NCBI GenBank assembly: GCA_017542475.1
Contig: JAFXXD010000055.1
Location: forward strand, 1-64,000
Direction: 5' to 3'
Source of the DNA: Ruminococcus sp.
GTDB taxonomy: Bacteria > Bacillota > Clostridia > Oscillospirales > Ruminococcaceae
Length of the DNA stretch: 64,000 nucleotides
Shown here piece by piece: positions 1-64,000 of this stretch. The notes under the pieces were generated by a model. That model was not told where the DNA came from. It ran no database searches and saw only the letters and a list, made by a program, of their open reading frames with translations. The first letter of the stretch is position 1, and the number at the start of each line of letters is the position of its first letter. Both the position numbers and the translations under genes were made by a program.

Positions 1-7
1 AAGCTCA

Positions 8-27
8 TTTTGCCCTAAAGGGCAAAA
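8..27. repeat. Short perfect hairpin at window edge
   Basis: An 8-bp perfect inverted repeat (TTTTGCCC/GGGCAAAA) with a 4-nt loop. It may be the terminator of a gene lying left of the window. The repeat is seen directly; the function is inferred. Confidence 0.5.
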
Positions 28-74
28 CAAAGCGCAAGAAAAATCATAAAAGCTATTATTATTCTTGCACTTTG

Positions 75-124
75 ACAACTCAAAAATGCCTTTTAAAAGC
101 TGTATATAGGTATTTTTGAGTTGT
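75..124. repeat. 16-bp inverted repeat upstream of the first gene
   Basis: The arm at 75-90 (ACAACTCAAAAATGCC) and the arm at 109-124 are reverse complements except for one position, separated by 18 bp. It lies just upstream of a TATAAT box at 157-162. It could be a terminator of an upstream gene or an operator; nothing in the sequence decides which. Confidence 0.5.
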
Positions 125-156
125 TGAGCAGACATTAATTATAGTATAGCATTTGA

Positions 157-162
157 TATAAT
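157..162 (+). promoter_or_regulatory. Probable -10 box (TATAAT) for the first gene
   Basis: A perfect TATAAT stands about 40 bp before the ATG at 201 and about 190 bp before the LRR gene at 354. The -35 region 17 bp upstream is AT-rich but not a good match, so the call rests on the -10 alone. Confidence 0.4.
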
Positions 163-200
163 GTGTGACACTTAAGAATCTGACAAAAGGAGTTGTTACT

Positions 201-294
201 ATGAAATAATATCATCACTTGCGGTCGTGGGGCAGGTATGATGTCAACGACGGCTGCTCTGACCTCATTTGCCGAAGATATCGAAATGAGAGGA
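201..294 (+). pseudogene. Broken short secreted-peptide-like ORF
   Basis: A good ribosome site (AAAGGAG at 187-193) precedes ATG 201, but the third codon is TAA. The +1 frame, open to a stop at 292-294, reads like a signal-peptide tail followed by a short peptide (GAGMMSTTAALTSFAEDIEM, then RGNGG). One extra A in the A-run at 204-206 would join the start to that frame. This suggests a frameshifted remnant of a small secreted peptide or the 5' end of a lost surface gene. It could also be a regulatory leader. No homologue is recognised. Confidence 0.3.
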
Positions 295-353
295 AACGGC
301 GGATAAAGCATAATTGTATTTCGCCTCAGAATAACAATAATGGAGGGACAGCT

Positions 354-3329
354 ATGCAAATAAAAAAGATAATTTCAGCAGCAACAGCATTATGTCTGTT
401 CGGAGCATCAATACAGTTCGGCGGCTTCCCTGCGGCTGACATTTCAGACGCGGCGGAGGAGCTCAGCTTCAACGGCTTCACATATATGCTGAATACACGC
501 GGCAATATCACGATAAAGGGCTATACAGGCAGCGATACCTCGGTCATTGTGCCTGACACGATAGACGGTCTGCCCGTCACGACTATACTCTCCGAGGCGT
601 TCTACAATAAGGTGCGCGGAGTATATATTCCCAAGAGCGTTGTTTCCATAGGTGAAAACCTGATGTGGAACGGAAACGGCGATGACTCGGTTATTTTCGG
701 AGAAGCAGGCTCGTATGCAGAGACATATTCACAGGACAACAGGTTCAATTTCTATTCTGTTGATTCACTCAGCGGTTCTTTCGGTGATGATATACAGTGG
801 AAATTCGATATTGAGACCTTCTCCCTCTCTGTTTCGGGAAGCGGGGCTATGCCTGTGTACACGGGGTATGACATCTATACGCTCGAATCCTACAAGGCAA
901 AGCAGAATATCCCGTGGTACGGCTTCAGGCACGCTATCCTTTCCGCAGATATCGGCGGCACAGTATCCACTGTCGGAGAAGCCGCTTTCTACGAATGTGA
1001 CAAAATGAAAACCGTCACAATGGGCGACAGTGTAACGAAAATAGATAATTATGCTTTCTCGGAGTGCGAGGTGATGGAAAGCATAGAGTTCTCCGATTCG
1101 TTATCATATATCGCACCGCACGTTTTTGTCCGCTGCTACAAGCTGACGGAGGTGGAGCTTCCTCCCGCATTGAAAACGATAACGTTCTCGACCTTCAATG
1201 GCTGCGATACCCTCAGTGCTGTTAATGTAGACGCCAAAAACGGGAAATACTGCTCGGTGGACGGCGTAGTGTACAGCAAGGATATGTCTGTGCTTTACTT
1301 CTATCCCGACGCAAAGACGGACAAGAGCTTCACAGTTCCCGACACAGTCACAACGATAGAGGATTATGCCGTGGAAAATGCGCAAAATCTCGAAGAGCTC
1401 ACACTCTCCGATAAGCTTGAATATATCGGCTCGGAGGCTCTTGCTCTTACGGGCGTGAAGAGTCTCACGATACCCGAAAGCGTAAAAACGCTTGAATATT
1501 ACTGTCTGTACAGCAACGCGCTCTCGACGGTGGTATTCAAGGGCTCTGCTCCGAGCCACAGCAAATCACTGTTCAATACTCGCGGTACCAATACTACAGA
1601 TGTGTACTGCCACTTCTCGGATACGAGCTGGTATACATTTATGGACGAATTCACAGAGAATATCAATTGGATAGACCTTGATGCCTTCCCCGAAAACGGT
1701 ATCGAGCTCGGTGAAACGAGCGTTTCGGTAAAGGAGAGAGACGAATGTACTGTAGGATTCAAGGCTTCGCCTGATATTGCCGATTCATTGATATGGAAGA
1801 GCAGCAACAATTCAGTTGCAACAGCTAACAACGGCGTTATTACAGGCATAAGCAAGGGCTCGTGTACCATTACTGTCTCGGATGCGAGCGGCAGGTATTC
1901 AGCAGTATGCAAGGTGACTGTTACCGCAGGAAGCGCTGCGGCAAGTCAGGAGCCTGTTGTATCCGTCAGCGGAGCACTGTCATCGAACGAATCCGCGAAC
2001 AGCTATATGACGTATGGCAATACTGTCAGGAGCTATCTCAGCGAGACGTCTGACGGACTTCTCGAAAGAGTGGAATACACGGATTCAAAGGTCATCGTCG
2101 AGAGATATAAGAAGGCAGGAGGAGCTCCCGCAAAGACATTTGAAATCGAGCCCGCATACTCGATCTTCGGAGGCTTCTGCTTCGGAGAAAAGTACAATTA
2201 TATCGTCTCGGGACAGACGAACAAGACAAAGTCGAGCGGCGTGAACGTTCTGTGCGTGGAAAAGTATTCAAAGGACTGGAAGAAGCTCTCGTCACTTGAG
2301 ATACCGTCCTCGGATACATATATCCCATTCGACGCAGGCTCATGCAGGATAGCAGAAAAGGACAACCTGCTGTTTATCCACGCCGCACAGGAGCTCGTTA
2401 TAGGGCATCAGTCAAATATGACATTCAAGATAGACACGGATAAAATGGAGCTGCTTGAATCCATGACCTTCGTAAGCACCATTTCTACGCTGTCTAATTT
2501 TGAACAGGAGGGCTTTGTAAGTCATTCCTTCAATCAGTTCATAATAGAGGAGGACGGCTATGTCTACCGTGTAGACCACGGTGAGGGTGATGATTACGGC
2601 ATAAATGTCAGCAAATGCAAGACTGACGGAAGCATCAAGGAGGTATCAACGGTAATACCGTATTCGTTTATCAACGGCACATGGAACGAAACGGGTGCTT
2701 CGATAGGCGGATTTGAGCTCTCGTCGGGAAATATCATCGTCGCTGCGAGCACTATTGAACAGCTTCCCGAAAACTACCCGAATGGTCAGCGCAATATTAT
2801 GCTCGCTATCACTTCAAAGTCCCTCAAGAATCCGCGCACAGTGTGGCTTACGCAATATAAGAAGAACAGCGGTGTGACAGCTAAAACTCCTCATATCGTC
2901 AGGATCGGCAGCGAGCAGTTCCTCGTAATGTGGGAGGAAGCTGCGAATGGGGCAAAGATAACCAAGTCTGTTATGGTAGACGGAAGCGGTAACAAGCTGA
3001 CAGATATTGTTTCCTTGAACTATCCTCTTTCTGACTGCCTGCCGCAGATGATGTCTGACGGTTATATCCGCTGGTATGTCTCAAACGGCAATGGTGTAAA
3101 TATCTATGCAATAGATCCGTATAAGCTTGATTCGTATTCATCGGGTGTTAAGGGCGATGTCAACTGCGACGGCTCATTTTCAGTGGCAGACCTCGTAATG
3201 CTACAGAAGGAGCTTTTGGGAAGCGGCACGGTTTTCAGCTGGAAGAACGGTGACCTCTGCAAGGACGAGCTTTTGGATACGTTTGACCTCGTTATGATGA
3301 GGAAGCTGCTTGTGTCGCAGAAGAAATAA
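354..3329 (+). CDS. Secreted LRR (BspA-like) protein with BIG2 and dockerin-like modules
   Basis: Predicted 991-aa extracellular protein. ATG 354 is chosen because GGAGGGA lies just upstream and it begins a typical signal peptide (MQIKKIISAATALCLFG). The reading frame stays open further upstream, but without a signal. Residues about 40-440 hold BspA-type leucine-rich repeats (repeated I-x-x-x-A-F-x-x-C and V-x-I-P-x-S-V patterns). Residues about 446-522 are a bacterial Ig-like BIG2 domain (SVATANNGVITGISKGSCTI). Residues about 540-925 are a beta-rich region not recognised. Residues about 932-990 look like a type I dockerin with two calcium-loop/helix halves (GDVNCDGSFSVADLVMLQ and a more diverged GDLCKDELLDTFDLVMMRKL). 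Dockerins bind cohesins of cellulosome-type scaffolds, so the protein is probably a non-catalytic, scaffold- or surface-attached binding protein. The next gene is convergent across a repeat and an inserted island. Confidence 0.85.
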   Translation: MQIKKIISAATALCLFGASIQFGGFPAADISDAAEELSFNGFTYMLNTRGNITIKGYTGSDTSVIVPDTIDGLPVTTILSEAFYNKVRGVYIPKSVVSIGENLMWNGNGDDSVIFGEAGSYAETYSQDNRFNFYSVDSLSGSFGDDIQWKFDIETFSLSVSGSGAMPVYTGYDIYTLESYKAKQNIPWYGFRHAILSADIGGTVSTVGEAAFYECDKMKTVTMGDSVTKIDNYAFSECEVMESIEFSDSLSYIAPHVFVRCYKLTEVELPPALKTITFSTFNGCDTLSAVNVDAKNGKYCSVDGVVYSKDMSVLYFYPDAKTDKSFTVPDTVTTIEDYAVENAQNLEELTLSDKLEYIGSEALALTGVKSLTIPESVKTLEYYCLYSNALSTVVFKGSAPSHSKSLFNTRGTNTTDVYCHFSDTSWYTFMDEFTENINWIDLDAFPENGIELGETSVSVKERDECTVGFKASPDIADSLIWKSSNNSVATANNGVITGISKGSCTITVSDASGRYSAVCKVTVTAGSAAASQEPVVSVSGALSSNESANSYMTYGNTVRSYLSETSDGLLERVEYTDSKVIVERYKKAGGAPAKTFEIEPAYSIFGGFCFGEKYNYIVSGQTNKTKSSGVNVLCVEKYSKDWKKLSSLEIPSSDTYIPFDAGSCRIAEKDNLLFIHAAQELVIGHQSNMTFKIDTDKMELLESMTFVSTISTLSNFEQEGFVSHSFNQFIIEEDGYVYRVDHGEGDDYGINVSKCKTDGSIKEVSTVIPYSFINGTWNETGASIGGFELSSGNIIVAASTIEQLPENYPNGQRNIMLAITSKSLKNPRTVWLTQYKKNSGVTAKTPHIVRIGSEQFLVMWEEAANGAKITKSVMVDGSGNKLTDIVSLNYPLSDCLPQMMSDGYIRWYVSNGNGVNIYAIDPYKLDSYSSGVKGDVNCDGSFSVADLVMLQKELLGSGTVFSWKNGDLCKDELLDTFDLVMMRKLLVSQKK

Positions 3330-3384
3330 TGCCCGTTATTATCCCATATTACGCTGACGGCATAACAGCATAGAACACAAGAAT

Positions 3385-3474
3385 CCCGATACATAACTGT
3401 GATGCCTATATAGCAGTATTATGTGAACCTACTGGGAAAAACCTTTCTGAAGAAAGGTTCTTTCCCAGACCATA
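3385..3474 (+). repeat. Left fragment of dispersed palindrome-containing repeat
   Basis: From CCCGATAC through ATGTGAACCTACTGGGAAA this matches, in reverse complement, the outer arm of the repeat at 38575-38650. The match then degrades around a hairpin (AACCTTTCT/AGAAAGGTT) and ends near GACC at 3467-3470, just before the terminal repeat at 3475. The rest of the same repeat unit resumes at about 9361, on the far side of the mobile island. The split arrangement is inferred from comparison of the copies within this window. Confidence 0.65.
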
Positions 3475-3494
3475 AGCATATTCTTAGGGAAGTA
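3475..3494 (+). repeat. Left terminal inverted repeat of the island
   Basis: AGCATATTCTTA-GGGA-AGTA. It pairs with 9341-9360 in inverted orientation. It lies about 55 bp beyond the recombinase stop codon. Confidence 0.65.
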
Positions 3495-3509
3495 TATTAT
3501 TTATTATGT

Positions 3510-3533
3510 CTCCGAGGGAGTGATCCCTCGGAG
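3510..3533. terminator. Strong hairpin terminator near left end of island
   Basis: A perfect 10-bp stem (CTCCGAGGGA / TCCCTCGGAG) with a GTGA loop, followed on the plus strand by ATTTGTTTTATT. It would stop plus-strand read-through from the LRR gene side and may also end the recombinase transcript from the other side. Confidence 0.7.
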
Positions 3534-3550
3534 ATTTGTTTTATTCTGCT

Positions 3551-5188
3551 TCACATTTCAAATGTCTGTATCATTACGCCGTCGAGTTTGATATCCTTGT
3601 CAGCTAAGAATGAGAAGTGTACCGTTATATCGTTCATGCAGGTCCTCGAACGCTTTTCAGCCTTTTCGTGAACTTCGATACGCTTTATGAAGGCTCGAAG
3701 AAGCTGTGAAGTAACTTCCGTCACATCAACGTATTTCTTGGCGTTGTTGATGAACTCTCTGACACATTTCTCTTTTATCGCCAGATAGCTTGTATGCGAA
3801 TCAAGCTCCTGAAGTTTTTCCTTCAGTTCAGACTGCTCCTTCTCGTAGCCGGATGCAAGGCTGTCGTACCGCTCGGGAGTCACTCTGCCTGTGACTCTGT
3901 CCATGTACAGCATACTGATAGCGCTTTCAAGTTGATTGATCCTTGTTTCATACTCGCTGCGCTTAGATTCGTTGTTTTTAGATTGGGACATTGCTTCATT
4001 TTCGCCCTTGCTCATAGCCATTTCATAGAACTCCTCAGAATGCTCTCTTGCATACGTTGTAACTCTTTTTAATGCTTCCAGTACGATTGCATCAACCACT
4101 TCTTCCCTGATATAATGGGCGGTGCAGTTGCTCTTTCTTTTTTCGTATCGACCGCACATAAAGTTGTTATGTGTCTTTTTGTTTCGGTGAAGATAGAGCC
4201 TTGAACCGCACTCCGCACAGTAGAGATACCCTGCATATTTGTCCATTTCACCGTTGCCGTTAGCACGTTTTCTGCCGACAAAGTGTTTTTGAACAAGCTC
4301 GAACAATCCTCTGTCGATAATTGGCTCATGAGTATTTTCAAATATGAGAACCTTTTCAGGATCATTCTTGATACGCTTTTTCAGTTTGTTCGACTTGGTA
4401 TAAGTTTTGAAATTGACTGTATCACCGCAGTACATCTGATTCAGAAGCATACTGCGAACGGACGCAATCGACCAAGCGTAAGGCTTGTCCAATTTTGGAT
4501 TTCCCGAACGACTGCCAGTCTTATTAAAGGCGTATACGCTCGGAGACAGTACTTCCTCTTCTTCAAGAGTATTGCATATCTTCTTCATACCAATGCCGCT
4601 CGCGTACATTTCAAAGATGCGTTTGACCACAGGTGCAGTCTCAGGATCGGGGATTATTCGCTTTGAGTCATTCGTGTCTTTCATGTATCCATAAGGCAAT
4701 GAAGCTCCGACACGCTCTCCTCGTTCTCCTTTGGCTTTCTGAATTGTTCTAATCTTCCGGCTCGTATCCTGCGCAAAAAAGTCGTTGAAGTAATTCTTAA
4801 TGCCCGACATATCATTCAAGCCGTTTATACTGTCAACGCCGTCGGAGATAGCTATGAATCGCACGTCATATGACGGGAATAGTATTTCCATAAGTCTGCC
4901 TGTTTCAAGGTGATCACGTCCAAGTCTTGACTGGTCCTTGACTATGACTGTTCCGACAAGTCCGCTTTCTATGTCTTTCAGCATACGAACATATTCAGGT
5001 CTGTTTTTGTTGACTCCGCTGTAACCGTCATCTATGTAGTATTGGCAGTTCTTGAAGCCGTTTTTGTCTGCGTACTCTTTCAGCAATAGCCTTTGATTTT
5101 CAATCGACAGCGACTCTCCTGCACGCAAGTCCTCCTGACTGAGGCGGCAGTACAGCGCTGTTATCTGATTCGCGTTTGATTCTTTCAT
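3551..5188 (-). CDS. Large serine recombinase (TndX/TnpX-like)
   Basis: 545 aa, normal length for clostridial large serine recombinases. The N-terminal resolvase domain has the nucleophile context YCRLSQED (Ser17) and the arginine motif SRLGRD (about 87-92). The central recombinase domain starts around residue 160 (GYMKDTNDSKRIIPDPETAP). A zinc ribbon (CAEC near 322 and further cysteines to about 357) is followed by a C-terminal coiled coil (about 400-470), as in the family. These enzymes excise and integrate elements by a phosphoserine intermediate without replication. The start at 5188 is preceded by AGGAGG. A TnpW-like gene lies just upstream and terminal repeats flank the region, so this is the likely mobility enzyme of the 3475-9360 island. 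Confidence 0.93.
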   Translation of the reverse strand: MKESNANQITALYCRLSQEDLRAGESLSIENQRLLLKEYADKNGFKNCQYYIDDGYSGVNKNRPEYVRMLKDIESGLVGTVIVKDQSRLGRDHLETGRLMEILFPSYDVRFIAISDGVDSINGLNDMSGIKNYFNDFFAQDTSRKIRTIQKAKGERGERVGASLPYGYMKDTNDSKRIIPDPETAPVVKRIFEMYASGIGMKKICNTLEEEEVLSPSVYAFNKTGSRSGNPKLDKPYAWSIASVRSMLLNQMYCGDTVNFKTYTKSNKLKKRIKNDPEKVLIFENTHEPIIDRGLFELVQKHFVGRKRANGNGEMDKYAGYLYCAECGSRLYLHRNKKTHNNFMCGRYEKRKSNCTAHYIREEVVDAIVLEALKRVTTYAREHSEEFYEMAMSKGENEAMSQSKNNESKRSEYETRINQLESAISMLYMDRVTGRVTPERYDSLASGYEKEQSELKEKLQELDSHTSYLAIKEKCVREFINNAKKYVDVTEVTSQLLRAFIKRIEVHEKAEKRSRTCMNDITVHFSFLADKDIKLDGVMIQTFEM

Positions 5189-5285
5189 TTTTATCCTCCT
5201 GTTCCGAAGCTATACTTCTGGAATCAAACCGAATAGGAGCTACCAACAGTATACTCCTATTCGGCTCGAAAGTCCAGACTTTTTT

Positions 5286-5444
5286 TCAGCTTACTTTTTC
5301 GCCGTTTATCAGGTGCTTCAGCTTATCGTAAGCTGTTTCTGTTTCATTTTCGGGAAGAGGAAACGTAAAGGTCACGTTATACACCTTCCCGTCAATCTCA
5401 ATTTTGTCATCAGAATAATATCTGACTTCTTCTTTTTCAGCCAT
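5286..5444 (-). CDS. Small TnpW-like transposon protein
   Basis: 52 aa, starting at ATG 5444 with GGAAGGAG nine bases upstream and ending 97 bp before the recombinase start. The core IEIDGKVYNVTFTF followed by ENETETAYDKLKHLI resembles the small TnpW-type proteins next to TndX/TnpX recombinases in clostridial elements, which share a KIGxTxYxV...DKIxRLI pattern. Their role is unclear; they are used as markers of such elements. The assignment rests on pattern memory over a short protein, so moderate confidence. Confidence 0.6.
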   Translation of the reverse strand: MAEKEEVRYYSDDKIEIDGKVYNVTFTFPLPENETETAYDKLKHLINGEKVS

Positions 5445-5654
5445 TCGTTCATACTCCTTCCATTGATCCCGTTCATGTTTCTGATGTGATTTTCGTTGTT
5501 CATTTTCATCATTCCTTTCACTTTAATTGACTTGTAATGTGAGGGGGTTCGGGGGTTCTCCCTGACAAGCAATGTGGCAGGCGGAATGCCGTCTGCGATG
5601 CTTGCATTTCATACTTCTGCCGCCTGTACTGCTCCGTCAGCGGTAGTTTTCTCC

Positions 5655-5759
5655 TTATGTCAATGCCGCCACACTCGCTCCACGTTGCGCGACAACCCGC
5701 TTCTGTGGGTACAGGTGGGATACCTGTCCGTTTTGGGTATCGGCGGCAAAAACGGGCAT
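5655..5759 (-). CDS. Very short ORF in island spacer, doubtful
   Basis: A 34-codon frame (MPVFAADTQNGQVSHLYPQK...) with no clear ribosome site. Its wording looks protein-like and it sits within mobile-element DNA, so it may be a conserved miniprotein or a decayed gene end. Function not recognised. Confidence 0.25.
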   Translation of the reverse strand: MPVFAADTQNGQVSHLYPQKRVVAQRGASVAALT

Positions 5760-5767
5760 TTTTGTGC

Positions 5768-5910
5768 GTGACGGTAACTTTGCCGTGACAGTAACTCTAC
5801 CGACACGGAATTCTACTGACACGCCCTGCAGATGAGGCTATATAGACGTTTGCGAGCTGTCTGCAAGGTCGGGCGTGACGGTAACATTTCTACCGTCACT
5901 ACTGTCACGC
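5768..5910. repeat. Repeated GTGACGGTAAC boxes
   Basis: GTGACGGTAAC occurs at 5768-5778 and 5875-5885, with GTGACAGTAAC at 5785-5795. Inverted versions TACCGTCAC (5891-5899) and CTGTCACGC (5902-5910) follow. The first pair are 17 bp apart. They look like binding sites for a DNA-binding protein (recombinase, replication or regulatory). No protein is assigned. Confidence 0.5.
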
Positions 5911-5919
5911 TGTAATTTG

Positions 5920-6358
5920 CTGATAGAAAAAGTGGGAGCAGTATCCTTTTTGCAAATCGGACTGTTTTAAGCACATTTTTATCGTCCCCTAATAGTATTA
6001 TGGTTTGATTTTCCAGTTTTGCATAAAATCAGGTAACAATTTCAATTCGTTCAAAACGACAATAATTAAACTCAGGGACAGCATATTTTCGAGCCTTAGC
6101 AATCAATCAACTGACAGTTTGTGAAGATATATCATCGTTTGTGGGATTTCAAGGGACGGCAGGGACATCATTCACAGCGCATAGTAATATGCTGCCACTG
6201 CTGTCCCTGTCGAACTGATTTCTCTAACAGCAAATAGCAAAATGTGGGAGTAGTATCCTTTTTGCATTTTGGTATAAAAATACCGCAGTCAGATGTACCG
6301 ACTGCGGAGTTCGCCTTCTAATATGTATTATGGGAACTTTTTTTCATTTGCATAAAAT
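5920..6358 (+). repeat. Duplicated non-coding block in island spacer
   Basis: A block with GTGGGAGCAGTATCCTTTTT, then about 45 bp, then CTAATAGTATTATGG and TTTGCATAAAAT (about 5931-6030) recurs at about 6243-6358 with small changes. Between them are GGGACGGCAGGGACA and GCTGTCCCTGTCG, a loose inverted pair. No convincing gene is seen across 5760-6500. The duplication may mark recombination sites or an old insertion. Confidence 0.45.
6282..6307. repeat. Hairpin in island spacer
   Basis: A stem CCGCAGTC/GACTGCGG with a roughly 10-nt loop, without a following T-run. It may be a protein-binding or recombination structure rather than a terminator. Confidence 0.4.
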
Positions 6359-6485
6359 GTGGAGACATTTATTTTTCGTTTGTGGAGACATTTTTTAGCA
6401 ACTATTCAAATTTATAAATCGTAAAATTAAACAACAAACAGCTTGATTTGTTGTGCATATGCACGTTTTTGTGTTGTTGCAACAA
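6358..6485 (+). promoter_or_regulatory. Operator-like repeats before the helicase operon
   Basis: TGTGGAGACATTT appears twice (6358-6370 and 6381-6393; 23-bp period). Two perfect 12-bp palindromes follow: GTGCATATGCAC (6453-6464) and TTGTTGCAACAA (6474-6485), the second ending just before the -35 box. The layout suggests controlled expression of the cargo. The regulator is unknown and no regulator is encoded in the element. Confidence 0.5.
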
Positions 6486-6491
6486 AAGCAC

Positions 6492-6520
6492 TTGTTTAAA
6501 AGCATAAGATATGGTATAAT
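6492..6520 (+). promoter_or_regulatory. Promoter of helicase-HNH operon
   Basis: TTGTTT and TATAAT with a 17-bp spacer, 33 bp before the start codon at 6553. Confidence 0.75.
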
Positions 6521-6552
6521 TATAATATATTTTTGAATATGAGGTGATTATT

Positions 6553-8751
6553 ATGCCAATTTCTGTAGAAAACTTAAACGCCCAAACCGTTACTCCGTCT
6601 AACGGAACAAATCCGCGTACTCTTTATGAGCATCAAGTAGATGCGCTTAAAGCTATGAACGCGATAAATAAGAAGCAAGAATTCCGTACACTACTTGTAT
6701 TGCCAACCGGTGGAGGTAAAACATTAACTGCTGTCTATTGGCTTTTACAGAATGCGGTGGATAAGGGCAAGAAGATTCTTTGGATCGCACATCGTCACCT
6801 CCTTCTTGAACAGGCAGCAGATACATTTATCAACAATGCTTATACCAATATTATGATAAACCATACATCTTTCCGTTACCGTATCATATCAGGAATGCAT
6901 GATAAGCCTATCCATATCAAGAATGATGACAACATCCTTATAGTCAGCAAGGACAGCATAAACCGCAGTCTTGAAAGACTTGATAAATGGCTTAAGAATG
7001 AAGATGTGTTTCTCGTTATTGATGAAGCTCATCATGCTGTTGCTAAGACATATCGTAAGACCATACAGTATGTCGAGAAATACGCAAAATCTATGAAGCT
7101 GCTGGGACTTACAGCAACGCCATTCCGTACATCAGAAAAGGAAAGAGGTGCTCTTTACCAAATATTTACTGATGACATAGTTTATAAGATTGATTTAAAG
7201 ACTCTTATTGACAGGCACATCCTCGCATATCCCAAATTCATTGAGGGGTGTGAAACTGGTATTGAATTAGGCGATAGAATTGGACTGAAAAATATACAGG
7301 AAATCGAAAACTTTGATGCGCTGCCAAAAAATATTCAGGATTTCTTGCAAGATAATACTAAGCGCAATGCTTTTATTGTAAATCACTATGTTAAGAATAA
7401 GGATAAATATGGTAAAACCATCGTATTTGCAATAAACAAGACAAATGCAATTGCACTAAATAAAATATTTCATGAAAGAGGAATACGTTCAGACTATATT
7501 GTTTCTGATGTGCGTAATGCTGATCTTGGAATTACAATATCAAGCAAAGAAAACGAGGAAAAAATCAAACTCTATCGAGATGGAAAACTTGATGTGCTAA
7601 TCAATGTTAATATCCTCACCGAAGGAACTGACCTTCCACAAACACATACCGTATTCCTTACTCGACCGACTATATCAAGAGTTTTTATGACACAAATGGT
7701 TGGCAGAGCGTTGCGCGGTGAAAAGGCTGGTGGTACAACCGATGCATATATCGTTCCTTTCATTGATGACTGGAATGGAAAGATCGCGTGGGTAAATCCG
7801 CAGTCATTACTTAAAGACGAATTTGAACCACAGGATACCCCTGCAAAGAAACAGCAGTATGAGCTGCGTGTGATTTCAATTTCCAAAATCGAAGAATTCG
7901 CGGCAATGCTTAATGAAGGTATTGATACATCTGCACTTGAACAGATCGAGATGATAGAACGTATTCCTGTTGGATACTATATGTTCAGTACACTTGAATG
8001 GAATCATCAGATACTTGTTTATAACAGCACTCAGTCATCATATCAGTCATTAATAGCTGACCTTTCACAGATAATGGAATTGTATGGGATTGAAGATGAA
8101 ACCATAGCAGATGATGTGTTACCAGAAATGACAGATTATTGTATGGAACAGTATTTTGATGAAGACTTGGTACCTGCTTGTCAGCGCAGCGACGTTGAAC
8201 ACTTGCTTCTATTCTATGCACAGAAAGCGGTTGATCCTCTGTTTGTTCCTCTTGACGATATTGTGCGGAAAAAGTTGGATGTCTCTGAAATTGCCAAGAA
8301 ATTTGAAGAAGAGGCTATGACAGGTCGTGAACGCAAGGCATATCTTGACAGCTTATGGAATGCCGAGGACAGCGTATATAAGCTCTATTATTCCAGTCCA
8401 TATATTTTTAAACGCATGATAGATATTGAAATGGACAAACTCGATGGATATATGGAAACTGACTATGCTGCACCGCAAACAAAGGCTGAACTTCGCGAAC
8501 TGGAAGACCTTCCATTAGAGGAAATCATCAATAGGTATCCTAATGTTGGCATACCGCTGAAAATGAGAGTATTTGATAAGGCTCGCAACGCTGACGGTAA
8601 TTATGTATGTGCAAGCTGCAAAAAAGTATTTAGCAACAGAAAGGACTTGCAAGTTGACCACATTAAGCCAATGGCTAAAGGCGGAAGAACTGTTGAATCC
8701 AATCTTCAGATATTATGCCGTTTCTGTAATCAGCGGAAGGGTGATAAATAA
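6553..8751 (+). CDS. SF2 DEAH helicase fused to C-terminal HNH nuclease
   Basis: 732 aa. ATG 6553 is chosen because GAGGTGA lies six bases upstream; a GTG at 6544 overlaps that site. The N-terminal half has the superfamily 2 motor: Walker A LPTGGGKT (50-57), DEAH box (about 157-160), motif III LTATPF (about 186) and motif VI QMVGRALRG (about 381). The middle (about 430-660) is acidic, helical and unrecognised. The C-terminus is an HNH module: CASC (686-689), VDHIKPMAKGG (about 701-711) and NLQILCRFC (about 717-725), with the two CxxC pairs holding structural zinc and the DH forming the active centre. A DNA translocase joined to a nuclease is typical of phage-defence or restriction proteins, but no named system is recognised. 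It overlaps the next gene by one base (TAATG). The gene is AT-rich compared with host genes, supporting transfer. Confidence 0.88.
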   Translation: MPISVENLNAQTVTPSNGTNPRTLYEHQVDALKAMNAINKKQEFRTLLVLPTGGGKTLTAVYWLLQNAVDKGKKILWIAHRHLLLEQAADTFINNAYTNIMINHTSFRYRIISGMHDKPIHIKNDDNILIVSKDSINRSLERLDKWLKNEDVFLVIDEAHHAVAKTYRKTIQYVEKYAKSMKLLGLTATPFRTSEKERGALYQIFTDDIVYKIDLKTLIDRHILAYPKFIEGCETGIELGDRIGLKNIQEIENFDALPKNIQDFLQDNTKRNAFIVNHYVKNKDKYGKTIVFAINKTNAIALNKIFHERGIRSDYIVSDVRNADLGITISSKENEEKIKLYRDGKLDVLINVNILTEGTDLPQTHTVFLTRPTISRVFMTQMVGRALRGEKAGGTTDAYIVPFIDDWNGKIAWVNPQSLLKDEFEPQDTPAKKQQYELRVISISKIEEFAAMLNEGIDTSALEQIEMIERIPVGYYMFSTLEWNHQILVYNSTQSSYQSLIADLSQIMELYGIEDETIADDVLPEMTDYCMEQYFDEDLVPACQRSDVEHLLLFYAQKAVDPLFVPLDDIVRKKLDVSEIAKKFEEEAMTGRERKAYLDSLWNAEDSVYKLYYSSPYIFKRMIDIEMDKLDGYMETDYAAPQTKAELRELEDLPLEEIINRYPNVGIPLKMRVFDKARNADGNYVCASCKKVFSNRKDLQVDHIKPMAKGGRTVESNLQILCRFCNQRKGDK

Positions 8752-9266
8752 TGGTACACACTAAATACAAGTTTACTCCTCAAGATATTGCAGTATATCT
8801 ATTGATAGCTGATTTGCCGCGTTCTCGTGAAGATAAGATAATTGAAGATTTTTTTCAAGAATACAATGATGAAATAGTTTTCAACTATCGTAATGACTTT
8901 CTTGAGTTACGCCGCCAAATACATAATTCAATGATATTACTTGAAATGAGTGATGAAGAATATGCTGAAACTCAATTGATAATGCGAGAACTCCAAATTG
9001 AAAAAACAGAATTCGAGCCTAATTACTTTGGAGCATACTTTAAACTTATAAAACTTCAATTGTTATATTCAGGAAAAGATTATCAACGCATCAAACTCAG
9101 AACCCTTTTGAATGATTTTGGCTATAAAAGACGAACTGAAGCCTTAGTTAATAGCATAACGCGTGCGATGAAGGCACTAAACCTACAGCCTTATTTAAAG
9201 CAATATGAACCATGTGATTTGGCAGAAATTACACTTGATCAGATGGTAATAATAAGGCTTAATTGA
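8751..9266 (+). CDS. Unknown 171-aa partner of the helicase-HNH protein
   Basis: Starts inside the helicase stop (TAATG), so the two are translationally coupled. The product is soluble, mostly helical and charged (KYKFTPQDIAVYLLIADLPR at residues 4-23, acidic middle, KRRTEALVNSITRAMKAL near 125-142). It has no signal peptide, membrane segment or recognised catalytic motif. The C-terminal third could be a small DNA- or protein-binding helical domain. The tight coupling and shared low GC argue for a required subunit, immunity or sensor partner. Function unknown. Confidence 0.8.
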   Translation: MVHTKYKFTPQDIAVYLLIADLPRSREDKIIEDFFQEYNDEIVFNYRNDFLELRRQIHNSMILLEMSDEEYAETQLIMRELQIEKTEFEPNYFGAYFKLIKLQLLYSGKDYQRIKLRTLLNDFGYKRRTEALVNSITRAMKALNLQPYLKQYEPCDLAEITLDQMVIIRLN

Positions 9267-9282
9267 TACCCATCAGTATTAA

Positions 9283-9315
9283 AAGCCGCCACTTATAATA
9301 TACAAGTGGCGGCTT
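9283..9315 (+). terminator. Terminator of helicase-HNH operon
   Basis: A 12-bp perfect stem (AAGCCGCCACTT / AAGTGGCGGCTT) with a 9-nt loop and a short T-rich tail, 16 bp after the 171-aa gene. The A-tract on the other side could let it work in both directions. Confidence 0.8.
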
Positions 9316-9340
9316 TCGTCCTATTCGGTTTGTTTTCCTT

Positions 9341-9360
9341 TACTACGATAAGAATATGCT
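9341..9360 (-). repeat. Right terminal inverted repeat of the island
   Basis: Read on the minus strand it is AGCATATTCTTA-TCGT-AGTA, matching the left end at 3475-3494. Host repeat sequence begins right after it. Confidence 0.65.
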
Positions 9361-9640
9361 ACACCCTTTTCCAAAGACTTTTAGTCCAAATTTTGCCCCT
9401 ATGGGGTACTCTCATTGAAAAGTAAGACTTACTCTTTTCATATCAGGAGAGTACCCCATAGGGGCAAAATTTAAATTGAAAGTTTTAGGGGAGGAGTTTG
9501 AGGGTGACTCCCCGCAGTGCGGGGAGATGTCGCGAAGCGACAGAGGTGACCGCCGCTGTTAGCGGAACCCTTTTTCAAAAGGGTTTTCCTCAATAAGTCC
9601 GCGTATTATTGCTGTAAGAGTATCACGGCTATAGTCACAC
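9361..9640 (+). repeat. Dispersed repeat, copy 1 (palindrome plus stem-loops)
   Basis: Matches 38300-38590 in inverted orientation over almost its whole length. Contents in order: outer arm (CTTTTCCAAAGACTTTTAGT); a 26-bp inverted repeat (9388-9413 / 9447-9472) with a 33-nt loop; a segment AAATTGAAAGTTTTAGG; the hairpin CTCCCCGCAGTGCGGGGAG; the hairpin GTCGCGAAGCGAC; and a hairpin CCCTTTTTCAAAAGGG. It lies between convergent genes and would work as a bidirectional terminator region for the ABC permease gene. This accounts for the 381-bp gene-free stretch 9267-9647 together with the operon terminator and island end. Confidence 0.8.
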
Positions 9641-9647
9641 CGATTTT

Positions 9648-12449
9648 CTATTTGCTTACCGAGTGATTGAGCGTACGGATCGCGGGCAGAGCCGCAAGGA
9701 ATGCGATAATGATGTTAAGCACGAGTGAAGCTGCCAGTGCGGCGGCTCCGCTTGCGGCAGCATTGAGGTTGAGTATGAACCGCATTATCAGCTGATAGCC
9801 GACGACGCTGATGAGTGTTCCCGCTATTGCCGAGACTGACGAGAACAGCAGGCTTTCGAGCACGACCGTCCCCGTGAGCTGCCTGCGCGTCATACCGACC
9901 GCCCTCATCATTATGAGCTCGCGGCTGCGGTTGAGAGCGCTCGTGTTTATGGTATTCATCATCGAGACGATACCGCACAGCCATATCGACAGCATAAGCG
10001 TCAGAACGATCTTGACGATAGTGTTGACAAATTCTGTTATTCCCGTGCCTGCCTTGTACTCGTCGTAGACGTTGTCCACGGAGAAATTCATCGAATCTAT
10101 TGCCGTTTTAGCGGCGGGATAATGCTCGGCGTCCCTGACAAGGAAGTACATATTCGCGGACATTGACTTGCCGTATTTGATAAGCTCCTGAGCCTTGCTC
10201 ATCGGCACAAGTATGAACGTGCTGTAATCGGCGTGAGCAATGCCGCGTATCTTTATTTCCTCGTCCTGATTGCCGCTGAGTGTTATAGACTCGGAGAGCT
10301 CTGTATAGCCGTATCCGAAGTCCGTATCGCCGTCGTATCTCTGCTGAGGAAGGAACAGAACCGCATCGCCCTTTTCAAACTCCTCATAGCTGATACCGAG
10401 GAGCTCCGAATAGGTCGTGATATCGCGCTCTTCATAGGGGACAGCCATATCGCTGAGTCCCTTGTGACCGCACTCGAATCTGGTTTTATCCATTGTCATA
10501 ATGCTCATCGGGATAATGTCACCCTGCATATTCATATCGAGTGCCGCACTTTCATCGCCGAGCTTTTTCAGCTCTTTTTCGGTTAGGACGATACTGCCGT
10601 GACATTCATAGTACGAGGACTTGAAATTGCCTGTGTCCATAAGCTCCTTCTGGATAGAATCAGCGTCAGCGCCGTCGGTGTGGATGTAGAAGTCGTAGGT
10701 CGGCTCGCCGATATAGTCCTTGACCTCGCCGTACAGCGTCAGTCCGAGCTGTATGCAGAGCGTGAATATCAGTACTCCGAGCGCCATTGCCACCGACGAT
10801 ATCAGGAAGCGGCGCTTGGTACGGAAGATGTTCTTGAACGTATAGCGTATCATAAAGCGCTTGGAGCTGAGACTGAGCTTCGACTTCTTTTGCTTCCTGC
10901 GCTTCTTCGTGCTCTTTGGCTTGCCGTAGTTGAGAGCCTCCGCGGGCGAGAGCTTCCTTGACGCCCACATCGCTGAGGTGTAGGTGGAAATGAAAACTCC
11001 CGTCAGGCAGAGCAGAGTGCATATCAGTATCGTCAGCGGACTGGCGTAGAATTCGACGTATTCCACTCCCACGCCTGCGAGCGAATCGAAGAAGTATTTG
11101 CAGGCAAGGGTAGAGCTTACAATACCGAGCGGCAGAGCTGTCAGCGCGTAGAAAAGTCCCTCAGTGAAAACGAGCGTCGCGAGCTGCCCCTTTGAAGCTC
11201 CCATTATGCGCAGAGCCGCGAACTGCACGCTTCTCTCCTGCACGGAAATCTCGAAGGCGTTGTCGATGATGAATCGCGAGAACAGCCACACGATGACGAG
11301 CAGCACGAGGTACGCGCCGATGTACGGAACAGCCGTGCCTATGCCCTCAACGCTCCTGAATGAGGTCAGCATATAGGGCGTGTTGAGCTCCATTCCGTAG
11401 CCGTGCATTGCGAATTTGAAATCGTCGTAGGCGTCGTCGTCCGTGAAGCCGAGGTCTTTCAGCAGGAGCTCCATATTGTACTCGAACGAGGTGTTGGGGT
11501 TGGTCTTTACCCAGCAGTTGCCGAAGTTATCGCAAATGAAGCCGATAGGCGAATCGTTCAGCGGCGAGAGGTCGATATCGGTATCAAGCGCCGTACCAAT
11601 TCTCATATATGTGCCCGACTCGCCTTCAAGTCCGCTTTCAAAGCCTGCTATCCTGCCCGTTACCTTCACGGGAGTGCTCGTCTCAGCCGCGTCGAGCCTG
11701 ATTTCATCTATGTCCGCGTAAGCCGAAAGCATATCGAACAGGTTGTACTTTATTGTCCTTCTGTTATTGCGCAGGACTTGGTCTACCTCATCGCCTTGAA
11801 GGATATAGTAGAACTCCTCGGAGCTCGCGTTCAGCTCCGCGAGCTTGCTGCGGACAGCCTTCATCGCCTCGGAGTTTTCTCCGAGCATACCCGTCGTGGG
11901 CGTGATAGTCATCGTTACAGTGTCGCCGACCTCATAGCCGGCCTTCGCAAACCACGACGGAACTATCATCTCATCGGGAGTGAGGTCGTCGGTGTTCTTG
12001 AGCATAGTGTTCCGCATTTCGAGGTTGCCGGTCAGCGAGGAGCGGAATATCGACCTTGCAACTCTGTGTGTGCCGTCATCGAGCCTTACATCAAAGTAGC
12101 CGACAGGGTCGCCCACATTCTGCTCATAGGGGAACTGATACTGGTCGAAGATGTAGGTGTGGTTCTTGTCCACAGCGACATGGTTCGATATTATTTTCGC
12201 CGCCTCAATTGGCGATTTCACCGTCTCGGACTCTCCCGCCCTTACGGCTTCAAGCACGCCTTGAAGGTTAGCCTCCCACTCGCCGTTTTCCTCGACGACA
12301 GCGTTGCGTATCGAGCGGATAGTGCTCGATGTGTAGACGAGGAAGGTATTCAGCACAAATACCGACAGCGTGACGCTGAGGAACATCAGTGCCGTGCGGA
12401 GCTTCTGCCGCGTGACATATTTGAGCGCAAGTCTGAACAGGTGTTTCAT
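9648..12449 (-). CDS. ABC transporter permease with two FtsX/MacB-type domains
   Basis: 933 aa. The N-terminal membrane segment (about 18-40) follows RLALKYVTRQKLRTALMFL, the usual entry to FtsX-type permeases, then a large extracytoplasmic domain. Three membrane segments lie at about 375-500, a second entry segment near residue 545 (TFKNIFRTKRRFLISSVAMA), a second outside domain, and three final membrane segments (about 800-930). The layout equals two fused FtsX cores, as in Firmicutes peptide or lipoprotein exporters and antimicrobial-peptide resistance transporters. It overlaps the upstream ATPase gene by four bases (ATGA). It ends in TAG, rare in this window. Substrate unknown; the linked two-component system suggests envelope stress or peptide sensing. 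Confidence 0.88.
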   Translation of the reverse strand: MKHLFRLALKYVTRQKLRTALMFLSVTLSVFVLNTFLVYTSSTIRSIRNAVVEENGEWEANLQGVLEAVRAGESETVKSPIEAAKIISNHVAVDKNHTYIFDQYQFPYEQNVGDPVGYFDVRLDDGTHRVARSIFRSSLTGNLEMRNTMLKNTDDLTPDEMIVPSWFAKAGYEVGDTVTMTITPTTGMLGENSEAMKAVRSKLAELNASSEEFYYILQGDEVDQVLRNNRRTIKYNLFDMLSAYADIDEIRLDAAETSTPVKVTGRIAGFESGLEGESGTYMRIGTALDTDIDLSPLNDSPIGFICDNFGNCWVKTNPNTSFEYNMELLLKDLGFTDDDAYDDFKFAMHGYGMELNTPYMLTSFRSVEGIGTAVPYIGAYLVLLVIVWLFSRFIIDNAFEISVQERSVQFAALRIMGASKGQLATLVFTEGLFYALTALPLGIVSSTLACKYFFDSLAGVGVEYVEFYASPLTILICTLLCLTGVFISTYTSAMWASRKLSPAEALNYGKPKSTKKRRKQKKSKLSLSSKRFMIRYTFKNIFRTKRRFLISSVAMALGVLIFTLCIQLGLTLYGEVKDYIGEPTYDFYIHTDGADADSIQKELMDTGNFKSSYYECHGSIVLTEKELKKLGDESAALDMNMQGDIIPMSIMTMDKTRFECGHKGLSDMAVPYEERDITTYSELLGISYEEFEKGDAVLFLPQQRYDGDTDFGYGYTELSESITLSGNQDEEIKIRGIAHADYSTFILVPMSKAQELIKYGKSMSANMYFLVRDAEHYPAAKTAIDSMNFSVDNVYDEYKAGTGITEFVNTIVKIVLTLMLSIWLCGIVSMMNTINTSALNRSRELIMMRAVGMTRRQLTGTVVLESLLFSSVSAIAGTLISVVGYQLIMRFILNLNAAASGAAALAASLVLNIIIAFLAALPAIRTLNHSVSK

Positions 12450-13135
12450 CTCAGCGTCCCCTCACTTTCGGTGAGGACGCCGTCCTTCATACGGAAGATG
12501 CGGTCAGCCTGCGCGGCGATAGACATATCGTGCGTGATGAGGATAAGCGTCTGCGCGTACTTCTTTATCGAGCTTTTGAGTATCTCGATGATCTCGCGGG
12601 AGTTCTTGCTGTCGAGGTTTCCCGTCGGCTCGTCCGCGAGAATGAGCTCGGGCTTGTGTACAAGTGCGCGCGCGAAAGCCACTCTCTGCTGCTGACCGCC
12701 CGAAAGCTCACTCGGATAGCTCCTGCGCTTTGACTTCAGCCCTGTCAGCTCCAGCAGCTCTTCGAGGTACGCCATATCGGGCTCGGTGCTGTCGAGATTG
12801 AGCGGCAGCACGATGTTCTCCTCCACGTTGAGCACGGGAATGAGGTTGTAGCTCTGAAAAATGAAGCCGATAGACCGCCGCCTGTAGGCGGAGAGCTCGT
12901 TGTCGGACCTGCCCGTTATCTCGCGTCCGTCGAAGAAAACCTTTCCCGATGTAGGCGTATCGAGCGAGCCGATGACGTTCAGCAGGGTAGTCTTGCCGCT
13001 TCCGCTCTCGCCCGTGACGGCGACGAATTCGCCGCGCCCGACCTCCAGCGACACGTTGTCGAGCGCCATGACCTTTGTCTCACCCTCGCCGTACTGCTTC
13101 ACCAGTGCTTCCGTTCTTATAATATTGTCGTCCAT
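12446..13135 (-). CDS. ABC transporter ATP-binding protein (MacB/LolD type)
   Basis: 229 aa. Start at 13135 chosen for AAAGGAGGT seven bases upstream, rather than an in-frame start 13 codons earlier. Walker A GESGSGKTT, Q-loop (GFIFQSYNLIPVL), signature LSGGQQQRVAFARAL, Walker B LILADEPTGNLD and a switch histidine (LITHD) are all present, as in MacB/LolD-family ATPases that pair with FtsX-type permeases. The stop overlaps the permease start. It is third in the operon after the response regulator and histidine kinase. Confidence 0.93.
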   Translation of the reverse strand: MDDNIIRTEALVKQYGEGETKVMALDNVSLEVGRGEFVAVTGESGSGKTTLLNVIGSLDTPTSGKVFFDGREITGRSDNELSAYRRRSIGFIFQSYNLIPVLNVEENIVLPLNLDSTEPDMAYLEELLELTGLKSKRRSYPSELSGGQQQRVAFARALVHKPELILADEPTGNLDSKNSREIIEILKSSIKKYAQTLILITHDMSIAAQADRIFRMKDGVLTESEGTLR

Positions 13136-13192
13136 TGAACAGACCTCCTTTCGTTTCTGGATCCAGTTTAGCATAGTAATCTTACGCTAAAG

Positions 13193-14401
13193 TTACAAAA
13201 GGAAGGTCATCACAAATTTTGTTCCCTTGCCCTCCTCGGAGTAGACGGCAATGTCTCCCGAGTGGGCAGCGGCTATTTTACGTGCAATGGAGAGCCCGAT
13301 GCCCACGCTCGTCATATTTCTGCCCTTGCTCGCTCTGCCGAAGCGCTCGAACAGCTTGGGTATCTCCTCCTGCGGTATGCCTCTGCCGTTGTCGCTGACG
13401 GACAGCTTTACCGCCGAGGGCAGAGCCTCGGCTTCGACCTGTATCTGCGTACACTCGGAGTGGTCGACCGCGTTCTTGATAATGTTCTCGACCGCCTCGC
13501 ACAGCCACGCCCTGTCGTGGTTAAACGTGATATCGCCGCATTTCAGCTCCGCCGTGACACTGTGCTCGCGTAGCAGGGGAGAGATACGCGTTATCGCCTC
13601 ATTGCAGGTGCCCGCGAGGGACTGCTCCCTCATCTCGTACTCGACAGCTCCCGCATTGAGCTTTGCGAGCTTCAATGCCGCAAGCACGAGCTCCTCCATA
13701 CCGTCGATGTTGCTCGTGAGCTCGTCGGAGAGCTGTCTGCGGCGCTCGGGCGCGAGACTGTCCACATCTGCGAGGATATCGCTGTTCAGCCGTATCACCG
13801 CAAGCGAGGTCTTGAGCTGGTGCGAAAGGTCGGCGAGGAAGTCCGTGAGCCTGCCCTTTGCCTCCGCAAGCTCGGAGTTGATGACACCGAGCCGCTTGCC
13901 CGTCACCGCGACGCTCTCCGCGAGCCGCCCGACACAGCTCATATCATCGCCGATAAGCGGCAACTTTTGGGTGAGGTCGTCGCTCAGCTTCATACACTGA
14001 CCGCGCACTTTTTCGATACCGCTGTACACACGGAAGAGCTGACTCAGCCCGAAAATGAGCCATATGAGGTCGAGTGCGGCAACAGCTCCGAAGCCGTACA
14101 GGAACACCTTTTTCCGCAGCTCGCCGTATCCGCCCATAAGCCGCGGGTTCATATCCGCGCTTATACCGTAGCTCTCCGCGAGCTCTTCTCCCTTTTCAAC
14201 GTGCTCGTCGTCGGGGACGTCGGTGAAGCGCTGTCCGCTGTAAAACGACAGAGCGCCGCGGATACGCTCCTCCATAGCAGCGTCCGCGATGAATCCCGAC
14301 AGGAGATACCACGCTCCCGCGCCCAATAAAAGCACGACCGCGAACATCAGCAGCATACGCCTCGGTTCGCGGTTGTTTATCAGCTTGTCTGTTCTGTCCA
14401 T
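13193..14401 (-). CDS. Sensor histidine kinase
   Basis: 402 aa membrane kinase. Membrane segments at about 16-38 and 99-121 bracket a short outside domain of about 60 residues. The dimerisation box is FLADLSHQLKTSLAV with phospho-acceptor His194. The ATP domain has the N box (ENIIKNAVDHS), G1 (DNGRGIP) and G2 (VGIGLSIARKI). No HAMP is obvious. Its start overlaps the response-regulator gene by 22 bases, marking it as the partner kinase. With the ABC genes downstream, it probably senses an envelope-active compound or peptide and induces the exporter. Confidence 0.92.
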   Translation of the reverse strand: MDRTDKLINNREPRRMLLMFAVVLLLGAGAWYLLSGFIADAAMEERIRGALSFYSGQRFTDVPDDEHVEKGEELAESYGISADMNPRLMGGYGELRKKVFLYGFGAVAALDLIWLIFGLSQLFRVYSGIEKVRGQCMKLSDDLTQKLPLIGDDMSCVGRLAESVAVTGKRLGVINSELAEAKGRLTDFLADLSHQLKTSLAVIRLNSDILADVDSLAPERRRQLSDELTSNIDGMEELVLAALKLAKLNAGAVEYEMREQSLAGTCNEAITRISPLLREHSVTAELKCGDITFNHDRAWLCEAVENIIKNAVDHSECTQIQVEAEALPSAVKLSVSDNGRGIPQEEIPKLFERFGRASKGRNMTSVGIGLSIARKIAAAHSGDIAVYSEEGKGTKFVMTFLL

Positions 14402-14985
14402 TTGTAGCCTACACCTCTCTTGGTGATTATCTGTCCCTTTCCGCTGTCACGGAGCTTGTCGCGCAGGCGGCTGATGTTCACGGACAGAGTGTTGTCGTTG
14501 ACGAAGCAGCCCTTGGAGTCCCACAGATAGGCGAGAATCTGCTCGCGGGTGAGGAATCTCTCCTTGTTCTGCATAAGGTATTCGAGCAGCTTTTCCTCGA
14601 CCGCTGTCAGCTCTATATCGGGGAGCTGCACGCTGCATCTGCGCAGTACGGCTCGCACGCGCGAGAGCAGTACGCTCAGGCGGAAGGGCTTGGTTATGTA
14701 ATCGTCGCCGCCCGAGTCAAGTCCGCGGAGAATGTCAGCCTCCTCGTCGTAGGAGGTGATGAAGATTATCGGTATATCGCTGCTTTCGCGTATCGCCCTG
14801 CAAAGCTCGAAGCCGCTTTTATCGGGCAGTGAAACGTCGAGCAGTACCAAGTCAGTCTGCGGAAGGAACTCTATAGCTTCCTCAGCGGAGTATGCTTGTA
14901 TTACACCGTGTCCGTCAGTGCTCAGGGCAAGTGCGATACTGCCGCTGAGTGTTTTGTCGTCCTCGACAAGTAATATCCGAGCCAT
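14380..14985 (-). CDS. OmpR/PhoB-type response regulator, shortened linker
   Basis: 201 aa. The receiver domain has the acidic pair ED (8-9), phospho-site Asp50 (LVLLDVSLPDKSG), Thr (FITSYD) and Lys (TKPF). The C-terminal winged helix ends NTLSVNISRLRDKLRD and KRGVGYKW. Only about ten residues join the receiver to the first DNA-binding helix, while OmpR-family members usually have about 25 more, forming a small beta-sheet. The protein is therefore shorter than usual (about 220-235). It begins the operon with the kinase and ABC genes and has its own promoter at 15015-15043. Confidence 0.92.
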   Translation of the reverse strand: MARILLVEDDKTLSGSIALALSTDGHGVIQAYSAEEAIEFLPQTDLVLLDVSLPDKSGFELCRAIRESSDIPIIFITSYDEEADILRGLDSGGDDYITKPFRLSVLLSRVRAVLRRCSVQLPDIELTAVEEKLLEYLMQNKERFLTREQILAYLWDSKGCFVNDNTLSVNISRLRDKLRDSGKGQIITKRGVGYKWTEQTS

Positions 14986-15014
14986 TCACGCACCTCCGTT
15001 TCAAGATATAAGAC

Positions 15015-15043
15015 ATTATACCATAACAGAAAAAAAGTTGCAA
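15015..15043 (-). promoter_or_regulatory. Promoter of the two-component/ABC operon
   Basis: On the minus strand TTGCAA, 17 bp, TATAAT, about 30 bp before the response-regulator start codon at 14985. Confidence 0.8.
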
Positions 15044-15129
15044 GTGATATGTAAGGATATGGAGAAAGGGGAAGCTTGCCTTCAGAGCCGAGGCTGCTAA
15101 CCCCGGGAAAATACCTGTATCAAAAGAAG

Positions 15130-15157
15130 GCAGGCTGCGTAGATCTGCGCAGCCTGC
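15130..15157. terminator. Hairpin between divergent promoter region and LRR gene end
   Basis: A perfect stem GCAGGCTGCG/CGCAGCCTGC with an 8-nt loop, about 115 bp downstream of the LRR gene stop on the minus strand. The flanks lack a clean T-run. Likely a terminator or part of an intergenic repeat. Confidence 0.5.
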
Positions 15158-15270
15158 AACCAAAGCTTTATTCTTTCTTGGGTACGACCCTTTTTCAAAA
15201 GGCTAACTTCTCAAAGGGGTACCGTATTACACTCGTATGGGTATCGCGGTCGGTCAGCAGGAGATTTTGT

Positions 15271-18200
15271 TCATCTGCCGAGTATCGTATCCCACGTTGC
15301 CTTGGCGCTGAAGTCCTCGGGAGCGGTCGTGGAAGCCGCCGAGTAGAACCTGAGCACCCTTGAAGCGTCGTTGGCGTCTATCACGCGCTGCGACCTCTGC
15401 TTCTTCCAGTTGCCGTCGGAGAGGACGTCCTGATCAATATCGACCAGCATTGCCGCAAGCTCGTCGAGCTCGGGATTGTCGTTCACAGCCTTGCAGGAGG
15501 ACGGAGCGAACCGTGTTTCCGTGGGGTCTGCGCCTGTTGACATCTTCGCATAGTACACGAGCACTGCGGAGGCGTCGGAGGAATCAACGACATTATCGAA
15601 GTTTCCGTCGCCCTTGACTCCGATGAACGCCTTGAACTGCATAGGCGTATCGTCCTCGTTGAAGACCTGCACGCCGTCGTAGAAAACATTTACGGGATAG
15701 GTGAAGTCCTTCTGCTCTCTCGAGTAGGTATCCTGCGGATTATCGGCATTATTTGAAGCCGCCGCGAAGGTGTAGTTCGTCTTTTCTATCGTGACCTCCT
15801 CCTTCTCGCCCGAGGCATTCACGGACACAAGCTTGTCTATGCCGTCGGCGTGACCGCTGTTGAACTTGTTTGTGTCGTGGTTGAAGTAGAAGCCGTTCGC
15901 GACCGTACCGTAGCCGTAATACTTGACAACTGTCTTGTCGGCGGTCGTAGTCGAGCCGTTGCCGCCGTCGTCGGTGGTGGAAGCAGCAGTAGTCGAACCA
16001 TTGCCGCCGTCGTCGGTGGTGGAAGCAGCAGTAGTCGAGCCGTTGCCGCCGTCGTCAGTTGTGGAAGCAGCAGTAGTCGAGCCATTGCCGCCGTCGTCAG
16101 TTGTGGAAGCAGCAGTAGTCGAACCATTGCCGCCGTCGTCGGTGGTGGAAGCAGCAGTAGTCGAGCCATTGCCGCCGTCGTCGGTGGTGGAAGCGGTGGT
16201 AGTCGAACCGCTGCCGCCGTCGTCGGTGGTGGAAGCCGTCGTGGTCGTGGACTGTCCCGTGCCGCCGCCGTCGGAGGTGGTCGTTGTCTGACCGCTGCCG
16301 TCGCCCAGCTGGATATCGCCCTCGTAGTAGGAGAGAACCGAGTAGGTGTTGCTTATGGTAGCTGCTCCGGGATAAACGTAGCAGTCCTCATTGCTGATAG
16401 TTATCTTTTCGAGATTCGGGCAGTACGTGAACGCGCACGCAAGTATCCTGTTCACGCTCTTGGGAACAACAACAGTTTTTGCCTGACTGCCGAAGAATGC
16501 GTACTCGCCGATAGTATCGGGCCCCTCGTCAATGACTACGTCACCTGTCGCGCTCTTGCCGTCGATGACAACACCGTTGACGATAACAATGGGGTCTTCC
16601 GCTCTCTTCGCGGCGAGCCATGCCGTATTATTGAAGGCGCGTCCGTCGATATCCTTGATGCTTTCCGCAAACTCGACCTTGCTGAGGTTCGAGCAGCCGT
16701 CAAACGCATTCATATCTATGCGCTCAACGCTTTCGGGGAGCTTTATCGAGGTCAGTCCCGTACAGCCCGCGAAAGCCCTGTAGCCGAGAGTTTTCACAGT
16801 TGAGGGCAGCTCTATCGAGGTCAGACCCTTGCAGCCGTAGAAAGCCTCGTAGCCGATAGTTTCAAGCCCCTCGGGCAGCTTAACGGATGTGATACCGTCG
16901 CAGCCGCTGAATGCGCTCCTTATCGCCTTCACGCCATCGGGAATGACGATATCGCCCGACTTCTGCTTCGCGTCGAGCACCACGCCGTTGACTATCTTGA
17001 AGTCCTCGTCCTTACACTGCGAATCGAACCACGGAGTATTCGTGAATGAATTCTCGCCAAAGTTTGTGAAATCCGCAGGCATGGTCACTTTTTCAAGAGA
17101 GGTACAGTCCTCGAACGCAGAGCTCTTGACCTCTGAAATACTGTCGGGGAGCTTCACTGATCCAAGGGATGTACAGCCCAGAAATGCGCTGCTGCTTATC
17201 GTCTCAACTCCCTCGGGAATGATCACATCTGTGAGAGCAGCACATTCCTTGAAAACGCCGTCAGGTATATCCTTGACACCCTCAGCTATCGTCACAGATT
17301 TTAAACCTGTGCAGCCGTTATAAATGTTTGATGTGTAGTAATCATACTGCTCTGCAACGGGCAATTCCGCAGAGGTAAGACCTGTGCATTTCCTGAAAGC
17401 AAAGATACCTATCTTTTTCATCGGCGCGGCAAACCTGACCGAAGTAATGTCCGTATTTCCCTCGAATGCACTGCCTGCTATACAGGTGACATTCTCAGGT
17501 ATCGTGATATCGTCCTTGCAGGCAGAGCCGTCAAGCAGCGTCTTGCCGACGATTATCATACCGTTGCTGTCAGCCTTGAGGCTCGCAAGATACGGAGTTT
17601 CGCCGAATGCGACCTTGTCCACCCATTCCAGCGAATCAGGGAGAGCAACCTTTTCAAGGCTTGTGCAGCCGTTGAAAACATAGAAGCTCAGCTCTGTCAC
17701 GCCCTCGGGAACGGTTATCTCCTTCAGGCTCGTACAGCCGCTGAATACAGACGGTCCTATCACATTGACGCTGCTCGGGATATCAATGCTTTCGAGCGCG
17801 GTGCAGCCCGAGAAAGCACCGGGGTACATCTGTGCGCCGTGTATCTCCTTTATGCCGTCGTGGAGCTCCACCGTTTTCAGCGATTCACAGCCCGAAAATA
17901 CGCCGTATTCGACCGTAGTCACGTTCTTGGGTATCTTCACAGAGGTGAGTCCCGTGCCCGAGAACGCGCTTATACTTATCTTGTTGATGCTTTCGGGAAG
18001 GTCAATGCTGGTAAGTCCCGAGCAGCCCGAAAATGCGCTCATTCCTATCACGGTGACGGAATCGGGGATATTCACAGCCGTGAGCTCGGTGTTGTTCGCG
18101 AATGCGCTGCCGCCTATCTTGGTGATACCGTCGGGGATAGTGAACTCGCCCTTTGCACCGATAACGGACACGAGCGTGTTGTCCCTGACTATGACAGTCG

Positions 18201-19125
18201 GCTTCTCTCCGAAGGGAGTGCCGTCAAATGCGTCGGCACGCACCGATGTAAGGCTCTCGGGGAGCTTCACCGTCTTCAGCCCCTTGCAGTCAGCGAACGC
18301 CTTGCTGTCTATCTGAATAAGCCCCTCGGGAAACTCAACGGACGGCAGGGCACAGCCCATAAAGGCTTTCGAGCCAATGCTCAGAAGAGACTTCGGGAAG
18401 CTGACAGTATTCAGCGCCGTACAGCCCTCGAAGGCGGATTCGGTGATCTGCTGTATGCCATCGGGCAGTTTGATGCTTTTCAGCGAAGTACAGCCCGTGA
18501 ACGACCTTGCACCTATCTTGTTTATCGTATCGGGCAGGATTACGGTCTCCAGCGAGGTACAGCCGCTGAATATCTCATCGGGCACTGTTTCCCTGCCGTC
18601 GGCGAATGTGACCTTTTTCAGCCCCGTGCAGCCCTTGAACATGGCGTAATACCAGTTATTGTAGTTGCCCGTGTTGATATTCTTCGGGATTGTCACCTCT
18701 GTCAGCCCCGTACAGCCCTCGAATGCGGAGTAGCCCAATTCCTCGAGGTCATCGGGGAGCGCGACAGAGGTCAGCTTCACGCAGTCCTTGAACGCGCTCC
18801 CACCGATAGTCTCGATAGTGTCGGGCAGAACGACCGACGTTATGCCCTCGCAGCCCATAAAGACAAAGTCTCGTATCTCCGTGACCTTTTCGCCGTTTAT
18901 CTCCGACGGGATAGCGAGCTCGCCCGAGGGAGCCTCGGTATAGCCGATAATGGAGATGACTCCGCCGTCGTCCTGACATTTGAGGTTTTCGTAGTCGAAC
19001 TTCTCATAGGCTGCGGAAGCGGTGAGCGGTGCGGAGCTGACAATGCGAGGCTGAGCGGGCATACCCATACTGCCTGCGGCAACGGTCAGCGACAGCGCAG
19101 CCGCCGCGAGTTTTCTTCGTTTCAT
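15271..19125 (-). CDS. Large secreted LRR (BspA-like) protein with Thr-rich repeats and dockerin-like end
   Basis: 1284 aa. Start at 19125 has AAGGAGG seven bases upstream and begins a signal peptide (MKRRKLAAAALSLTVAAG). Residues about 45-925 carry some thirty BspA-type leucine-rich repeats, each near 23 residues (SAFEGCTGLTEVTIPKNI and variants), broken by VIVNGVV-type spacer strands. Residues about 945-1060 are a low-complexity linker of repeated STTDDGGNGSTTAA units, encoded by a 42-bp tandem repeat. After a beta-rich module (about 1065-1160), the end carries two dockerin-like calcium motifs (GDGNFDNVVDSSDASAVLVY and IDANDASRVLRFY). The flexible Thr-rich linker and dockerin suggest cell-surface or scaffold display for adhesion or glycan binding. 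The first gene of the window is a shorter relative. Confidence 0.88.
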   Translation of the reverse strand: MKRRKLAAAALSLTVAAGSMGMPAQPRIVSSAPLTASAAYEKFDYENLKCQDDGGVISIIGYTEAPSGELAIPSEINGEKVTEIRDFVFMGCEGITSVVLPDTIETIGGSAFKDCVKLTSVALPDDLEELGYSAFEGCTGLTEVTIPKNINTGNYNNWYYAMFKGCTGLKKVTFADGRETVPDEIFSGCTSLETVILPDTINKIGARSFTGCTSLKSIKLPDGIQQITESAFEGCTALNTVSFPKSLLSIGSKAFMGCALPSVEFPEGLIQIDSKAFADCKGLKTVKLPESLTSVRADAFDGTPFGEKPTVIVRDNTLVSVIGAKGEFTIPDGITKIGGSAFANNTELTAVNIPDSVTVIGMSAFSGCSGLTSIDLPESINKISISAFSGTGLTSVKIPKNVTTVEYGVFSGCESLKTVELHDGIKEIHGAQMYPGAFSGCTALESIDIPSSVNVIGPSVFSGCTSLKEITVPEGVTELSFYVFNGCTSLEKVALPDSLEWVDKVAFGETPYLASLKADSNGMIIVGKTLLDGSACKDDITIPENVTCIAGSAFEGNTDITSVRFAAPMKKIGIFAFRKCTGLTSAELPVAEQYDYYTSNIYNGCTGLKSVTIAEGVKDIPDGVFKECAALTDVIIPEGVETISSSAFLGCTSLGSVKLPDSISEVKSSAFEDCTSLEKVTMPADFTNFGENSFTNTPWFDSQCKDEDFKIVNGVVLDAKQKSGDIVIPDGVKAIRSAFSGCDGITSVKLPEGLETIGYEAFYGCKGLTSIELPSTVKTLGYRAFAGCTGLTSIKLPESVERIDMNAFDGCSNLSKVEFAESIKDIDGRAFNNTAWLAAKRAEDPIVIVNGVVIDGKSATGDVVIDEGPDTIGEYAFFGSQAKTVVVPKSVNRILACAFTYCPNLEKITISNEDCYVYPGAATISNTYSVLSYYEGDIQLGDGSGQTTTTSDGGGTGQSTTTTASTTDDGGSGSTTTASTTDDGGNGSTTAASTTDDGGNGSTTAASTTDDGGNGSTTAASTTDDGGNGSTTAASTTDDGGNGSTTAASTTDDGGNGSTTTADKTVVKYYGYGTVANGFYFNHDTNKFNSGHADGIDKLVSVNASGEKEEVTIEKTNYTFAAASNNADNPQDTYSREQKDFTYPVNVFYDGVQVFNEDDTPMQFKAFIGVKGDGNFDNVVDSSDASAVLVYYAKMSTGADPTETRFAPSSCKAVNDNPELDELAAMLVDIDQDVLSDGNWKKQRSQRVIDANDASRVLRFYSAASTTAPEDFSAKATWDTILGR
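15947..16240 (-). repeat. Seven tandem 42-bp coding repeats
   Basis: Seven head-to-tail 42-bp units, starting at 15947, 15989, 16031, 16073, 16115, 16157 and 16199, encode a 14-residue STTDDGGNGSTTAA linker unit. Copies differ by few, mostly silent bases; the units nearest the LRR side diverge more. Near-identity suggests recent expansion by slippage or recombination. Confidence 0.9.
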
Positions 19126-19225
19126 TCTAATTCCTCCTTGCTGTGATGTTTGTTGTAACGAGCCGCCGTCATTATCAACACTTACTTAGTCCCTTTATGC
19201 AATACTGACAGCAGCTTACATAAAC

Positions 19226-19254
19226 AGCATACCAAAAATGTTAAATTTTGTAAA
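19226..19254 (-). promoter_or_regulatory. Promoter of large LRR gene
   Basis: Minus strand TTTACA, 17 bp, TATGCT. It leaves a leader of about 95 bases before the start codon at 19125. Confidence 0.65.
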
Positions 19255-19325
19255 TAGAATTTAACAATATTTCAGCTGAAACTTTGTTAATCCGCTTATA
19301 TTTTTCGCGGTTTATACTTCAAGTA

Positions 19326-19354
19326 TTGAATCAGCCGAACTGATATGGTATAAT
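19326..19354 (+). promoter_or_regulatory. Promoter of XRE-type regulator gene
   Basis: TTGAAT, 17 bp, TATAAT, followed by AAAGGAG and ATG at 19392. The intact promoter and ribosome site support ATG 19392 as the original start of the interrupted gene. Confidence 0.8.
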
Positions 19355-19391
19355 GTTAGCAATGACATCACAGCCAAAGGAGCTGACAGCA

Positions 19392-21131
19392 ATGGATATC
19401 TCCGAACTTCTGAAAGAATATATGACAACGCTCGGCTGCTCGCAGTCCTAGCTCGCGGAGGCGGCAGGCATAACGCCCGCGGCTCTCAGCTATTACATCA
19501 GCGGACAGCGCACTCCCAAAAAGGAAAACATCGCAAAGCTCGCAGACGGCATAGCAGCGCTTGCCGAAAGGGGCGGTACGGACGGTATCAGCAAAGCCGA
19601 GGTATACGACCGTATCTTCCGCACCTCGGGCTACACCGACATCGCCCCCGAGCAGTTCGGACAGAGCTTTTCATCGTTGGTCAGCGGACTGAAGATTAAT
19701 CTCAGCAGGCTCGCAAAATATATGGACATCGACGCCTCGCTGCTCTCGCGCATAAAGCAGGGCGAGCGCCTGCCGTCCAATACCGACCTCTTCGTTACGC
19801 AGGTGGGGTCGTATCTGTTTTCGCAGTTCTCGGAGGAGGACGAGCTCTCGCTCCTGCGCAGTTTCCTCGGAGACGTGCCCGCGGATGGAGACTTCGACCG
19901 CAGGAAATGCATATCAGCTCTTGAAAGCTACCTTTTGAGCTCGCCTGCCGACGCGGGCGTCTCAAACAGCAGCGGGATAAACGTCTACCTGAGAAAGCTC
20001 GATGATTTCGACCTGAACGAGTACACCACCATTATTAGATTCGACAAGCTGAAGGTGCCGACCGCTCCGCTGACTCTGCCTGCGTCAAGGCGGTATTACG
20101 GCATAGAGCAGATGAAGCAGGGCGAGCTCGATTTTCTCCGCGCAACGGCGGTATCGCGCTCGAAGCAGCTCTTCTTTATGAACAGCGATATGCCTATGGC
20201 TGATATGGCGAAGGATCTGGAATTCGGCAGGAAGTGGATGTTCGGGATAGCCGCCTGCATAAAAAAGGGACTTCATCTCAATATAGTCCACAGCATCAAC
20301 CGCGGGCTCGACGAAATGGTGCTCGGGCTCGAGGCGTGGATACCGATATATATGACGGGACAGGTCACGCCGTACTACATCCCCGATTACGCAGCCAACG
20401 TCTTCCACCACCTCAGCTACGTTTCGGGAGCAGCCGCGCTCACGGGGGAATGTATTAGCGGACATCACGCCGACGGGATGTACTATCTGACCAACTCTAA
20501 AGCCGAGCTTGCGTATTACCGAAAAAAAGCCGAGAACATAATGTCAAAGACCCGCCCGCTTATGGACATCTATGATGCTCCGCGCAGAGCAGAGTTTATG
20601 GACTTCTTAGCATCAGAGGCACAGAGCGGCGGCGAGCGCTGTAATATGCGCTCCACGCTGCCGATATACACCATTTCCGACGAGCTGTTCTCGCGTATAC
20701 TCAGACGCAGCGGCATACCCGAGACGGAGCAGCGCACTCTCATCGGCTACTTGCGGGAAGCCCGAAGCAGCTTTACGGAAAGTCTTGCCGCGAACAAGAT
20801 CACGGACATCATACCGCTCCCGAGGTCGGACGGCGGCGCGGGCGACACGATGAAGCTGTCGCTGTCGGGCGCATTCTACGAAAAGGAGATATTCTACACC
20901 GCGGAGGAATACGCCGAGCATTACGAGCAGACCTGCCGATTTGCGGAGGAGTATCAGAACTACGGCATTTCGCCGCAGAGAGAGTGTGTTTTCAGGAACA
21001 TTCAGATAGAGATGAAGCGCGGAGAGTGGGTGATGGTGTCGAAGGCGAAGAGTCCCGCGATACACTTCATAATCCGCCACCCGAAGCTGATAAACGCCAT
21101 AGACAAGACGCTTTTCGTCTATTACATCTGA
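19392..21131 (+). pseudogene. XRE-type regulator interrupted by in-frame TAG
   Basis: From ATG 19392 the frame is open to TGA at 21131 (579 codons) except for TAG at 19449-19451, codon 20. The first domain is a Cro/XRE helix-turn-helix (LAEAAGITPAALSYYISGQR), and the TAG falls where such domains normally have Gln or Lys (SQS-stop-LAEAAG). A second HTH follows (LSRLAKYMDIDASLLSRIKQ). The rest (about 400 aa) is soluble and unrecognised. A single CAG-to-TAG or AAG-to-TAG change explains it. Internal initiation at TTG 19677 could still make a 484-aa protein with only the second HTH. TAG is a normal stop elsewhere here (ABC permease end at 9648), so code reassignment is unlikely. A sequencing error is also possible. 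Confidence 0.75.
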
Positions 21132-21200
21132 GGCGAGGCTCGGGCGGGCGGAGTGCCGCCATGAAAGCGTCGTATAATTTCAACAAACAGAGGTCAAATC

Positions 21201-21227
21201 ATGACGGAGGTTTTTATACTCCGTCAT
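21201..21227 (+). terminator. Terminator after XRE-type gene
   Basis: A 9-bp perfect stem ATGACGGAG/CTCCGTCAT with a 9-nt T-rich loop. Between it and the promoter at 21361 nothing else is recognised. Confidence 0.6.
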
Positions 21228-21360
21228 ATTTACCAATGATTTTCCGAACGTATGTACGCACAACCTTTGACATTGTCAGCAGATTGCACAAATGAATATG
21301 TTAAAACTTGTCTGCAATGTACTTCCTCTGCAATTTTTCTTTCATTTTCGCAAAAAAAGC

Positions 21361-21389
21361 TTGCAGTTTTTTGTGTAATGTGATAAAAT
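21361..21389 (+). promoter_or_regulatory. Promoter of ddl-like/ywiB/argS operon
   Basis: TTGCAG, 17 bp, TAAAAT, 60 bp before ATG 21449, which has AAAGGAG upstream. Confidence 0.7.
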
Positions 21390-21448
21390 TAAATGGTACT
21401 TGAAATTGACGATAAGAACATTTTCGGCATTTTATAAAGGAGAACAAT

Positions 21449-22522
21449 ATGGCAAAGATAAAAGCTGCCGTGATTTTCGGCGGTACAGCTCAGGAGCACG
21501 AGCTGTCCCTCGCCTCTGCCGCAGAGGTGATACGCAATATCCCCAATGACAAATACGATGTTACCTGCATAGGTATCACGAAGAAAGGACGCTGGCTCTA
21601 CTTCCCGGGGGACGTGGAGGAAATAGCCGACGGAAGCTGGGAGTCCAGCCCCGACTGTGCGTCCGCGATACTCTCGCCCGACCCGCTCCACCGCGGTATC
21701 GTGGTGATTGAGGACGGCGAGGCTACAGTCCGCAGGATAGACGTGGTATTTCCGGTTTTACAGGGCAAAAAAGGCGCTGACGGCACGATACAGGGTCTGC
21801 TCGATATGTCGGGTATCCCCTACGTGGGAAGCGGTCACCTTGCCGCTGCCTCCTGTATGGACAAGTCGCACACGCATATGGTGCTCGACGACTACGGCAT
21901 AGCCACAGCTGACTGGAAGCTCATCACTCAGCGCGATATAAACAACATCGACAGCCGATGCGAGGAGATAGCCGCGGAGCTCGGCTTCCCCGTTGTGATA
22001 AAGCCCGCAAACAGCGGATGCAGCGCGGGTACTACTATCGCTCACGACCCCGACGAGCTCAACGCCGCCGTGAAGGTCGCATTCTCGAACGATAACAAGG
22101 TGCTCGCGGAGAGATACATCAAGGCACGAAAGCTTGAGGTAGCCGTTTTCGGCTACGACCAGCCGCTCGCCTCCAATGTCGGAGAGATACTCTCCGTCGG
22201 CAGGAAGTATGACCCGACAGAGGTCAGAAAGAGCTCGGGCGACGACTTGAAGATACCCGCGGAGCTCCCCGACGAGCTCGCCGCAACTATACGCGATACA
22301 GCAGTAAAGACATTCAAGGCGCTCGGGTGCAAGGGACTTGCGAGAGTGGACTTCCTCCTCGGTGAGGACGGAGAGCTCCTGCTCAACAAGATAGGCACTT
22401 CCCCCGGGCTCAGACAAAACAGCGTTTTCCCGAAGCTTATGGCACAATACGGCATAGATATGCCCGAGCTCGTGGATATGCTCCTCGAGCAGGCACTGGA
22501 AAACTCGGAAAGGGCGTACTGA
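21449..22522 (+). CDS. D-alanine--D-alanine ligase-like protein, metal-binding residues changed
   Basis: 357 aa ATP-grasp protein of the Ddl family. Normal features: N-terminal substrate motif HELSLASA, the EHE region near residue 14, the ATP-grasp segment VVIKPANSGCSAGT, and RVDFLL holding one metal Asp. The last metal motif is altered. Family members read LNEVNTxPG (Glu and Asn bind Mg2+, E270 and N272 in E. coli DdlB), but here residues 312-320 read LNKIGTSPG, with Lys314 for Glu and Gly316 for Asn. The following GFTxxSxxP is also changed (GLRQNSVFP). Either the protein ligates another substrate with altered metal use, or it is an inactive paralogue. It is first in an operon with the YwiB-like gene and argS. 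Confidence 0.8.
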   Translation: MAKIKAAVIFGGTAQEHELSLASAAEVIRNIPNDKYDVTCIGITKKGRWLYFPGDVEEIADGSWESSPDCASAILSPDPLHRGIVVIEDGEATVRRIDVVFPVLQGKKGADGTIQGLLDMSGIPYVGSGHLAAASCMDKSHTHMVLDDYGIATADWKLITQRDINNIDSRCEEIAAELGFPVVIKPANSGCSAGTTIAHDPDELNAAVKVAFSNDNKVLAERYIKARKLEVAVFGYDQPLASNVGEILSVGRKYDPTEVRKSSGDDLKIPAELPDELAATIRDTAVKTFKALGCKGLARVDFLLGEDGELLLNKIGTSPGLRQNSVFPKLMAQYGIDMPELVDMLLEQALENSERAY

Positions 22523-22938
22523 TGAAGAAAAACGTTCTCATCTCGCTGACGAGCATACAGTGGCAGGACGACGAAAAGAACGAAACGGAGCTCCTCACGC
22601 GTGCATCGCTGTCAAAGACAGGAACGCAGAACGTGATATCCTACGAGGACACCTCGGCTACTGGCTTTGAGGGCTCGGTGACAACGATAACGGTAGACGG
22701 CAACGACTCCGCCTCTATAATAAGAAGAGGAACGGCTAACTCGGTGCTCTCGCTGGAGATAGGGCGCAAGCACTACTGCCAGTACGGCACGCCATTCGGG
22801 GATATGCGCATCGGCGTGTACACCCACGCGATAGACAACACCATCGACACCGACGGACGCCTCTACCTGAAATACACCCTCGACCTTAATTCGTCCTACC
22901 TCTCGGATAACGAGATAATTATGAATATAAAAAGCTAA
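22522..22938 (+). CDS. YwiB-like DUF1934 (calycin-fold) protein
   Basis: 138 aa. It starts in the previous stop (TGATG), so is coupled to the ligase-like gene. A single domain of alternating beta strands, with family features NVLISLTSIQ near the start, LLTRASLSKTG, and the end LKYTLDLNSSYLSDNEIIMNI, matches DUF1934/YwiB. In Bacillus, ywiB likewise lies directly before argS, which supports the call. The exact role is unknown; lipocalin-like ligand binding has been suggested from fold. Confidence 0.8.
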   Translation: MKKNVLISLTSIQWQDDEKNETELLTRASLSKTGTQNVISYEDTSATGFEGSVTTITVDGNDSASIIRRGTANSVLSLEIGRKHYCQYGTPFGDMRIGVYTHAIDNTIDTDGRLYLKYTLDLNSSYLSDNEIIMNIKS

Positions 22939-22994
22939 GCGCTAATGGCTCAAAAGAAGAATTACGCATTTATTAAAGAAAGGACATCACACCA

Positions 22995-24761
22995 ATGTCA
23001 GACCTCATCAAGTCAGCGTCGCTGCAGCTCAGGGAGCTGATAACCGACGCACTGGGAGTTCTCGTGGCTGAGGGCACTGCCCCCGCCGAGCCGCTCCCGT
23101 CATTCGTCATCGAGATACCCGCGGACAAGTCTCACGGAGACTTCGCGGCGAACACCGCTATGGTGTGCGCGAAGGCGTTCAAAATGCCGCCCCGCAGGAT
23201 AGCCGAGCTCATCATCGGGAAGATAGACCTTGGCGGCTCGGTATTCGAGAGAGCCGAGATCGCGGGACCGGGCTTTATGAACTTCTTCCTCAGCAGGAAG
23301 TGGTTTGCCGACACCGTTGAAAACGTACTCGCCGAGAAGGACAGCTACGGACGCACCGACTACGGAAACGGCAAGCGCGTCCTCGTTGAGTTCGTATCCG
23401 CGAACCCGACAGGTCCTATGCATATCGGCAACGCAAGAGGCGGCGCTATCGGAGACTGCCTCGCAAGCGTCCTCGACTGGGCAGGCTTCCGCGCCGAGCG
23501 CGAGTTCTACGTAAATGACGCGGGCAATCAGATAGAGAAGTTCGGCAAGTCGCTCTCGCTCAGGTATATGCACATCTGCTCCGAGAAGGGACAGGAGGTG
23601 CTCGCGAAAGCCGCCGACACCGAGGAGGTCTGCCGCCTGATATACGGTGAGGAGGGAAGCACCGAAGACTTTCCCATGCCCGAGGACGTCTACCTCGGAC
23701 AGGACATCATCGAGCACGCCAAGAACTACTTCGACCTGCACGGAGCGTCACTCGCTGACGTATCCGAGGAGGAGAGGCGCAGGGCACTCGTTGATTACGC
23801 GCTCCCGATAAATATTGCGGGACTCGAACGCGACCTCAAGAAGTACCGCATAGTCTATGACAACTGGTTCCGCGAGAGCACCATTCACGAGCGCAATGAG
23901 ACGAAGCTCGTGGTTGACAAGCTCATGGAGGCAGGCAAGGCTTACGAGCAGGACGGCGCGATATGGTTCAGAGCCACCGATTACGGTATGGACAAGGACT
24001 TCGTCCTCAAGCGCAGCAACGGTCTCTATACTTATATAGTACCCGACATCGCCTACCACTACGACAAGCTCGTGACGCGTAACTTCGACAAGGCGATAAA
24101 CGTCCTCGGAGCCGACCACCACGGCTACGTTCCGAGACTGAAAGCAGCGCTGAACGCTCTCGGAGTTGACGAGAGCAAGCTCGACGTGGTACTTATGCAG
24201 ATGGTACGCCTCGTAAGAAAGGGCGAAACGGTAAAGCTCTCGAAGAGAAGCGGCAAGGCTATCACGCTGGTGACCCTCCTCGACGAGATACCGATAGACG
24301 CGGCAAGGTTCTACTTCAACCTCCGCGAGGCAAACTCACAGTTCGAGTTCGACCTCGACCTCGCAGTTGAGAAGTCCTCGCAGAACCCCGTCTTCTACGT
24401 GCAGTACGCACACGCGAGAATATGCAGTATGCTCCGCAACCTCGAAGCTGAGGGCATAGCGGTACCCGAGAGCGCGGACTTCACGCTCCTGACCGACCCG
24501 CGCGAGATAGAGCTGATACGCCATATAGCATCGCTCCCGCACGAGATAGAGCTCGCGGCGAAGGCATACGACCCCGCGAAGCTGACGAAGTACGCGATAG
24601 ACCTCGCGACGCTGTTCCATCGCTTCTACGACGCGTGCAGCGTGAAGAACGCAGGCTCGGACGAGCTGATGAACGCGCGTATCCTGCTCAGTATAGCGGT
24701 AAGGCAGGTGCTCCGCAACGTGCTGACTATCCTGAAGATAGAGCAGCCAGAGAAGATGTGA
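22995..24761 (+). CDS. argS: Arginyl-tRNA synthetase
   Basis: 588 aa, class I synthetase charging tRNA-Arg. The Arg-tRNA-synthetase N-terminal domain (about 1-100) is followed by SANPTGPMHIGNARGGA with the HIGH-like HIGN signature. A KMSKS equivalent LSKRSGKAIT lies near residue 415. The C-terminal DALR anticodon-binding domain ends with VLRNVLTILKIEQPEKM. The start at 22995 has AAAGGA upstream after a 56-bp gap from the YwiB-like gene. Confidence 0.96.
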   Translation: MSDLIKSASLQLRELITDALGVLVAEGTAPAEPLPSFVIEIPADKSHGDFAANTAMVCAKAFKMPPRRIAELIIGKIDLGGSVFERAEIAGPGFMNFFLSRKWFADTVENVLAEKDSYGRTDYGNGKRVLVEFVSANPTGPMHIGNARGGAIGDCLASVLDWAGFRAEREFYVNDAGNQIEKFGKSLSLRYMHICSEKGQEVLAKAADTEEVCRLIYGEEGSTEDFPMPEDVYLGQDIIEHAKNYFDLHGASLADVSEEERRRALVDYALPINIAGLERDLKKYRIVYDNWFRESTIHERNETKLVVDKLMEAGKAYEQDGAIWFRATDYGMDKDFVLKRSNGLYTYIVPDIAYHYDKLVTRNFDKAINVLGADHHGYVPRLKAALNALGVDESKLDVVLMQMVRLVRKGETVKLSKRSGKAITLVTLLDEIPIDAARFYFNLREANSQFEFDLDLAVEKSSQNPVFYVQYAHARICSMLRNLEAEGIAVPESADFTLLTDPREIELIRHIASLPHEIELAAKAYDPAKLTKYAIDLATLFHRFYDACSVKNAGSDELMNARILLSIAVRQVLRNVLTILKIEQPEKM

Positions 24762-25030
24762 TTTTTTGAGCCGTTAGCCATTAGCTGTTAGCTCGCGGTA
24801 TCGCCTTCGGCGATGATTTTTAAATGATGTCTGCGAAGCAGACACCTTTAGCTAAAGGCTAATAGCTAAAACAGAAAAAGTTACTTTTTGGTTACAAGCA
24901 AAGTCAGCCATTTGGCAGTTTATCACAATGCCAACACATATTTATTGGTCATAATTCAGGCTTTTAAAGAAAAGTTAACAATTTGTTAACAGTATGTTCA
25001 TATCAATATGTTACAATCTGTAATATATTC
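24762..25030. repeat. Short repeats between argS and the PucR-type gene
   Basis: The first 110 bases hold several TTAGCC/GCTAA units (24768-24870) and hairpins CGCCTTCGGCG and GTCTGCGAAGCAGAC. Related TTAGC strings occur at 33003-33020 and 35480-35515. Then GTTAAC-AATTT-GTTAAC (24974-24990) forms a small palindrome, with TACAAT (25012-25017) as a possible -10. This accounts for the gene-free stretch to 25088. Confidence 0.5.
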
Positions 25031-25088
25031 GGACTGAACGACAACCTTTGAAAGCGGAAATCATAAAATTAAAAGAAGGGTGCAAATT

Positions 25089-26174
25089 ATGTCAAACAGA
25101 TTATTTCAGGGCTTAGTTCATCAGATGCGCGATACTATCGACGCAACGATCGGCGTAGTTGACGAGACAGCTACCATCATCGCCTGCAGCGACCTTACCC
25201 GCGTAGGCACTACCAATGAGTTCGTTTCTCTCGACCTCAGCGATTCACACGATATCTTCATCCGCGACGGCTTCACCTACAAGCCCTTCGGCTCACGCGT
25301 AAAGCCCGACTATGCGGTTTTCGTAGAGGGCGTTGACGACGCTGCTGCAAAGTATGCGTCTATACTCGCTATCACTCTTTCCAATATCAAGCAGTACTAC
25401 GATGAGAAGTACGACCGCAACAACTTCATCAAGAATGTTATCCTCGACAATGTTCTCCCCGGAGACATCGTCATCAAGGCAAGAGAGCTCCACTTCAATG
25501 CTGAGATAAGCCGCGCTGTATTCCTCATCAGGATAGTTTCCGCGAACGACATCTCCGCATATGACGTTATCCAGAACCTCTTCCCCGATAAGAACAAGGA
25601 CTTCGTCTTCAACATCACAGAGTCCGATATCATACTTGTCAAGGAGCTCAAGAGCACCGTTGATTCCAAGGACCTCGAAAAGCTCGCACGCTCCATTGCT
25701 GATACCCTCAGCAGCGAGTTCTACACCCGTGTTAACGTTGGTATCGGTACGGCAGTTGTAGGCGTAAAGGACCTCGCGCGCTCGTTCAAGGAGGCTCAGA
25801 TGGCTCTTGAAGTCGGCAAGGTATTCGACACCGACAAGGTAATCGTAAGCTACGACAACCTCGGTATCGCTCGCCTTATCTACCACCTCCCGACAACCCT
25901 CTGCGAGACCTTCCTCCACGAGGTGTTCAAGGTGGGCAGCATTGATTCTCTCGACCACGAGACTCTCTTCACGATACAGAAGTTCTTCGAGAACAACCTC
26001 AACGTGTCCGAGACCTCGCGTAAGCTCTTCGTACACAGAAATACCCTCGTATACAGACTTGAAAAGATCAAGAAGCTGACAGGTCTCGACCTCCGTGAGT
26101 TCGACCACGCTATCATCTTCAAGATAGCCCTTATGGTCAAGAAGTACCTCTCGGCTAATCCCGTTAAGTTCTGA
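25089..26174 (+). CDS. PucR/CdaR-type transcriptional regulator
   Basis: 361 aa. ATG 25089 is chosen for AGAAGGG just upstream; an in-frame GTG precedes it. The N-terminal half contains a sensor-like region (DATIGVVDETATIIACSDLT). The middle (about 140-280) looks like the GGDEF-like CdaR domain. The C-terminal HTH_30 helix-turn-helix (LNVSETSRKLFVHRNTLVYR) is diagnostic of PucR/CdaR regulators, which often respond to small acids or purines. Here it lies directly before ftsEX, so it may control cell-division or wall genes. The effector is unknown. Confidence 0.85.
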   Translation: MSNRLFQGLVHQMRDTIDATIGVVDETATIIACSDLTRVGTTNEFVSLDLSDSHDIFIRDGFTYKPFGSRVKPDYAVFVEGVDDAAAKYASILAITLSNIKQYYDEKYDRNNFIKNVILDNVLPGDIVIKARELHFNAEISRAVFLIRIVSANDISAYDVIQNLFPDKNKDFVFNITESDIILVKELKSTVDSKDLEKLARSIADTLSSEFYTRVNVGIGTAVVGVKDLARSFKEAQMALEVGKVFDTDKVIVSYDNLGIARLIYHLPTTLCETFLHEVFKVGSIDSLDHETLFTIQKFFENNLNVSETSRKLFVHRNTLVYRLEKIKKLTGLDLREFDHAIIFKIALMVKKYLSANPVKF

Positions 26175-26176
26175 TT

Positions 26177-26362
26177 GTAGGGACGACCATTGGTTGTCCG
26201 CCACCAAAACGACTGATTTACATTTCTGTGATTGCGGACGCGCAATGCGCGTCCCTACAGGAATACGTCGATTCAACCATTGTAGGGGACGGCGTCCTCG
26301 ACGTCCCACAAACACACAGATTATTGGCGTTCGGGCGGATAATATCCGCCCCTACACGTTAT
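26177..26362. repeat. Array of short GGGACG/GGGCGG hairpins
   Basis: Three compact inverted units, GGACGCGCAATGCGCGTCC, GGGACGGCGTCCTCGACGTCCC-like (26285-26308) and GGGCGGATAATATCCGCCC, each bordered by TGTAGGGG or CCCTACA. Same family as 28410-28440, 29838-29980, 35258-35335, 36858-36885 and 59286-59316. They may act as terminators or attenuators between the regulator and ftsE. Confidence 0.7.
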
Positions 26363-26407
26363 AATGCAAAAAAACAGACATAGAAACTCAAAAGGAAGGT
26401 GTAACCT

Positions 26408-27232
26408 TTGGTAGAGCTTCAGAACGTGTCCGTGACCTATTCAAGCGGCGTTGACGCACTGAACAACGTCAGCCTGAAAATAAACGACGGCGACTTTGCC
26501 TTCGTCGTGGGCTCATCGGGCGCGGGAAAAAGTACCATGATAAAGCTTCTCCTCAAGGAGATAGACGCTACGAGCGGAGTTGTCACCGTTAACGGCTACA
26601 ACCTCGGCAAGCTCAAAAAGAAGAAGATACCCGAATTCCGCCGTACTCTCGGCTTCGTTTTTCAGGACTTCCGACTTATCCCGTCAATGACCGTGTACGA
26701 GAACATCGCTTTCGTGCTCCGTGTTATCGACGCTCCTCTGAAATATATCAGAAAGAGAGTGCCCTACGTTATAAGCCTCGTGGGACTGCACTCCAAGACC
26801 AATTCATACCCCGACGAGCTCTCGGGCGGCGAGAAGCAGAGAGTTGCCATCGCGCGAGCTCTCGTCAACGACCCTCAGCTCATCATCGCGGACGAGCCTA
26901 CGGGTAATATCGACCCCGAGCTCTCCTACGAGATAGTGGAGCTGCTGAAGGGCATCAACGACCAAGGCACGACCATTCTTATGGTCACTCACGAGCACGA
27001 CCTCGTTCGTCACTTCGGCGGACGTATCATCAATATCACAGGCGGCGAGATAGTCTTCGACGAGGTCATCTCGGGCGTGGACGAGGTTCTCCCCGAGGAG
27101 GAGCTCGCACAGGCGATGGCTGAGGCGTCCGCTGCGGCAAATACAGGCAATATCGTACTCCCCGACCAGAGGATAATGACCCCTGACGGCGGGTACTCGG
27201 GTGCCGACAGGAATGGAGGCTCCGAGCAATGA
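26408..27232 (+). CDS. ftsE: Cell-division ABC ATPase FtsE
   Basis: 274 aa, starting at TTG 26408; AAGGAAGGTG seven bases upstream supports this non-ATG start. Walker A GSSGAGKST, Q-loop (GFVFQDFRLIPSMTV), signature LSGGEKQRVAIARAL, Walker B LIIADEPTGNID and switch VTHEHDL are present. The first 225 residues are standard FtsE; a 45-residue Gly/Ala/Glu-rich tail is extra. It overlaps ftsX by four bases. FtsEX transmits ATP hydrolysis to a peptidoglycan hydrolase at the septum, and the M23 gene downstream is the probable partner. Confidence 0.95.
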   Translation: MVELQNVSVTYSSGVDALNNVSLKINDGDFAFVVGSSGAGKSTMIKLLLKEIDATSGVVTVNGYNLGKLKKKKIPEFRRTLGFVFQDFRLIPSMTVYENIAFVLRVIDAPLKYIRKRVPYVISLVGLHSKTNSYPDELSGGEKQRVAIARALVNDPQLIIADEPTGNIDPELSYEIVELLKGINDQGTTILMVTHEHDLVRHFGGRIINITGGEIVFDEVISGVDEVLPEEELAQAMAEASAAANTGNIVLPDQRIMTPDGGYSGADRNGGSEQ

Positions 27233-28134
27233 AGATAAGCGGTTTCAAGTACCTTGCAAATCAGGGTATAGAAAATATATGGAAGAACAAGATGATGGCA
27301 TTCGCAACATTCTGCGTGCTGCTCATCTCACTGCTCCTCGTGGGAGGCGCGGCGCTGTTCTACTTCAATATGAACTCGATGATACTCGGTCTCGGCAATC
27401 AGAACGAAATTGCCGTCTACCTCGACCCTTCCACAGGAACGGCAAGGGTACAGGAGATACAGGCTCAGCTCGAAACAATGGACAATATCGACTCCGTGGA
27501 GTACATCTCCAAGGAGGAGGCATACAACCGTATGAAGAACCAGATACAGCAGGGCGAGGCTATCTTCGACTACATAGACAGCTATGAATTTATGCCCGAC
27601 GGCTTCAAGGTGACCGTCGTGAGCAACGACAGGATAGAGGATACCACCGCACAGATAGGCGGTATCGAAGAGGTACAGAGCGCGAGCTCGTCCCCGCAGG
27701 TAGCGGAATTCCTCCGCGAGCTGAGAAGGGTCGTATCAATTATAGCGATAGCAGTTATCGTGGCTCTGTCGGTCGTTTCGATGATAATGATATCGAATAC
27801 TACCAAGGCGAGCGTTTTCGCACGCCGTGAGGAAATACAGATAATGAAATACGTCGGCGCGACGAACTCCTTCATCAGGACGCCCTTCTTCGTAGAGGGT
27901 ATGGTGACGGGCTTTTTCGCGGGAGCAGGCGCCTTCTTCATCACATGGGCGGTTTATCGCGCGATATTCCGCATACTTATGGAGCAGGGCACACTTATGC
28001 GTGCGTTCGGCGTAGGAAGCATTATCCCGTTCGACAAGATACAGCTCTGGGTAGCGCTCGCGTACCTTGTAATAGGCTCGCTCGTAGGCGCTCTCGGAAG
28101 CGTTGTCAGCACACGCCGTCATATAGATGTATAA
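27229..28134 (+). CDS. ftsX: Cell-division membrane protein FtsX
   Basis: 301 aa, four membrane segments (about 22-45, 170-193, 222-245, 265-290) with one outside domain of about 120 residues between the first two. The entry motif GIENIWKNKMMAFATFCVLL and the cytoplasmic ARREEIQIMKYVGATNSFIR before the third segment are characteristic. The start overlaps the ftsE stop (ATGA). It pairs with FtsE and probably activates the downstream M23 hydrolase through the outside domain and that protein's coiled coil. Confidence 0.95.
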   Translation: MKISGFKYLANQGIENIWKNKMMAFATFCVLLISLLLVGGAALFYFNMNSMILGLGNQNEIAVYLDPSTGTARVQEIQAQLETMDNIDSVEYISKEEAYNRMKNQIQQGEAIFDYIDSYEFMPDGFKVTVVSNDRIEDTTAQIGGIEEVQSASSSPQVAEFLRELRRVVSIIAIAVIVALSVVSMIMISNTTKASVFARREEIQIMKYVGATNSFIRTPFFVEGMVTGFFAGAGAFFITWAVYRAIFRILMEQGTLMRAFGVGSIIPFDKIQLWVALAYLVIGSLVGALGSVVSTRRHIDV

Positions 28135-28169
28135 AACGCGGGGATAAACTAACGTACCATTTAACTATC

Positions 28170-28290
28170 GCGCGAAACCGAAAGTTTCGCTCAAGCCTTT
28201 TCAAAGGCTTGCAGAGTCCAGAGGCAGAGCCTCTGGTCACCGTTCACAGCTTTTAAAGAACGGCGAAATAAACGTAAGGCGCTCCGCAAA
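28170..28290. repeat. Dispersed intergenic repeat (TTTCGCTCAAGCC family)
   Basis: Contains GAAAGTTTCGCTCAAGCC, the hairpin AGCCTTTTCAAAGGCT, and GTTCACAGCTTTTAAAGAAC. Related copies: 47245-47413 (inverted), 49208-49330, and part at 35390-35440 (inverted). Placed between ftsX and the M23 gene. Confidence 0.75.
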
Positions 28291-28300
28291 GGGTGAATTC

Positions 28301-28359
28301 AAAAACAGTCCTGTGGACTGTTTTTGAATAGGGAACGCCCTGCAAGTGAGGGCGTTCCC
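28301..28359 (+). terminator. Two stacked hairpin terminators after ftsX
   Basis: AAAAACAGTCC/GGACTGTTTTT (28301-28325) followed by GGGAACGCCCT/AGGGCGTTCCC (28331-28359). The first has a U-tract built into its arm. They separate ftsEX from the hydrolase gene, so the latter may have its own promoter. Confidence 0.75.
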
Positions 28360-28466
28360 TTACTTGCCGTGCCAGTCATTTCGCCCGCGGAATTATTCCG
28401 CGCACTGTATGTGGGACGTCGAGGACGTCGTCCCCTACAAAAACGAAGGGAGTAAGTTCACCGGTT

Positions 28467-29819
28467 ATGAGAAAACTTGCAGTAACTAAGAAGATACTCA
28501 CATTCCTCTGCTGTACAGCCGTATCTGTCGGAGCTGCAGCCGCTTATCCCGCGGTCACAGACAGATGTCAGGATGCCTCCGCAAAGACGATACAGGAGAT
28601 ACAGGAGGAGCGCAAGGCAAACAACGAGAAGATAGCTGCTCTCCAGAGCGAGATAGACGCTCTCGAGGGCGACAAGAACAGCGAGCAGGCTTATCAGGAA
28701 AGCCTCAATGAGCAGATAGGCTATATTCAGAACAACATCGACCTCCTCAATCAGGAGCTCGATACGATAGCACTCGATATCGACGCCACACAGGGCAATA
28801 TCGTCCTCCTCGACGAGGACATCACCGCTCAGCAGGAGGAGATCGACAGGAACATCGAGCTCTTCAAGCAGCGTCTCTGCGCGATGTACGTCAGCAGCAA
28901 CGAGTCGTCTGCGGGCGTGGTGCTCGGTTCTGACAGCTTCTACGATATGATGTCGCGGGTTCAGATGATAAACAGGATAGCCGAGTACGACGACAAGCTC
29001 ATCGAGGAGATACTCGGCGAGATAGACACGCTCGAGCAGTCCAAGAGCGAAATGGAGACCGAAAAGCTCTCACTTGAGATGAAGCTTGAGGAGCAGGAGA
29101 AACGTAAGCTCGAAAAGGCGGACGAGGTAGCTGCTCTGACAACTCAGCTGATGAAGACGCAGTCCGAGATAGACCGCCTTGCACTCGCACAGCAGGACCT
29201 CGAACGCGACAAGGCGGAAATTGAGGCTGACAATGCCGAGCTCGCAGCCGAGCAGGCAGAGATAGAGGCTGAGATAGCACGTCAGCAGGCAATAATCGCC
29301 GAGCAGCAGCGTCAGGCAGCTATCGCTCAGGCGCAGCAGAGCGGCTATACAAGCAGCTATACAGGTCCGATGACATATGAGGTCGCGGCAGGTGCGAGCG
29401 GCTTTGCGTGGCCCGTACCCGGTCACAGCGGCATTTCCAGCTACTACGGCTACCGCTGGAACACACTCCACGGCGGTATAGATATAAGCGACGGCGGCAT
29501 TATGGGAGCTCCCGTGGTCGCCTCAAAGAGCGGCACCGTAACAAGGATGAACAACTCGTGCAGCCATAACTACGGCAAGAGCAGCAGCTGCGGCTGCGGC
29601 GGCGGATACGGCAACTACGTCGTTATCTCGCACGACGGCACATACTCCACTCTCTACGGACACCTCACATCTGCGGCGGTATCCGTCGGAGACTACGTAA
29701 ATCAGGGCGACGTCATCGGCTATGTCGGCTCGACAGGCTGGTCTACGGGCGAGCACCTCCACTTCGAGGTCTATGTCAACGGCACCCGCTATGACCCCCT
29801 CGGCTACGTAAGTCCGTAA
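28467..29819 (+). CDS. Secreted coiled-coil M23 (LytM) peptidoglycan hydrolase, FtsEX partner-like
   Basis: 450 aa. Signal peptide about 1-30 (ILTFLCCTAVSVGAAAA). A long coiled coil (about 38-285) rich in Glu/Gln/Lys resembles EnvC and PcsB, the FtsX-binding hydrolase activators. After a short Ser/Thr linker comes the LytM domain: HGGIDIS (His335 and Asp339 as zinc ligands) and HLHFEVYV near 430. Ligands for an active zinc site all appear, so it is probably an active endopeptidase rather than a degenerate EnvC. Odd point: the loop after VTRMNN holds CSHNYGKSSSCGCGGG, a Cys/Gly-rich insertion. It lies 332 bp after ftsX. Confidence 0.9.
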   Translation: MRKLAVTKKILTFLCCTAVSVGAAAAYPAVTDRCQDASAKTIQEIQEERKANNEKIAALQSEIDALEGDKNSEQAYQESLNEQIGYIQNNIDLLNQELDTIALDIDATQGNIVLLDEDITAQQEEIDRNIELFKQRLCAMYVSSNESSAGVVLGSDSFYDMMSRVQMINRIAEYDDKLIEEILGEIDTLEQSKSEMETEKLSLEMKLEEQEKRKLEKADEVAALTTQLMKTQSEIDRLALAQQDLERDKAEIEADNAELAAEQAEIEAEIARQQAIIAEQQRQAAIAQAQQSGYTSSYTGPMTYEVAAGASGFAWPVPGHSGISSYYGYRWNTLHGGIDISDGGIMGAPVVASKSGTVTRMNNSCSHNYGKSSSCGCGGGYGNYVVISHDGTYSTLYGHLTSAAVSVGDYVNQGDVIGYVGSTGWSTGEHLHFEVYVNGTRYDPLGYVSP

Positions 29820-29837
29820 CGGGCAATTCGTAATTAT

Positions 29838-29980
29838 TGTAGGGGCGGCGTTCCGCCGCCCGCAAATTACGCACACACTTCATTCAACCATTGTAGGGGA
29901 CGGCGTCCTCGACGTCCCGCCAAATACAAACGATCCACCTGAAACAAAGGTGCAGGGGACGCCGCCCTCGGCGTCCCTTT
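29838..29980. repeat. GGGACG-family hairpins between M23 and S41 genes
   Basis: Three units with TGTAGGGG or GCAGGGGACG borders, such as GGGACGGCGTCCTCGACGTCCC-like at 29894-29917. They fill the gap between the two genes; no promoter is obvious. Confidence 0.65.
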
Positions 29981-30021
29981 TCAACGTTAAACAAACATTT
30001 CCCAAAGAAAGTGATTACCAT

Positions 30022-31185
30022 ATGAATAAAAAAATAAGCCTCGGACTCGCACTGAGCCTTATCGCCGTTTCTATGGCGGTGACGTTCATTCTCACCTCGT
30101 TTTTTTCGCTCCAGAGCTTCAACAAGAAGGTCGTGGACGTCAACGAGAAGTCGAAGAAGTACAGCGCACTGCAGGTGCTCGACGGCTATATCCGCGAGAA
30201 CTACTTCGGAGAGATCGACGAGAACAAGCTCAGCGACGGACTTATGAAGGGCTATGTTTCGGGTATCGGCGACAAGTACAGCCGCTACCTCACCGCCGCG
30301 GAATACCTCACCGAGAAGAACGATAACTCGGGCGAGCTGGTTGGTCTCGGACTCACACTCGCCGAGGACGCGAGCGGCTATATGCGTATCTCCGAGATTA
30401 TGGAGGACTCTCCCGCATATGATTCGGGTCTGCTCGACGGCGACATCATCACTGCTATCGACGGGCTCGACGTAAAGGAGGCAGGCTTCAGCGAGGCTAT
30501 GGACGCCATGCGCGGCACCGAGGGCTCGCCTGTCACGCTGACCGTCCGCCGCGACGGCAAGGACGACGACTACTCCTTCGTCCGCCGCTCTATCGAGGTG
30601 AAAACGGTCAGGGCGGAGATGCTCGGCAGTCAGATAGGCTACATTAAGATATCGGGCTTTAAGGAGAACACGCCCGAGCAGTTCATTGCCGCACTTGAGA
30701 GACTCACCACAAATGGCGCTAAATCGCTGATATTCGACCTCCGTGACTGTGACGGCGACCTTATTCCCGCACTTGAGGAATGTCTCGACCCGCTCCTTCC
30801 CGAGGGAGTTATCGCCAATGCCGAGTACAAGGACGGTCACACCGAGACTATCATCTACTCCGACGAATCCGCGCTTGACCTGCCGATGACGACTATCGTC
30901 AACGGCGGCACAGAGAGTGCCGCAGAGCTGTTTGCGGCTTCGCTCCGTGATTTTGCCAATGCTCCCGTGGTAGGCTCGCAGACCTACGGCAAGGCTGTAA
31001 TGCAGGAGACGACCGAAATGGACAGCGGCGGAGCTGTTATCCTCACGGTGGCGAAATACAGTACGACGGTGTCCGAGTGCTATGACGGCATCGGTATCAC
31101 TCCCGACTATCAGGTCGAGAACGAGGACGAGAACGTAGATGCACAGTACAACAAGGCTGTTGAGGTGCTCCTCACAGCTGAATAA
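30022..31185 (+). CDS. S41 C-terminal processing peptidase (CtpA/CtpB-like)
   Basis: 387 aa from ATG 30022, beginning a membrane anchor or signal (MNKKISLGLALSLIAVSMAV). The frame is open further upstream, but only through repeat DNA. A PDZ domain (about 95-185: GLGLTLAEDASGYMRISEIM) precedes the S41 domain with catalytic Ser in GGTESAAELF and Lys in TYGKAVMQ. In Firmicutes such proteases process envelope or division proteins, often beside FtsEX and PcsB-type hydrolases as here. It is followed directly by a terminator. Confidence 0.92.
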   Translation: MNKKISLGLALSLIAVSMAVTFILTSFFSLQSFNKKVVDVNEKSKKYSALQVLDGYIRENYFGEIDENKLSDGLMKGYVSGIGDKYSRYLTAAEYLTEKNDNSGELVGLGLTLAEDASGYMRISEIMEDSPAYDSGLLDGDIITAIDGLDVKEAGFSEAMDAMRGTEGSPVTLTVRRDGKDDDYSFVRRSIEVKTVRAEMLGSQIGYIKISGFKENTPEQFIAALERLTTNGAKSLIFDLRDCDGDLIPALEECLDPLLPEGVIANAEYKDGHTETIIYSDESALDLPMTTIVNGGTESAAELFAASLRDFANAPVVGSQTYGKAVMQETTEMDSGGAVILTVAKYSTTVSECYDGIGITPDYQVENEDENVDAQYNKAVEVLLTAE

Positions 31186-31193
31186 GGCAGGAC

Positions 31194-31219
31194 AAGGGAC
31201 GCTCAGGCGTCCCTTTTTT
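31194..31219 (+). terminator. Terminator of the S41 peptidase gene
   Basis: Stem AAGGGACGC/GCGTCCCTT with a TCAG loop and a T-run, nine bases after the stop codon. Confidence 0.85.
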
Positions 31220-31231
31220 GCAGAAAACAAA

Positions 31232-31255
31232 AAGGACGCACGATCGTGCGTCCTT
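31232..31255 (-). terminator. Terminator of the phosphoglucomutase gene
   Basis: A 24-base near-perfect palindrome centred on GATC, followed on the minus strand by TTTTTGTTTT, 15 bp past the stop. The two terminators face each other between convergent genes. Confidence 0.85.
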
Positions 31256-31270
31256 CTGAGTTATCAGTTC

Positions 31271-32983
31271 TTACTTAAAATTCTTGGAGAAGTCCTCGCA
31301 GAGCTTCTTTTCGAGCGCCTGAGCCGACGCGAGGTCGGGCTGCTTGGCGGTGAGGTAGGTCTTTATCTTGGGCTCTGTACCCGAGGGACGAACGATAGCC
31401 TTCGAGCCGCCTTCGAGGTAGAACGCGAGCACGTTCGACTTCGGGAGGGTAATCTCGCTCTCTTCGCCCGTGAGGATATCCTTGCGGACGGAGGTCTTGT
31501 AGTCCTCGAACTTGACAACTTTGAGTCCCGCAATCTCCGTGGGAGGCGTGTTGCGGAGCGTAGTCATAATCTCGTCCATCTTCTTCATACCGCTCTCGCC
31601 CTCGAAGGTGAAGCTGTAGAGGGTCTGGTAGAACATACCATATTTTTTGTACATATTCTCGCGAGCCTGCAGGAGCGTGATACCCTTGGTGCGGTAGTAA
31701 GCCGCCATCTCGCAGATGAGCATTGAAGCGTCAACGGCATCCTTGTCGCGGACATATCCGCCAGAGAGGTAGCCGTAGCTCTCCTCAAAGCCGAAGATAT
31801 AGTGGTTTTCCTCGCCCTTAGCCTCGAGGAAGCCTATCTGCTCGCCGATGAACTTGAAGCCCGTGAGCACATCTATCATCTCGACGCCGTACTCCTTGCA
31901 GATAGAGGCGACGATGTCGGTGGTAACAATGGTCTTGACAGCGACGGGCTTCTCGGGCATAGTGCCCTTAGCCTTGCGCTGACTGCATATGTATTCGAGC
32001 AGGAGAGCTCCCACCTCGTTGCCGCTGAACAGAGCGTAGTCGTCACCGTCGGGGACAGCTATACCTACGCGGTCGCAGTCGGGGTCGGTCGCGAGCAGGA
32101 GGTCGGGCTTGACCTCGCGGCAGTATTTCAGACCGACTTCGAGAGCCTCGCGGATCTCAGGGTTCGGGTAGGGACAGGTCGGGAAGTTGCCGTCGGGGTT
32201 CTCCTGTTCCTTTACAACTGTGACATTGGTGATACCGATGCGCTTGAGTATCTCACGGACGGGCTTGTTGCCTGTGCCGTTGAGAGGAGTATATACGACC
32301 TTCAGACCGCTTGAAGCACAGAGGTCGGTGTTGATGCCCTCGGCGAGAACGCACTGATAGAAAGCCTCAATGACGTCACTGCCGATGTAGCTGATATTTC
32401 CCTTAGCGAGCTCCTCATCGAAATCCGAGGACTTAACGTCGTTGAAGATGTCGAGGGAGTTTATCTTTTCGAGGATTATCTCGGCGCCGCGGAGCGTTAT
32501 CTGACAGCCGTCGTCGCCGTAGACCTTGTAGCCGTTGTACTTAGCGGGGTTGTGGCTTGCCGTTACCATTATACCGCCCTGACATTTCAGCTGACGGACA
32601 GCGAACGAGAGGCACGGGGTAGGCATAAGCTCCGTATAGATGTGCACCTTTATGCCGTTAGCCGCGAGAACCTCAGCCGCCGCTCTCGAGAACACGTCGC
32701 TCTTGATACGGCTGTCGAACGAGATAGCTACGGACGGGTTTGTGTACTCCTGATTGAGGTAGTCCGCGAAGCCCTGAGTAGCGCGTCTTACGGTATATAT
32801 ATTCATACGGTTGGTGCCTGCGCCGATGACGCCGCGGAGTCCGCCCGTACCGAATTCAAGGTCGCGGTAGAAGCGGTCGCTGATAGCCTCCTCGTCGTCC
32901 TTTATCGCCGCAAGCTCTGCGGTGAGGTCGGGGTCGTCGGAAGCATTCTCGCACCATACGCGATAAAGCTCTTTTTCTTTCAT
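31271..32983 (-). CDS. pgcA: Phosphoglucomutase/phosphomannomutase (PgcA type)
   Basis: 570 aa alpha-D-phosphohexomutase. Start at 32983 is chosen for GGAGGG seven bases upstream; a start five codons earlier would overlap that site. The active-site serine loop is TASHNPAKYNGYK, the metal loop DPDCDR, the sugar-binding loop GFEESYGYL, and the phosphate-binding loop RPSGTEPKIK. It interconverts glucose-6-P and glucose-1-P (or the mannose forms), feeding UDP-sugar synthesis and accepting glucose-1-P or mannose-1-P from phosphorylases such as the GH130 enzyme in this window. Confidence 0.94.
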   Translation of the reverse strand: MKEKELYRVWCENASDDPDLTAELAAIKDDEEAISDRFYRDLEFGTGGLRGVIGAGTNRMNIYTVRRATQGFADYLNQEYTNPSVAISFDSRIKSDVFSRAAAEVLAANGIKVHIYTELMPTPCLSFAVRQLKCQGGIMVTASHNPAKYNGYKVYGDDGCQITLRGAEIILEKINSLDIFNDVKSSDFDEELAKGNISYIGSDVIEAFYQCVLAEGINTDLCASSGLKVVYTPLNGTGNKPVREILKRIGITNVTVVKEQENPDGNFPTCPYPNPEIREALEVGLKYCREVKPDLLLATDPDCDRVGIAVPDGDDYALFSGNEVGALLLEYICSQRKAKGTMPEKPVAVKTIVTTDIVASICKEYGVEMIDVLTGFKFIGEQIGFLEAKGEENHYIFGFEESYGYLSGGYVRDKDAVDASMLICEMAAYYRTKGITLLQARENMYKKYGMFYQTLYSFTFEGESGMKKMDEIMTTLRNTPPTEIAGLKVVKFEDYKTSVRKDILTGEESEITLPKSNVLAFYLEGGSKAIVRPSGTEPKIKTYLTAKQPDLASAQALEKKLCEDFSKNFK

Positions 32984-33051
32984 TTCTATTCCCTCCATAT
33001 ATGTTAGCCGTTAGCTACCAACTGACGGCTATATAAGCAAAACATTTCCTA

Positions 33052-33215
33052 CCCGCCGAAAGCAGACTGAGCCTTTTGTACAGCGTGAGCGAGCAAAGCG
33101 AGCGGGTTCGTAGTTAGGGGATCGGGGAGTACGCTCCCCGACAGGGTCTGGGACAGAGTCCCAGCGGATTGTCAAGGCAGAGCCTTGACCGGAGTCCATA
33201 GGCAGCGCCCTTGAG
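33052..33215 (+). repeat. CCGAAAGCAGAC-family dispersed repeat
   Basis: Begins ACCCGCCGAAAGCAGACTGA, then GAGCGAGC..GAGCGGG, CGTAGTTAGGGG, then modular hairpins (CGGGGAGTACGCTCCCCG, CTGGGACAGAGTCCCAG, CAAGGCAGAGCCTTG). Relatives: 35092-35226 (inverted), 42182-42390, 63701-63775 and 63823-63935. With 33216-33496 (AT-rich, no gene seen) it fills the gap before the cardiolipin synthase end. Confidence 0.85.
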
Positions 33216-33347
33216 ACACTTATACACGTTAATATTATATCATACTCCGCCGCTGTTGAAAAGGGGGAGGAGATATATTTTGTTATTTTAACATTTATTT
33301 GGCAAGGTTGTAAGATTATACTAACGATAATATATTTAATTTTATTC

Positions 33348-33455
33348 AATAATCAACGGTTTTATGTTGCAAAAATGCATTTTTCCGCCCCCTTATAGAG
33401 AAACATTTTCCGAGAGCCGATATGGAGGAGGTGTCCCGCCGCCCCACATTCGGCT
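33348..33455. repeat. Small repeat with palindrome, shared with 62204-62300
   Basis: AATAATCAACGGTTTTATGT, then the palindrome AAAAATGCATTTTT, is closely matched at 62204-62242. Both lie just beyond the 3' end of a minus-strand gene and run into GAGAGCCG. AGCCGA/TCGGCT (33415-33420 / 33450-33455) may form the terminator stem of the cardiolipin synthase gene. Confidence 0.5.
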
Positions 33456-33496
33456 GAATATGGCTTATCAGGTGTGTGCAGGAGAGCTGTATGACC

Positions 33497-35068
33497 TCAG
33501 AAAAGAGGAGCGACAAGCTTCAGCAGCTCACCTGCGACCTTGTAGAACAGCTTTTCGTGCCTGATAGTCTCGGGAGTGACCTGTCTGCATTTCGTGAGGG
33601 TGTCCTGAAAATCTGCCTCTATTTCGGGGATACAGCGCGTCTTGTACATATAAGCCGCGCACTCGAAGTGGTGGTAGAGGCTGCGGTAGTCGAGGTTTAT
33701 CGTGCCGACAACAGCCTTCTCGTCGTCGCAGACGAATACCTTCGAGTGTACGAAGCCGGGGGTATACTCGTATATCTTCACGCCCGCCTTTGTGAGTCCC
33801 GCATAGTGCGTCTTCGCGAGCGCATATGCGCCCTTTTTGTCGGGGATGCCGGGGAGTATGAGCTTGACGTCAATGCCGCGCTCAGCCGCGAAGCGTATCG
33901 CGCTTTCCATTTCGCCGTCGAGGATAAGGTACGGGGTCATTATGTGGACGTACTTCGTCGCGCGGTTGAGAATGTCCATATACACGGTCTCGCCGACCTT
34001 TTCGTCGTCGAGCGGGCAGTCTCCGTAGGGGAGCACGAAGCCGCAGTCCCTGTGCTCATCGCCGTAGGAAGCGCAGAGCCACTCGTCCCACCGATGATCG
34101 GTCTCGCTGACGTTCCACATCTGCAAAAACATCAGCGTGAAGCTGCGTACAGCCTCTCCGCGGAGCATTACCGCGCAGTCCTTCCAGTGACCGAATCTCT
34201 CGCGCATATTGATGTATTCGTCGCCGAAGTTGACTCCGCCCGTGAAGGCAGTCTTGCCGTCGATGACGAGTATCTTGCGGTGGTCGCGGTAGTTGTAATA
34301 GGTGGAGAGGAAGGGGAGTATCGGCGCGAATGCCTTGCCCTTGATACCGAGCTTTGCAAGGCGCTCGGGGTAGTCGTAGGTGAGGGTGGACATCTCGCAC
34401 ATCCCGTCGTACATCACGCGCACGTCCACGCCCTGCTGAGCCTTTCGGGCGAGTATATCGAGTATGCGTCCCCACATATAGCCCTCGTCGATGATGAAGT
34501 ACTCCATGAAGATGAAGTGCTCGGCTTTTTCGAGCTCCTCAAGCAGCGCCTCGAACTTCTTCTCGCCTATCGGGAAGTAGGTGACGTCGGTGTTGCTGTA
34601 TATCGGGAAGCAGCCGGTGCGGTTGATGTAGCGGCAGAGCGAGTCCGTGCCCGATTTCGCGAGCTCGGGGTCGCCGAGTATCTCGCTGTGCAGGGGGAGC
34701 ATTTCCCGTGATTCCTCGATAGCTCCCGTGACGAGCTTTTTTATCTTGATGTGTCCGAAGTCGCGCATCGTGAAGAAGAGGAGGATAGCTCCGGGGACGG
34801 GAAACAGCGTTATCAGCACGAGCCACGTCAGCTTGGCGGCGGAGTCCATCTCGCAGTTGAAGAGGTAGAACACCATCAGCACCGAGAACAGCACCAGCAG
34901 CACCTTTGCCTGCGGCAGATACTCCGTGAAAAGGAAGTAAATGGAGATGAGTATGGCTATCTGCACAAGAAGCAGCGCGATGATAAGGAATGCGCGGCTG
35001 AATATCAGCCTCCAGAAGCTTTTCTTGCGCTTCGGTATCAGCCGTATGATGTTTTCGAGCTCTTCCAT
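33497..35068 (-). CDS. cls: Cardiolipin synthase (phospholipase D family)
   Basis: 523 aa. Start at 35068, with GAAAGGAAG upstream. Two N-terminal membrane segments (about 22-45 and 50-75) are followed by two HKD motifs: HRKILVIDGKTAFTGGVN and HSKVFVCDDEKAVVGTINLD. It joins two phosphatidylglycerol molecules into cardiolipin at the membrane. It stands alone between dispersed repeats. Confidence 0.94.
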   Translation of the reverse strand: MEELENIIRLIPKRKKSFWRLIFSRAFLIIALLLVQIAILISIYFLFTEYLPQAKVLLVLFSVLMVFYLFNCEMDSAAKLTWLVLITLFPVPGAILLFFTMRDFGHIKIKKLVTGAIEESREMLPLHSEILGDPELAKSGTDSLCRYINRTGCFPIYSNTDVTYFPIGEKKFEALLEELEKAEHFIFMEYFIIDEGYMWGRILDILARKAQQGVDVRVMYDGMCEMSTLTYDYPERLAKLGIKGKAFAPILPFLSTYYNYRDHRKILVIDGKTAFTGGVNFGDEYINMRERFGHWKDCAVMLRGEAVRSFTLMFLQMWNVSETDHRWDEWLCASYGDEHRDCGFVLPYGDCPLDDEKVGETVYMDILNRATKYVHIMTPYLILDGEMESAIRFAAERGIDVKLILPGIPDKKGAYALAKTHYAGLTKAGVKIYEYTPGFVHSKVFVCDDEKAVVGTINLDYRSLYHHFECAAYMYKTRCIPEIEADFQDTLTKCRQVTPETIRHEKLFYKVAGELLKLVAPLF

Positions 35069-35091
35069 TTTTTTCACTTCCTTTCTCAAGG

Positions 35092-35440
35092 GCTCTGCCC
35101 TTGACCCGCCAGAGGCTCTGCCTCTGGACTCCGCAGGGGAACACAGTTCCCCTGACCCCTAACTACGTTGCCGCTCGCAAGCTCGCTCACTTTGTTCAAA
35201 AGGCAAAGTCTGCTTTCGGCGGGGAACAAATATCGGAATCGTTCATTCAACATATTGTAGGGGCGAATATTATCCGCCCGCAATTATACCGACAAACCAC
35301 CTGACATTATCTGTAGGGGACGCCGCCCCTCACTAACCGTGCCGTCCCCTCTGTCAGCTTCGCTGACATCTCCCCACACTGTGGGGAGTCACCCTGCAAG
35401 CCTTTGAAAAGGCTTGAGCGAAACTTTCGGCTTCGCGCTG
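35092..35440 (-). repeat. Composite of three dispersed repeat families
   Basis: 35092-35226 is an inverted CCGAAAGCAGAC-family unit. 35258-35335 carries GTAGGGGCG and GTAGGGGACG units. 35336-35440 holds the GTCAGCTTCGCTGAC and CTCCCCACACTGTGGGGAG hairpins and the GCAAGCCTTTGAAAAGGC unit, as at 47320-47413. A TTAGCC run follows (35480-35515). No gene seen in 35069-35514. Confidence 0.8.
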
Positions 35441-35514
35441 TAGTTTTTCTGCGACGGTAGTATTTTCCCGCGGACGTTACAAAAGCTAACGGCTAATGGC
35501 TAAAGGCTAACGGC

Positions 35515-36801
35515 TCAAATCGTGATTTCCGTCCCGCCGACGGGTCTTATCGTAAGTATGCGGCACGAGCCGAGCCCGAACACCCTATCCATTTCCGCGG
35601 CGTAGCTCTCCGCGAGGTAGGTCGGCACGAATGCCTGTATCGTTCCTGCAAAGCCTCCGCCGTGCACGCGAACGGCTCCGCAGCCGCCGAGGACGCGCCT
35701 GCTCAGCATTATCGCGAGCGGTATCTCCTGCCTGTCAGTCGCGCCTGCGGGACAGAGGTTCTGTAACAGCTCCGCCGACGATGTGCCCGATTCGTTCACA
35801 AGGCGGAAGAATTCTTCGAGGTCGCCGTTCTGCAAAGCCCCGGCTTCAAGTATGGCACGCTCGCTTTCTGCGAAGAAGTGTGCGGCACGGAGAATAGCCC
35901 TGTCAGAGCATTTTCCTCTCAGCTCGGGAAGACTGGCATAGAACTCGTCCTCGTCCACGTCGCGGAGGAACTCGGCTCCGAAGCACGCGGCTACGGACTT
36001 CATCTCCGCGGGGATAGCGGCGTACTCGCCGATTAGGTCGGCGTGGCTGCCCTTGGTGTCGGTTATGCAGAGGCTGTGACCCGCTCCCGTGAAATCGAAG
36101 CGCACGGGAGTTATCGCGGGCGCGGACGGGTCGGCGAAATCTATCGCCACGAAGCCGCCCACGGCGCTGACGGTCTGATCCATCAGACCGCTTGCCTTGC
36201 CGAAGTATTCGGTCTCGGCGAACTGCCCGATTTTGGCGATCTCAAGCGCTCCGGCTCTGCCGCCGTTGTACCGGAGGTCTATCATCGTGCCGATGAGGTT
36301 CTCGAAAGCCGCCGACGAGGACAAACCGCTCCCGATGAGGACGTCGGAGGTCGTATACGCCGTGAAGCCTCCGATCTCCACGCCGAGCTCCGCGAATTTT
36401 GCGGCGATACCGCGTATCAGTGCATTGGACGTGCCGCGCTCTTCCTCGCGGGGGGAGAGGTCGGAGAGGTCTATCTCACAGGGCTCGTGACCCTCGGAAT
36501 ATACGCGGATAAAGCCGTCGTCAGTGAAGTCGGCGAGGGCGATGCCGTCGAGGTCTACCGCCGCCGCGAGGACGCAGCCGTGCTGGTGGTCGGTGTGGTT
36601 GCCGCCTATCTCGGTTCTCCCGGGAGCAGAGAACACGCGCACGTCGTCACATTCGGGACAGAGCCGCGAGAAATGCTCGGCGGCGCTGAGGTAGCGGGCA
36701 CGCTGGCGGAGATATTCACGCTCGCCGTTTCCGTATAGCTCGCGGAAGCGCTCGTCGAGGCGTTCGCCCGACAAGGCGGAGCAGATTTCCTGTATAGTCA
36801 T
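35515..36801 (-). CDS. galK: Galactokinase
   Basis: 428 aa GHMP kinase. Start at 36801, with GGAAAGGA upstream; the longer frame runs into repeat DNA. The galactokinase signature GRTEIGGNHTDHQHG lies near residue 65, the GHMP ATP loop GSGLSSSAAFENL in mid-protein, and the C-terminal GGCGAVRVHGGGFAGT motif is present. It phosphorylates galactose to galactose-1-P. Leloir partners galT and galE are not in the window; the divergent GH130 gene suggests a setting of galactomannan or mannan use. Confidence 0.92.
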   Translation of the reverse strand: MTIQEICSALSGERLDERFRELYGNGEREYLRQRARYLSAAEHFSRLCPECDDVRVFSAPGRTEIGGNHTDHQHGCVLAAAVDLDGIALADFTDDGFIRVYSEGHEPCEIDLSDLSPREEERGTSNALIRGIAAKFAELGVEIGGFTAYTTSDVLIGSGLSSSAAFENLIGTMIDLRYNGGRAGALEIAKIGQFAETEYFGKASGLMDQTVSAVGGFVAIDFADPSAPAITPVRFDFTGAGHSLCITDTKGSHADLIGEYAAIPAEMKSVAACFGAEFLRDVDEDEFYASLPELRGKCSDRAILRAAHFFAESERAILEAGALQNGDLEEFFRLVNESGTSSAELLQNLCPAGATDRQEIPLAIMLSRRVLGGCGAVRVHGGGFAGTIQAFVPTYLAESYAAEMDRVFGLGSCRILTIRPVGGTEITI

Positions 36802-36857
36802 AATGTATCCTTTCCTGCGGCAGAAGAGCCGCCTGTTCAATGCGTAATGCGTAATTA

Positions 36858-36970
36858 TTGTAGGGGCGAGTTCCGCTCGCCCGATAGATATCCGAATATT
36901 GGCTGGCGCACGGATAAGCAGCACACCAAATCTTTGATTTGGATTGTGATGCTATATGCAGCTCTGCTGT
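36858..36970. repeat. Dispersed repeats between galK and the GH130 gene
   Basis: A TGTAGGGGCGAGTTCCGCTC unit (36859-36878), then CACCAAATCTTTGATTTGGA, GCTATATGCAGCTCTGCT. The second part recurs at 49380-49425. Then AT-rich DNA up to the GH130 promoter. Confidence 0.65.
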
Positions 36971-37168
36971 AATGCGCCCATACAAAGCCTATATACATTA
37001 TTATAAACTATATTTGGAAAAAAATCTACTGTTTCCGACAAAATTATTTTTCAGAGTGGATTTAATCTGATTTTGCTATGATTTAAGTACTGTTTTCCGT
37101 AGGATAAACAAAAACTTCGAGGGTTATTCAGCAATGTATACAAAGTTGGTGAAATGGCTCTGTCACTC

Positions 37169-37197
37169 TTGACAAGACAGGGAAAGAGTTGTATACT
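37169..37197 (+). promoter_or_regulatory. Strong promoter of GH130 gene with flanking GTATAC repeats
   Basis: TTGACA, 17 bp, TATACT. TGTATAC occurs at about 37136 and again within the -10 region, and GGCTCTGTCACTC / GACAAGACAGGGA lie between, so an operator could cover the promoter. A carbohydrate-responsive repressor is plausible but not shown. Confidence 0.7.
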
Positions 37198-37259
37198 TAA
37201 AGTATCAGGACACAAAGCAATAAATTAATCTGCTTTAAGTTATTTAAGGAGTGCATTTT

Positions 37260-38279
37260 ATGTCAGACATCAAGCTCATCTGCCCGCCTCTCCCGAATAT
37301 GCCGTGGCAGGACAAGCCCGCGGGCTGTACCGCTCCGATGTGGCGCCATACCGAGAATCCAATCATCGGACGGAACCCTCTCCCCGATGTTGCGCGTATC
37401 TTCAACAGCGCCGTTATGCCCTACGGTGACGGCTTCGTCGGCGTTTTCCGCGGCGAGCAGCGCGACGGCGTCTCTCACATCTACTTCGGCACCAGCAGGG
37501 ACGCTCTTCACTGGGACTTCGAGCCCGAGAAGATACCCTTCCTCGATGAGAACGGCGAGCCATTCCAGCCGATATACGCTTATGACCCCCGTCTCGTTAA
37601 GGTCGATGACACCTACTACGCGATGTGGTGTCAGGATATGTACGGAGCGTCGATAGGCGTCGCCAAGACCAAGGACTTCAAGAGCTTCACCCGCATCGAG
37701 AACCCGTTCCTTCCCTATAACAGGAACGCCGTGCTCTTCCCGCGCAGGATAAACGGCAACTTCGTTATGCTGTCGCGTCCGTGCGATAACGGGCACACAG
37801 CTTTCGGCGACATCTTCCTCAGCGAGAGCCCCGATATGCAGTTCTGGGGACGTCACCGCCACGTAATGGGCAGGACGAGCTGCTGGTGGGAGGGTCTGAA
37901 AATAGGCGGCGGAGCTGCTCCCATCGAGACGGACAAGGGCTGGCTGATGTTCTATCACGGAGTTGTCAACACCTGCAACGGGTACGTCTACAGCGTGGGT
38001 GCGGCGATACTCGACCTCGACGAGCCCTCGAAGGTGCTCCACCGCTGTGCGAGCTATGTGCTTACCCCCGAGGAGTGGTACGAGGAGCGCGGCTTCGTGC
38101 CGAACGTGTGCTTCCCGTGCGCGACCCTCCACGACTCCGAGACTGGCAGGATAGCACTGTATTACGGCTGCGCGGACAGCTACGTCGGCGTTGCCTACAC
38201 CACTGCTCAGGAGATCTACGACTATATCCTCAAATACGACCACGCCTCGGAAGACGACAAGTGCCTCGGAAGAAGATAA
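37260..38279 (+). CDS. GH130 mannoside phosphorylase
   Basis: 339 aa, with AAGGAG eight bases before ATG 37260. A five-bladed propeller protein of glycoside hydrolase family 130; the general acid region is IYAYDPRLVK with Asp109, and conserved RNAVLFPRR and SRPCDNGHTAFGDI loops surround the phosphate site. Such enzymes cleave beta-1,4-mannosyl-glucose or beta-1,4-mannooligosaccharides with phosphate, giving mannose-1-P. The length and motifs resemble the mannooligosaccharide phosphorylases of Ruminococcus. No signal peptide, so cytoplasmic. The product could enter metabolism through the phosphohexomutase at 31271-32983. Confidence 0.9.
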   Translation: MSDIKLICPPLPNMPWQDKPAGCTAPMWRHTENPIIGRNPLPDVARIFNSAVMPYGDGFVGVFRGEQRDGVSHIYFGTSRDALHWDFEPEKIPFLDENGEPFQPIYAYDPRLVKVDDTYYAMWCQDMYGASIGVAKTKDFKSFTRIENPFLPYNRNAVLFPRRINGNFVMLSRPCDNGHTAFGDIFLSESPDMQFWGRHRHVMGRTSCWWEGLKIGGGAAPIETDKGWLMFYHGVVNTCNGYVYSVGAAILDLDEPSKVLHRCASYVLTPEEWYEERGFVPNVCFPCATLHDSETGRIALYYGCADSYVGVAYTTAQEIYDYILKYDHASEDDKCLGRR

Positions 38280-38299
38280 GTGCACATTTCCGAGTAAGG

Positions 38300-38655
38300 C
38301 ATAAATAAAGCCCGAAAGCGTAACCGTAATACTCATATTGAAGTAATACGCGGACTTATTGAGGAGGGACTCTTTTGAAGAAGGGTCCCCGCTTACGGCG
38401 GCGGTCCCCTCTGTCGCTTCGCGACATCTCCTCGCACTGCGGGGAGTCACCTCAAACTCGTCTCCTAAAACTTTCAATTTAAATTTTGCCCCTATGGGGT
38501 GCTCTCATTGAAAAGTAGGACTTACTTTTTTCGTATCAGGAGAGCACCCCATAGGGGCAAATTTTGGACTAAAGGTCTTTGGAAAAGGTCCTTTCCCGGT
38601 AGGTTCACATAATGCTGCTGTATAGGTATTACAGCTAACTGTATCGGGTTTTTTT
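38300..38655 (-). repeat. Dispersed repeat, copy 2 (uninterrupted)
   Basis: Inverted relative to the copy at 9361-9640 and carrying the extra outer arm also seen at 3385-3474. Parts on the plus strand: GTAATACGCGGACTTATTGA, GTCGCTTCGCGAC, CTCGCACTGCGGGGAG, the palindrome 38481-38564 with loop 38507-38539, the CCTTTCCCGGTAGGTTCACA arm, and CTGTATCGGG followed by seven Ts just at the stop of the ABC gene. It fills the gap 38280-38653 between convergent genes and probably ends both transcripts. Confidence 0.85.
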
Positions 38656-40393
38656 ACGTTGCAAACTGGCTGTTGTAGAGCTCGGAGTAGAAGCCGCCCT
38701 TAGCCATAAGCTCGGCGTGGCTGCCCTGCTCGACAACATTGCCCTGCTTCATAACGAGAATGATGTCGGAATTCTTTATCGTGGAGAGACGGTGCGCGAT
38801 AATGAAGCTCGTCTTGCCCTCCATGAGCTTGACGAAGGCACGCTGTATGCGGTGCTCGGTGCGGAGGTCGATAGAGCTCGTCGCCTCGTCGAGAATGAGC
38901 ATCGGCGGGTCCATGAGCATAACTCGCGCAATGCAGATGAGCTGCTTCTGCCCCTGCGAGAGTCCGCTGTCCTCGGATATGACGGTATCGTAGCCATTGG
39001 GCAGTCGCTTGATGAAGCCGTGCGCGTGGACTGCCTTAGCCGCGGCGACGATCTGCTCACGGGTCGCGTCGGGGAGACCGTAAGCGATGTTCTCGGCAAC
39101 AGTTCCCGTGAACACCCACGTTTCCTGCAGGACCATACCGAAGCTCCCGCGCAGGCTGTCGCGCGTGACGGAGCTTATATCCCTGCCCGAGACGGTTATC
39201 CTGCCGCTCTCAATATCGTAGAATCGGAGCAGGAGGTTTATCATCGTGGATTTGCCGCAGCCCGTCGGACCGACGATAGCCACGCGCTGACCGCGCTTGA
39301 CGTCGAGGTTGAAGTCCTGTATGAGCTTGATTTTCGGCGAGTAAGAGAAGTTCACGTGGCTGAATGAGAGCTCGCCTGTGAGGTCGGTGAGCCTGTCGAG
39401 GTCTGAGTCGTCGCTGACCTCCTCCTCGTCGAGCAGATCGAACACGCGCTTAGCCGAAGCCACGGCGTTCTGGAGCTCCGCAAACACGCCCGATATCTCG
39501 TTGAAGGGCTTGGTGTACTGATTGGAGTAGGCGAGGAAGCTCGAAAGCCTGCCGACCGACATCGCCCCGATAAACGGGAAATTGCCTATCGCGCCGAGAG
39601 CTCCGAGCAGACCTACAGCCGCATAAATGAGCCCGTTCACGAAGCGGGTGGTGGGGTTGGTCATCGAGCTGAAAAAGGTCGCCTTGGTGCCTGTTTTGCC
39701 GTAGGAGCGGTTTATCTCCGCGAAGCGTTCCTCCGCGCGTCCGCCGTAGACAAAAGCCTTGACGAGCTTCTGATTGCCTGCCATTTCCTCTGCGAGCCCG
39801 ACCATATCGCCTCTCAGCTTCGACTGTCTGACGTAGGAATCGTGGGAAGCCTTGGTAATGCGTGAGGCGGCGATGAACGACAGGGGGGTGAGCAGCACGA
39901 CCACTATCGCTATCTTGTAGTTGATCGTCATCATAAAGACGAGGGTGCCGATTATCGTGATGACGCCGCTGAAAAACTGCGTAAAGCCCTGTAACAAGCC
40001 GTCCGAGACTATCTCGATGTCGTTGATGACACGGCTCGTGAGCTCGCCCTTGGTGCGGCGGTCGGTGTAGCTGAGCGGCACGCGCTGGAGCTTTGCGAAT
40101 GCGTCGGCACGTATATCGCGGACGGTCATAAACGCGAGCTTATTGGTGCAGAGACTCATCAGCCACTGGAAGAGACCGCTTGCAGCTACCGATATACCGA
40201 GCTTTATGACGATGTGCAGGATCCTGTCGAAGTCAACGTTCCCCGCACCTACACAGCAGTCCACAGCCTCGCCGATGAATACAGGAACGGCGAGCGAGAG
40301 CGATATCCCTGCCGCCGCGAATATGACCGTGAGCACGAAAAACGCGATATACGGTTTTGCGTAGGAGAACACGCGCTTTAAAGTCTTAACCAT
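38654..40393 (-). CDS. ABC exporter half-transporter with consensus ATPase site
   Basis: 579 aa: six membrane helices (about 15-320), then the ATPase domain with Walker A GPTGCGKST, signature LSQGQKQLICIARVM, Walker B MLILDEATSSID (catalytic Glu present) and switch IIAHRLST. The signature has Gln where Gly is usual (LSQGQ), which is common in half-exporters of this kind. Its start overlaps the stop of the upstream half-transporter by eight bases, so the two form a heterodimeric exporter of the LmrCD/TM287-288 type. Substrate not predictable. Confidence 0.93.
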   Translation of the reverse strand: MVKTLKRVFSYAKPYIAFFVLTVIFAAAGISLSLAVPVFIGEAVDCCVGAGNVDFDRILHIVIKLGISVAASGLFQWLMSLCTNKLAFMTVRDIRADAFAKLQRVPLSYTDRRTKGELTSRVINDIEIVSDGLLQGFTQFFSGVITIIGTLVFMMTINYKIAIVVVLLTPLSFIAASRITKASHDSYVRQSKLRGDMVGLAEEMAGNQKLVKAFVYGGRAEERFAEINRSYGKTGTKATFFSSMTNPTTRFVNGLIYAAVGLLGALGAIGNFPFIGAMSVGRLSSFLAYSNQYTKPFNEISGVFAELQNAVASAKRVFDLLDEEEVSDDSDLDRLTDLTGELSFSHVNFSYSPKIKLIQDFNLDVKRGQRVAIVGPTGCGKSTMINLLLRFYDIESGRITVSGRDISSVTRDSLRGSFGMVLQETWVFTGTVAENIAYGLPDATREQIVAAAKAVHAHGFIKRLPNGYDTVISEDSGLSQGQKQLICIARVMLMDPPMLILDEATSSIDLRTEHRIQRAFVKLMEGKTSFIIAHRLSTIKNSDIILVMKQGNVVEQGSHAELMAKGGFYSELYNSQFAT

Positions 40394-42113
40394 TGCCGTC
40401 CTCCTTCTCGTTCATCTGCGAACGGTAGATGTCGCGGTAGACCTCGCAGCTTTCGAGGAGCTCGTCGTGCGTTCCGATACCGACGGGAGCACCGTCCTCC
40501 ATAACGATTATCCTGTCGGCGTCTCTGAGGGAGGTCGTGCGCTGTGATATCATCACGACGGACGTCCCCGCGAGGTCGGCTTTCAGCGCCTTGCGGAGCT
40601 TTAAATCGGTCGCGTAGTCGAGCGCGCTGGTGGAGTCGTCGAGGATGAGGATATCGGGCTTGCCGACGAGAGCGCGCGCAATCGCGATACGCTGCTTCTG
40701 TCCGCCCGAGAGGTTCTTTCCGCCCTGCGATATGCGGGTGTCGAGCCCGTTCGGGAGCTTCTCCGCGAATTCCCAAGCCTGCGCGGTTTTCAGCGCGGCG
40801 ATTATTTCCTCGTCGGTCGCGTCGGACTTGCGCCACTGCATATTCTCGCGGAGCGTCCCCGTGAACAGCACCGCCTTCTGCGGAACAGTGCCGATGATAC
40901 CGCGCAAAGCCTCAACATTGACGTCGCTGACGTCCACGCCCGAGACGATGACCTCGCCCGCCGTCGGACGGTAGAACGCGGGAATGAGGGCGGCGGCAGT
41001 GGATTTACCGCTTCCCGTGCCGCCGATGATACCGAGCATCTCACCGCGTCTGAGCGTGAACGAGAGGTCGTGCACGGAATCCTCGCCCGAATTCTCGTAT
41101 CCAAAGGATACCCCGCGGAATTCGATGATGTTCTCACTTTCGCGGTCGGGGAGCACATCTCCCGTCTCCTCGGGCGGGAGCGCGAATACCTCGCTGATTC
41201 GGTTCGCGGAGGCAAAAGCCTTCGTGAATATGACGATGAGGTTCGCGAGCACCACCAGCGCAAGCAGTATCTGCGTCATATAGTTGGTGAATGCGGTCAG
41301 CTCTCCCTGAGTGAGGCTGCCCGAGTTTATACGCAGTCCGCCGAACCATATGATAGCCACGATACCGAGGTTCATTATCATAAAGGCGGCGGGATTGAGG
41401 ATAGCCGATATCCTGCCGACAGCGGCGGAGCACTCCGCGATGTCGTTGACGGCTTCATTGAACTCCTCAATTTCCTCGTTCTGACGTGAGAATGCGCGGA
41501 TAACGCGCGTGCCCTCGAGGCTCTCGCGGGTCAGCAGGGCGGCGCGGTCGAGCTTCTGCTGGGTCTTTTTGTACATCGGGACAGTCCTGCGCATGATGAA
41601 AAAGATTATCAGCGAGATGAGCGGCGCGGCGATGATGAGCACCAGCGATAGCCGCATATCGATCGTGAACGCCATAACTGCCGCTCCGATGACGAGAAAG
41701 GGCGCTCTTACGGCGAGCCTGATGAACATATTCACGCCGTTCTGCACGGTCATGGAGTCGTTGGTCAGGCGGTTCACGAGCGAGGACGTGCCTATCCTGT
41801 CGATGCTCGTGTACGACAGCGAATTGATATGCTTATACAGCGCCGCGCGGAGCTCCGTGCCGAAGCCGTATGCGCATTTTGCCGCGAGGAACTGGCAGGT
41901 CAGCGCGAAGCCGAGCCCGCACACTCCGAGCAGGACGATGACGCCGCTCATTTTCCACACGTAGGTGCTGTCCTTGTTGGCGATGCCGTTGTCGATTATC
42001 TTAGCCATAACGAGCGGTACGATGAGCTCGAATATTGCCTCGAGGAGCTTGAAGAACGGACCGAGCACGAGCTCCTTACTGTAGTTTTTCAGATATCTGA
42101 GAAGTCTTTTCAT
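40386..42113 (-). CDS. ABC exporter half-transporter with degenerate ATPase site
   Basis: 575 aa, start at 42113 (GAGG five bases upstream); the frame further upstream runs into repeats. Six membrane helices, Walker A GGTGSGKST, signature LSGGQKQRIAIARAL, Walker B LILDDSTSALD. The catalytic Glu after Walker B is Asp, as in the degenerate half (TM287, LmrC) of heterodimeric exporters, and the switch loop reads ISQRTTSL, lacking the usual His. The paired downstream gene has the full site. Together they form one asymmetric drug, lipid or peptide exporter. Confidence 0.93.
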   Translation of the reverse strand: MKRLLRYLKNYSKELVLGPFFKLLEAIFELIVPLVMAKIIDNGIANKDSTYVWKMSGVIVLLGVCGLGFALTCQFLAAKCAYGFGTELRAALYKHINSLSYTSIDRIGTSSLVNRLTNDSMTVQNGVNMFIRLAVRAPFLVIGAAVMAFTIDMRLSLVLIIAAPLISLIIFFIMRRTVPMYKKTQQKLDRAALLTRESLEGTRVIRAFSRQNEEIEEFNEAVNDIAECSAAVGRISAILNPAAFMIMNLGIVAIIWFGGLRINSGSLTQGELTAFTNYMTQILLALVVLANLIVIFTKAFASANRISEVFALPPEETGDVLPDRESENIIEFRGVSFGYENSGEDSVHDLSFTLRRGEMLGIIGGTGSGKSTAAALIPAFYRPTAGEVIVSGVDVSDVNVEALRGIIGTVPQKAVLFTGTLRENMQWRKSDATDEEIIAALKTAQAWEFAEKLPNGLDTRISQGGKNLSGGQKQRIAIARALVGKPDILILDDSTSALDYATDLKLRKALKADLAGTSVVMISQRTTSLRDADRIIVMEDGAPVGIGTHDELLESCEVYRDIYRSQMNEKEDGNG

Positions 42114-42181
42114 TATTGCCTCTGTTTGAAAACGGGCGCAATGAATGCGCCCTGAATACTGAAAGCCATTTTTCGTAATTG

Positions 42182-42390
42182 TTACCCGCCGAAAGCAGAG
42201 TAAGCCGTTTGTACAGGCTGAGCGAGCTTGCGAGCGGGCTCGTAGTTGGATTCCAAAGGGCTGTGCCCTTTGGCAGGGTCTGGGGCAGAGCCCCAGCGGA
42301 GTCCAGAGGAAGAGCCTCTGGCGGATCCCAAAGGCAGAGCCTTGGCAGGGTCTGGGGCAGTGCCCCGGCGGGTCAAGGGCAGAGCCCTTG
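42182..42390 (+). repeat. CCGAAAGCAGAC-family dispersed repeat
   Basis: Starts ACCCGCCGAAAGCAGAGTAA and continues as a chain of hairpin modules (CAAAGGGCTGTGCCCTTTG, CTGGGGCAGAGCCCCAG, CCAGAGGAAGAGCCTCTGG and others), ending at the stop of the next minus-strand gene. More modules than other copies, as if units expand and contract. Confidence 0.85.
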
Positions 42391-43623
42391 TTACAGCGTA
42401 ACGCCGTTCTCTTCGAGGAGCTTACGTGCGGACACGACCGAATCCACACCGTCGGGATTCTTGATAGGTGCGAACTCCCTGTCGCGCATGACCTCGTAGG
42501 GGATACAGCTGTCGTGCATATTAATCATATCGAGAATGAGCTTCTCGAACTTGTGACCGTTGGGCTCGGAGGGGACGATGTAGTCGCCGTTCCTGTCCAT
42601 ATAGGGTATCTTCTTGTCAACGGTGTGAACGGGCATACTGCGCTTATTTATGTCCTCGAGCTTGGAAATGCTGAACAGGTAATTGAGGATAACGCCGTAC
42701 TTGTACGCGAGAGCACCGTCATCACCGCGCTGATTCACCATCTCGTCGGTCATTTCGTAGTATTCGACTATCGAGGGCTTGCCGTCTTCGAGGCACATCA
42801 CGCCCACGCGCTCCTCGGGAGCCGACTTCGCCACGACCTTGCTTCCCGACTGCGCCCCCGACTTTATGATAGCTCCGATGAAGAGCGGGTCGGCTATCTT
42901 GGCGAGGACGTTGTCCACGCCGAACACGTTCAGCCACTCGGCGCCGCTCTCTTTGAGCTCGGCGAGCAGTCCCGAGCGCACCAGCGACGAGAACCAGCCG
43001 CCGTTGCCGTTCGGGGACGAGGATATGCGCGACTTGCTCTCCATATATATCCTGCCGTCGAAGTCCACCGACGGAGCCATATCCTGCACGAAGAAGTGGA
43101 CGTAGTCGGCATTGTAGCCGAAGAAGTTCTTCTCGCGGAAGAATCCGACGGTGTCGTCGTGGTTCTTCTCGCTGGTCATCACGCAGAGGTGTATCCACGC
43201 GCCCGCTTCGTTCACGACCTTCATCATATTGTTGATAAGGCACTCGAAGATGAACAGCTCGCGCGTGACGCCCACATTGTACATACCCTTGGGCTTGTCG
43301 AAGCCGAGTCTTGTGCCCTGTCCTCCCGCGAGGAGCACAGCCGCTACCTTTCCCGCCTTTATTGCGTCGATACCGACAGAGCGGTACTCGCCGCTGTTCT
43401 TTTCGATGTCGGCGATCGTGACAGCTCCGATGGGCTCTATCTTACCGCGCTTGAGAGCCTCGTTGTTCTTCGAGTCAAGAGCCGCGAGTATCGAGAAGTC
43501 TATCTTTTCTATCTGTGCAAGCAGAGAGGTCTGCTCCTCCGCACCGAGCTCGCCGTAGAAGTCGAGGAGGTGCTCCTGTCCGTATGAGCCGAGCAGCTCC
43601 TTTGCTTTTTCGTATGTCAGCAT
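42391..43623 (-). CDS. UTP-dependent sugar-1-phosphate uridylyltransferase (UDPGP family)
   Basis: 410 aa. Start 43623 with AAAGGGGA upstream. Nucleotide-binding signature LLAGGQGTRLGFDKPKGMY (about 97-115), then ECLINNMMKV, FVQDMAPSVD, SPNGNGGWFSSL and NVFGVDNVLAKIADP; these fit the eukaryotic-type UDPGP/AGX1 group that makes UDP-GlcNAc, UDP-Gal or UDP-Glc from the sugar-1-P. No acetyltransferase half is present, but the divergent gene encodes a left-handed beta helix as in the C-terminal half of GlmU. Confidence 0.88.
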   Translation of the reverse strand: MLTYEKAKELLGSYGQEHLLDFYGELGAEEQTSLLAQIEKIDFSILAALDSKNNEALKRGKIEPIGAVTIADIEKNSGEYRSVGIDAIKAGKVAAVLLAGGQGTRLGFDKPKGMYNVGVTRELFIFECLINNMMKVVNEAGAWIHLCVMTSEKNHDDTVGFFREKNFFGYNADYVHFFVQDMAPSVDFDGRIYMESKSRISSSPNGNGGWFSSLVRSGLLAELKESGAEWLNVFGVDNVLAKIADPLFIGAIIKSGAQSGSKVVAKSAPEERVGVMCLEDGKPSIVEYYEMTDEMVNQRGDDGALAYKYGVILNYLFSISKLEDINKRSMPVHTVDKKIPYMDRNGDYIVPSEPNGHKFEKLILDMINMHDSCIPYEVMRDREFAPIKNPDGVDSVVSARKLLEENGVTL

Positions 43624-43653
43624 AGTGATTCCCCTTTACATAATTCTTGTATC

Positions 43654-43682
43654 ATTATAGCATATCGTAACAAAAAAAGCAA
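43654..43682 (-). promoter_or_regulatory. Promoter of UDPGP-family gene
   Basis: Minus strand TTGCTT, 17 bp, TATAAT, about 30 bp before the start at 43623. Confidence 0.75.
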
Positions 43683-43707
43683 CATCGAGGACAAATTGCC
43701 CTTCCGC

Positions 43708-43736
43708 TTGACTTTTGCCGCGAATCGGAATATAAT
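43708..43736 (+). promoter_or_regulatory. Promoter of beta-helix gene
   Basis: TTGACT, 17 bp, TATAAT, 42 bp before ATG 43779. It stands back to back with the UDPGP promoter; the two -35 boxes are 25 bp apart, so shared control is possible. Confidence 0.8.
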
Positions 43737-43778
43737 GTTTATAAGCTCGTCTGAGCAATAAGAGACAGGAGAAAAACT

Positions 43779-44444
43779 ATGGATAATATCAGGATAACCG
43801 ACCTCTACGACCTCTCGCACACAGCAGCTGCAGACTATCTCCGCGGCTTCACCTACCCGTGGGAGGCTCTGAAGGGGATCAGCGATTTCATCATACAGCT
43901 CGGAAAGACGCTCAGTCCCGACGAGTACGACAGCCCCGCTGAGAACGTGTGGGTGCACAAGACAGCGAAGGTGTTCCCGAGCGCATACCTCGGAGCTCCG
44001 TGTATTATCGGAGCGGGCACTGAGGTGCGCCACTGCGCATTCATACGTGGAAGTGCTCTCGTGGGTGAGAACTGCGTGGTCGGCAACTCTGTGGAGCTCA
44101 AGAACGTCATCATATTCGACAACGTGCAGACTCCTCACTACAACTACGTCGGCGACAGCATACTCGGCTACAAGTCGCATATGGGTGCGGGCTCGATAAC
44201 CTCAAACGTCAAGTCCGACAAGACCAATGTAGTGATAAAGTCCTGCGGCGGGAACATAGAGACGGGGATAAAGAAGATAGGCGCGATGCTCGGCGACTAT
44301 GTTGAGGTCGGCTGCAACAGCGTGCTCAACCCCGGAACGATAATCGGCAGGAACAGCAACATCTACCCCACGAGCTGTGTCAGGGGAGTGATACCCGAGA
44401 GCAGCATCTGGAAAACAGGCGGTATCGTAGTAAAGAAGAAGTAA
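43779..44444 (+). CDS. Left-handed beta-helix (hexapeptide) protein, GlmU C-terminal-like
   Basis: 221 aa. After a 55-residue N-terminal region come many hexapeptide turns (VWVHKTAKVFPSAYLGAPC, IIGAGTEVRHCAFIRG, VGENCVVGNSVELKN), then YVGDSILGYKSHMGAGSITS and VEVGCNSVLNPGTIIGRNS. This matches the acyltransferase end of GlmU and related nucleotidyltransferase-linked beta helices. The DNVQTPHYNYVGDS segment equals the GlmU loop before its catalytic region. Whether it is an acetyltransferase or a structural partner is open. It is divergent from the UDPGP-family gene, which would supply a pyrophosphorylase function. Confidence 0.82.
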   Translation: MDNIRITDLYDLSHTAAADYLRGFTYPWEALKGISDFIIQLGKTLSPDEYDSPAENVWVHKTAKVFPSAYLGAPCIIGAGTEVRHCAFIRGSALVGENCVVGNSVELKNVIIFDNVQTPHYNYVGDSILGYKSHMGAGSITSNVKSDKTNVVIKSCGGNIETGIKKIGAMLGDYVEVGCNSVLNPGTIIGRNSNIYPTSCVRGVIPESSIWKTGGIVVKKK

Positions 44445-44447
44445 AAA

Positions 44448-44474
44448 AAGGCGGTCTTTCAAAGACCGCCTTTG
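44448..44474. terminator. Bidirectional terminator
   Basis: A 13-bp perfect stem AAAGGCGGTCTTT/AAAGACCGCCTTT with A- and T-tracts on either side, between convergent stops only 33 bp apart. Confidence 0.9.
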
Positions 44475-44477
44475 CTT

Positions 44478-45491
44478 TTAATGGTAATATGAATCTATTT
44501 CGAGGTATTCCTCAAGGGTGAGGTTTACGTCGTTGCGCTTGTCGGCTTCCTTGCGGAACGCCTCGGCGTTCTCCTTGCCGATGTAGCGGATGTGCCACGG
44601 CTCGTACTTGTAGCCTGTTATGTCCTGCTTGCCGAACGGGTAGCGGAGTATGAAGCCGTACTCATTGCAGTGAGCCTCGAGCCATATAGCCTCGGGAGTA
44701 CCCGTGAAGCTGTCGTCGATGATATTGACGTCGATAGCCATGCCCGTCTGGTGCTCGGAGTATCCGGGGCGTGCGGAGAAGGTGTCCGCAGTGGACTGAC
44801 CGTAGGCGTTGACGTAATTGTTGTATATCTGCGACTGGAGGTCATACGAGCGGAAGCCCGACGAGAGGTATATGTTTATGCCGTCCTTGGCAGCGCCGTC
44901 CACGAGCTCCTGAAAAGCGGCATTGGTCTCGGCAGTAAGACCGCCGGGGTTGTAGTCCTGAGGCAGGGGATAGGACTTGTTCGCTATCATTATGCCGTTC
45001 ACGTAGGTGATACCGTTTGTCTCCTCGACGCCCGTGCTCTTCTTGACAGTGACCTTTACCTCAGCGCCCTTGGTGGGTTCGTTCTTGTCGGCGACGCTGA
45101 TAATGCATTTGCCCTCGGACTTGCCCGTGATATTGCCCACGCTGTCAACAGTGGCTATCTCCTCGTCCGAGCTCGACCACACCTCGTCGATGGTGTCGTA
45201 AACGTAGGGATAGGTGAGGGTCTGACCGATGTTGACCTCAGCCTCGCTGTAGCTGAGCGTCACGCCGCTGAGCTTGCCGCTCTCTTCAGCCTCGGTCGCA
45301 GCCTCGGTAGTTTCCGCGGACTCTGCTTCATCAGTGGCAGTAGCCTCGGTATTCTCGACCGTGCCGCCCGCGACGCTGAAGCTCTCGGAGCTCTGCTGGG
45401 TCTGAGGGACCTCTTTACCGCAGGAAGCGGCACTGAGCGCAAAAACCAGAGCAGCTGCCGCGGCAAAAATCGTAGTTTTTGATATCTTCAT
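44478..45491 (-). CDS. VanY-family D,D-carboxypeptidase lipoprotein with BIG2 domain
   Basis: 337 aa. Lipoprotein signal with lipobox Cys24 (FALSAASCGK). A Thr/Glu/Ala-rich linker (about 30-75) leads to an Ig-like BIG2 domain (about 80-150, SSSDEEIATVDSVGNITGKS). The VanY peptidase domain follows (about 165-325): SSGFRSYDLQSQIYNNYV, the zinc-binding YSEHQTGMAIDVN (His and Asp) and EPWHIRYIG. It would trim the terminal D-Ala from cell-wall stem peptides outside the membrane. The promoter at 45544-45572 is back to back with that of the GH43 gene. Confidence 0.9.
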   Translation of the reverse strand: MKISKTTIFAAAAALVFALSAASCGKEVPQTQQSSESFSVAGGTVENTEATATDEAESAETTEAATEAEESGKLSGVTLSYSEAEVNIGQTLTYPYVYDTIDEVWSSSDEEIATVDSVGNITGKSEGKCIISVADKNEPTKGAEVKVTVKKSTGVEETNGITYVNGIMIANKSYPLPQDYNPGGLTAETNAAFQELVDGAAKDGINIYLSSGFRSYDLQSQIYNNYVNAYGQSTADTFSARPGYSEHQTGMAIDVNIIDDSFTGTPEAIWLEAHCNEYGFILRYPFGKQDITGYKYEPWHIRYIGKENAEAFRKEADKRNDVNLTLEEYLEIDSYYH

Positions 45492-45543
45492 TTTATCATC
45501 TCCATATCTTTCTGACAGACAACGTTATTTTTCTGTCAGACAC

Positions 45544-45572
45544 ATTATAACTCATTTTTTCGCAAAAGTAAA
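45544..45572 (-). promoter_or_regulatory. Promoter of VanY-family gene
   Basis: Minus strand TTTACT, 17 bp, TATAAT, about 55 bp before the start at 45491. Confidence 0.75.
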
Positions 45573-45597
45573 GCTTTTTTCAAAAAATGTCGGTTTC

Positions 45598-45626
45598 TTG
45601 ACTTTTTTTCGCATATAGAATATAAT
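45598..45626 (+). promoter_or_regulatory. Promoter of GH43 gene
   Basis: TTGACT, 17 bp, TATAAT, then AGGAGGT at 45641-45647 and ATG 45654. Confidence 0.85.
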
Positions 45627-45653
45627 TGAGTAAAAACCTCAGGAGGTAAAAAT

Positions 45654-47123
45654 ATGAGATACAAGAACCCCGTTATCAAAGGCTTTTATCCCGACCCGAG
45701 CGTCTGCTCCGCGGGCGGAAAATACTACCTTGTGACAAGCTCCTTCCAGTATTTCTGCGGAGTCCCCCTCTTTGAAAGCTCCGACCTCGTCAACTGGAGG
45801 CAGATAGGACACGTCCTCACGCGCGAGAGCCAGCTTCCTCTCGGCGGAGCGGCGAGCTCGGGCGGCATATTCGCTCCGACGATACGCTATAACGATGGCA
45901 CTTTTTATATGGTCACGACCAACACGACTACGGGCAAAAACTTCTACGTCACCACCGACGACATATACGGCGAGTGGTCCGAGCCGACAGAGGTCGCACA
46001 GGACGGCATCGACCCTTCCCTCTTTTTCGAGGACGGAAGAGCCTATTTTATGAGCAACGGCACTGACGACTTCGGCGACAGCGGCATAACCCAGTGCGAG
46101 ATAGACATCGCCACGGGACGCAAGCTCTCGCCGTCAAAGACGATATGGCACGGGAGCGGCGGACGCTTCCTCGAATCGCCGCACCTGTACAGGATAGGCG
46201 GCTGGTACTACCTTATGGCTGCGGAGGGCGGCACCGAATACGGGCATATGGTCACGTGCGCACGCAGCCGCGAGATTTTCGGCGAGTACGAGGGCTGCCC
46301 TTTCAATCCCGTACTGACAAACCGCAACCTCGGCGGCTTCAGCATACAGGGCGTCGGTCACGGCGACCTCATACGCAAGCCTGACACTGGCGAGTGGTTC
46401 ATCGTGCACCTCGGCTTCCGACAGGCAGGCGACTGGGAGCCCTACCACCACCTCGGGCGCGAGACCTTCCTCACACCCGTGCGCTTCCGCGAGGACGGCT
46501 GGTTCACGGCGGGCAGGGACGGCACAGTCGTCTCCGAGTTCGAGGCAGAGGGGGATTTCACGCAGGATACGGCGCTCGCGGCAAGTCTCGGCTCTGATGA
46601 GTGGGTGTACCTCCGCAACCCCGATATGACGAATTACAGCCTTTCTGCGGAGAGGTACGTGCTCCGCGGCACGGACGTCACCCTCGACGAGAAGGCTTCC
46701 CCGACCTTCATCGCGATACGTCAGCGCGACTTCTGCGGCAGTCTTGACGTGGCTGTCAGCTCCGACGGCGCAGAGGCGGGCGTGAGCGTCTATATGGACG
46801 AGCACCACCGCTATGACCTCGCGATACGTCCGGGCGTGGACGGCTATGAGGCTATCCTGCGCCTTACGATAGGCTCCTCGCAGTATATCCGCAATACCGC
46901 GAATCTGACTGGTACAAAAGCGAAGCTCCGTGTCGGCTTCGGGAATTACAGCTATACCTTTACGGTCACTGACGGCGGCACCGTCCACGATTTCGGCACA
47001 ATGGAGACACGCTACCTCTCGTCCGAGGTCGCGGGAGGCTTCACGGGCGTTGTATTCGGACTGTACGCCATAGGAGAAGGCAGCAGGGGAGAATTCACCG
47101 ATTTTTCGCTGGATTACGAGTAA
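45654..47123 (+). CDS. GH43 beta-xylosidase/arabinofuranosidase-like enzyme
   Basis: 489 aa, no signal peptide, so acting on imported oligosaccharides. The five-bladed propeller carries the GH43 triad: base Asp in FYPDPS (about 13), Asp in GIDPSLFFEDG (about 121) and acid Glu in RFLESPHLY (about 176). From about residue 315 a beta-sandwich follows (YLRNPDMTNYSL, FCGSLDVAVSS, DEHHRYDLAI), as in the GH43 beta-xylosidase group. The likely substrate is xylo- or arabinoxylo-oligosaccharide. The gene stands alone behind its own promoter; no transporter is beside it. Confidence 0.9.
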   Translation: MRYKNPVIKGFYPDPSVCSAGGKYYLVTSSFQYFCGVPLFESSDLVNWRQIGHVLTRESQLPLGGAASSGGIFAPTIRYNDGTFYMVTTNTTTGKNFYVTTDDIYGEWSEPTEVAQDGIDPSLFFEDGRAYFMSNGTDDFGDSGITQCEIDIATGRKLSPSKTIWHGSGGRFLESPHLYRIGGWYYLMAAEGGTEYGHMVTCARSREIFGEYEGCPFNPVLTNRNLGGFSIQGVGHGDLIRKPDTGEWFIVHLGFRQAGDWEPYHHLGRETFLTPVRFREDGWFTAGRDGTVVSEFEAEGDFTQDTALAASLGSDEWVYLRNPDMTNYSLSAERYVLRGTDVTLDEKASPTFIAIRQRDFCGSLDVAVSSDGAEAGVSVYMDEHHRYDLAIRPGVDGYEAILRLTIGSSQYIRNTANLTGTKAKLRVGFGNYSYTFTVTDGGTVHDFGTMETRYLSSEVAGGFTGVVFGLYAIGEGSRGEFTDFSLDYE

Positions 47124-47170
47124 TTATGCGCGGAATAATTCCGCGGGCAAACAATTGCGGAACAGAACAA

Positions 47171-47232
47171 GGGGACGCTCTCCTTCAGAGCGTCCCCTCT
47201 AAAAAAACAGTCCACTGGACTGTTTTTTATTT
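47171..47232. terminator. Two hairpins after the GH43 gene
   Basis: GGGGACGCTCT/AGAGCGTCCCC (47171-47197) followed by AAAACAGTCC/GGACTGTTTT (about 47204-47226) with T-run. The same pair of modules occurs after ftsX (28301-28359) and before uppP (49428-49453) in other orders. Confidence 0.7.
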
Positions 47233-47244
47233 ACCCCTTGCAGA

Positions 47245-47413
47245 GCGCCTTCGATTATTTCGCCGTTCTTTAAAGCTGTGAACGGCGACGAGGGACGCTG
47301 TCCCTCACTAACCGTGCCGTCCCCTCTGTCAGCTTCGCTGACATCTCCCCACACTGTGGGGAGTCACCCTGCAAGCCTTTGAAAAGGCTTGAGCGAAACT
47401 TTCGGCTTCGCGC
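47245..47413 (-). repeat. Dispersed intergenic repeat (TTTCGCTCAAGCC family), inverted
   Basis: On the minus strand it repeats 28170-28290 and 49208-49330; on the plus strand it also holds GTCAGCTTCGCTGAC and CTCCCCACACTGTGGGGAG as at 35345-35395. No gene is seen in 47124-47487. Confidence 0.8.
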
Positions 47414-47487
47414 GGAAGATGAATAAGGCGGAGGTCTTTTCCCGCGATTGAAAAAGGCTGCAAGCGTTGACCTGCAGCCTTTATGTA

Positions 47488-48039
47488 TTACTTGAAGTAC
47501 CTCTTGAGCAGTCCCTCGAAAGCCTTGCCGTGACGAGCCTCGTCGCGAGCCATTTCGTGAACTGTGTCGTGGATAGCGTCGAGATTGAGCTCCTTCGCCT
47601 TCTTGGCGAGCTTGAGCTTTCCCTCTGTAGCGCCGTGCTCGGCAGCAACGCGCTTCTCGAGGTTGACCTTTGTCGAATCGGAAAGCACCTCGCCGAGGAG
47701 CTCTGCGAACTTAGCTGCGTGCTCAGCCTCCTCAAAGGCTGCCTTCTCCCAGTATGCGCCTATCTCGGGATAGCCCTCTCTGTAGGCAACACGTGCCATT
47801 GCGAGGTACATACCTACCTCTGTGCACTCGCCTGTGAAGTTAGAGCGCAGACCCTCGATTATCTCGGGGTCAGTCACGTCCTTAGCCACGCCGAGAACGT
47901 GCTCGCAAGCGAAAACGAGCTCCTTGCTTTCGTCCATAACCTTGAACTTCGAGCCGGGAACACCGCACTGGGGACATTTCTCAGGGGGAGCGTCACCCTC
48001 GTGAACGTATCCGCATACGGGACAAACATATTTAGCCAT
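47488..48039 (-). CDS. Rubrerythrin with N-terminal rubredoxin (reverse rubrerythrin type)
   Basis: 183 aa. The rubredoxin iron site comes first (CPVCG Cys6/Cys9 and CPQCG Cys22/Cys25), before the ferritin-like di-iron domain (about 40-183) with [32 protein letters not shown] and [11 protein letters not shown] carrying the Glu/His ligands. In classical rubrerythrin the order is the other way round. These proteins reduce hydrogen peroxide with electrons from NAD(P)H oxidoreductases in anaerobes. AGGAGG-like CGGAGG and a TATAAT are upstream on the minus strand. Confidence 0.92.
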
Positions 48040-48070
48040 AATAGTATACCTCCGTGTTTTTTGATTATAT

Positions 48071-48107
48071 AAAGCCCAAAAAGGGCGCAGAGCGTCCCTC
48101 GGGCTTT
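48071..48107 (-). terminator. Terminator between NrdD-C-like and rubrerythrin genes
   Basis: AAAGCCC/GGGCTTT closes a larger hairpin with inner AGGGACGCTCT-like pairing, just after the stop at 48111 on the minus strand. Confidence 0.55.
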
Positions 48108-48110
48108 GAT

Positions 48111-48377
48111 TCAGGAAACGGTGTGCTTTACGCGGTCGTGCTCTTCGGCGCGTTTACCGTCGTTGAAGCGGTCGAGCGTGCCTACAAGGTAGCCCGTGAT
48201 ACGTCTTATCCTGTCGAACGGGATATCAGCGAAGCCGTATTTCAGGTCAACGTAGTCTCCGTCTGTAGTCACGGTCATCTCGGTTATCTCTCTGCCGCGG
48301 TATTTTTTCCTGCCGTAGTCGATATACGCGTCTATCTCCTGCTGAGAGAGCTCTTCACCGATAACATTTACCTTCAT
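48111..48377 (-). CDS. Small protein like the C-terminal end of anaerobic ribonucleotide reductase
   Basis: 88 aa. Start at 48377, with TTGGAGG about ten bases upstream; the longer frame has no ribosome site. The N-terminal half ([20 protein letters not shown]) is charged and helical. The C-terminal [20 protein letters not shown] resembles the RxxGYLxPxxxWNxGKxxE stretch at the end of NrdD, where the glycyl radical lies, but no radical-bearing RVCGY segment is kept. Such short NrdD-like proteins exist in Clostridia and are annotated as reductase-like without a demonstrated role. It is divergent from a Crp/Fnr regulator. Confidence 0.6.
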
Positions 48378-48417
48378 TGCAAAACGCCTCCAATGTATAA
48401 ATTTGCCAAAAATCCTC

Positions 48418-48479
48418 TTGACTTTTGTCTGAATATATTGTATCATAATAAAAGCAAAAAATCTGTTGCATTTGCAACA
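48418..48479 (+). promoter_or_regulatory. Promoter and palindromic operator of Crp/Fnr-type gene
   Basis: TTGACT, 17 bp, TATCAT (48418-48446), followed in the leader by the perfect palindrome TGTTGCATTTGCAACA (48464-48479). Its spacing resembles Crp/Fnr half sites and its position would block transcription, so self-repression is plausible. Confidence 0.65.
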
Positions 48480-48492
48480 AAGGAGAAAAATA

Positions 48493-49152
48493 ATGTTACC
48501 CGAGCAAAACATTTTATTTAAAGGTGTTGCGGAGTCCGACTGCCGCCGTATGATGACCTGCTTCAACACCGAGGTCAGGAGGTTCCGCGCAGGCAGCCGT
48601 ATCGCCGATTTTTCGCGGAACGCCGATAGAATAGGCATTATCCTCAGCGGCAAAGCGGTAATGGTGCGCTACGACATCAACGGAGTCCGCACGATAGTGG
48701 AAACTCTCGGCGAGCAGGGGATATTCGGCGAATTCTTCACCTTTGCGGGCACGCACAGGAGTTCCGTGGAGATAGTCGCCGACACCGAATGCGAGGTGAT
48801 GTTCTTCCGCCGTGAGGAGATACTCAAGCGCTGCGAGAACGCGTGCAAATGCCATTCTATGGTGGTCGAGAACCTGCTGATGCTTATGTCTGAGAAGACG
48901 ATATCGCTGAGTGAGCGGATAGAGGTGCTCAGCCAGCGCTCGATAGAGGACAAGCTGATAAGCTTCCTGCAGATCACGGAGGACAACACGCCGAAGGGCG
49001 ATACACCGCAGATACCGTTCTCGACTACGGCGCTCTCGGACTACCTCTGCGTGAACAGGAGCTCGCTCCAGCGCGAGATGGCACGGTTGAAAAAGGAGGG
49101 CGTGCTGACGGTATCGAAGCGGAAATTCCGCCTTGTACGCGGCGGAGAGTAA
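48493..49152 (+). CDS. Crp/Fnr-family transcriptional regulator
   Basis: 219 aa, with AGGAG before ATG 48493. A cyclic-nucleotide-binding-type beta roll (about 25-120, GEQGIFGEFFTFAGT), a dimer helix (about 120-150) and a Crp-type winged HTH (about 165-215, TTALSDYLCVNRSSLQREMA). No N-terminal iron-sulfur cysteine cluster is evident, so not a classical Fnr. The effector is unknown. Upstream divergence from the NrdD-C-like gene and nearby rubrerythrin hint at redox or anaerobic control. Confidence 0.88.
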   Translation: MLPEQNILFKGVAESDCRRMMTCFNTEVRRFRAGSRIADFSRNADRIGIILSGKAVMVRYDINGVRTIVETLGEQGIFGEFFTFAGTHRSSVEIVADTECEVMFFRREEILKRCENACKCHSMVVENLLMLMSEKTISLSERIEVLSQRSIEDKLISFLQITEDNTPKGDTPQIPFSTTALSDYLCVNRSSLQREMARLKKEGVLTVSKRKFRLVRGGE

Positions 49153-49207
49153 TGGTGTTACTTACATACTAACGACCGCGGCGATAAACCACCGCGGCAT
49201 TTATCTT

Positions 49208-49455
49208 GAACGCGAATCTGAAAGTTTCGCTCAAGCCTTTTCAAAGGCTTGCAGGATCCAAGGGCGGCGCCCTTGGTCGCCGTTCCAAGTTTTTAGAGAA
49301 CGGCGAAACTAATCGAAGGCGCTCTGCAAGGGGTGAATCGAAAAACAATCCAGTGAATTGTTTTTCGAGATAAGTTGCGTACCAAATCTTTGATTTGGAT
49401 TTCGCAGCTATATGCAGCTCTGCTGCAGGGGACGCTCTGAAGGAGAGCGTCCCTT
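49208..49455 (+). repeat. Dispersed repeat and hairpins before uppP
   Basis: TTTCGCTCAAGCC-family unit (49226-49330), an AAAACAATCC/GAATTGTTTT module, the CCAAATCTTTGATTTGG unit also at 36928-36945, and GGGACGCTCT/AGAGCGTCCC (49429-49453). No gene in 49153-49689. Confidence 0.8.
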
Positions 49456-49527
49456 GTTCAGTCACGCGATTGGTATGCCCGCGGAATTATTCCGCGCAAA
49501 ATTGACTGAATTCTTTTTCCGTAACTG

Positions 49528-49556
49528 TTGCATTTCCCCGCGTGTTGTGCTATAAG
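49528..49556 (+). promoter_or_regulatory. Upstream promoter-like duplicate before uppP
   Basis: TTGCAT, 17 bp, TATAAG, part of the block CTGTTGCATTTCCCCGCGTG that recurs 94 bp downstream. Confidence 0.6.
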
Positions 49557-49621
49557 CGCGGTGTCCGCGCCGCCGATTTCGCGCCATAAATCTATAAAAC
49601 GCAAATTTATTCCCGCGCCTG

Positions 49622-49650
49622 TTGCATTTTTCCGCACGTTGTGCTATAAT
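49622..49650 (+). promoter_or_regulatory. Proximal promoter of uppP
   Basis: TTGCAT, 17 bp, TATAAT, 39 bp before ATG 49690. Sequence around it repeats that at 49525-49553 (TGTTGCATTT..CCGC..GTTGTGCTATAA). Confidence 0.75.
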
Positions 49651-49689
49651 CTTATAGTATGCACTCAACACATAAGAAAGGACAGCAAT

Positions 49690-50583
49690 ATGATATTAGA
49701 ATTTCTGAAATCGTTCATCCTCGGCATAGTCGAGGGTATCACGGAATGGCTTCCCGTCAGCAGTACGGGACACCTCATACTCGTTGACGAATTCCTCAAG
49801 CTCAGGGTCAGCGACGACCCCGAAGCCAACAAAGCCTTCATCAAGATGTTCGACGTCGTGATACAGCTCGGTGCGATAATGGCGGTCGTGGTCATCTTCT
49901 GGAAGAAGCTCTTCCCGTTCGGCAGGGAGAACAACCCTCACCCGTGGAAGAAGGAGGGCTTCGGCGCCTACATCAAGACCGACATAATGCAGATGTGGTT
50001 CAAGGTCGTTGTGGCGTGTATTCCCGCTGCTGTTATCGGACTTCTTGTTGATGACTGGGTAGACGAGCACTTCTACAACCCGTGGGTAGTCGCAATAGCG
50101 CTGATAACCTTCGGCGTAGCGTTCATCGTGGTCGAGAACTGGAACAAGAACCGCACTCCCAAGGTCAACACCATAGACGAGCTTACATATCAGGCGGCGC
50201 TGATAATCGGCGGCTTTCAGCTGATAGCGGCGCTCTTCCCGGGTACCTCACGCTCGGGTGCGACTATTGTCGGAGCTCTTCTCATCGGCATATCGCGAAC
50301 AGTAGCGGCGGAGTTCACCTTCTATCTCGCAGTACCCGTAATGTTCGGCGCGAGCCTGCTGAAAATCGTCAAGTACATCGTCAAGGACGGCGGCTCCTTC
50401 TCGGGCGCAGAGCTCGGCATTCTACTCGTGGGAATGATAGTGGCTTTCGCGGTGTCGATATTCGTCATCAAGTTCCTGATGGGCTACATAAAGAAGCACG
50501 ATTTCAAGGTCTTCGGCTGGTACAGAATAGCACTCGGAGCCGTCGTACTTCTCTATTTCGGCATAAAAGCTGCGATAGCATAA
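49690..50583 (+). CDS. uppP: Undecaprenyl-diphosphatase (BacA/UppP)
   Basis: 297 aa polytopic membrane protein. AAAGGACAG precedes ATG 49690. The first signature EGITEWLPVSSTGH (about 15-28) and the second PGTSRSGATI near residue 195 carry the Glu, Ser and Arg of the active site. It removes a phosphate from undecaprenyl diphosphate to recycle the lipid carrier of cell-wall synthesis and gives bacitracin tolerance. Single-gene unit ending in a bidirectional terminator. Confidence 0.95.
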   Translation: MILEFLKSFILGIVEGITEWLPVSSTGHLILVDEFLKLRVSDDPEANKAFIKMFDVVIQLGAIMAVVVIFWKKLFPFGRENNPHPWKKEGFGAYIKTDIMQMWFKVVVACIPAAVIGLLVDDWVDEHFYNPWVVAIALITFGVAFIVVENWNKNRTPKVNTIDELTYQAALIIGGFQLIAALFPGTSRSGATIVGALLIGISRTVAAEFTFYLAVPVMFGASLLKIVKYIVKDGGSFSGAELGILLVGMIVAFAVSIFVIKFLMGYIKKHDFKVFGWYRIALGAVVLLYFGIKAAIA

Positions 50584-50597
50584 ACCAACTGAAAATG

Positions 50598-50630
50598 AAA
50601 AAGGTCTTGTTTCCGAAACAAGACCTTTTT
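50598..50630. terminator. Bidirectional terminator
   Basis: A 13-bp perfect inverted repeat AAGGTCTTGTTTC/GAAACAAGACCTT, with AAAAA before and TTTTT after, between convergent uppP and radical-SAM genes. Confidence 0.9.
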
Positions 50631-50633
50631 TCG

Positions 50634-51575
50634 TTAAAGCTTATTGTACAGTCTCCCCTGCCACGTATCAAGCTCCGCGAGCCGCCTGTCGATACCGCCG
50701 AGGACGGCTATCTTATCCGCGCTCCACATCGGGGCGACGAGCTTCCGCTTGTCGCCGTCGCCCGTTATGCGCTCGATGACTGTCTCGGGCGGGAGCACCT
50801 CAAGCTGCCGCACTATCACGTCGATGTACTGCTCGCGGCTGAGGAGCGGCACATCTCCACGCGAGTACATCTCCGCGAGGCGCGTGCCGCGTATAACGTG
50901 CAGCATTTGCAGCTTCACCGCGTCGGGAGCGAGCAGAGCCGTCTTCCGCGCTGTCTCTGCCATCATCTCGTCAGTCTCGTTCGGCAGCCCGTTGATGATG
51001 TGCAGGCAGGTGCGCAGCTCGCGGCTTTTCAGCCTGTCATAGCCCGCGAGGAACTCCCCGTGCGTGCAGCAGCGGTTTATCAGTCGGAGCGTTTCCTCGT
51101 GGACGGTCTGCATACCGAGCTCGACCGTCAGCGCTGTCTGCTCGCTGAGCTCGCACAGGAGGTCGAGCACGTCGTCTGGCAGGCAGTCCGCGCGAGTACC
51201 TATGGATATGCCCTTCACACAGGGATATCCGAGCACGGAGGTGAATATCTCCCGCAGCCTTTCCGCGGGAGCGTAGGTGTTGGTATTCGCCTGAAAGTAT
51301 ACGATCACTGGAACTTCCCCGTATCTCGCGGAGATACGCGCATACTCCTTCTCAAGCTGAGCAGGCGCGGAGAGCGAGCCGTCGGTGAAGTAGCCGCTCC
51401 CGCCGTCGCAGAAAATGCAGCCGCCCGCACCCTTGGTGCCGTCGATGTTCGGGCACGTGAACCCGCAGTCTATGACGGCTTTGTACAGCTTCCCGCCGTA
51501 TACCGTGCGGAGGTGGTAGTTGAGGGTGTGGTATCGCTTGTTGTCGAGCGAGTACGGAAAAGGGCTTCGGCTCAT
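50634..51575 (-). CDS. Radical SAM protein, YhcC/TIGR01212 type
   Basis: 313 aa; start 51575 with GAGGTG six bases upstream. The cluster region is DCGFTCPNIDGTKGAGGCIFC, with cysteines arranged as in the YhcC family (a longer spacing than CxxxCxxC). GYFTDG, QANTNTYAPAERL, the SAM-fold ISIGTRADCLPD, and ELGMQTVHEETLRLINR are conserved. The function of the family is uncertain; a tRNA or cofactor modification role is often assumed. It is last in the minus-strand operon begun by the ApbE gene. Confidence 0.85.
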   Translation of the reverse strand: MSRSPFPYSLDNKRYHTLNYHLRTVYGGKLYKAVIDCGFTCPNIDGTKGAGGCIFCDGGSGYFTDGSLSAPAQLEKEYARISARYGEVPVIVYFQANTNTYAPAERLREIFTSVLGYPCVKGISIGTRADCLPDDVLDLLCELSEQTALTVELGMQTVHEETLRLINRCCTHGEFLAGYDRLKSRELRTCLHIINGLPNETDEMMAETARKTALLAPDAVKLQMLHVIRGTRLAEMYSRGDVPLLSREQYIDVIVRQLEVLPPETVIERITGDGDKRKLVAPMWSADKIAVLGGIDRRLAELDTWQGRLYNKL

Positions 51576-51597
51576 CGGTGTCACCTCGCAGTCGCCT

Positions 51598-51825
51598 TCA
51601 CTTCTTCATCAGCTTTGAGAGCTCCTGAAAGAGCTCAATATCGTTGTCGTTTATCTTGATGTTGGTCTTCATCGTCTGACCCTGCGAGTTGGTGAGGGTC
51701 ATTTCTATAATGCTGTCCTTATCGACAGCACCGCCGACTGCTCCGAGAAACATCAGGAACTTCGGGTGATCCTGACAGAAGGTCTCGAACAGCGGCTTCA
51801 GCTTCATCATAGCAAGTGGGTTCAT
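51598..51825 (-). CDS. Unknown 75-aa protein
   Basis: Starts in the previous stop (ATGA overlap), with AAGGAG nine bases upstream. An N-terminal hydrophobic-aromatic helix (MMKLKPLFETFCQDHPKFLM) and a beta-rich acidic C-terminus (IEMTLTNSQGQTMKTNIKIN). Lies between the Gx transporter and radical SAM genes. Not recognised. Confidence 0.75.
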   Translation of the reverse strand: MNPLAMMKLKPLFETFCQDHPKFLMFLGAVGGAVDKDSIIEMTLTNSQGQTMKTNIKINDNDIELFQELSKLMKK

Positions 51826-52349
51826 TCTTCTTTCTCCTTAGATGTTGTTTCGTTTTTCCTGACGGGTATGAGCCTTTTCAGCACGTACTGCGCGCACAGT
51901 CCCGTGAACAGTCCCGCGATACAGCCCGATACTACCAGCATCGGGTAGTGGACGAATACAGCTGGCGACCTCGTCAGCACGACCGCCGCGGCTATTTGTC
52001 CCGTGTTGTGGAGCATTGCTCCGAACACGCTGCACAGCCACAGGAAGTTTATCGGTATGACCCTTTTCAGCAGGAGCATACCCGCAATGCAGAGAGCTCC
52101 GCCCGCGAGGCTGTAGATTATCGCTGAGAAGTTGCTGCTGAATACCGAGCCGAGCACTATCCTCGTCAGCAGGAGCAGCATAGCCTCACGCGCCCTGTAG
52201 CTGTACACGGCGTAGACCGTGAATATGTTCGCGAGCCCGAGCTTTACCCCCGGTATCGACGAGAGGTCGGGCAGACGGAGCTCCACGATGAATATTATCA
52301 GAGCCGCCGCTGTCAGCAGGGCGAGCTCGGTAAGTCGTTTCGTTTTCAT
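51822..52349 (-). CDS. Gx-transporter/HepI-like membrane protein
   Basis: 175 aa with five or six membrane helices. The start 52349 follows directly after the NusG-II gene stop. The opening LTELALLTAAALIIFIVELR and PGVKLGLANIFTVYAVY match the Gx transporter family (once called heptaprenyl diphosphate synthase component I), whose members look like ECF substrate-binding subunits. Its frequent neighbours are NusG-II and ApbE proteins, as here. Probable role: transport of a small vitamin-like or flavin-related molecule; this is inferred. Confidence 0.82.
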   Translation of the reverse strand: MKTKRLTELALLTAAALIIFIVELRLPDLSSIPGVKLGLANIFTVYAVYSYRAREAMLLLLTRIVLGSVFSSNFSAIIYSLAGGALCIAGMLLLKRVIPINFLWLCSVFGAMLHNTGQIAAAVVLTRSPAVFVHYPMLVVSGCIAGLFTGLCAQYVLKRLIPVRKNETTSKEKEE

Positions 52350-52350
52350 A

Positions 52351-52725
52351 TCAGCCACCGTCCTTCGGCTCATCGACGAGCTTTATCACGAGCTTATGCG
52401 GCAGGCAGACTATCGGCACGCTCTCATAGCGGAGCGTCCCCGTCTTGATGCAGGTCTTGTCGGGACAGTCCGCCTCGGATATGCGAATGGTGTTGCCCTC
52501 GCCTATCTCGACGATATTGTAGCCGCCGTCGGGCGAATCTATGCGTATGGTCTGAGTTGTCTCGTCGTCGAAGTTCGCGAGGTCGAGGGTGTAGAGCACC
52601 TTGCCGTCCTGCGTAATCTCGACCCACGTGCTCTCCGCGGGACGGTGCAGGATCACGACCGCGACCGCCGCCGCCGCGAATATCGTCACCGCGGCTGCGA
52701 GACATATCTTCACGCCCTTAGTCAC
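52351..52725 (-). CDS. Membrane-anchored NusG domain II protein
   Basis: 124 aa. One N-terminal membrane helix (ICLAAAVTIFAAAAVAVVIL), then a small beta-barrel NusG-II domain (about 33-120) with ISEADCPDKTCIKTG and VPIVCLPHKLVIKLV, typical of the secreted NusG_II family. Three cysteines are present. Located between ApbE and the Gx transporter, overlapping the ApbE gene end by eight bases. Role unknown; co-occurrence with ApbE suggests a part in flavoprotein or redox machinery outside the membrane. Confidence 0.85.
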   Translation of the reverse strand: MTKGVKICLAAAVTIFAAAAVAVVILHRPAESTWVEITQDGKVLYTLDLANFDDETTQTIRIDSPDGGYNIVEIGEGNTIRISEADCPDKTCIKTGTLRYESVPIVCLPHKLVIKLVDEPKDGG

Positions 52726-53743
52726 GGGATATCACCTCCGTGGGCATATCGCTCGTAATATCGAGCTTTTCGCTTATCCCGTCCGTGTAGAGCAGCGTGC
52801 CGCCGTCGGTGACGAGTACCGCCTCGACGTCCGTATTTTCGCGCAGGTAGGTCTGCGCACCGTCCGTACCCATAACAAAGAGAGCCGTCGAGAGCGCATC
52901 ACAGCGCAGTCCGCTATCGCCTATAACAGTCACGGAGACGAGCCCGTTATCCGCGGGATAGCCGTCCGCAGGGTCGATGATGTGCCAGTAGACCCTGCCG
53001 TCATCGCCCGTGAAGCAGCGCTCGTAGTTGCCCGAGGTGATCACAGCCTTGTCGGCTATGCTCACCACGCACATATTCTCGTCGGGCGAGAACGGGTCTT
53101 TTATCCCGACCCGCCAGTCCGAGCCGTCGGGCTTGCCGCCGAGAGCCTGCACGTTTCCGCCGAGGCTTATCAGCGCTGACGTCACGCCGTTATCACGGAA
53201 TATAGCCATTATTTCGTCGCCCGTGTAGCCCTTCGCGAGAGCTCCGAGGTCTATCTCGGCTGCGGCGGGTATCTGCACTGATGTTTCGCTGACCGCGATG
53301 TCTCCGCTGTGGACTTTCTCAAGCAGCTCCGTTATCGTTGCCTCGTCGGGAACGTGATACTCACCCGTTGTGAAGCCCCACTCCCTGAGCACGGGGTATA
53401 CCCTGATATCGAGAGCTCCGTCAGTCTCGACCCAGTATTTGCCTCCCGCATCGACGAGGAACGCGGTATCGCACGAGACCTCGACCTCAGCGCCGTTTGC
53501 TCTGTTTATGCGGGAGATGTCGCTGTTCTTATCCGTGACCGAGAGCTCGGATTCAAGCTCGTGTATGCGCTTCTCTGCCGCCGCGAGAGCCTTATCTGCG
53601 CCGTCTCCGTATGCCTTCATCGTCATGAAGGTGTCCATTGCGAAGACGTCGCGCTCGGCGGAAGGCGTCGGCTTTAAAGACCTGCATGAGGTCGCGCATA
53701 TCAGCGCCGCGAGAAGCGGTATGGTTAATCTGCTAAATTTCAA
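52718..53743 (-). CDS. apbE: FAD:protein FMN transferase (ApbE), lipoprotein
   Basis: 341 aa from TTG 53743, supported by AAAGGA six bases upstream; ATG five codons earlier has no ribosome site. The lipoprotein signal ends at Cys20 (LAALICATSC). ApbE motifs: VFAMDTFMTMKAYG, IDLGALAKGYTGDEI, ALISLGGNVQALG, and the metal-binding DGYPADNGLVSVTVIGDSG with CDALSTALFVMG. It attaches FMN from FAD to a Thr on exported flavoproteins such as Rnf/Nqr subunits. None of those targets is in the window. First gene of a five-gene operon. Confidence 0.92.
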   Translation of the reverse strand: MKFSRLTIPLLAALICATSCRSLKPTPSAERDVFAMDTFMTMKAYGDGADKALAAAEKRIHELESELSVTDKNSDISRINRANGAEVEVSCDTAFLVDAGGKYWVETDGALDIRVYPVLREWGFTTGEYHVPDEATITELLEKVHSGDIAVSETSVQIPAAAEIDLGALAKGYTGDEIMAIFRDNGVTSALISLGGNVQALGGKPDGSDWRVGIKDPFSPDENMCVVSIADKAVITSGNYERCFTGDDGRVYWHIIDPADGYPADNGLVSVTVIGDSGLRCDALSTALFVMGTDGAQTYLRENTDVEAVLVTDGGTLLYTDGISEKLDITSDMPTEVISRD

Positions 53744-53818
53744 TTGCGTTCCTTTCATGTTAGGAAGATATAACTCGATGTATAGGATAACGGGCGAACG
53801 ATGTCCGCCCGTCTTAGC

Positions 53819-55339
53819 TTATTTAACAAGAAGCGACTTTCCTGTCATCTCGGCAGGCTGAGGTACCTCCATGATATCGAGCATCGTGGGTGCAAGGTCT
53901 GCAAGCACGCCGCCCTCTGTAAGCTTGCCCTCAACGCCTACAGCGATGAGCGGAACCTGATTCGTTGTGTGAGCCGTGAACGGGCTGCCGTCGGGCTCCA
54001 TCATCTTGTCAGCGTTGCCGTGGTCGGCGGTGATAAGAGCCGCGCCGCCCTTTGCGAGTATCCTGTCAACCATGCGTCCCACGCACTCGTCTACAGCCTC
54101 GACAGCCTTCACAGCGGCGTCGAATATGCCTGTGTGACCTACCATATCGCAGTTAGCGTAGTTGAGGATGATAACATCGTACTTGTCCTCGTCGATAGCC
54201 TTGCAAACAGCGTCGCATACCTCATACGCGCTCATTTCGGGCTTGAGGTCGAAGGTGGGCACGTCGGGCGACTTGATGAGTATCCTGTCCTCGCCCTCGA
54301 ACTGCTTCTCCTCGCCGCCGTTGAAGAAGAACGTTACGTGCGCGTACTTCTGTGTCTCAGCGATACGGAGCTGAGTCTTGCCGAGCTTTGCAAGGTATTC
54401 GCCCATTGTCATGGTGAGCTGCTCGGGCGGATATGCTACGGAAACGTTCGGCATTGTGGCGTCATACTGAGCCATGCACACGAAGTTTACGGGGAAGAAG
54501 CCGTTCCTTCTCTCGAAGCCCTTGAACTCGGGGTCAACGAAGGAGCGGGTTATCTGTCTTGCGCGGTCGGGGCGGAAGTTGAAGAAGATAACGCTGTCGT
54601 CAGCCTTTATCTGTGCGCCGCCTGCGATGACTGTCGGGAGCATGAACTCGTCGGTTACCTCGTTGGCGTAGGAGTTCCTGATAGCCTGAACGGGGTCTGT
54701 CTCCTGCACGCCCTCGCCGTAAACGAGAGCCGCATAAGCCTTTTCAACTCTGTCCCAAGCATTGTCTCTGTCCATCGCGTAGAAACGTCCCGAGATTGTG
54801 GCTATCTTGCCGAGACCTATCTTGTTCAGCTCAGCGACGGTCTGCTCCATATACTCTGCCGCAGACGAAGGCGGAACGTCACGTCCGTCGAGGAAGGCGT
54901 GGATGTAGACCTTGTCGAGACCGTTCTTCTTTGCCATCTCTACGATGCCGAAGAGGTGCTCCATGTGGCTGTGGACGCCGCCGGGGGAGAGAAGTCCCAT
55001 GAGGTGGAGAGCACTGCCCTTAGCCTTGCAGCTGTCCATTGCAGCCTTGATAGCCTTGTTATCGAAGAATACGCCGTCCTTGATGTCCTTGGATATCTTG
55101 ACGAGCATCTGATATACGATACGTCCCGCACCGATATTGGTGTGACCTACCTCGGAGTTGCCCATCTGTCCGTCGGGCAGACCTACGTCGAGACCGCTCG
55201 CGCCGATTAGAGTGTGGGGGCACTCAGCCATATACTTATCGAGGTTGGGCTTCTTTGCGGCAGCGATAGCGTCGCCGTATGTATCGGGGTTGTAGCCGAA
55301 GCCGTCCATGATTATAAGTGCAACAGGTTTCTTTGACAT
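53819..55339 (-). CDS. gpmI: 2,3-bisphosphoglycerate-independent phosphoglycerate mutase
   Basis: 506 aa, full length. Alkaline-phosphatase-fold enzyme with two-manganese site: IIMDGFG, the nucleophile Ser in MGNSEVGHTNIGAG, RFYAMDRD, and the C-terminal NYANCDMVGHTG and LITADHGNAD. It converts 3- to 2-phosphoglycerate. It is the last of the glycolytic group pgk, tpiA, gpmI on this strand. Confidence 0.96.
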   Translation of the reverse strand: MSKKPVALIIMDGFGYNPDTYGDAIAAAKKPNLDKYMAECPHTLIGASGLDVGLPDGQMGNSEVGHTNIGAGRIVYQMLVKISKDIKDGVFFDNKAIKAAMDSCKAKGSALHLMGLLSPGGVHSHMEHLFGIVEMAKKNGLDKVYIHAFLDGRDVPPSSAAEYMEQTVAELNKIGLGKIATISGRFYAMDRDNAWDRVEKAYAALVYGEGVQETDPVQAIRNSYANEVTDEFMLPTVIAGGAQIKADDSVIFFNFRPDRARQITRSFVDPEFKGFERRNGFFPVNFVCMAQYDATMPNVSVAYPPEQLTMTMGEYLAKLGKTQLRIAETQKYAHVTFFFNGGEEKQFEGEDRILIKSPDVPTFDLKPEMSAYEVCDAVCKAIDEDKYDVIILNYANCDMVGHTGIFDAAVKAVEAVDECVGRMVDRILAKGGAALITADHGNADKMMEPDGSPFTAHTTNQVPLIAVGVEGKLTEGGVLADLAPTMLDIMEVPQPAEMTGKSLLVK

Positions 55340-55403
55340 TTGAATTTATCCTTTCATTTGTAAGGGCGGAATCGCTCCCGCCCTGATGTGATTATTGCTT
55401 TAA

Positions 55404-56180
55404 TCAGCCGTTTACGGCAGCCTGTACAATTACGTTGAAGTCCTCTGCCTTGAGGGAAGCACCGCCGATGAGTCCACCGTCGATGTTGGGCTTTGCAAGG
55501 AGCTCTGCCGCATTCTTAGCGTTCATCGAGCCGCCGTACTGGATAGTTACAGCGTCTGCTGTAGCCTTGTCGAAGAGCTTAGCGAGCTGCTCGCGGATGA
55601 AGCCGCAAACCTCCTCAGCCTGCTCGGGAGTAGCTGTGAGACCTGTGCCGATTGCCCATACAGGCTCGTATGCGATTACTACGTTCTTTACCTGCTCTGC
55701 TGTGAGCGACCAGAGGTCGAGCTTTATCTGACGTGCGATAACTTCCTCTGTGATGTTGCACTCACGCTCCCACTTGAGCTCGCCTACGCAAACGATAGGC
55801 TTGAGTCCTGCCTCGAGAGCTGCGATAGTTCTCTTGTTTACTGTCTCGTCTGTCTCGCCGAAGTACTGACGGCGCTCGCTGTGACCGATCACAACGTACT
55901 CAACGCCGAGCTCTGTGAGCATATCAGCGGAGATCTCGCCTGTGAATGCGCCGCTCTTCTCAAAGTGTACGTTCTCAGCGCCTATCTTCACGTTGCTGCC
56001 TGCTGTGGTGTTGATAGCTGTCTCAAGGTTTGTGAAGGGTACGCAAGCGATAACTTCAATCTTGCCCTCAGCGTTTGCTACGAGGGGCTTGATAGCCTCG
56101 AGAAGTGCCTTTGCCTCGGGACGTGTCTTGTTCATCTTCCAGTTGCCTGCGATGATAGCTTTTCTTACTGATTTGTTCAT
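55404..56180 (-). CDS. tpiA: Triose-phosphate isomerase
   Basis: 258 aa TIM barrel. AGNWKMNKT (Lys), VIGHSERRQYFGE (His), AYEPVWAIGTG (catalytic Glu) and IQYGGSMNAKNAAEL/GGLIGGASL (phosphate loops) are intact. It interconverts dihydroxyacetone phosphate and glyceraldehyde-3-P. It follows pgk, separated from it by a small membrane-protein gene. Confidence 0.97.
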   Translation of the reverse strand: MNKSVRKAIIAGNWKMNKTRPEAKALLEAIKPLVANAEGKIEVIACVPFTNLETAINTTAGSNVKIGAENVHFEKSGAFTGEISADMLTELGVEYVVIGHSERRQYFGETDETVNKRTIAALEAGLKPIVCVGELKWERECNITEEVIARQIKLDLWSLTAEQVKNVVIAYEPVWAIGTGLTATPEQAEEVCGFIREQLAKLFDKATADAVTIQYGGSMNAKNAAELLAKPNIDGGLIGGASLKAEDFNVIVQAAVNG

Positions 56181-56205
56181 TGGTATTTACTCCTTTATGT
56201 AGAAA

Positions 56206-56448
56206 TTACTTCTTTTTCTTGCATTTGTCTTTTTTGCAGTCTGCTTCCTCTGCCTCGTATGTTACGGCTGAGTTATTGCAGCCGACAGAGAAGCTCCTCT
56301 TTGGCGAGAACATGATACCGCATATCACGCCGAAGAAGAAACAGCAAATGGCAAACAGCCATAACGAAAGAGCGCTGTTCTGGAGCTCTGCTGTGAAGTT
56401 CTTCATACAGTCACAGCTGACGTCTTTTTTGATAACGGGCTTTTTCAT
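56206..56448 (-). CDS. Small Cys/Lys-rich one-helix membrane protein
   Basis: 80 aa; AAAGGAG upstream of the start at 56448. The N-terminus VIKKDVSCDCMKNF, one membrane helix (ALSLWLFAICCFFFGVICGI), and a Cys- and Lys-rich tail (ADCKKDKCKKKK). Seven cysteines in 80 residues is unusual. Lies between pgk and tpiA on the same strand with gaps of 163 and 25 bp. No known family recognised; a metal-binding or membrane-associated accessory is possible. Confidence 0.7.
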   Translation of the reverse strand: MKKPVIKKDVSCDCMKNFTAELQNSALSLWLFAICCFFFGVICGIMFSPKRSFSVGCNNSAVTYEAEEADCKKDKCKKKK

Positions 56449-56611
56449 GGTTTTTCTCTCCTTTATCGCAACAAGGGCGAATATCTCTATCCGCCCCGTT
56501 GATGTCTGCTTGTTCGGTCTGTACAGTGCAGACCAAATATTTCACGATGCGCGGGAACAAACTATATGTCTGAACATCTGTGCCGCGAATCGGCGGCACG
56601 GACACCGTGCC

Positions 56612-57832
56612 TTATTTTTCAGCGATAGCTGCTACACCGGGGAGCACCTTGCCCTCGAGGTATTCGAGAGAAGCGCCGCCGCCTGTGGAGATGTGGCTCA
56701 TCTTGTCAGCGAAGCCGAGCTGGATAGCAGCTGTAGCGGAATCGCCGCCGCCGATGATAGTTGTAGCGTCTGCCTCAGCGAGAGCCTCGCATACAGCAAC
56801 TGTACCCTTCTTGAGTGTGGGGTTCTCGAAAACGCCCATAGGACCGTTCCAAACGACTGTCTTGGCGGACTTTGCAGCCTCTGCGAAGATAGCAGCAGTC
56901 TTGGGTCCGATGTCAAGACCCATCTTGTCAGCGGGTATCTTGTCAGCGTCAACGTACTCAACGTCGATGGGAGCGTCGATCGGGTCAGGGAAGGAAGCAG
57001 CTACAGCTGTATCAACGGGAAGAAGTATCTTCTTGCCGAGCTTATCAGCCTTAGCGAGCATCTCCTTGCAGTAGTCGAGCTTCTCGTCGTCAACGAGAGA
57101 GAGACCGATGCTGCCGCCCTGAGCCTTGATGAATGTATAAGCCATACCGCCGCCGATGATGAGAGTGTCGCACTTCTCGAGGAGGTTGGAGATAACGTTG
57201 AGCTTGTCAGCGACCTTAGCGCCGCCGAGAATAGCAACGAACGGTCTCTCGGGGACCTCAACAGCGTTGCCGAGGTACTGTATCTCCTTCTGCATAAGGT
57301 AGCCTACAGCAGTCTCCTTAACGAAGGCTGTAACGCCTGCTGTGGAAGCGTGAGCACGGTGAGCCGAGCCGAAAGCGTCCATAACGAAAACCTCGCCGTC
57401 AACGAGCTCAGCGAGCTCCTTGGAGAACTCCTCGCCGTTCTTTGTCTCCTCGCTGCCGCGGAAGCGTGTGTTCTCGAGAACAACGATCTCGCCGTCGTTC
57501 ATAGCTGCAACAGCCTTCTTGGCATTCTCGCCTACGACTGTGTCGTCAGCAGCGAAAGTCACCTTTGTGCTTACGAGCTCAGCGAGTCTTGCAGCAGCGG
57601 GAGCGAGAGAGAACTTAGCCTCGGGTCCGTTCTTGGGCTTGCCGAGGTGCGAGCAGAGAACTACCTTCGCACCGTTCTCAACGAGCTTGTTGATAGTGGG
57701 AAGTGCAGCCTGTATACGGTTGTCGTTAGTGATAACGCCGTCCTTCATAGGAACGTTGAAATCCACTCTTACGAGCACCTTTCTGCCCTTAACGTTGATG
57801 TCTTCTACGGTCACCTTGTTTAATCCTGCCAT
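56612..57832 (-). CDS. pgk: Phosphoglycerate kinase
   Basis: 406 aa, full length. [10 protein letters not shown] and the N-terminal substrate loop, [38 protein letters not shown] and [11 protein letters not shown] are conserved. It makes ATP from 1,3-bisphosphoglycerate. First gene of the glycolytic run, behind a good promoter at 57912-57940. Confidence 0.97.
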
Positions 57833-57911
57833 TGGTATGACGTCCTTTCATAATAAAATAAACGAATTCGGTAGGTTGTTAAAATCATAACGATCTATAC
57901 AACACATTTAT

Positions 57912-57940
57912 ATTTTACACTATCCGAAGGATTTTTTCAA
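57912..57940 (-). promoter_or_regulatory. Promoter of the pgk-tpiA-gpmI group
   Basis: Minus strand TTGAAA, 17 bp, TAAAAT, about 80 bp before the pgk start. Confidence 0.75.
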
Positions 57941-58023
57941 GTCTTTTCCCATATTTTTTTCTTAATATTGTATTAATAGCGCAAAATGCGGTCAGTGAGG
58001 CGTTTTTTACGACAGATTTACAC

Positions 58024-58052
58024 TTGACAACACCGCCCCGTAGTGGTACAAT
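58024..58052 (+). promoter_or_regulatory. Promoter of the plus-strand run starting at 58099
   Basis: TTGACA (consensus), 17 bp, TACAAT, 46 bp before ATG 58099. Confidence 0.85.
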
Positions 58053-58098
58053 AGCACCATAGTTTATTAATCCGAGCATTCTGAGGGAGGTGTGCGGT

Positions 58099-58491
58099 AT
58101 GCCCGAATGTATAAGTATAATACCGCGGGCAAAGCTGACCCGCATAGCCGACCTTACCGAGCGCTCACCCGAATGGGACGAGCATCTCAAGCTCCTGTCC
58201 GCCGAGGGCTGCCTCTGCATAATGCACGGCGAGGACGACCCGCCCGACAAATACTACCTCGTACTCTTTGACTACCCGAACCGCTTCAGAAGCTTCAACG
58301 GCGACCTCGAGGTTAGCGGAGACGAGGTCAGGCTGATAACAGCGGATACGGGCTACGTATTCACGGTGACGGACGGTGAACTGACCGAGGATAAGTCAGC
58401 CTTGCTGAAGAAGCAGCTGAACGCACTGCTTGACCTGCTCGAAACGGAAAACGTGCTCTCGGACTATCTCAATAACAACGATAACAGGTGA
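58099..58491 (+). CDS. Unknown 130-aa protein
   Basis: ATG 58099 is chosen because GGAGG lies eight bases upstream. Soluble, acidic: PECISIIPRAKLTRIADLTE, then a beta-rich middle (KYYLVLFDYPNRFRSFNGDL) and a helical leucine-rich tail (KKQLNALLDLLETENVL). No catalytic motif or family recognised. Lies five bases before the TrpC-like gene, so probably cotranscribed. Confidence 0.75.
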   Translation: MPECISIIPRAKLTRIADLTERSPEWDEHLKLLSAEGCLCIMHGEDDPPDKYYLVLFDYPNRFRSFNGDLEVSGDEVRLITADTGYVFTVTDGELTEDKSALLKKQLNALLDLLETENVLSDYLNNNDNR

Positions 58492-58496
58492 TATAA

Positions 58497-59279
58497 ATGA
58501 ACATACTTGAAACCCTCGTTTCCGCCGCTCATGAGCGCGTCGAGACGTCAAAGCAGCTGATCCCCGCAGACGAGATGAAGTATATGGCTCTGTCTATGCA
58601 GGAGGACGACTTCGACTTCGAGACAGCTCTCTCGAAGAAGGGGCTCGCGTTTATTGCGGAGTGCAAGAAGGCGATGCCCGTAACAGGCGTTGTTGCACAG
58701 GGCAACCACTTCGTCGAGACCGCCGCCGAGCTTGAGACTGCGGGTGCGGACTGCCTGTCGGTAGTCACCGAGCCCAAGTGGTTCCTCGGCTGCCGCGACC
58801 ACCTGCGCCTGATAGCGAACGAGGTGTCGATACCCTGCCTGCGCAAGGAAGCGGTCGTTGACGAGTATATGATATACGAATCAAAGATAATTGGTGCAAA
58901 GGCTGTACTGCTGATAGCGCCGCTGCTGACGGAGGACGAGCTCCGCGAATACATAAAGATATGTGATACGCTCGGTATCTCGGCATTTATCGAGGTCTAC
59001 ACCGAGGACGACATCAGGCGCGCCCTCAGAGCGGGAGCACGTATGATAGCCGTTGACAACCGCGACCTCAACGATTGCTCCGTAGATATGGAGAACTGCC
59101 TGCGCCTGAGGAACACTGTCCCGAGCGACGTCATCTACATAGCCGAGGGCGGTATCTCGACGCCCGAATACGTGCATCGTCTGCGTGACGCGGGCGTTGA
59201 CGCTGTCATTGTCGGCACTGCGCTTATGCAGGCTGAGGACAGGACTGCCAAGCTCCACGAGCTGCGCGGCAGAAAGTAA
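58497..59279 (+). CDS. Indole-3-glycerol-phosphate synthase-like protein
   Basis: 260 aa TIM barrel of the TrpC family. Glu55 and Lys57/58 in FIAECKKAMPVTG, LRKEAVVDEYMIYE (second Lys), AFIEVYTEDD (Glu) and VDNRDLND (Asn) match catalytic positions. Several usual signatures are altered: KKASPSKG is KKAMPVTG, INNRDL is VDNRDL, and SESGI is AEGGI. No other trp gene is near. It may be the real IGPS placed away from the trp operon, or a relative with a shifted substrate. The AEGGI and MPVTG changes lie in phosphate or ring-closure loops. Confidence 0.75.
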   Translation: MNILETLVSAAHERVETSKQLIPADEMKYMALSMQEDDFDFETALSKKGLAFIAECKKAMPVTGVVAQGNHFVETAAELETAGADCLSVVTEPKWFLGCRDHLRLIANEVSIPCLRKEAVVDEYMIYESKIIGAKAVLLIAPLLTEDELREYIKICDTLGISAFIEVYTEDDIRRALRAGARMIAVDNRDLNDCSVDMENCLRLRNTVPSDVIYIAEGGISTPEYVHRLRDAGVDAVIVGTALMQAEDRTAKLHELRGRK

Positions 59280-59291
59280 GACTGAATGTAG

Positions 59292-59316
59292 GGGCGCATT
59301 CCGTGCGCCCTTTTTT
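59292..59316 (+). terminator. Terminator after TrpC-like gene
   Basis: GGGCGCA/TGCGCCC stem with a 5-nt loop and a TTTTTT run; a GTAGGGGCG-family unit used as a terminator. Confidence 0.8.
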
Positions 59317-59333
59317 CGTTAAGGAGACTGAAT

Positions 59334-59813
59334 ATGGCAAAGGTAATAATGCTCTGCGGCAGGCTTTGCAGCGGCAAGACCACATACGCGGCGCGGCTGA
59401 GCAGCGAGCTCGGCGCGGTGATACTCTCCGTGGACGAGCTGATGATAGCCCTCCTCGGCAGGGAGACAGGCTCTATGCACGATGAATACGTCCGCCGCGC
59501 GAAGGGCTACCTCCACGCGAAGGCGGCTGATATCGCCCGCGCGGGGACGGATGTAGTGCTTGACGAGGGCTTCTGGCGGCGCTCCGAGCGCGGTGAGGTG
59601 AGGGCGTATTTCGCGGCGCACGGTGTGGACTGCGAGCTCCGCTACCTCCGCATCTCCGAGGAGGAGTGGTCGCGGCGCATTGACAGGCGCAACGCCGAGG
59701 TCGCGGCAGGACGCTCCGACGCCTACCTCGTGGACGACGGGCTGAGGGCGAAGTTCGTCTCGCTGTTCGAGGAACCCGCAGCTGACGAAGCCGATGCTGT
59801 CATAGAGGTGTGA
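59334..59813 (+). CDS. Small P-loop kinase (AAA_33/zeta-toxin-like)
   Basis: 159 aa, with AAGGAG before ATG 59334. Walker A GRLCSGKTT (about 9-17), a Walker-B-like DVVLDEGFW, and lid Arg residues (SRRIDRRNAE). This fits small nucleoside/aminoglycoside-like kinases annotated ATP-binding protein. The substrate is unknown; lack of an antitoxin nearby argues against a toxin role. Its stop is one base before the TrmH start. Confidence 0.8.
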   Translation: MAKVIMLCGRLCSGKTTYAARLSSELGAVILSVDELMIALLGRETGSMHDEYVRRAKGYLHAKAADIARAGTDVVLDEGFWRRSERGEVRAYFAAHGVDCELRYLRISEEEWSRRIDRRNAEVAAGRSDAYLVDDGLRAKFVSLFEEPAADEADAVIEV

Positions 59814-59814
59814 A

Positions 59815-60615
59815 ATGGCTGTATTGAAGGAAATAACCGACCTCCGTGCTCCCGAGCTCGCGCCGTATACCGACACCTCGGAGCTGGAGCTGCTCCGTGA
59901 GGGGATATTCGCCGCGGAGAGCCCGAAGGTCATACGGACGGCGCTCGACAGCGGATACGAGCCCGTATCCCTGCTCGTCGAGGATAAATACGTCTCGGGA
60001 CAGGCTGCGGACATTATCGACCGTGTCGGCGATATCCCCGTATTCCACGGGAGCTCCGCCGCGCTCTCCGAGCTGACTGGCTACAAGTTGACACAGGGCG
60101 TGCTGGCGGCGATGAAGCGGCGTGCTCTGCCGGATATAGGCGGTATTTTGCGGGATTCCCGCCGTATTGCTCTGCTTGATAGCATAATGAACCAGACCAA
60201 CACGGGCGCGATATTCCGCTCGGCGGCGGCTCTCGGCTTCGACGCGGTGCTGCTCACGGACGGGTGCAGCGACCCGCTTTTCCGCCGCTCCGTGCGCGTG
60301 AGTATGGGCACTGTCTTTCAGATACCGTGGGCGTACATCGGCGGGAGCTCGCCCGAATACATACGCACTCTGCGCGAAAGCGGCTTCATCACGGCGGCAA
60401 TGGCTCTGCGGAGCGACACCGTCACCATCGACGACCCGCGAGTTACGGGCGCGGAACGGCTCGCTGTCGTGCTCGGCACCGAGGGCGACGGACTGCTTGC
60501 CTCCACGATAGGCGAGTGCGACTACACGATAAAAATACCGATGTCTCACGGCGTTGATTCGCTCAACGTCGCAGCCGCGAGCGCTGTTGCGTTCTGGCAG
60601 CTCGGCAGACACTGA
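59815..60615 (+). CDS. TrmH/SpoU-family RNA 2'-O-methyltransferase
   Basis: 266 aa. An N-terminal substrate-binding region (about 1-105) is followed by the SPOUT knot fold: NQTNTGAIFRSAAALGFDA (motif 1), LGTEGDGLLAS (motif 2) and IPMSHGVDSLNVAAASAVA (motif 3), with the Arg and Asn of the site present. It methylates a ribose in rRNA or tRNA using SAM, so producing SAH, which the MtnN two genes downstream can degrade. Starts one base after the kinase stop. Confidence 0.9.
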   Translation: MAVLKEITDLRAPELAPYTDTSELELLREGIFAAESPKVIRTALDSGYEPVSLLVEDKYVSGQAADIIDRVGDIPVFHGSSAALSELTGYKLTQGVLAAMKRRALPDIGGILRDSRRIALLDSIMNQTNTGAIFRSAAALGFDAVLLTDGCSDPLFRRSVRVSMGTVFQIPWAYIGGSSPEYIRTLRESGFITAAMALRSDTVTIDDPRVTGAERLAVVLGTEGDGLLASTIGECDYTIKIPMSHGVDSLNVAAASAVAFWQLGRH

Positions 60616-60627
60616 AAGGACAAAGCT

Positions 60628-61344
60628 ATGCGTTCTATACTCATCGTCAACGACGACGGCATAAATGCGGAGGGGCTGATACGCCTTGCTGTGCTCGCAA
60701 AGGAGCTCGGCGAGGTGTGGGTGGTCGCTCCCGACGACCAGCGGAGCGCCGCCTCACACGCGATATCGCTCCACAACAGCGTGGACATCTACCCGCACGG
60801 ATTCCCTGTCGAGGGTGTGCACGCGTACACGTGCAGCGGTACTCCCGCAGACTGCGTCCGTGTGGGAGCTCTCAGCATAATGCCGCACAAGCCCGACGTT
60901 GTGCTGTCGGGTATAAATGCGGGACTGAACGTCGCCACGGACATACAGTATTCGGGCACTGCGGGCGCAGCCTTCGAGGGAGCCTTTCAGGGCTGCCTCT
61001 CCATTGCCATATCCGAGGGAGTAAAGAGCAGCGGCGAGGTCGCGGACAGGTACCTTCCCGAAATACTCGCGGAGCTGATGGAGCAGGAGCTCGGCTACGG
61101 ACAGATATTCAACGTCAATATCCCCGCGTGTCCGCTCTCGGAGCTCCGCGGGATACTGCGGAACAGACCCGTTTCGCACGGTATGTTCTACCGCGACAGG
61201 TACAAGAAGACAGCCGACCTGCCGAACGGCGGCGTCCGTCTCGAGGTGGACGGGCAGTACAACGAGGACTGCGAGCCCGATACGGATTTCCGTGCGGTGG
61301 TCGAGAATTACATATCGATAGGCATTGTCAACAACATAAGCTGA
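60628..61344 (+). CDS. surE: 5'/3'-nucleotidase SurE
   Basis: 238 aa. The metal site is ILIVNDDGINAEGL (Asp8, Asp9) with Ser and Asn in VAPDDQRSAASHAI and SGINAGLNVATD, and YSGTAGAAFEG is conserved. It dephosphorylates nucleoside monophosphates. Placed 12 bp after the TrmH-family gene. Confidence 0.94.
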   Translation: MRSILIVNDDGINAEGLIRLAVLAKELGEVWVVAPDDQRSAASHAISLHNSVDIYPHGFPVEGVHAYTCSGTPADCVRVGALSIMPHKPDVVLSGINAGLNVATDIQYSGTAGAAFEGAFQGCLSIAISEGVKSSGEVADRYLPEILAELMEQELGYGQIFNVNIPACPLSELRGILRNRPVSHGMFYRDRYKKTADLPNGGVRLEVDGQYNEDCEPDTDFRAVVENYISIGIVNNIS

Positions 61345-61356
61345 AGGAGGAAAACT

Positions 61357-62064
61357 ATGAAGAAAATAGGCATTATCGGAGCTATGGACGAGGAAGTTGA
61401 AAAGCTCATAGAGCAGGCAGAGATCACCGCCGAGGAGACAGTCGCGGGTATGCGCTTCCGCTCGGGAAGGCTCGCAGGCACGGACATCGTCATTGCAAGG
61501 TGCGGTATGGGCAAGGTCAACGCGGGCATCTGCGCGCAGCTGCTCATCAGCCTCTTCGGCGCGACGCACATCATCAATACGGGCTTCGCGGGAGCTCTCT
61601 CTCCCGAGGTCGCTCTCGGAAATATAGTTGTCTCGACTGAGGCTGTCCAGCACGACTTCGACGTCTCGCCGCTCGGCTTCAGAAAGGGCGAGATAATCAG
61701 CGGTATGGTCGCTTTCCCCGCGGATAAGGAGCTCGTGAGCTCCGCGTGCAGGGTCATCGCGGAGGCGCTCCCCGAGGTCAGCGTACACTCGGGACGTATT
61801 TGCAGCGGCGACCGGTTCATTTCGGAAAAAGCCGCCAAGGAGCGCATAATCTCCGAGTTCGGCGGGCTGTGCTGCGAAATGGAGGGAGCGGCAGTAGCGC
61901 AGGTATGCACGCTCAATGATGTGCCGTTCCTGATACTGCGTGCGATCTCCGACTCCGCTGACGAGAGCGCGGGCGAGGACTTCAATTTCAGCGTTTTCCA
62001 GAGCACCGTAGCTGAGGAATTCGCAGCCGCGATAATCAAGCTCGTTGCCGAAGTCGCAGAATAA
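61357..62064 (+). CDS. mtnN: 5'-methylthioadenosine/S-adenosylhomocysteine nucleosidase
   Basis: 235 aa. KIGIIGAMDEEVE start, GMGKVNAG, NTGFAGALSPEVALG, SGDRFI, CEMEGAAVAQV, and RAISDSADESAGEDFNFS with catalytic Asp are all typical. It splits adenine from MTA and SAH. AAGGAGG stands before the start. Convergent with an adenosylhomocysteinase gene, so two SAH-clearing enzymes meet here. Confidence 0.95.
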   Translation: MKKIGIIGAMDEEVEKLIEQAEITAEETVAGMRFRSGRLAGTDIVIARCGMGKVNAGICAQLLISLFGATHIINTGFAGALSPEVALGNIVVSTEAVQHDFDVSPLGFRKGEIISGMVAFPADKELVSSACRVIAEALPEVSVHSGRICSGDRFISEKAAKERIISEFGGLCCEMEGAAVAQVCTLNDVPFLILRAISDSADESAGEDFNFSVFQSTVAEEFAAAIIKLVAEVAE

Positions 62065-62091
62065 AGCTATATAGCGGTAAATACGAAAATA

Positions 62092-62129
62092 ACGGGGACA
62101 AGCCTTTCTTAAGAAGGACTTGTCCCCGT
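62092..62129 (+). terminator. Terminator of the 58099-62064 run
   Basis: ACGGGGACAAG/CTTGTCCCCGT stem followed by TTTCTTTTT, 28 bp after mtnN. Confidence 0.85.
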
Positions 62130-62203
62130 TTCTTTTTGGTGATCGTGCACATTTTTGTGATGTCTGAATTGTGCAGCTATACAAAGTTCAGAATTATTTT
62201 TCC

Positions 62204-62242
62204 GATAATCAATGGTTTTACGTTGAAAAAAGGCTTTTTCTG
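62204..62242. repeat. Small repeat matching 33348-33388
   Basis: ATAATCAATGGTTTTACGTT then GAAAAA-AGGC-TTTTTC. See 33348-33455. The gap 62065-62316 holds only this and two terminators. Confidence 0.45.
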
Positions 62243-62274
62243 CGCTATATATGAGAGCCGTGCATAAAAGCAGG

Positions 62275-62300
62275 GAGGCACCCTCCGAAAAAGGTGCCTC
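62275..62300 (-). terminator. Terminator of adenosylhomocysteinase gene
   Basis: GAGGCACC/GGTGCCTC stem with a 10-nt loop, 17 bp beyond the stop on the minus strand. The T-run is weak. Confidence 0.6.
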
Positions 62301-62316
62301 AAAATATATATGTCTT

Positions 62317-63564
62317 TTATTCAGCCTGCCAGCTGTTGAGGTACTCCTCCTGCTCGGGAGTGAGCTTGTCTATCTCGAAGCCCCAGAAGCGCAGCTTGCG
62401 CTCGGCGACCTCGATATCCACCTCTCGCGGCACCTGTATCAGCTTATCGGTGAGCTTATCCCTGTTATTGGCGAGATAAGCCGCCGTCAGAGCCTGTATA
62501 GCGAAGGACATATCCATAATTTCAGCGGGGTGACCGTCGCCCGCAGCAAGGTTTACAAGTCTTCCCTCGCCGATAACGTAGACGCTGTTGCCGTTAGCGA
62601 GCTTGTAGCCCTGAATATTGTTGCGAGCCTCCCACTGCTCGGCGGCATTGGCTTTCAGCCACGCAACGCTGACCTCGCAGTCGAAGTGACCCGCATTGCA
62701 GAGGATAGCGCCGTCCTTCATATTGAGGAAGTACTTCTCGGTGATGACGTCCTTGCAGCCTGTAACGGTAACGAAGAAATCGCCTATCTTAGCGGCTTCC
62801 TCCATCTTCATAACGGTGAAGCCGTCCATTACAGCCTCCATAGCCTTGATGGGGTCTATCTCGGTGACGATGACCTTCGCTCCGAGCCCCTTAGCGCGCA
62901 TAGCAACGCCCTTGCCGCACCAGCCATAGCCCGCAACAACGACGTACTTGCCCGCAACGATGAGGTTAGTCGTCCTGTTTATACCGTCCCACACGGACTG
63001 TCCCGTGCCGTAGCGGTTATCGAAGAGGTGCTTGCAGTCGGCGTTGTTGACGAGAGCCATCGGGAAATTCAGCTTGCCCGCCTTGTTCATCGCGATGAGG
63101 CGGATTATACCCGTAGTAGTCTCCTCACAGCCGCCGATAACGTTGGGGATAAGCTCGGGGTACTCGGTATGTATCATATTCACGAGGTCTCCGCCGTCGT
63201 CGATGATGATGTTCGGACCGACCTTTATTACCTCGGTGAGGTGAGCATGGTACTCCTCGGGAGTAGCGCCGTGCCATGCGAAGACGTTGAGTCCGCTGTG
63301 GACAAGTCCCGCGGCAACGTCGTCCTGCGTGGAGAGGGGATTGCTGCCCGTGATGTACATCTCAGCGCCGCCTGCCGCGAGCACCTTGCAGAGGTAAGCG
63401 GTCTTGGCTTCGAGGTGAATGGAGAGGGCGACCTTCAGTCCCGCGAACGGCTTGTCGCGCTGAAAATCGGCTTCAATGCTCCTGAGGAGGGGCATATTCT
63501 GCTTTACCCACTGTATTTTTCTTTCGCCGCTCTCCCAGAGAGCGGGGTCTCTTACTATACTCAT
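62317..63564 (-). CDS. ahcY: Adenosylhomocysteinase (SAH hydrolase)
   Basis: 415 aa; start 63564 with GAAAGGAAG upstream. Catalytic positions: ALSIHLEAKTA (His), DDGGDL (Asp), CEETTTG (Glu/Thr), NADCKHLFDNRYGTGQS (Lys, Asp), GHFDCEV (His), the NAD+ loop VAGYGWCGKG, and HPAEIMDMSFA. It reversibly splits SAH (or, in some short relatives, S-inosylhomocysteine) to homocysteine. Like prokaryotic short forms it lacks the C-terminal Tyr tail of eukaryotic enzymes. Confidence 0.93.
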   Translation of the reverse strand: MSIVRDPALWESGERKIQWVKQNMPLLRSIEADFQRDKPFAGLKVALSIHLEAKTAYLCKVLAAGGAEMYITGSNPLSTQDDVAAGLVHSGLNVFAWHGATPEEYHAHLTEVIKVGPNIIIDDGGDLVNMIHTEYPELIPNVIGGCEETTTGIIRLIAMNKAGKLNFPMALVNNADCKHLFDNRYGTGQSVWDGINRTTNLIVAGKYVVVAGYGWCGKGVAMRAKGLGAKVIVTEIDPIKAMEAVMDGFTVMKMEEAAKIGDFFVTVTGCKDVITEKYFLNMKDGAILCNAGHFDCEVSVAWLKANAAEQWEARNNIQGYKLANGNSVYVIGEGRLVNLAAGDGHPAEIMDMSFAIQALTAAYLANNRDKLTDKLIQVPREVDIEVAERKLRFWGFEIDKLTPEQEEYLNSWQAE

Positions 63565-63700
63565 AGTCTTACTTCCTTTCGGGTGTGATAGGTATATTTT
63601 ATCACAAATCAGAGCCAAATGCAATAATGGGAGCGATATTTTTTGATTTGAACCGTATATAGTTTCTTTCTATATTATCCTGTCCCCTCAGTGCATTGTC

Positions 63701-63775
63701 ACCCGCCGAAAGCAGACTATGTCCTTTGAACAGAGTGGGCGAGCTTGCGAGCGGGCGGGGAGCCCCCGCGGGCGA
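63701..63775 (+). repeat. CCGAAAGCAGAC-family dispersed repeat
   Basis: ACCCGCCGAAAGCAGACTAT, GAACAGAGTG, GGCGAGCTTGCGAGCGGGC. First of two neighbouring copies. Confidence 0.85.
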
Positions 63776-63822
63776 TTCCGCGCGGGAGGATAATGTGACG
63801 TCAGTTTATTTCCGCGATTGCT

Positions 63823-63935
63823 ACCCGCCGAAAGCAGACTATGTCCTTTGAACAGAGTGAGCGAGCTTGCGAGCGGGCACGTAGTTAGGGGTTCGGGGAA
63901 CTGCGTTCCCCGACGGGGCAAGGACAGAGCTCTTG
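63823..63935 (+). repeat. CCGAAAGCAGAC-family dispersed repeat, second copy
   Basis: Nearly the same first 50 bases as 63701, then CACGTAGTTAGGGG and hairpin CGGGGAACTGCGTTCCCCG. Between the copies is a 45-bp spacer. No gene seen in 63565-64000. Confidence 0.85.
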
Positions 63936-63938
63936 GTC

Positions 63939-63967
63939 TTGCTTCTTTTGAAAAAATATGTTATAAT
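63939..63967 (+). promoter_or_regulatory. Promoter reading out of the window
   Basis: TTGCTT, 17 bp, TATAAT. The gene it would drive lies beyond position 64000. Confidence 0.65.
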
Positions 63968-64000
63968 CGAGACATACTATTGAAAACGGAGCGTGAACTA

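Follow-up and report, generated by a model that had tools for sequence, protein, structure and literature searches.

A small serine-recombinase element bordered by the two parts of a dispersed hairpin repeat in Ruminococcus, with a candidate defence operon as cargo

Known large serine recombinases (LSRs) act as integrases with a single target site or with many. In the Tn4451 (TnpX) and Tn5397 (TndX) family, the core is GA. IS110/IS1111 elements, which use a DEDD recombinase with a guide RNA, reportedly land in REP palindromes: they share with the element described here a palindromic dispersed repeat as landing site, and differ from it in not being LSR elements. A 2-bp identical core, as in the present element, is given for Tn4451 in an excerpt of PMC5704250, where MGIVflInd1 is described as a relaxase-less IME carrying only oriT. 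The DUF4368 LSRs are described as multi-targeting, with many insertion sites (excerpt of PMC10083194). IME_Rho_tet, an IME of gut Bacillota, has mobC, a relaxase, a serine recombinase and terminal inverted repeats; it is often found in MAFF2 ORFs, carries tetracycline resistance and, unlike the present element, has kept its relaxase (excerpt of PMC12904643). LSR elements, oriT-only IMEs and multi-targeting LSRs are already known; among the matches listed from the open-licence literature, no description was found of LSRs that target dispersed repeats, nor of a repeat that several recombinase clades share as target, each at a position of its own.

The window (the whole stretch analysed, 64,000 nucleotides of Ruminococcus sp. 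assembly GCA_017542475.1, contig C21 of a host genome that is 94% complete) contains an integrated element of 5,894 bp, located between an LRR/dockerin gene (354-3329, plus strand) and an ABC permease gene (9648-12449, minus strand; product named by eye). The element spans positions 3472-9365, counted without the left CC and with the right one: the flanks are joined in native unoccupied copies of the target, and relatives have the same ends. Its genes are those of a 545-aa LSR and of a helicase-HNH protein; it also has a weak TnpW-like ORF, a 171-aa ORF and a noncoding stretch. Our main reading, with a probability of roughly 80% as a whole, is that of a small integrative LSR element that docks in a dispersed repeat, borrows a relaxase and carries defence cargo.

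The LSR gene (3551-5188, minus strand) is an open frame with Resolvase, Recombinase, zinc-ribbon and DUF4368 domains, which confirms the large serine recombinase of a sequence-only reading made earlier; the TnpW-like gene named beside it is a 77-aa ORF (5286-5519, minus strand) that scores only 20.1 bits against PF14202, under the curated cut-off of 25. The best solved relative of the LSR is the TnpX N-terminal domain (2mhc, E 1.5e-34). The same kind of LSR, the tnpW-like ORF and this best PDB match make the element similar to the Tn4451/Tn5397 family. It differs in its LSR, only 34.8% identical to TndX-annotated sequences, in its apparently fixed position in a dispersed repeat, and in having CC as core and no relaxase, where Tn4451/Tn5397 proper have the GA core and a relaxase gene. 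An inverted-pair search of the element located a hairpin at 5222-5269, in the gap that separates the recombinase gene from the tnpW-like ORF; its CCTATTCGGTTT motif, upstream of the recombinase, reappears inverted beside the right end (9319-9335).

Both flanks of the element are repeat sequence. The left part (3379-3471) ends in hairpin 1 (3434-3465) and the attL core CC (3470-3471), and is 83% identical to window positions 38584-38654 and 91% identical to C12:80156-80233, on another contig of the same genome. The right part (9364-9631) starts with the attR core CC (9364-9365) and is 84% identical to the copy at 38321-38588. The match to the 38.3-kb copy bears out the earlier proposal that the flanks are consecutive parts of one dispersed repeat. 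The repeat had also been described as whole at 38300-38655: this copy does match both flanks, but the junction hairpin of about 32 bp is missing, and the copy was rejected as an exact empty site. Intact unoccupied copies were found in the same genome at C12:80214-80249 and C26:15996-16031, where the repeat is uninterrupted by the island (...CCCAGA-CC-CTTTTCC) and also extends 5' of the hairpin. More fragments of the repeat are located in the window at 35341-35395 and 47316-47370. The terminal inverted repeats of the repeat, the mark of MITEs, are imperfect (alignments of about 74 columns for the 38-kb copy and about 34 for that on C26), and no Rfam family was matched at gathering scores across the whole window.

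Unoccupied sites, in which the hairpin arm runs directly into TTTCCAAAGACTTT without an element, were counted in the genus: 217 were obtained (per-genome counts summed) from 38 of 100 genomes, and the reversed control pattern was absent from all 100. In the family search, one of 59 genomes of other genera had such a site. Among the 100 genus genomes, nine of the 10 with clade A (the recombinase clade of the window element) and 29 of the other 90 had an unoccupied site (Fisher p 0.0006, only indicative because the genomes are related). A search with the left end alone, minus its flank, found 20 copies in 12 of 125 genus genomes and, with the reversed control, none in the same 125. Inspection by eye placed 18 of the 20 next to the right arm of repeat hairpin 1; of the two exceptions, L203 is a decayed version and L219 joins an apparent other part of the repeat. 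Two of the 20 copies are both ends of one rearranged locus in genome G045. In G045, a recombinase gene is located between two left ends that face each other (L090, contig C49, 6617-8794), and the same inverted junction is seen at L091 (contig C21, 6470-7622), as a rearrangement or an assembly fault.

The sequence-only reading had suggested looking for an empty site and for the same ends at other loci. Unoccupied targets exist in the same genome and in the genus, an empty version of the element's own locus not being seen among genomes that represent each species once; the relatives are located elsewhere, the repeat hairpin standing at the border of those 18 left ends. The unoccupied copies and the borders of the relatives agree with the proposal that the island integrated into the repeat, and the predicted insertion by the LSR is strongly supported.

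The inverted ends, putative attP half-sites at 3475-3494 (plus strand) and 9341-9360 (minus strand), are present as first reported, with the match corrected from 16/20 to 17/20 and the first 12 positions perfect. With palindromes and repeats counted, perfect 12-mer inverted pairs number 29.5 in the 6.4-kb stretch and on average 4.0 in 100 Markov resamples, so the inverted ends alone are not striking; they are significant because they are conserved in relatives. The left flank closes with ...TTTCCCAGA-CC and the right flank opens with CC-CTTTTCCAAAG; the predicted excised joint reads AAGAATATGCT-ACA-CC-ATA-AGCATATTCTT, which puts CC at the exact centre of the inverted ends. CC is at the symmetry centre in all six elements with both ends seen, and six right ends have the same layout (one, in G074, decayed). 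The border layout of the window element is found in R. flavefaciens SAb67 (G087), R. flavefaciens YRD2003 (G038), G045 contig C21, uncultured Ruminococcus RUG127 (G409) and the decayed 377-bp remnant of G074, whose right flank does not read as repeat. This remnant (L207/L229, contig C31) has both element ends without a recombinase gene, like a miniature non-autonomous copy.

A 3-bp RCC core, hinted by the YRD2003 element (GAG-CC / ACG-CC, with G before CC on both sides), was considered and was ruled out by RUG127 (AGC-CC / ACA-CC): the core is settled as CC because RUG127 has C and A before it. This short core is common to attL and attR and is in single copy at unoccupied sites. The LSR would recombine attP (the two inverted ends around the central CC) with attB, just after hairpin 1 of the repeat, and would leave CC on both sides; the borders are seen in the sequence, and the chemistry is presumed by analogy with known serine integrases.

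For the comparison of element DNA across genomes, three candidates per genome were scored, so the matches listed are a lower bound. The window element is 95.0% identical to that of RUG127 over 6,002 aligned columns, ends included, in another copy of the repeat, and the genes flanking the island in the window do not match at the RUG127 locus. Identity to the SAb67 element is 87% in the recombinase part and 90% in the cargo part, and window positions 7200-8199 (1 kb of the helicase gene) are identical. Among the matches listed, host DNA matches of at least 300 bases are 71-85% identical in RUG127 (four matches) and 67-85% in SAb67 (eight), for a 17.6-kb stretch of the window and with shorter matches, many of them repeats that reach higher identity, omitted. 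Because the element exceeds the identity of host DNA (67-85%) to both genomes, it appears to have moved horizontally. The element of YRD2003 is a close relative, with the same backbone and a solute-binding protein as other cargo. This alternative cargo is located beside the backbone at L087 (G038 contig C6, 4166-5566) and L092 (G009 contig C15, 11143-13248); the gene is shorter in G038 than in G009, and the likeness of the two was judged by eye.

The cargo of the window element consists of two genes on the plus strand: the first (6553-8751) encodes a 732-aa SF2 helicase with a C-terminal HNH domain (Pfam ResIII/DEAD, Helicase_C and HNH), and the second (8751-9266), which overlaps the end of the first by one base, encodes an unclassified 171-aa partner. 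A conserved backbone stretch is located ahead of the cargo (6317-6395, 82-93% identical in the seven loci L093, L105, L106, L107, L108, L116 and L117). The AT-rich operon with terminator that had been noted from the sequence is there in full: the GC content is 38.7% for the helicase-HNH gene and 32.6% for the partner ORF (53.1% for the window), and a terminator-like inverted repeat follows at 9282-9316. In 29 aligned helicase sequences (the window's included), residues of the Walker A, DEAH and VI (QM-GR) motifs are invariant, as are D702, H703, N717 and N726 of the HNH motif.

A scan of genome contigs gave 58 helicase loci, of which 53 were analysed (L177, L193, L195, L196 and L197 were omitted, with short or broken matches). 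Of the 53 loci, 40 have an ORF matched by the partner profile no more than 60 bases downstream of the helicase gene; at L148 the partner is at +87 and was added to the alignment by eye, and the other 12 loci, including those of Hymenobacter and Methanoperedens, have no partner within 60 bases downstream. The partner, of about 175 residues in the conserved operon, falls in no curated family: nothing was found in NCBIfam, and only chance-level matches in Pfam, PADLOC (two, each in one of 39 members) and the PDB. For the first gene, PADLOC gave helicase-core and HNH matches only, and no named PADLOC system includes either cargo protein. At class level, the partner profile was matched in 3 of 291 genomes (the host genome and two weak matches). 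The helicase has three weak partial relatives in viral contigs and 1,156 matching plasmid records, all below 60% identity, two of which cover at least 80% of the protein.

Helicase and partner of the window are respectively 98.0% and 99.4% identical to those of RUG127, 88.7% and 74.9% identical to those of G040, and 98.9% and 52.0% identical to those of SAb67. The DNA identity between the window and SAb67 is 92-98%, then about 60% at the partner gene and 81% after it, and this drop and rise suggest that the partner gene was exchanged. Such a pattern would be expected of an exchangeable subunit for specificity or control, one exchange being no proof.

Domain content and operon conservation leave the chances that the cargo is a defence system about even. 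Its most likely role would be that of a two-gene anti-phage or anti-plasmid system, in which the helicase would move along DNA and cut via its HNH domain, and the partner may set recognition or control. Alternatively, the pair may serve the element itself, in DNA processing, maintenance or the exclusion of related elements. This is a serious contender that we nevertheless hold to be somewhat improbable: the cargo of mobile elements need not benefit the host, and the helicase core matches RadD (repair) and restriction helicases alike, none at the family cut-off, but the YRD2003 element has the same backbone without the pair and carries the solute-binding protein, and relatives of the helicase are spread over several phyla, with the pair found in many Bacillota.

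The absence of a relaxase, and a size below that of mobilizable relatives, had been noted from the sequence, and both observations stand. The ORF list has no relaxase, tblastn with MobA (query from the related C24 element of the same genome) and MobC gave no match in the window element, which is without the own relaxase of canonical IMEs, and relatives have mobA and mobC where the window element has a junction (5520-5542, from alignment and tblastn). In related elements, MobA (PF03432 relaxase) and MobC (NikA-like) are found beside a block equivalent to the noncoding window positions 5538-5976. This block is 79-86% identical, over stretches of differing length, in the 11 mobC-bearing elements aligned, and MobC adjoins 11 of the 16 aligned blocks; C24 has MobA, MobC and a block that is 82% identical. 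The elements of the window, SAb67, YRD2003 and G098 contig C19 are without both mob genes and have a common junction; L115 is without them and has other upstream sequence, and RUG127, outside the block alignment, has no MobA or MobC match. The mob-less elements retain the block, and with it a well-conserved stretch that reads CACACTCGCTCCACGTTGCGCGACAA or nearly so. Iteron-like repeats (GACGGTAAC/GACAGTAAC) are present in the block at 5766-5888, and in relatives too. A repeat search found 28-bp direct repeats at 5927-5954 and 6239-6266 (span with the intervening segment, 5927-6266); the SAb67 element has a single copy, with the segment between absent, as if lost by recombination.

From its conserved place upstream of mobC in relatives, the block at 5538-5976 is a likely oriT. 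The element is kin to mobilizable elements with the layout end-LSR-tnpW-mobA-mobC-oriT block-cargo-end. Because it is without mobA and mobC and retains the block upstream of mobC, its transfer would most likely depend on a relaxase and an accessory protein borrowed from related elements, and on a conjugative helper. Such a helper was not seen, as the T4SS coupling protein (PF02534) was not found in the host genome; comparison with relatives makes trans mobilisation plausible. With relaxase-less, oriT-only IMEs, the element shares an integrase of its own, the lack of a relaxase and an oriT-like block common with relaxase-bearing elements. It differs from the MGIVflInd1 type in its serine recombinase, its Bacillota host and its likely relaxase donor, which would be an IME-like element and not an SXT ICE.

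The missing mob genes and coupling protein would also suit a decayed island, a stationary remnant that lost its mob genes and kept its borders by descent, and decayed relatives do exist (G009 with a broken LSR, and the two-ended G074 remnant). We consider this improbable: the frames of LSR, helicase and partner are open in the window, RUG127 and SAb67, and the mob-less element is found in different repeat copies of three species at 87-95% identity, above host DNA and with the identical 1 kb of helicase gene in SAb67, which argues that it moved after the mob genes were lost. The mob-less layout also recurs with another LSR, in G098 contig C19.

Positions of element ends in the repeat were numbered on the C26 copy. 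In a tree of 29 recombinases, clade A (eight sequences) and clade C (five, including L227 and omitting the partial L141) have full support, and clade B (six) groups as one clade with L135, an LSR without a repeat match at its end. Clade A ends at repeat position ~71. The six clade-B recombinases, 61-64% identical to the window LSR and one of them on C12 of the same genome, end at position 202. The five clade-C recombinases are in the opposite orientation, with a BLAST edge at position 39; by eye, the break falls about 8 bases before that, within the hairpin 1 loop. Genus-wide, 11 clade-C ends were found in 10 of 125 genomes, 10 of them in the repeat (by eye). Exceptions to the standard repeat context are 2 of 20 clade-A ends (L203 and L219), L135 among the 7 clade-B recombinases of the tree, and L241 among the 11 clade-C ends. 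Two sisters of clade A and seven LSRs of an outer clade (including C24) do not abut the repeat, nor do L115 and L140, outside the tree. To judge from these edges, clades A, B and C each keep their own fixed position in the repeat. A DUF4368 domain and many insertion sites are shared with the multi-targeting LSRs, but here the sites belong to a single family of repeats, with one apparently fixed position per LSR clade.

The idea that the hairpin belongs to the element, the shared borders being element ends only, would explain the same arm at 18 of 20 left ends, but it is already contradicted and very improbable, as the arm runs into TTTCCAAAGACTTT without an element at the 217 sites in 38 of 100 genomes, repeat sequence lies 5' of the hairpin in C12 and C26, and other LSR clades cut the repeat elsewhere, one copy (G098 contig C2) having a clade-C end and a truncated clade-A end 23 bp apart.

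Docking of LSR elements in the repeat would draw on several, probably harmless, sites in many genomes, with at least two other LSR lineages docking at other positions. A wider proposal is more doubtful, and we put it forward as tentative: a mobile, genus-wide hairpin repeat may be a shared docking station for serine-integrase lineages, each with its own position, and relaxase-less hitchhikers may spread a new two-gene defence system with the small partner as exchangeable recognition subunit. The two cargo genes form a candidate defence operon of wide distribution, whose partner protein is named by no searched library. With three lineages at three positions of one repeat, the shift of LSR specificity along a single sequence is directly testable. 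The repeat gives many genomes several spare attB sites, and these sites and their recombinases could serve as integration tools for Ruminococcus.
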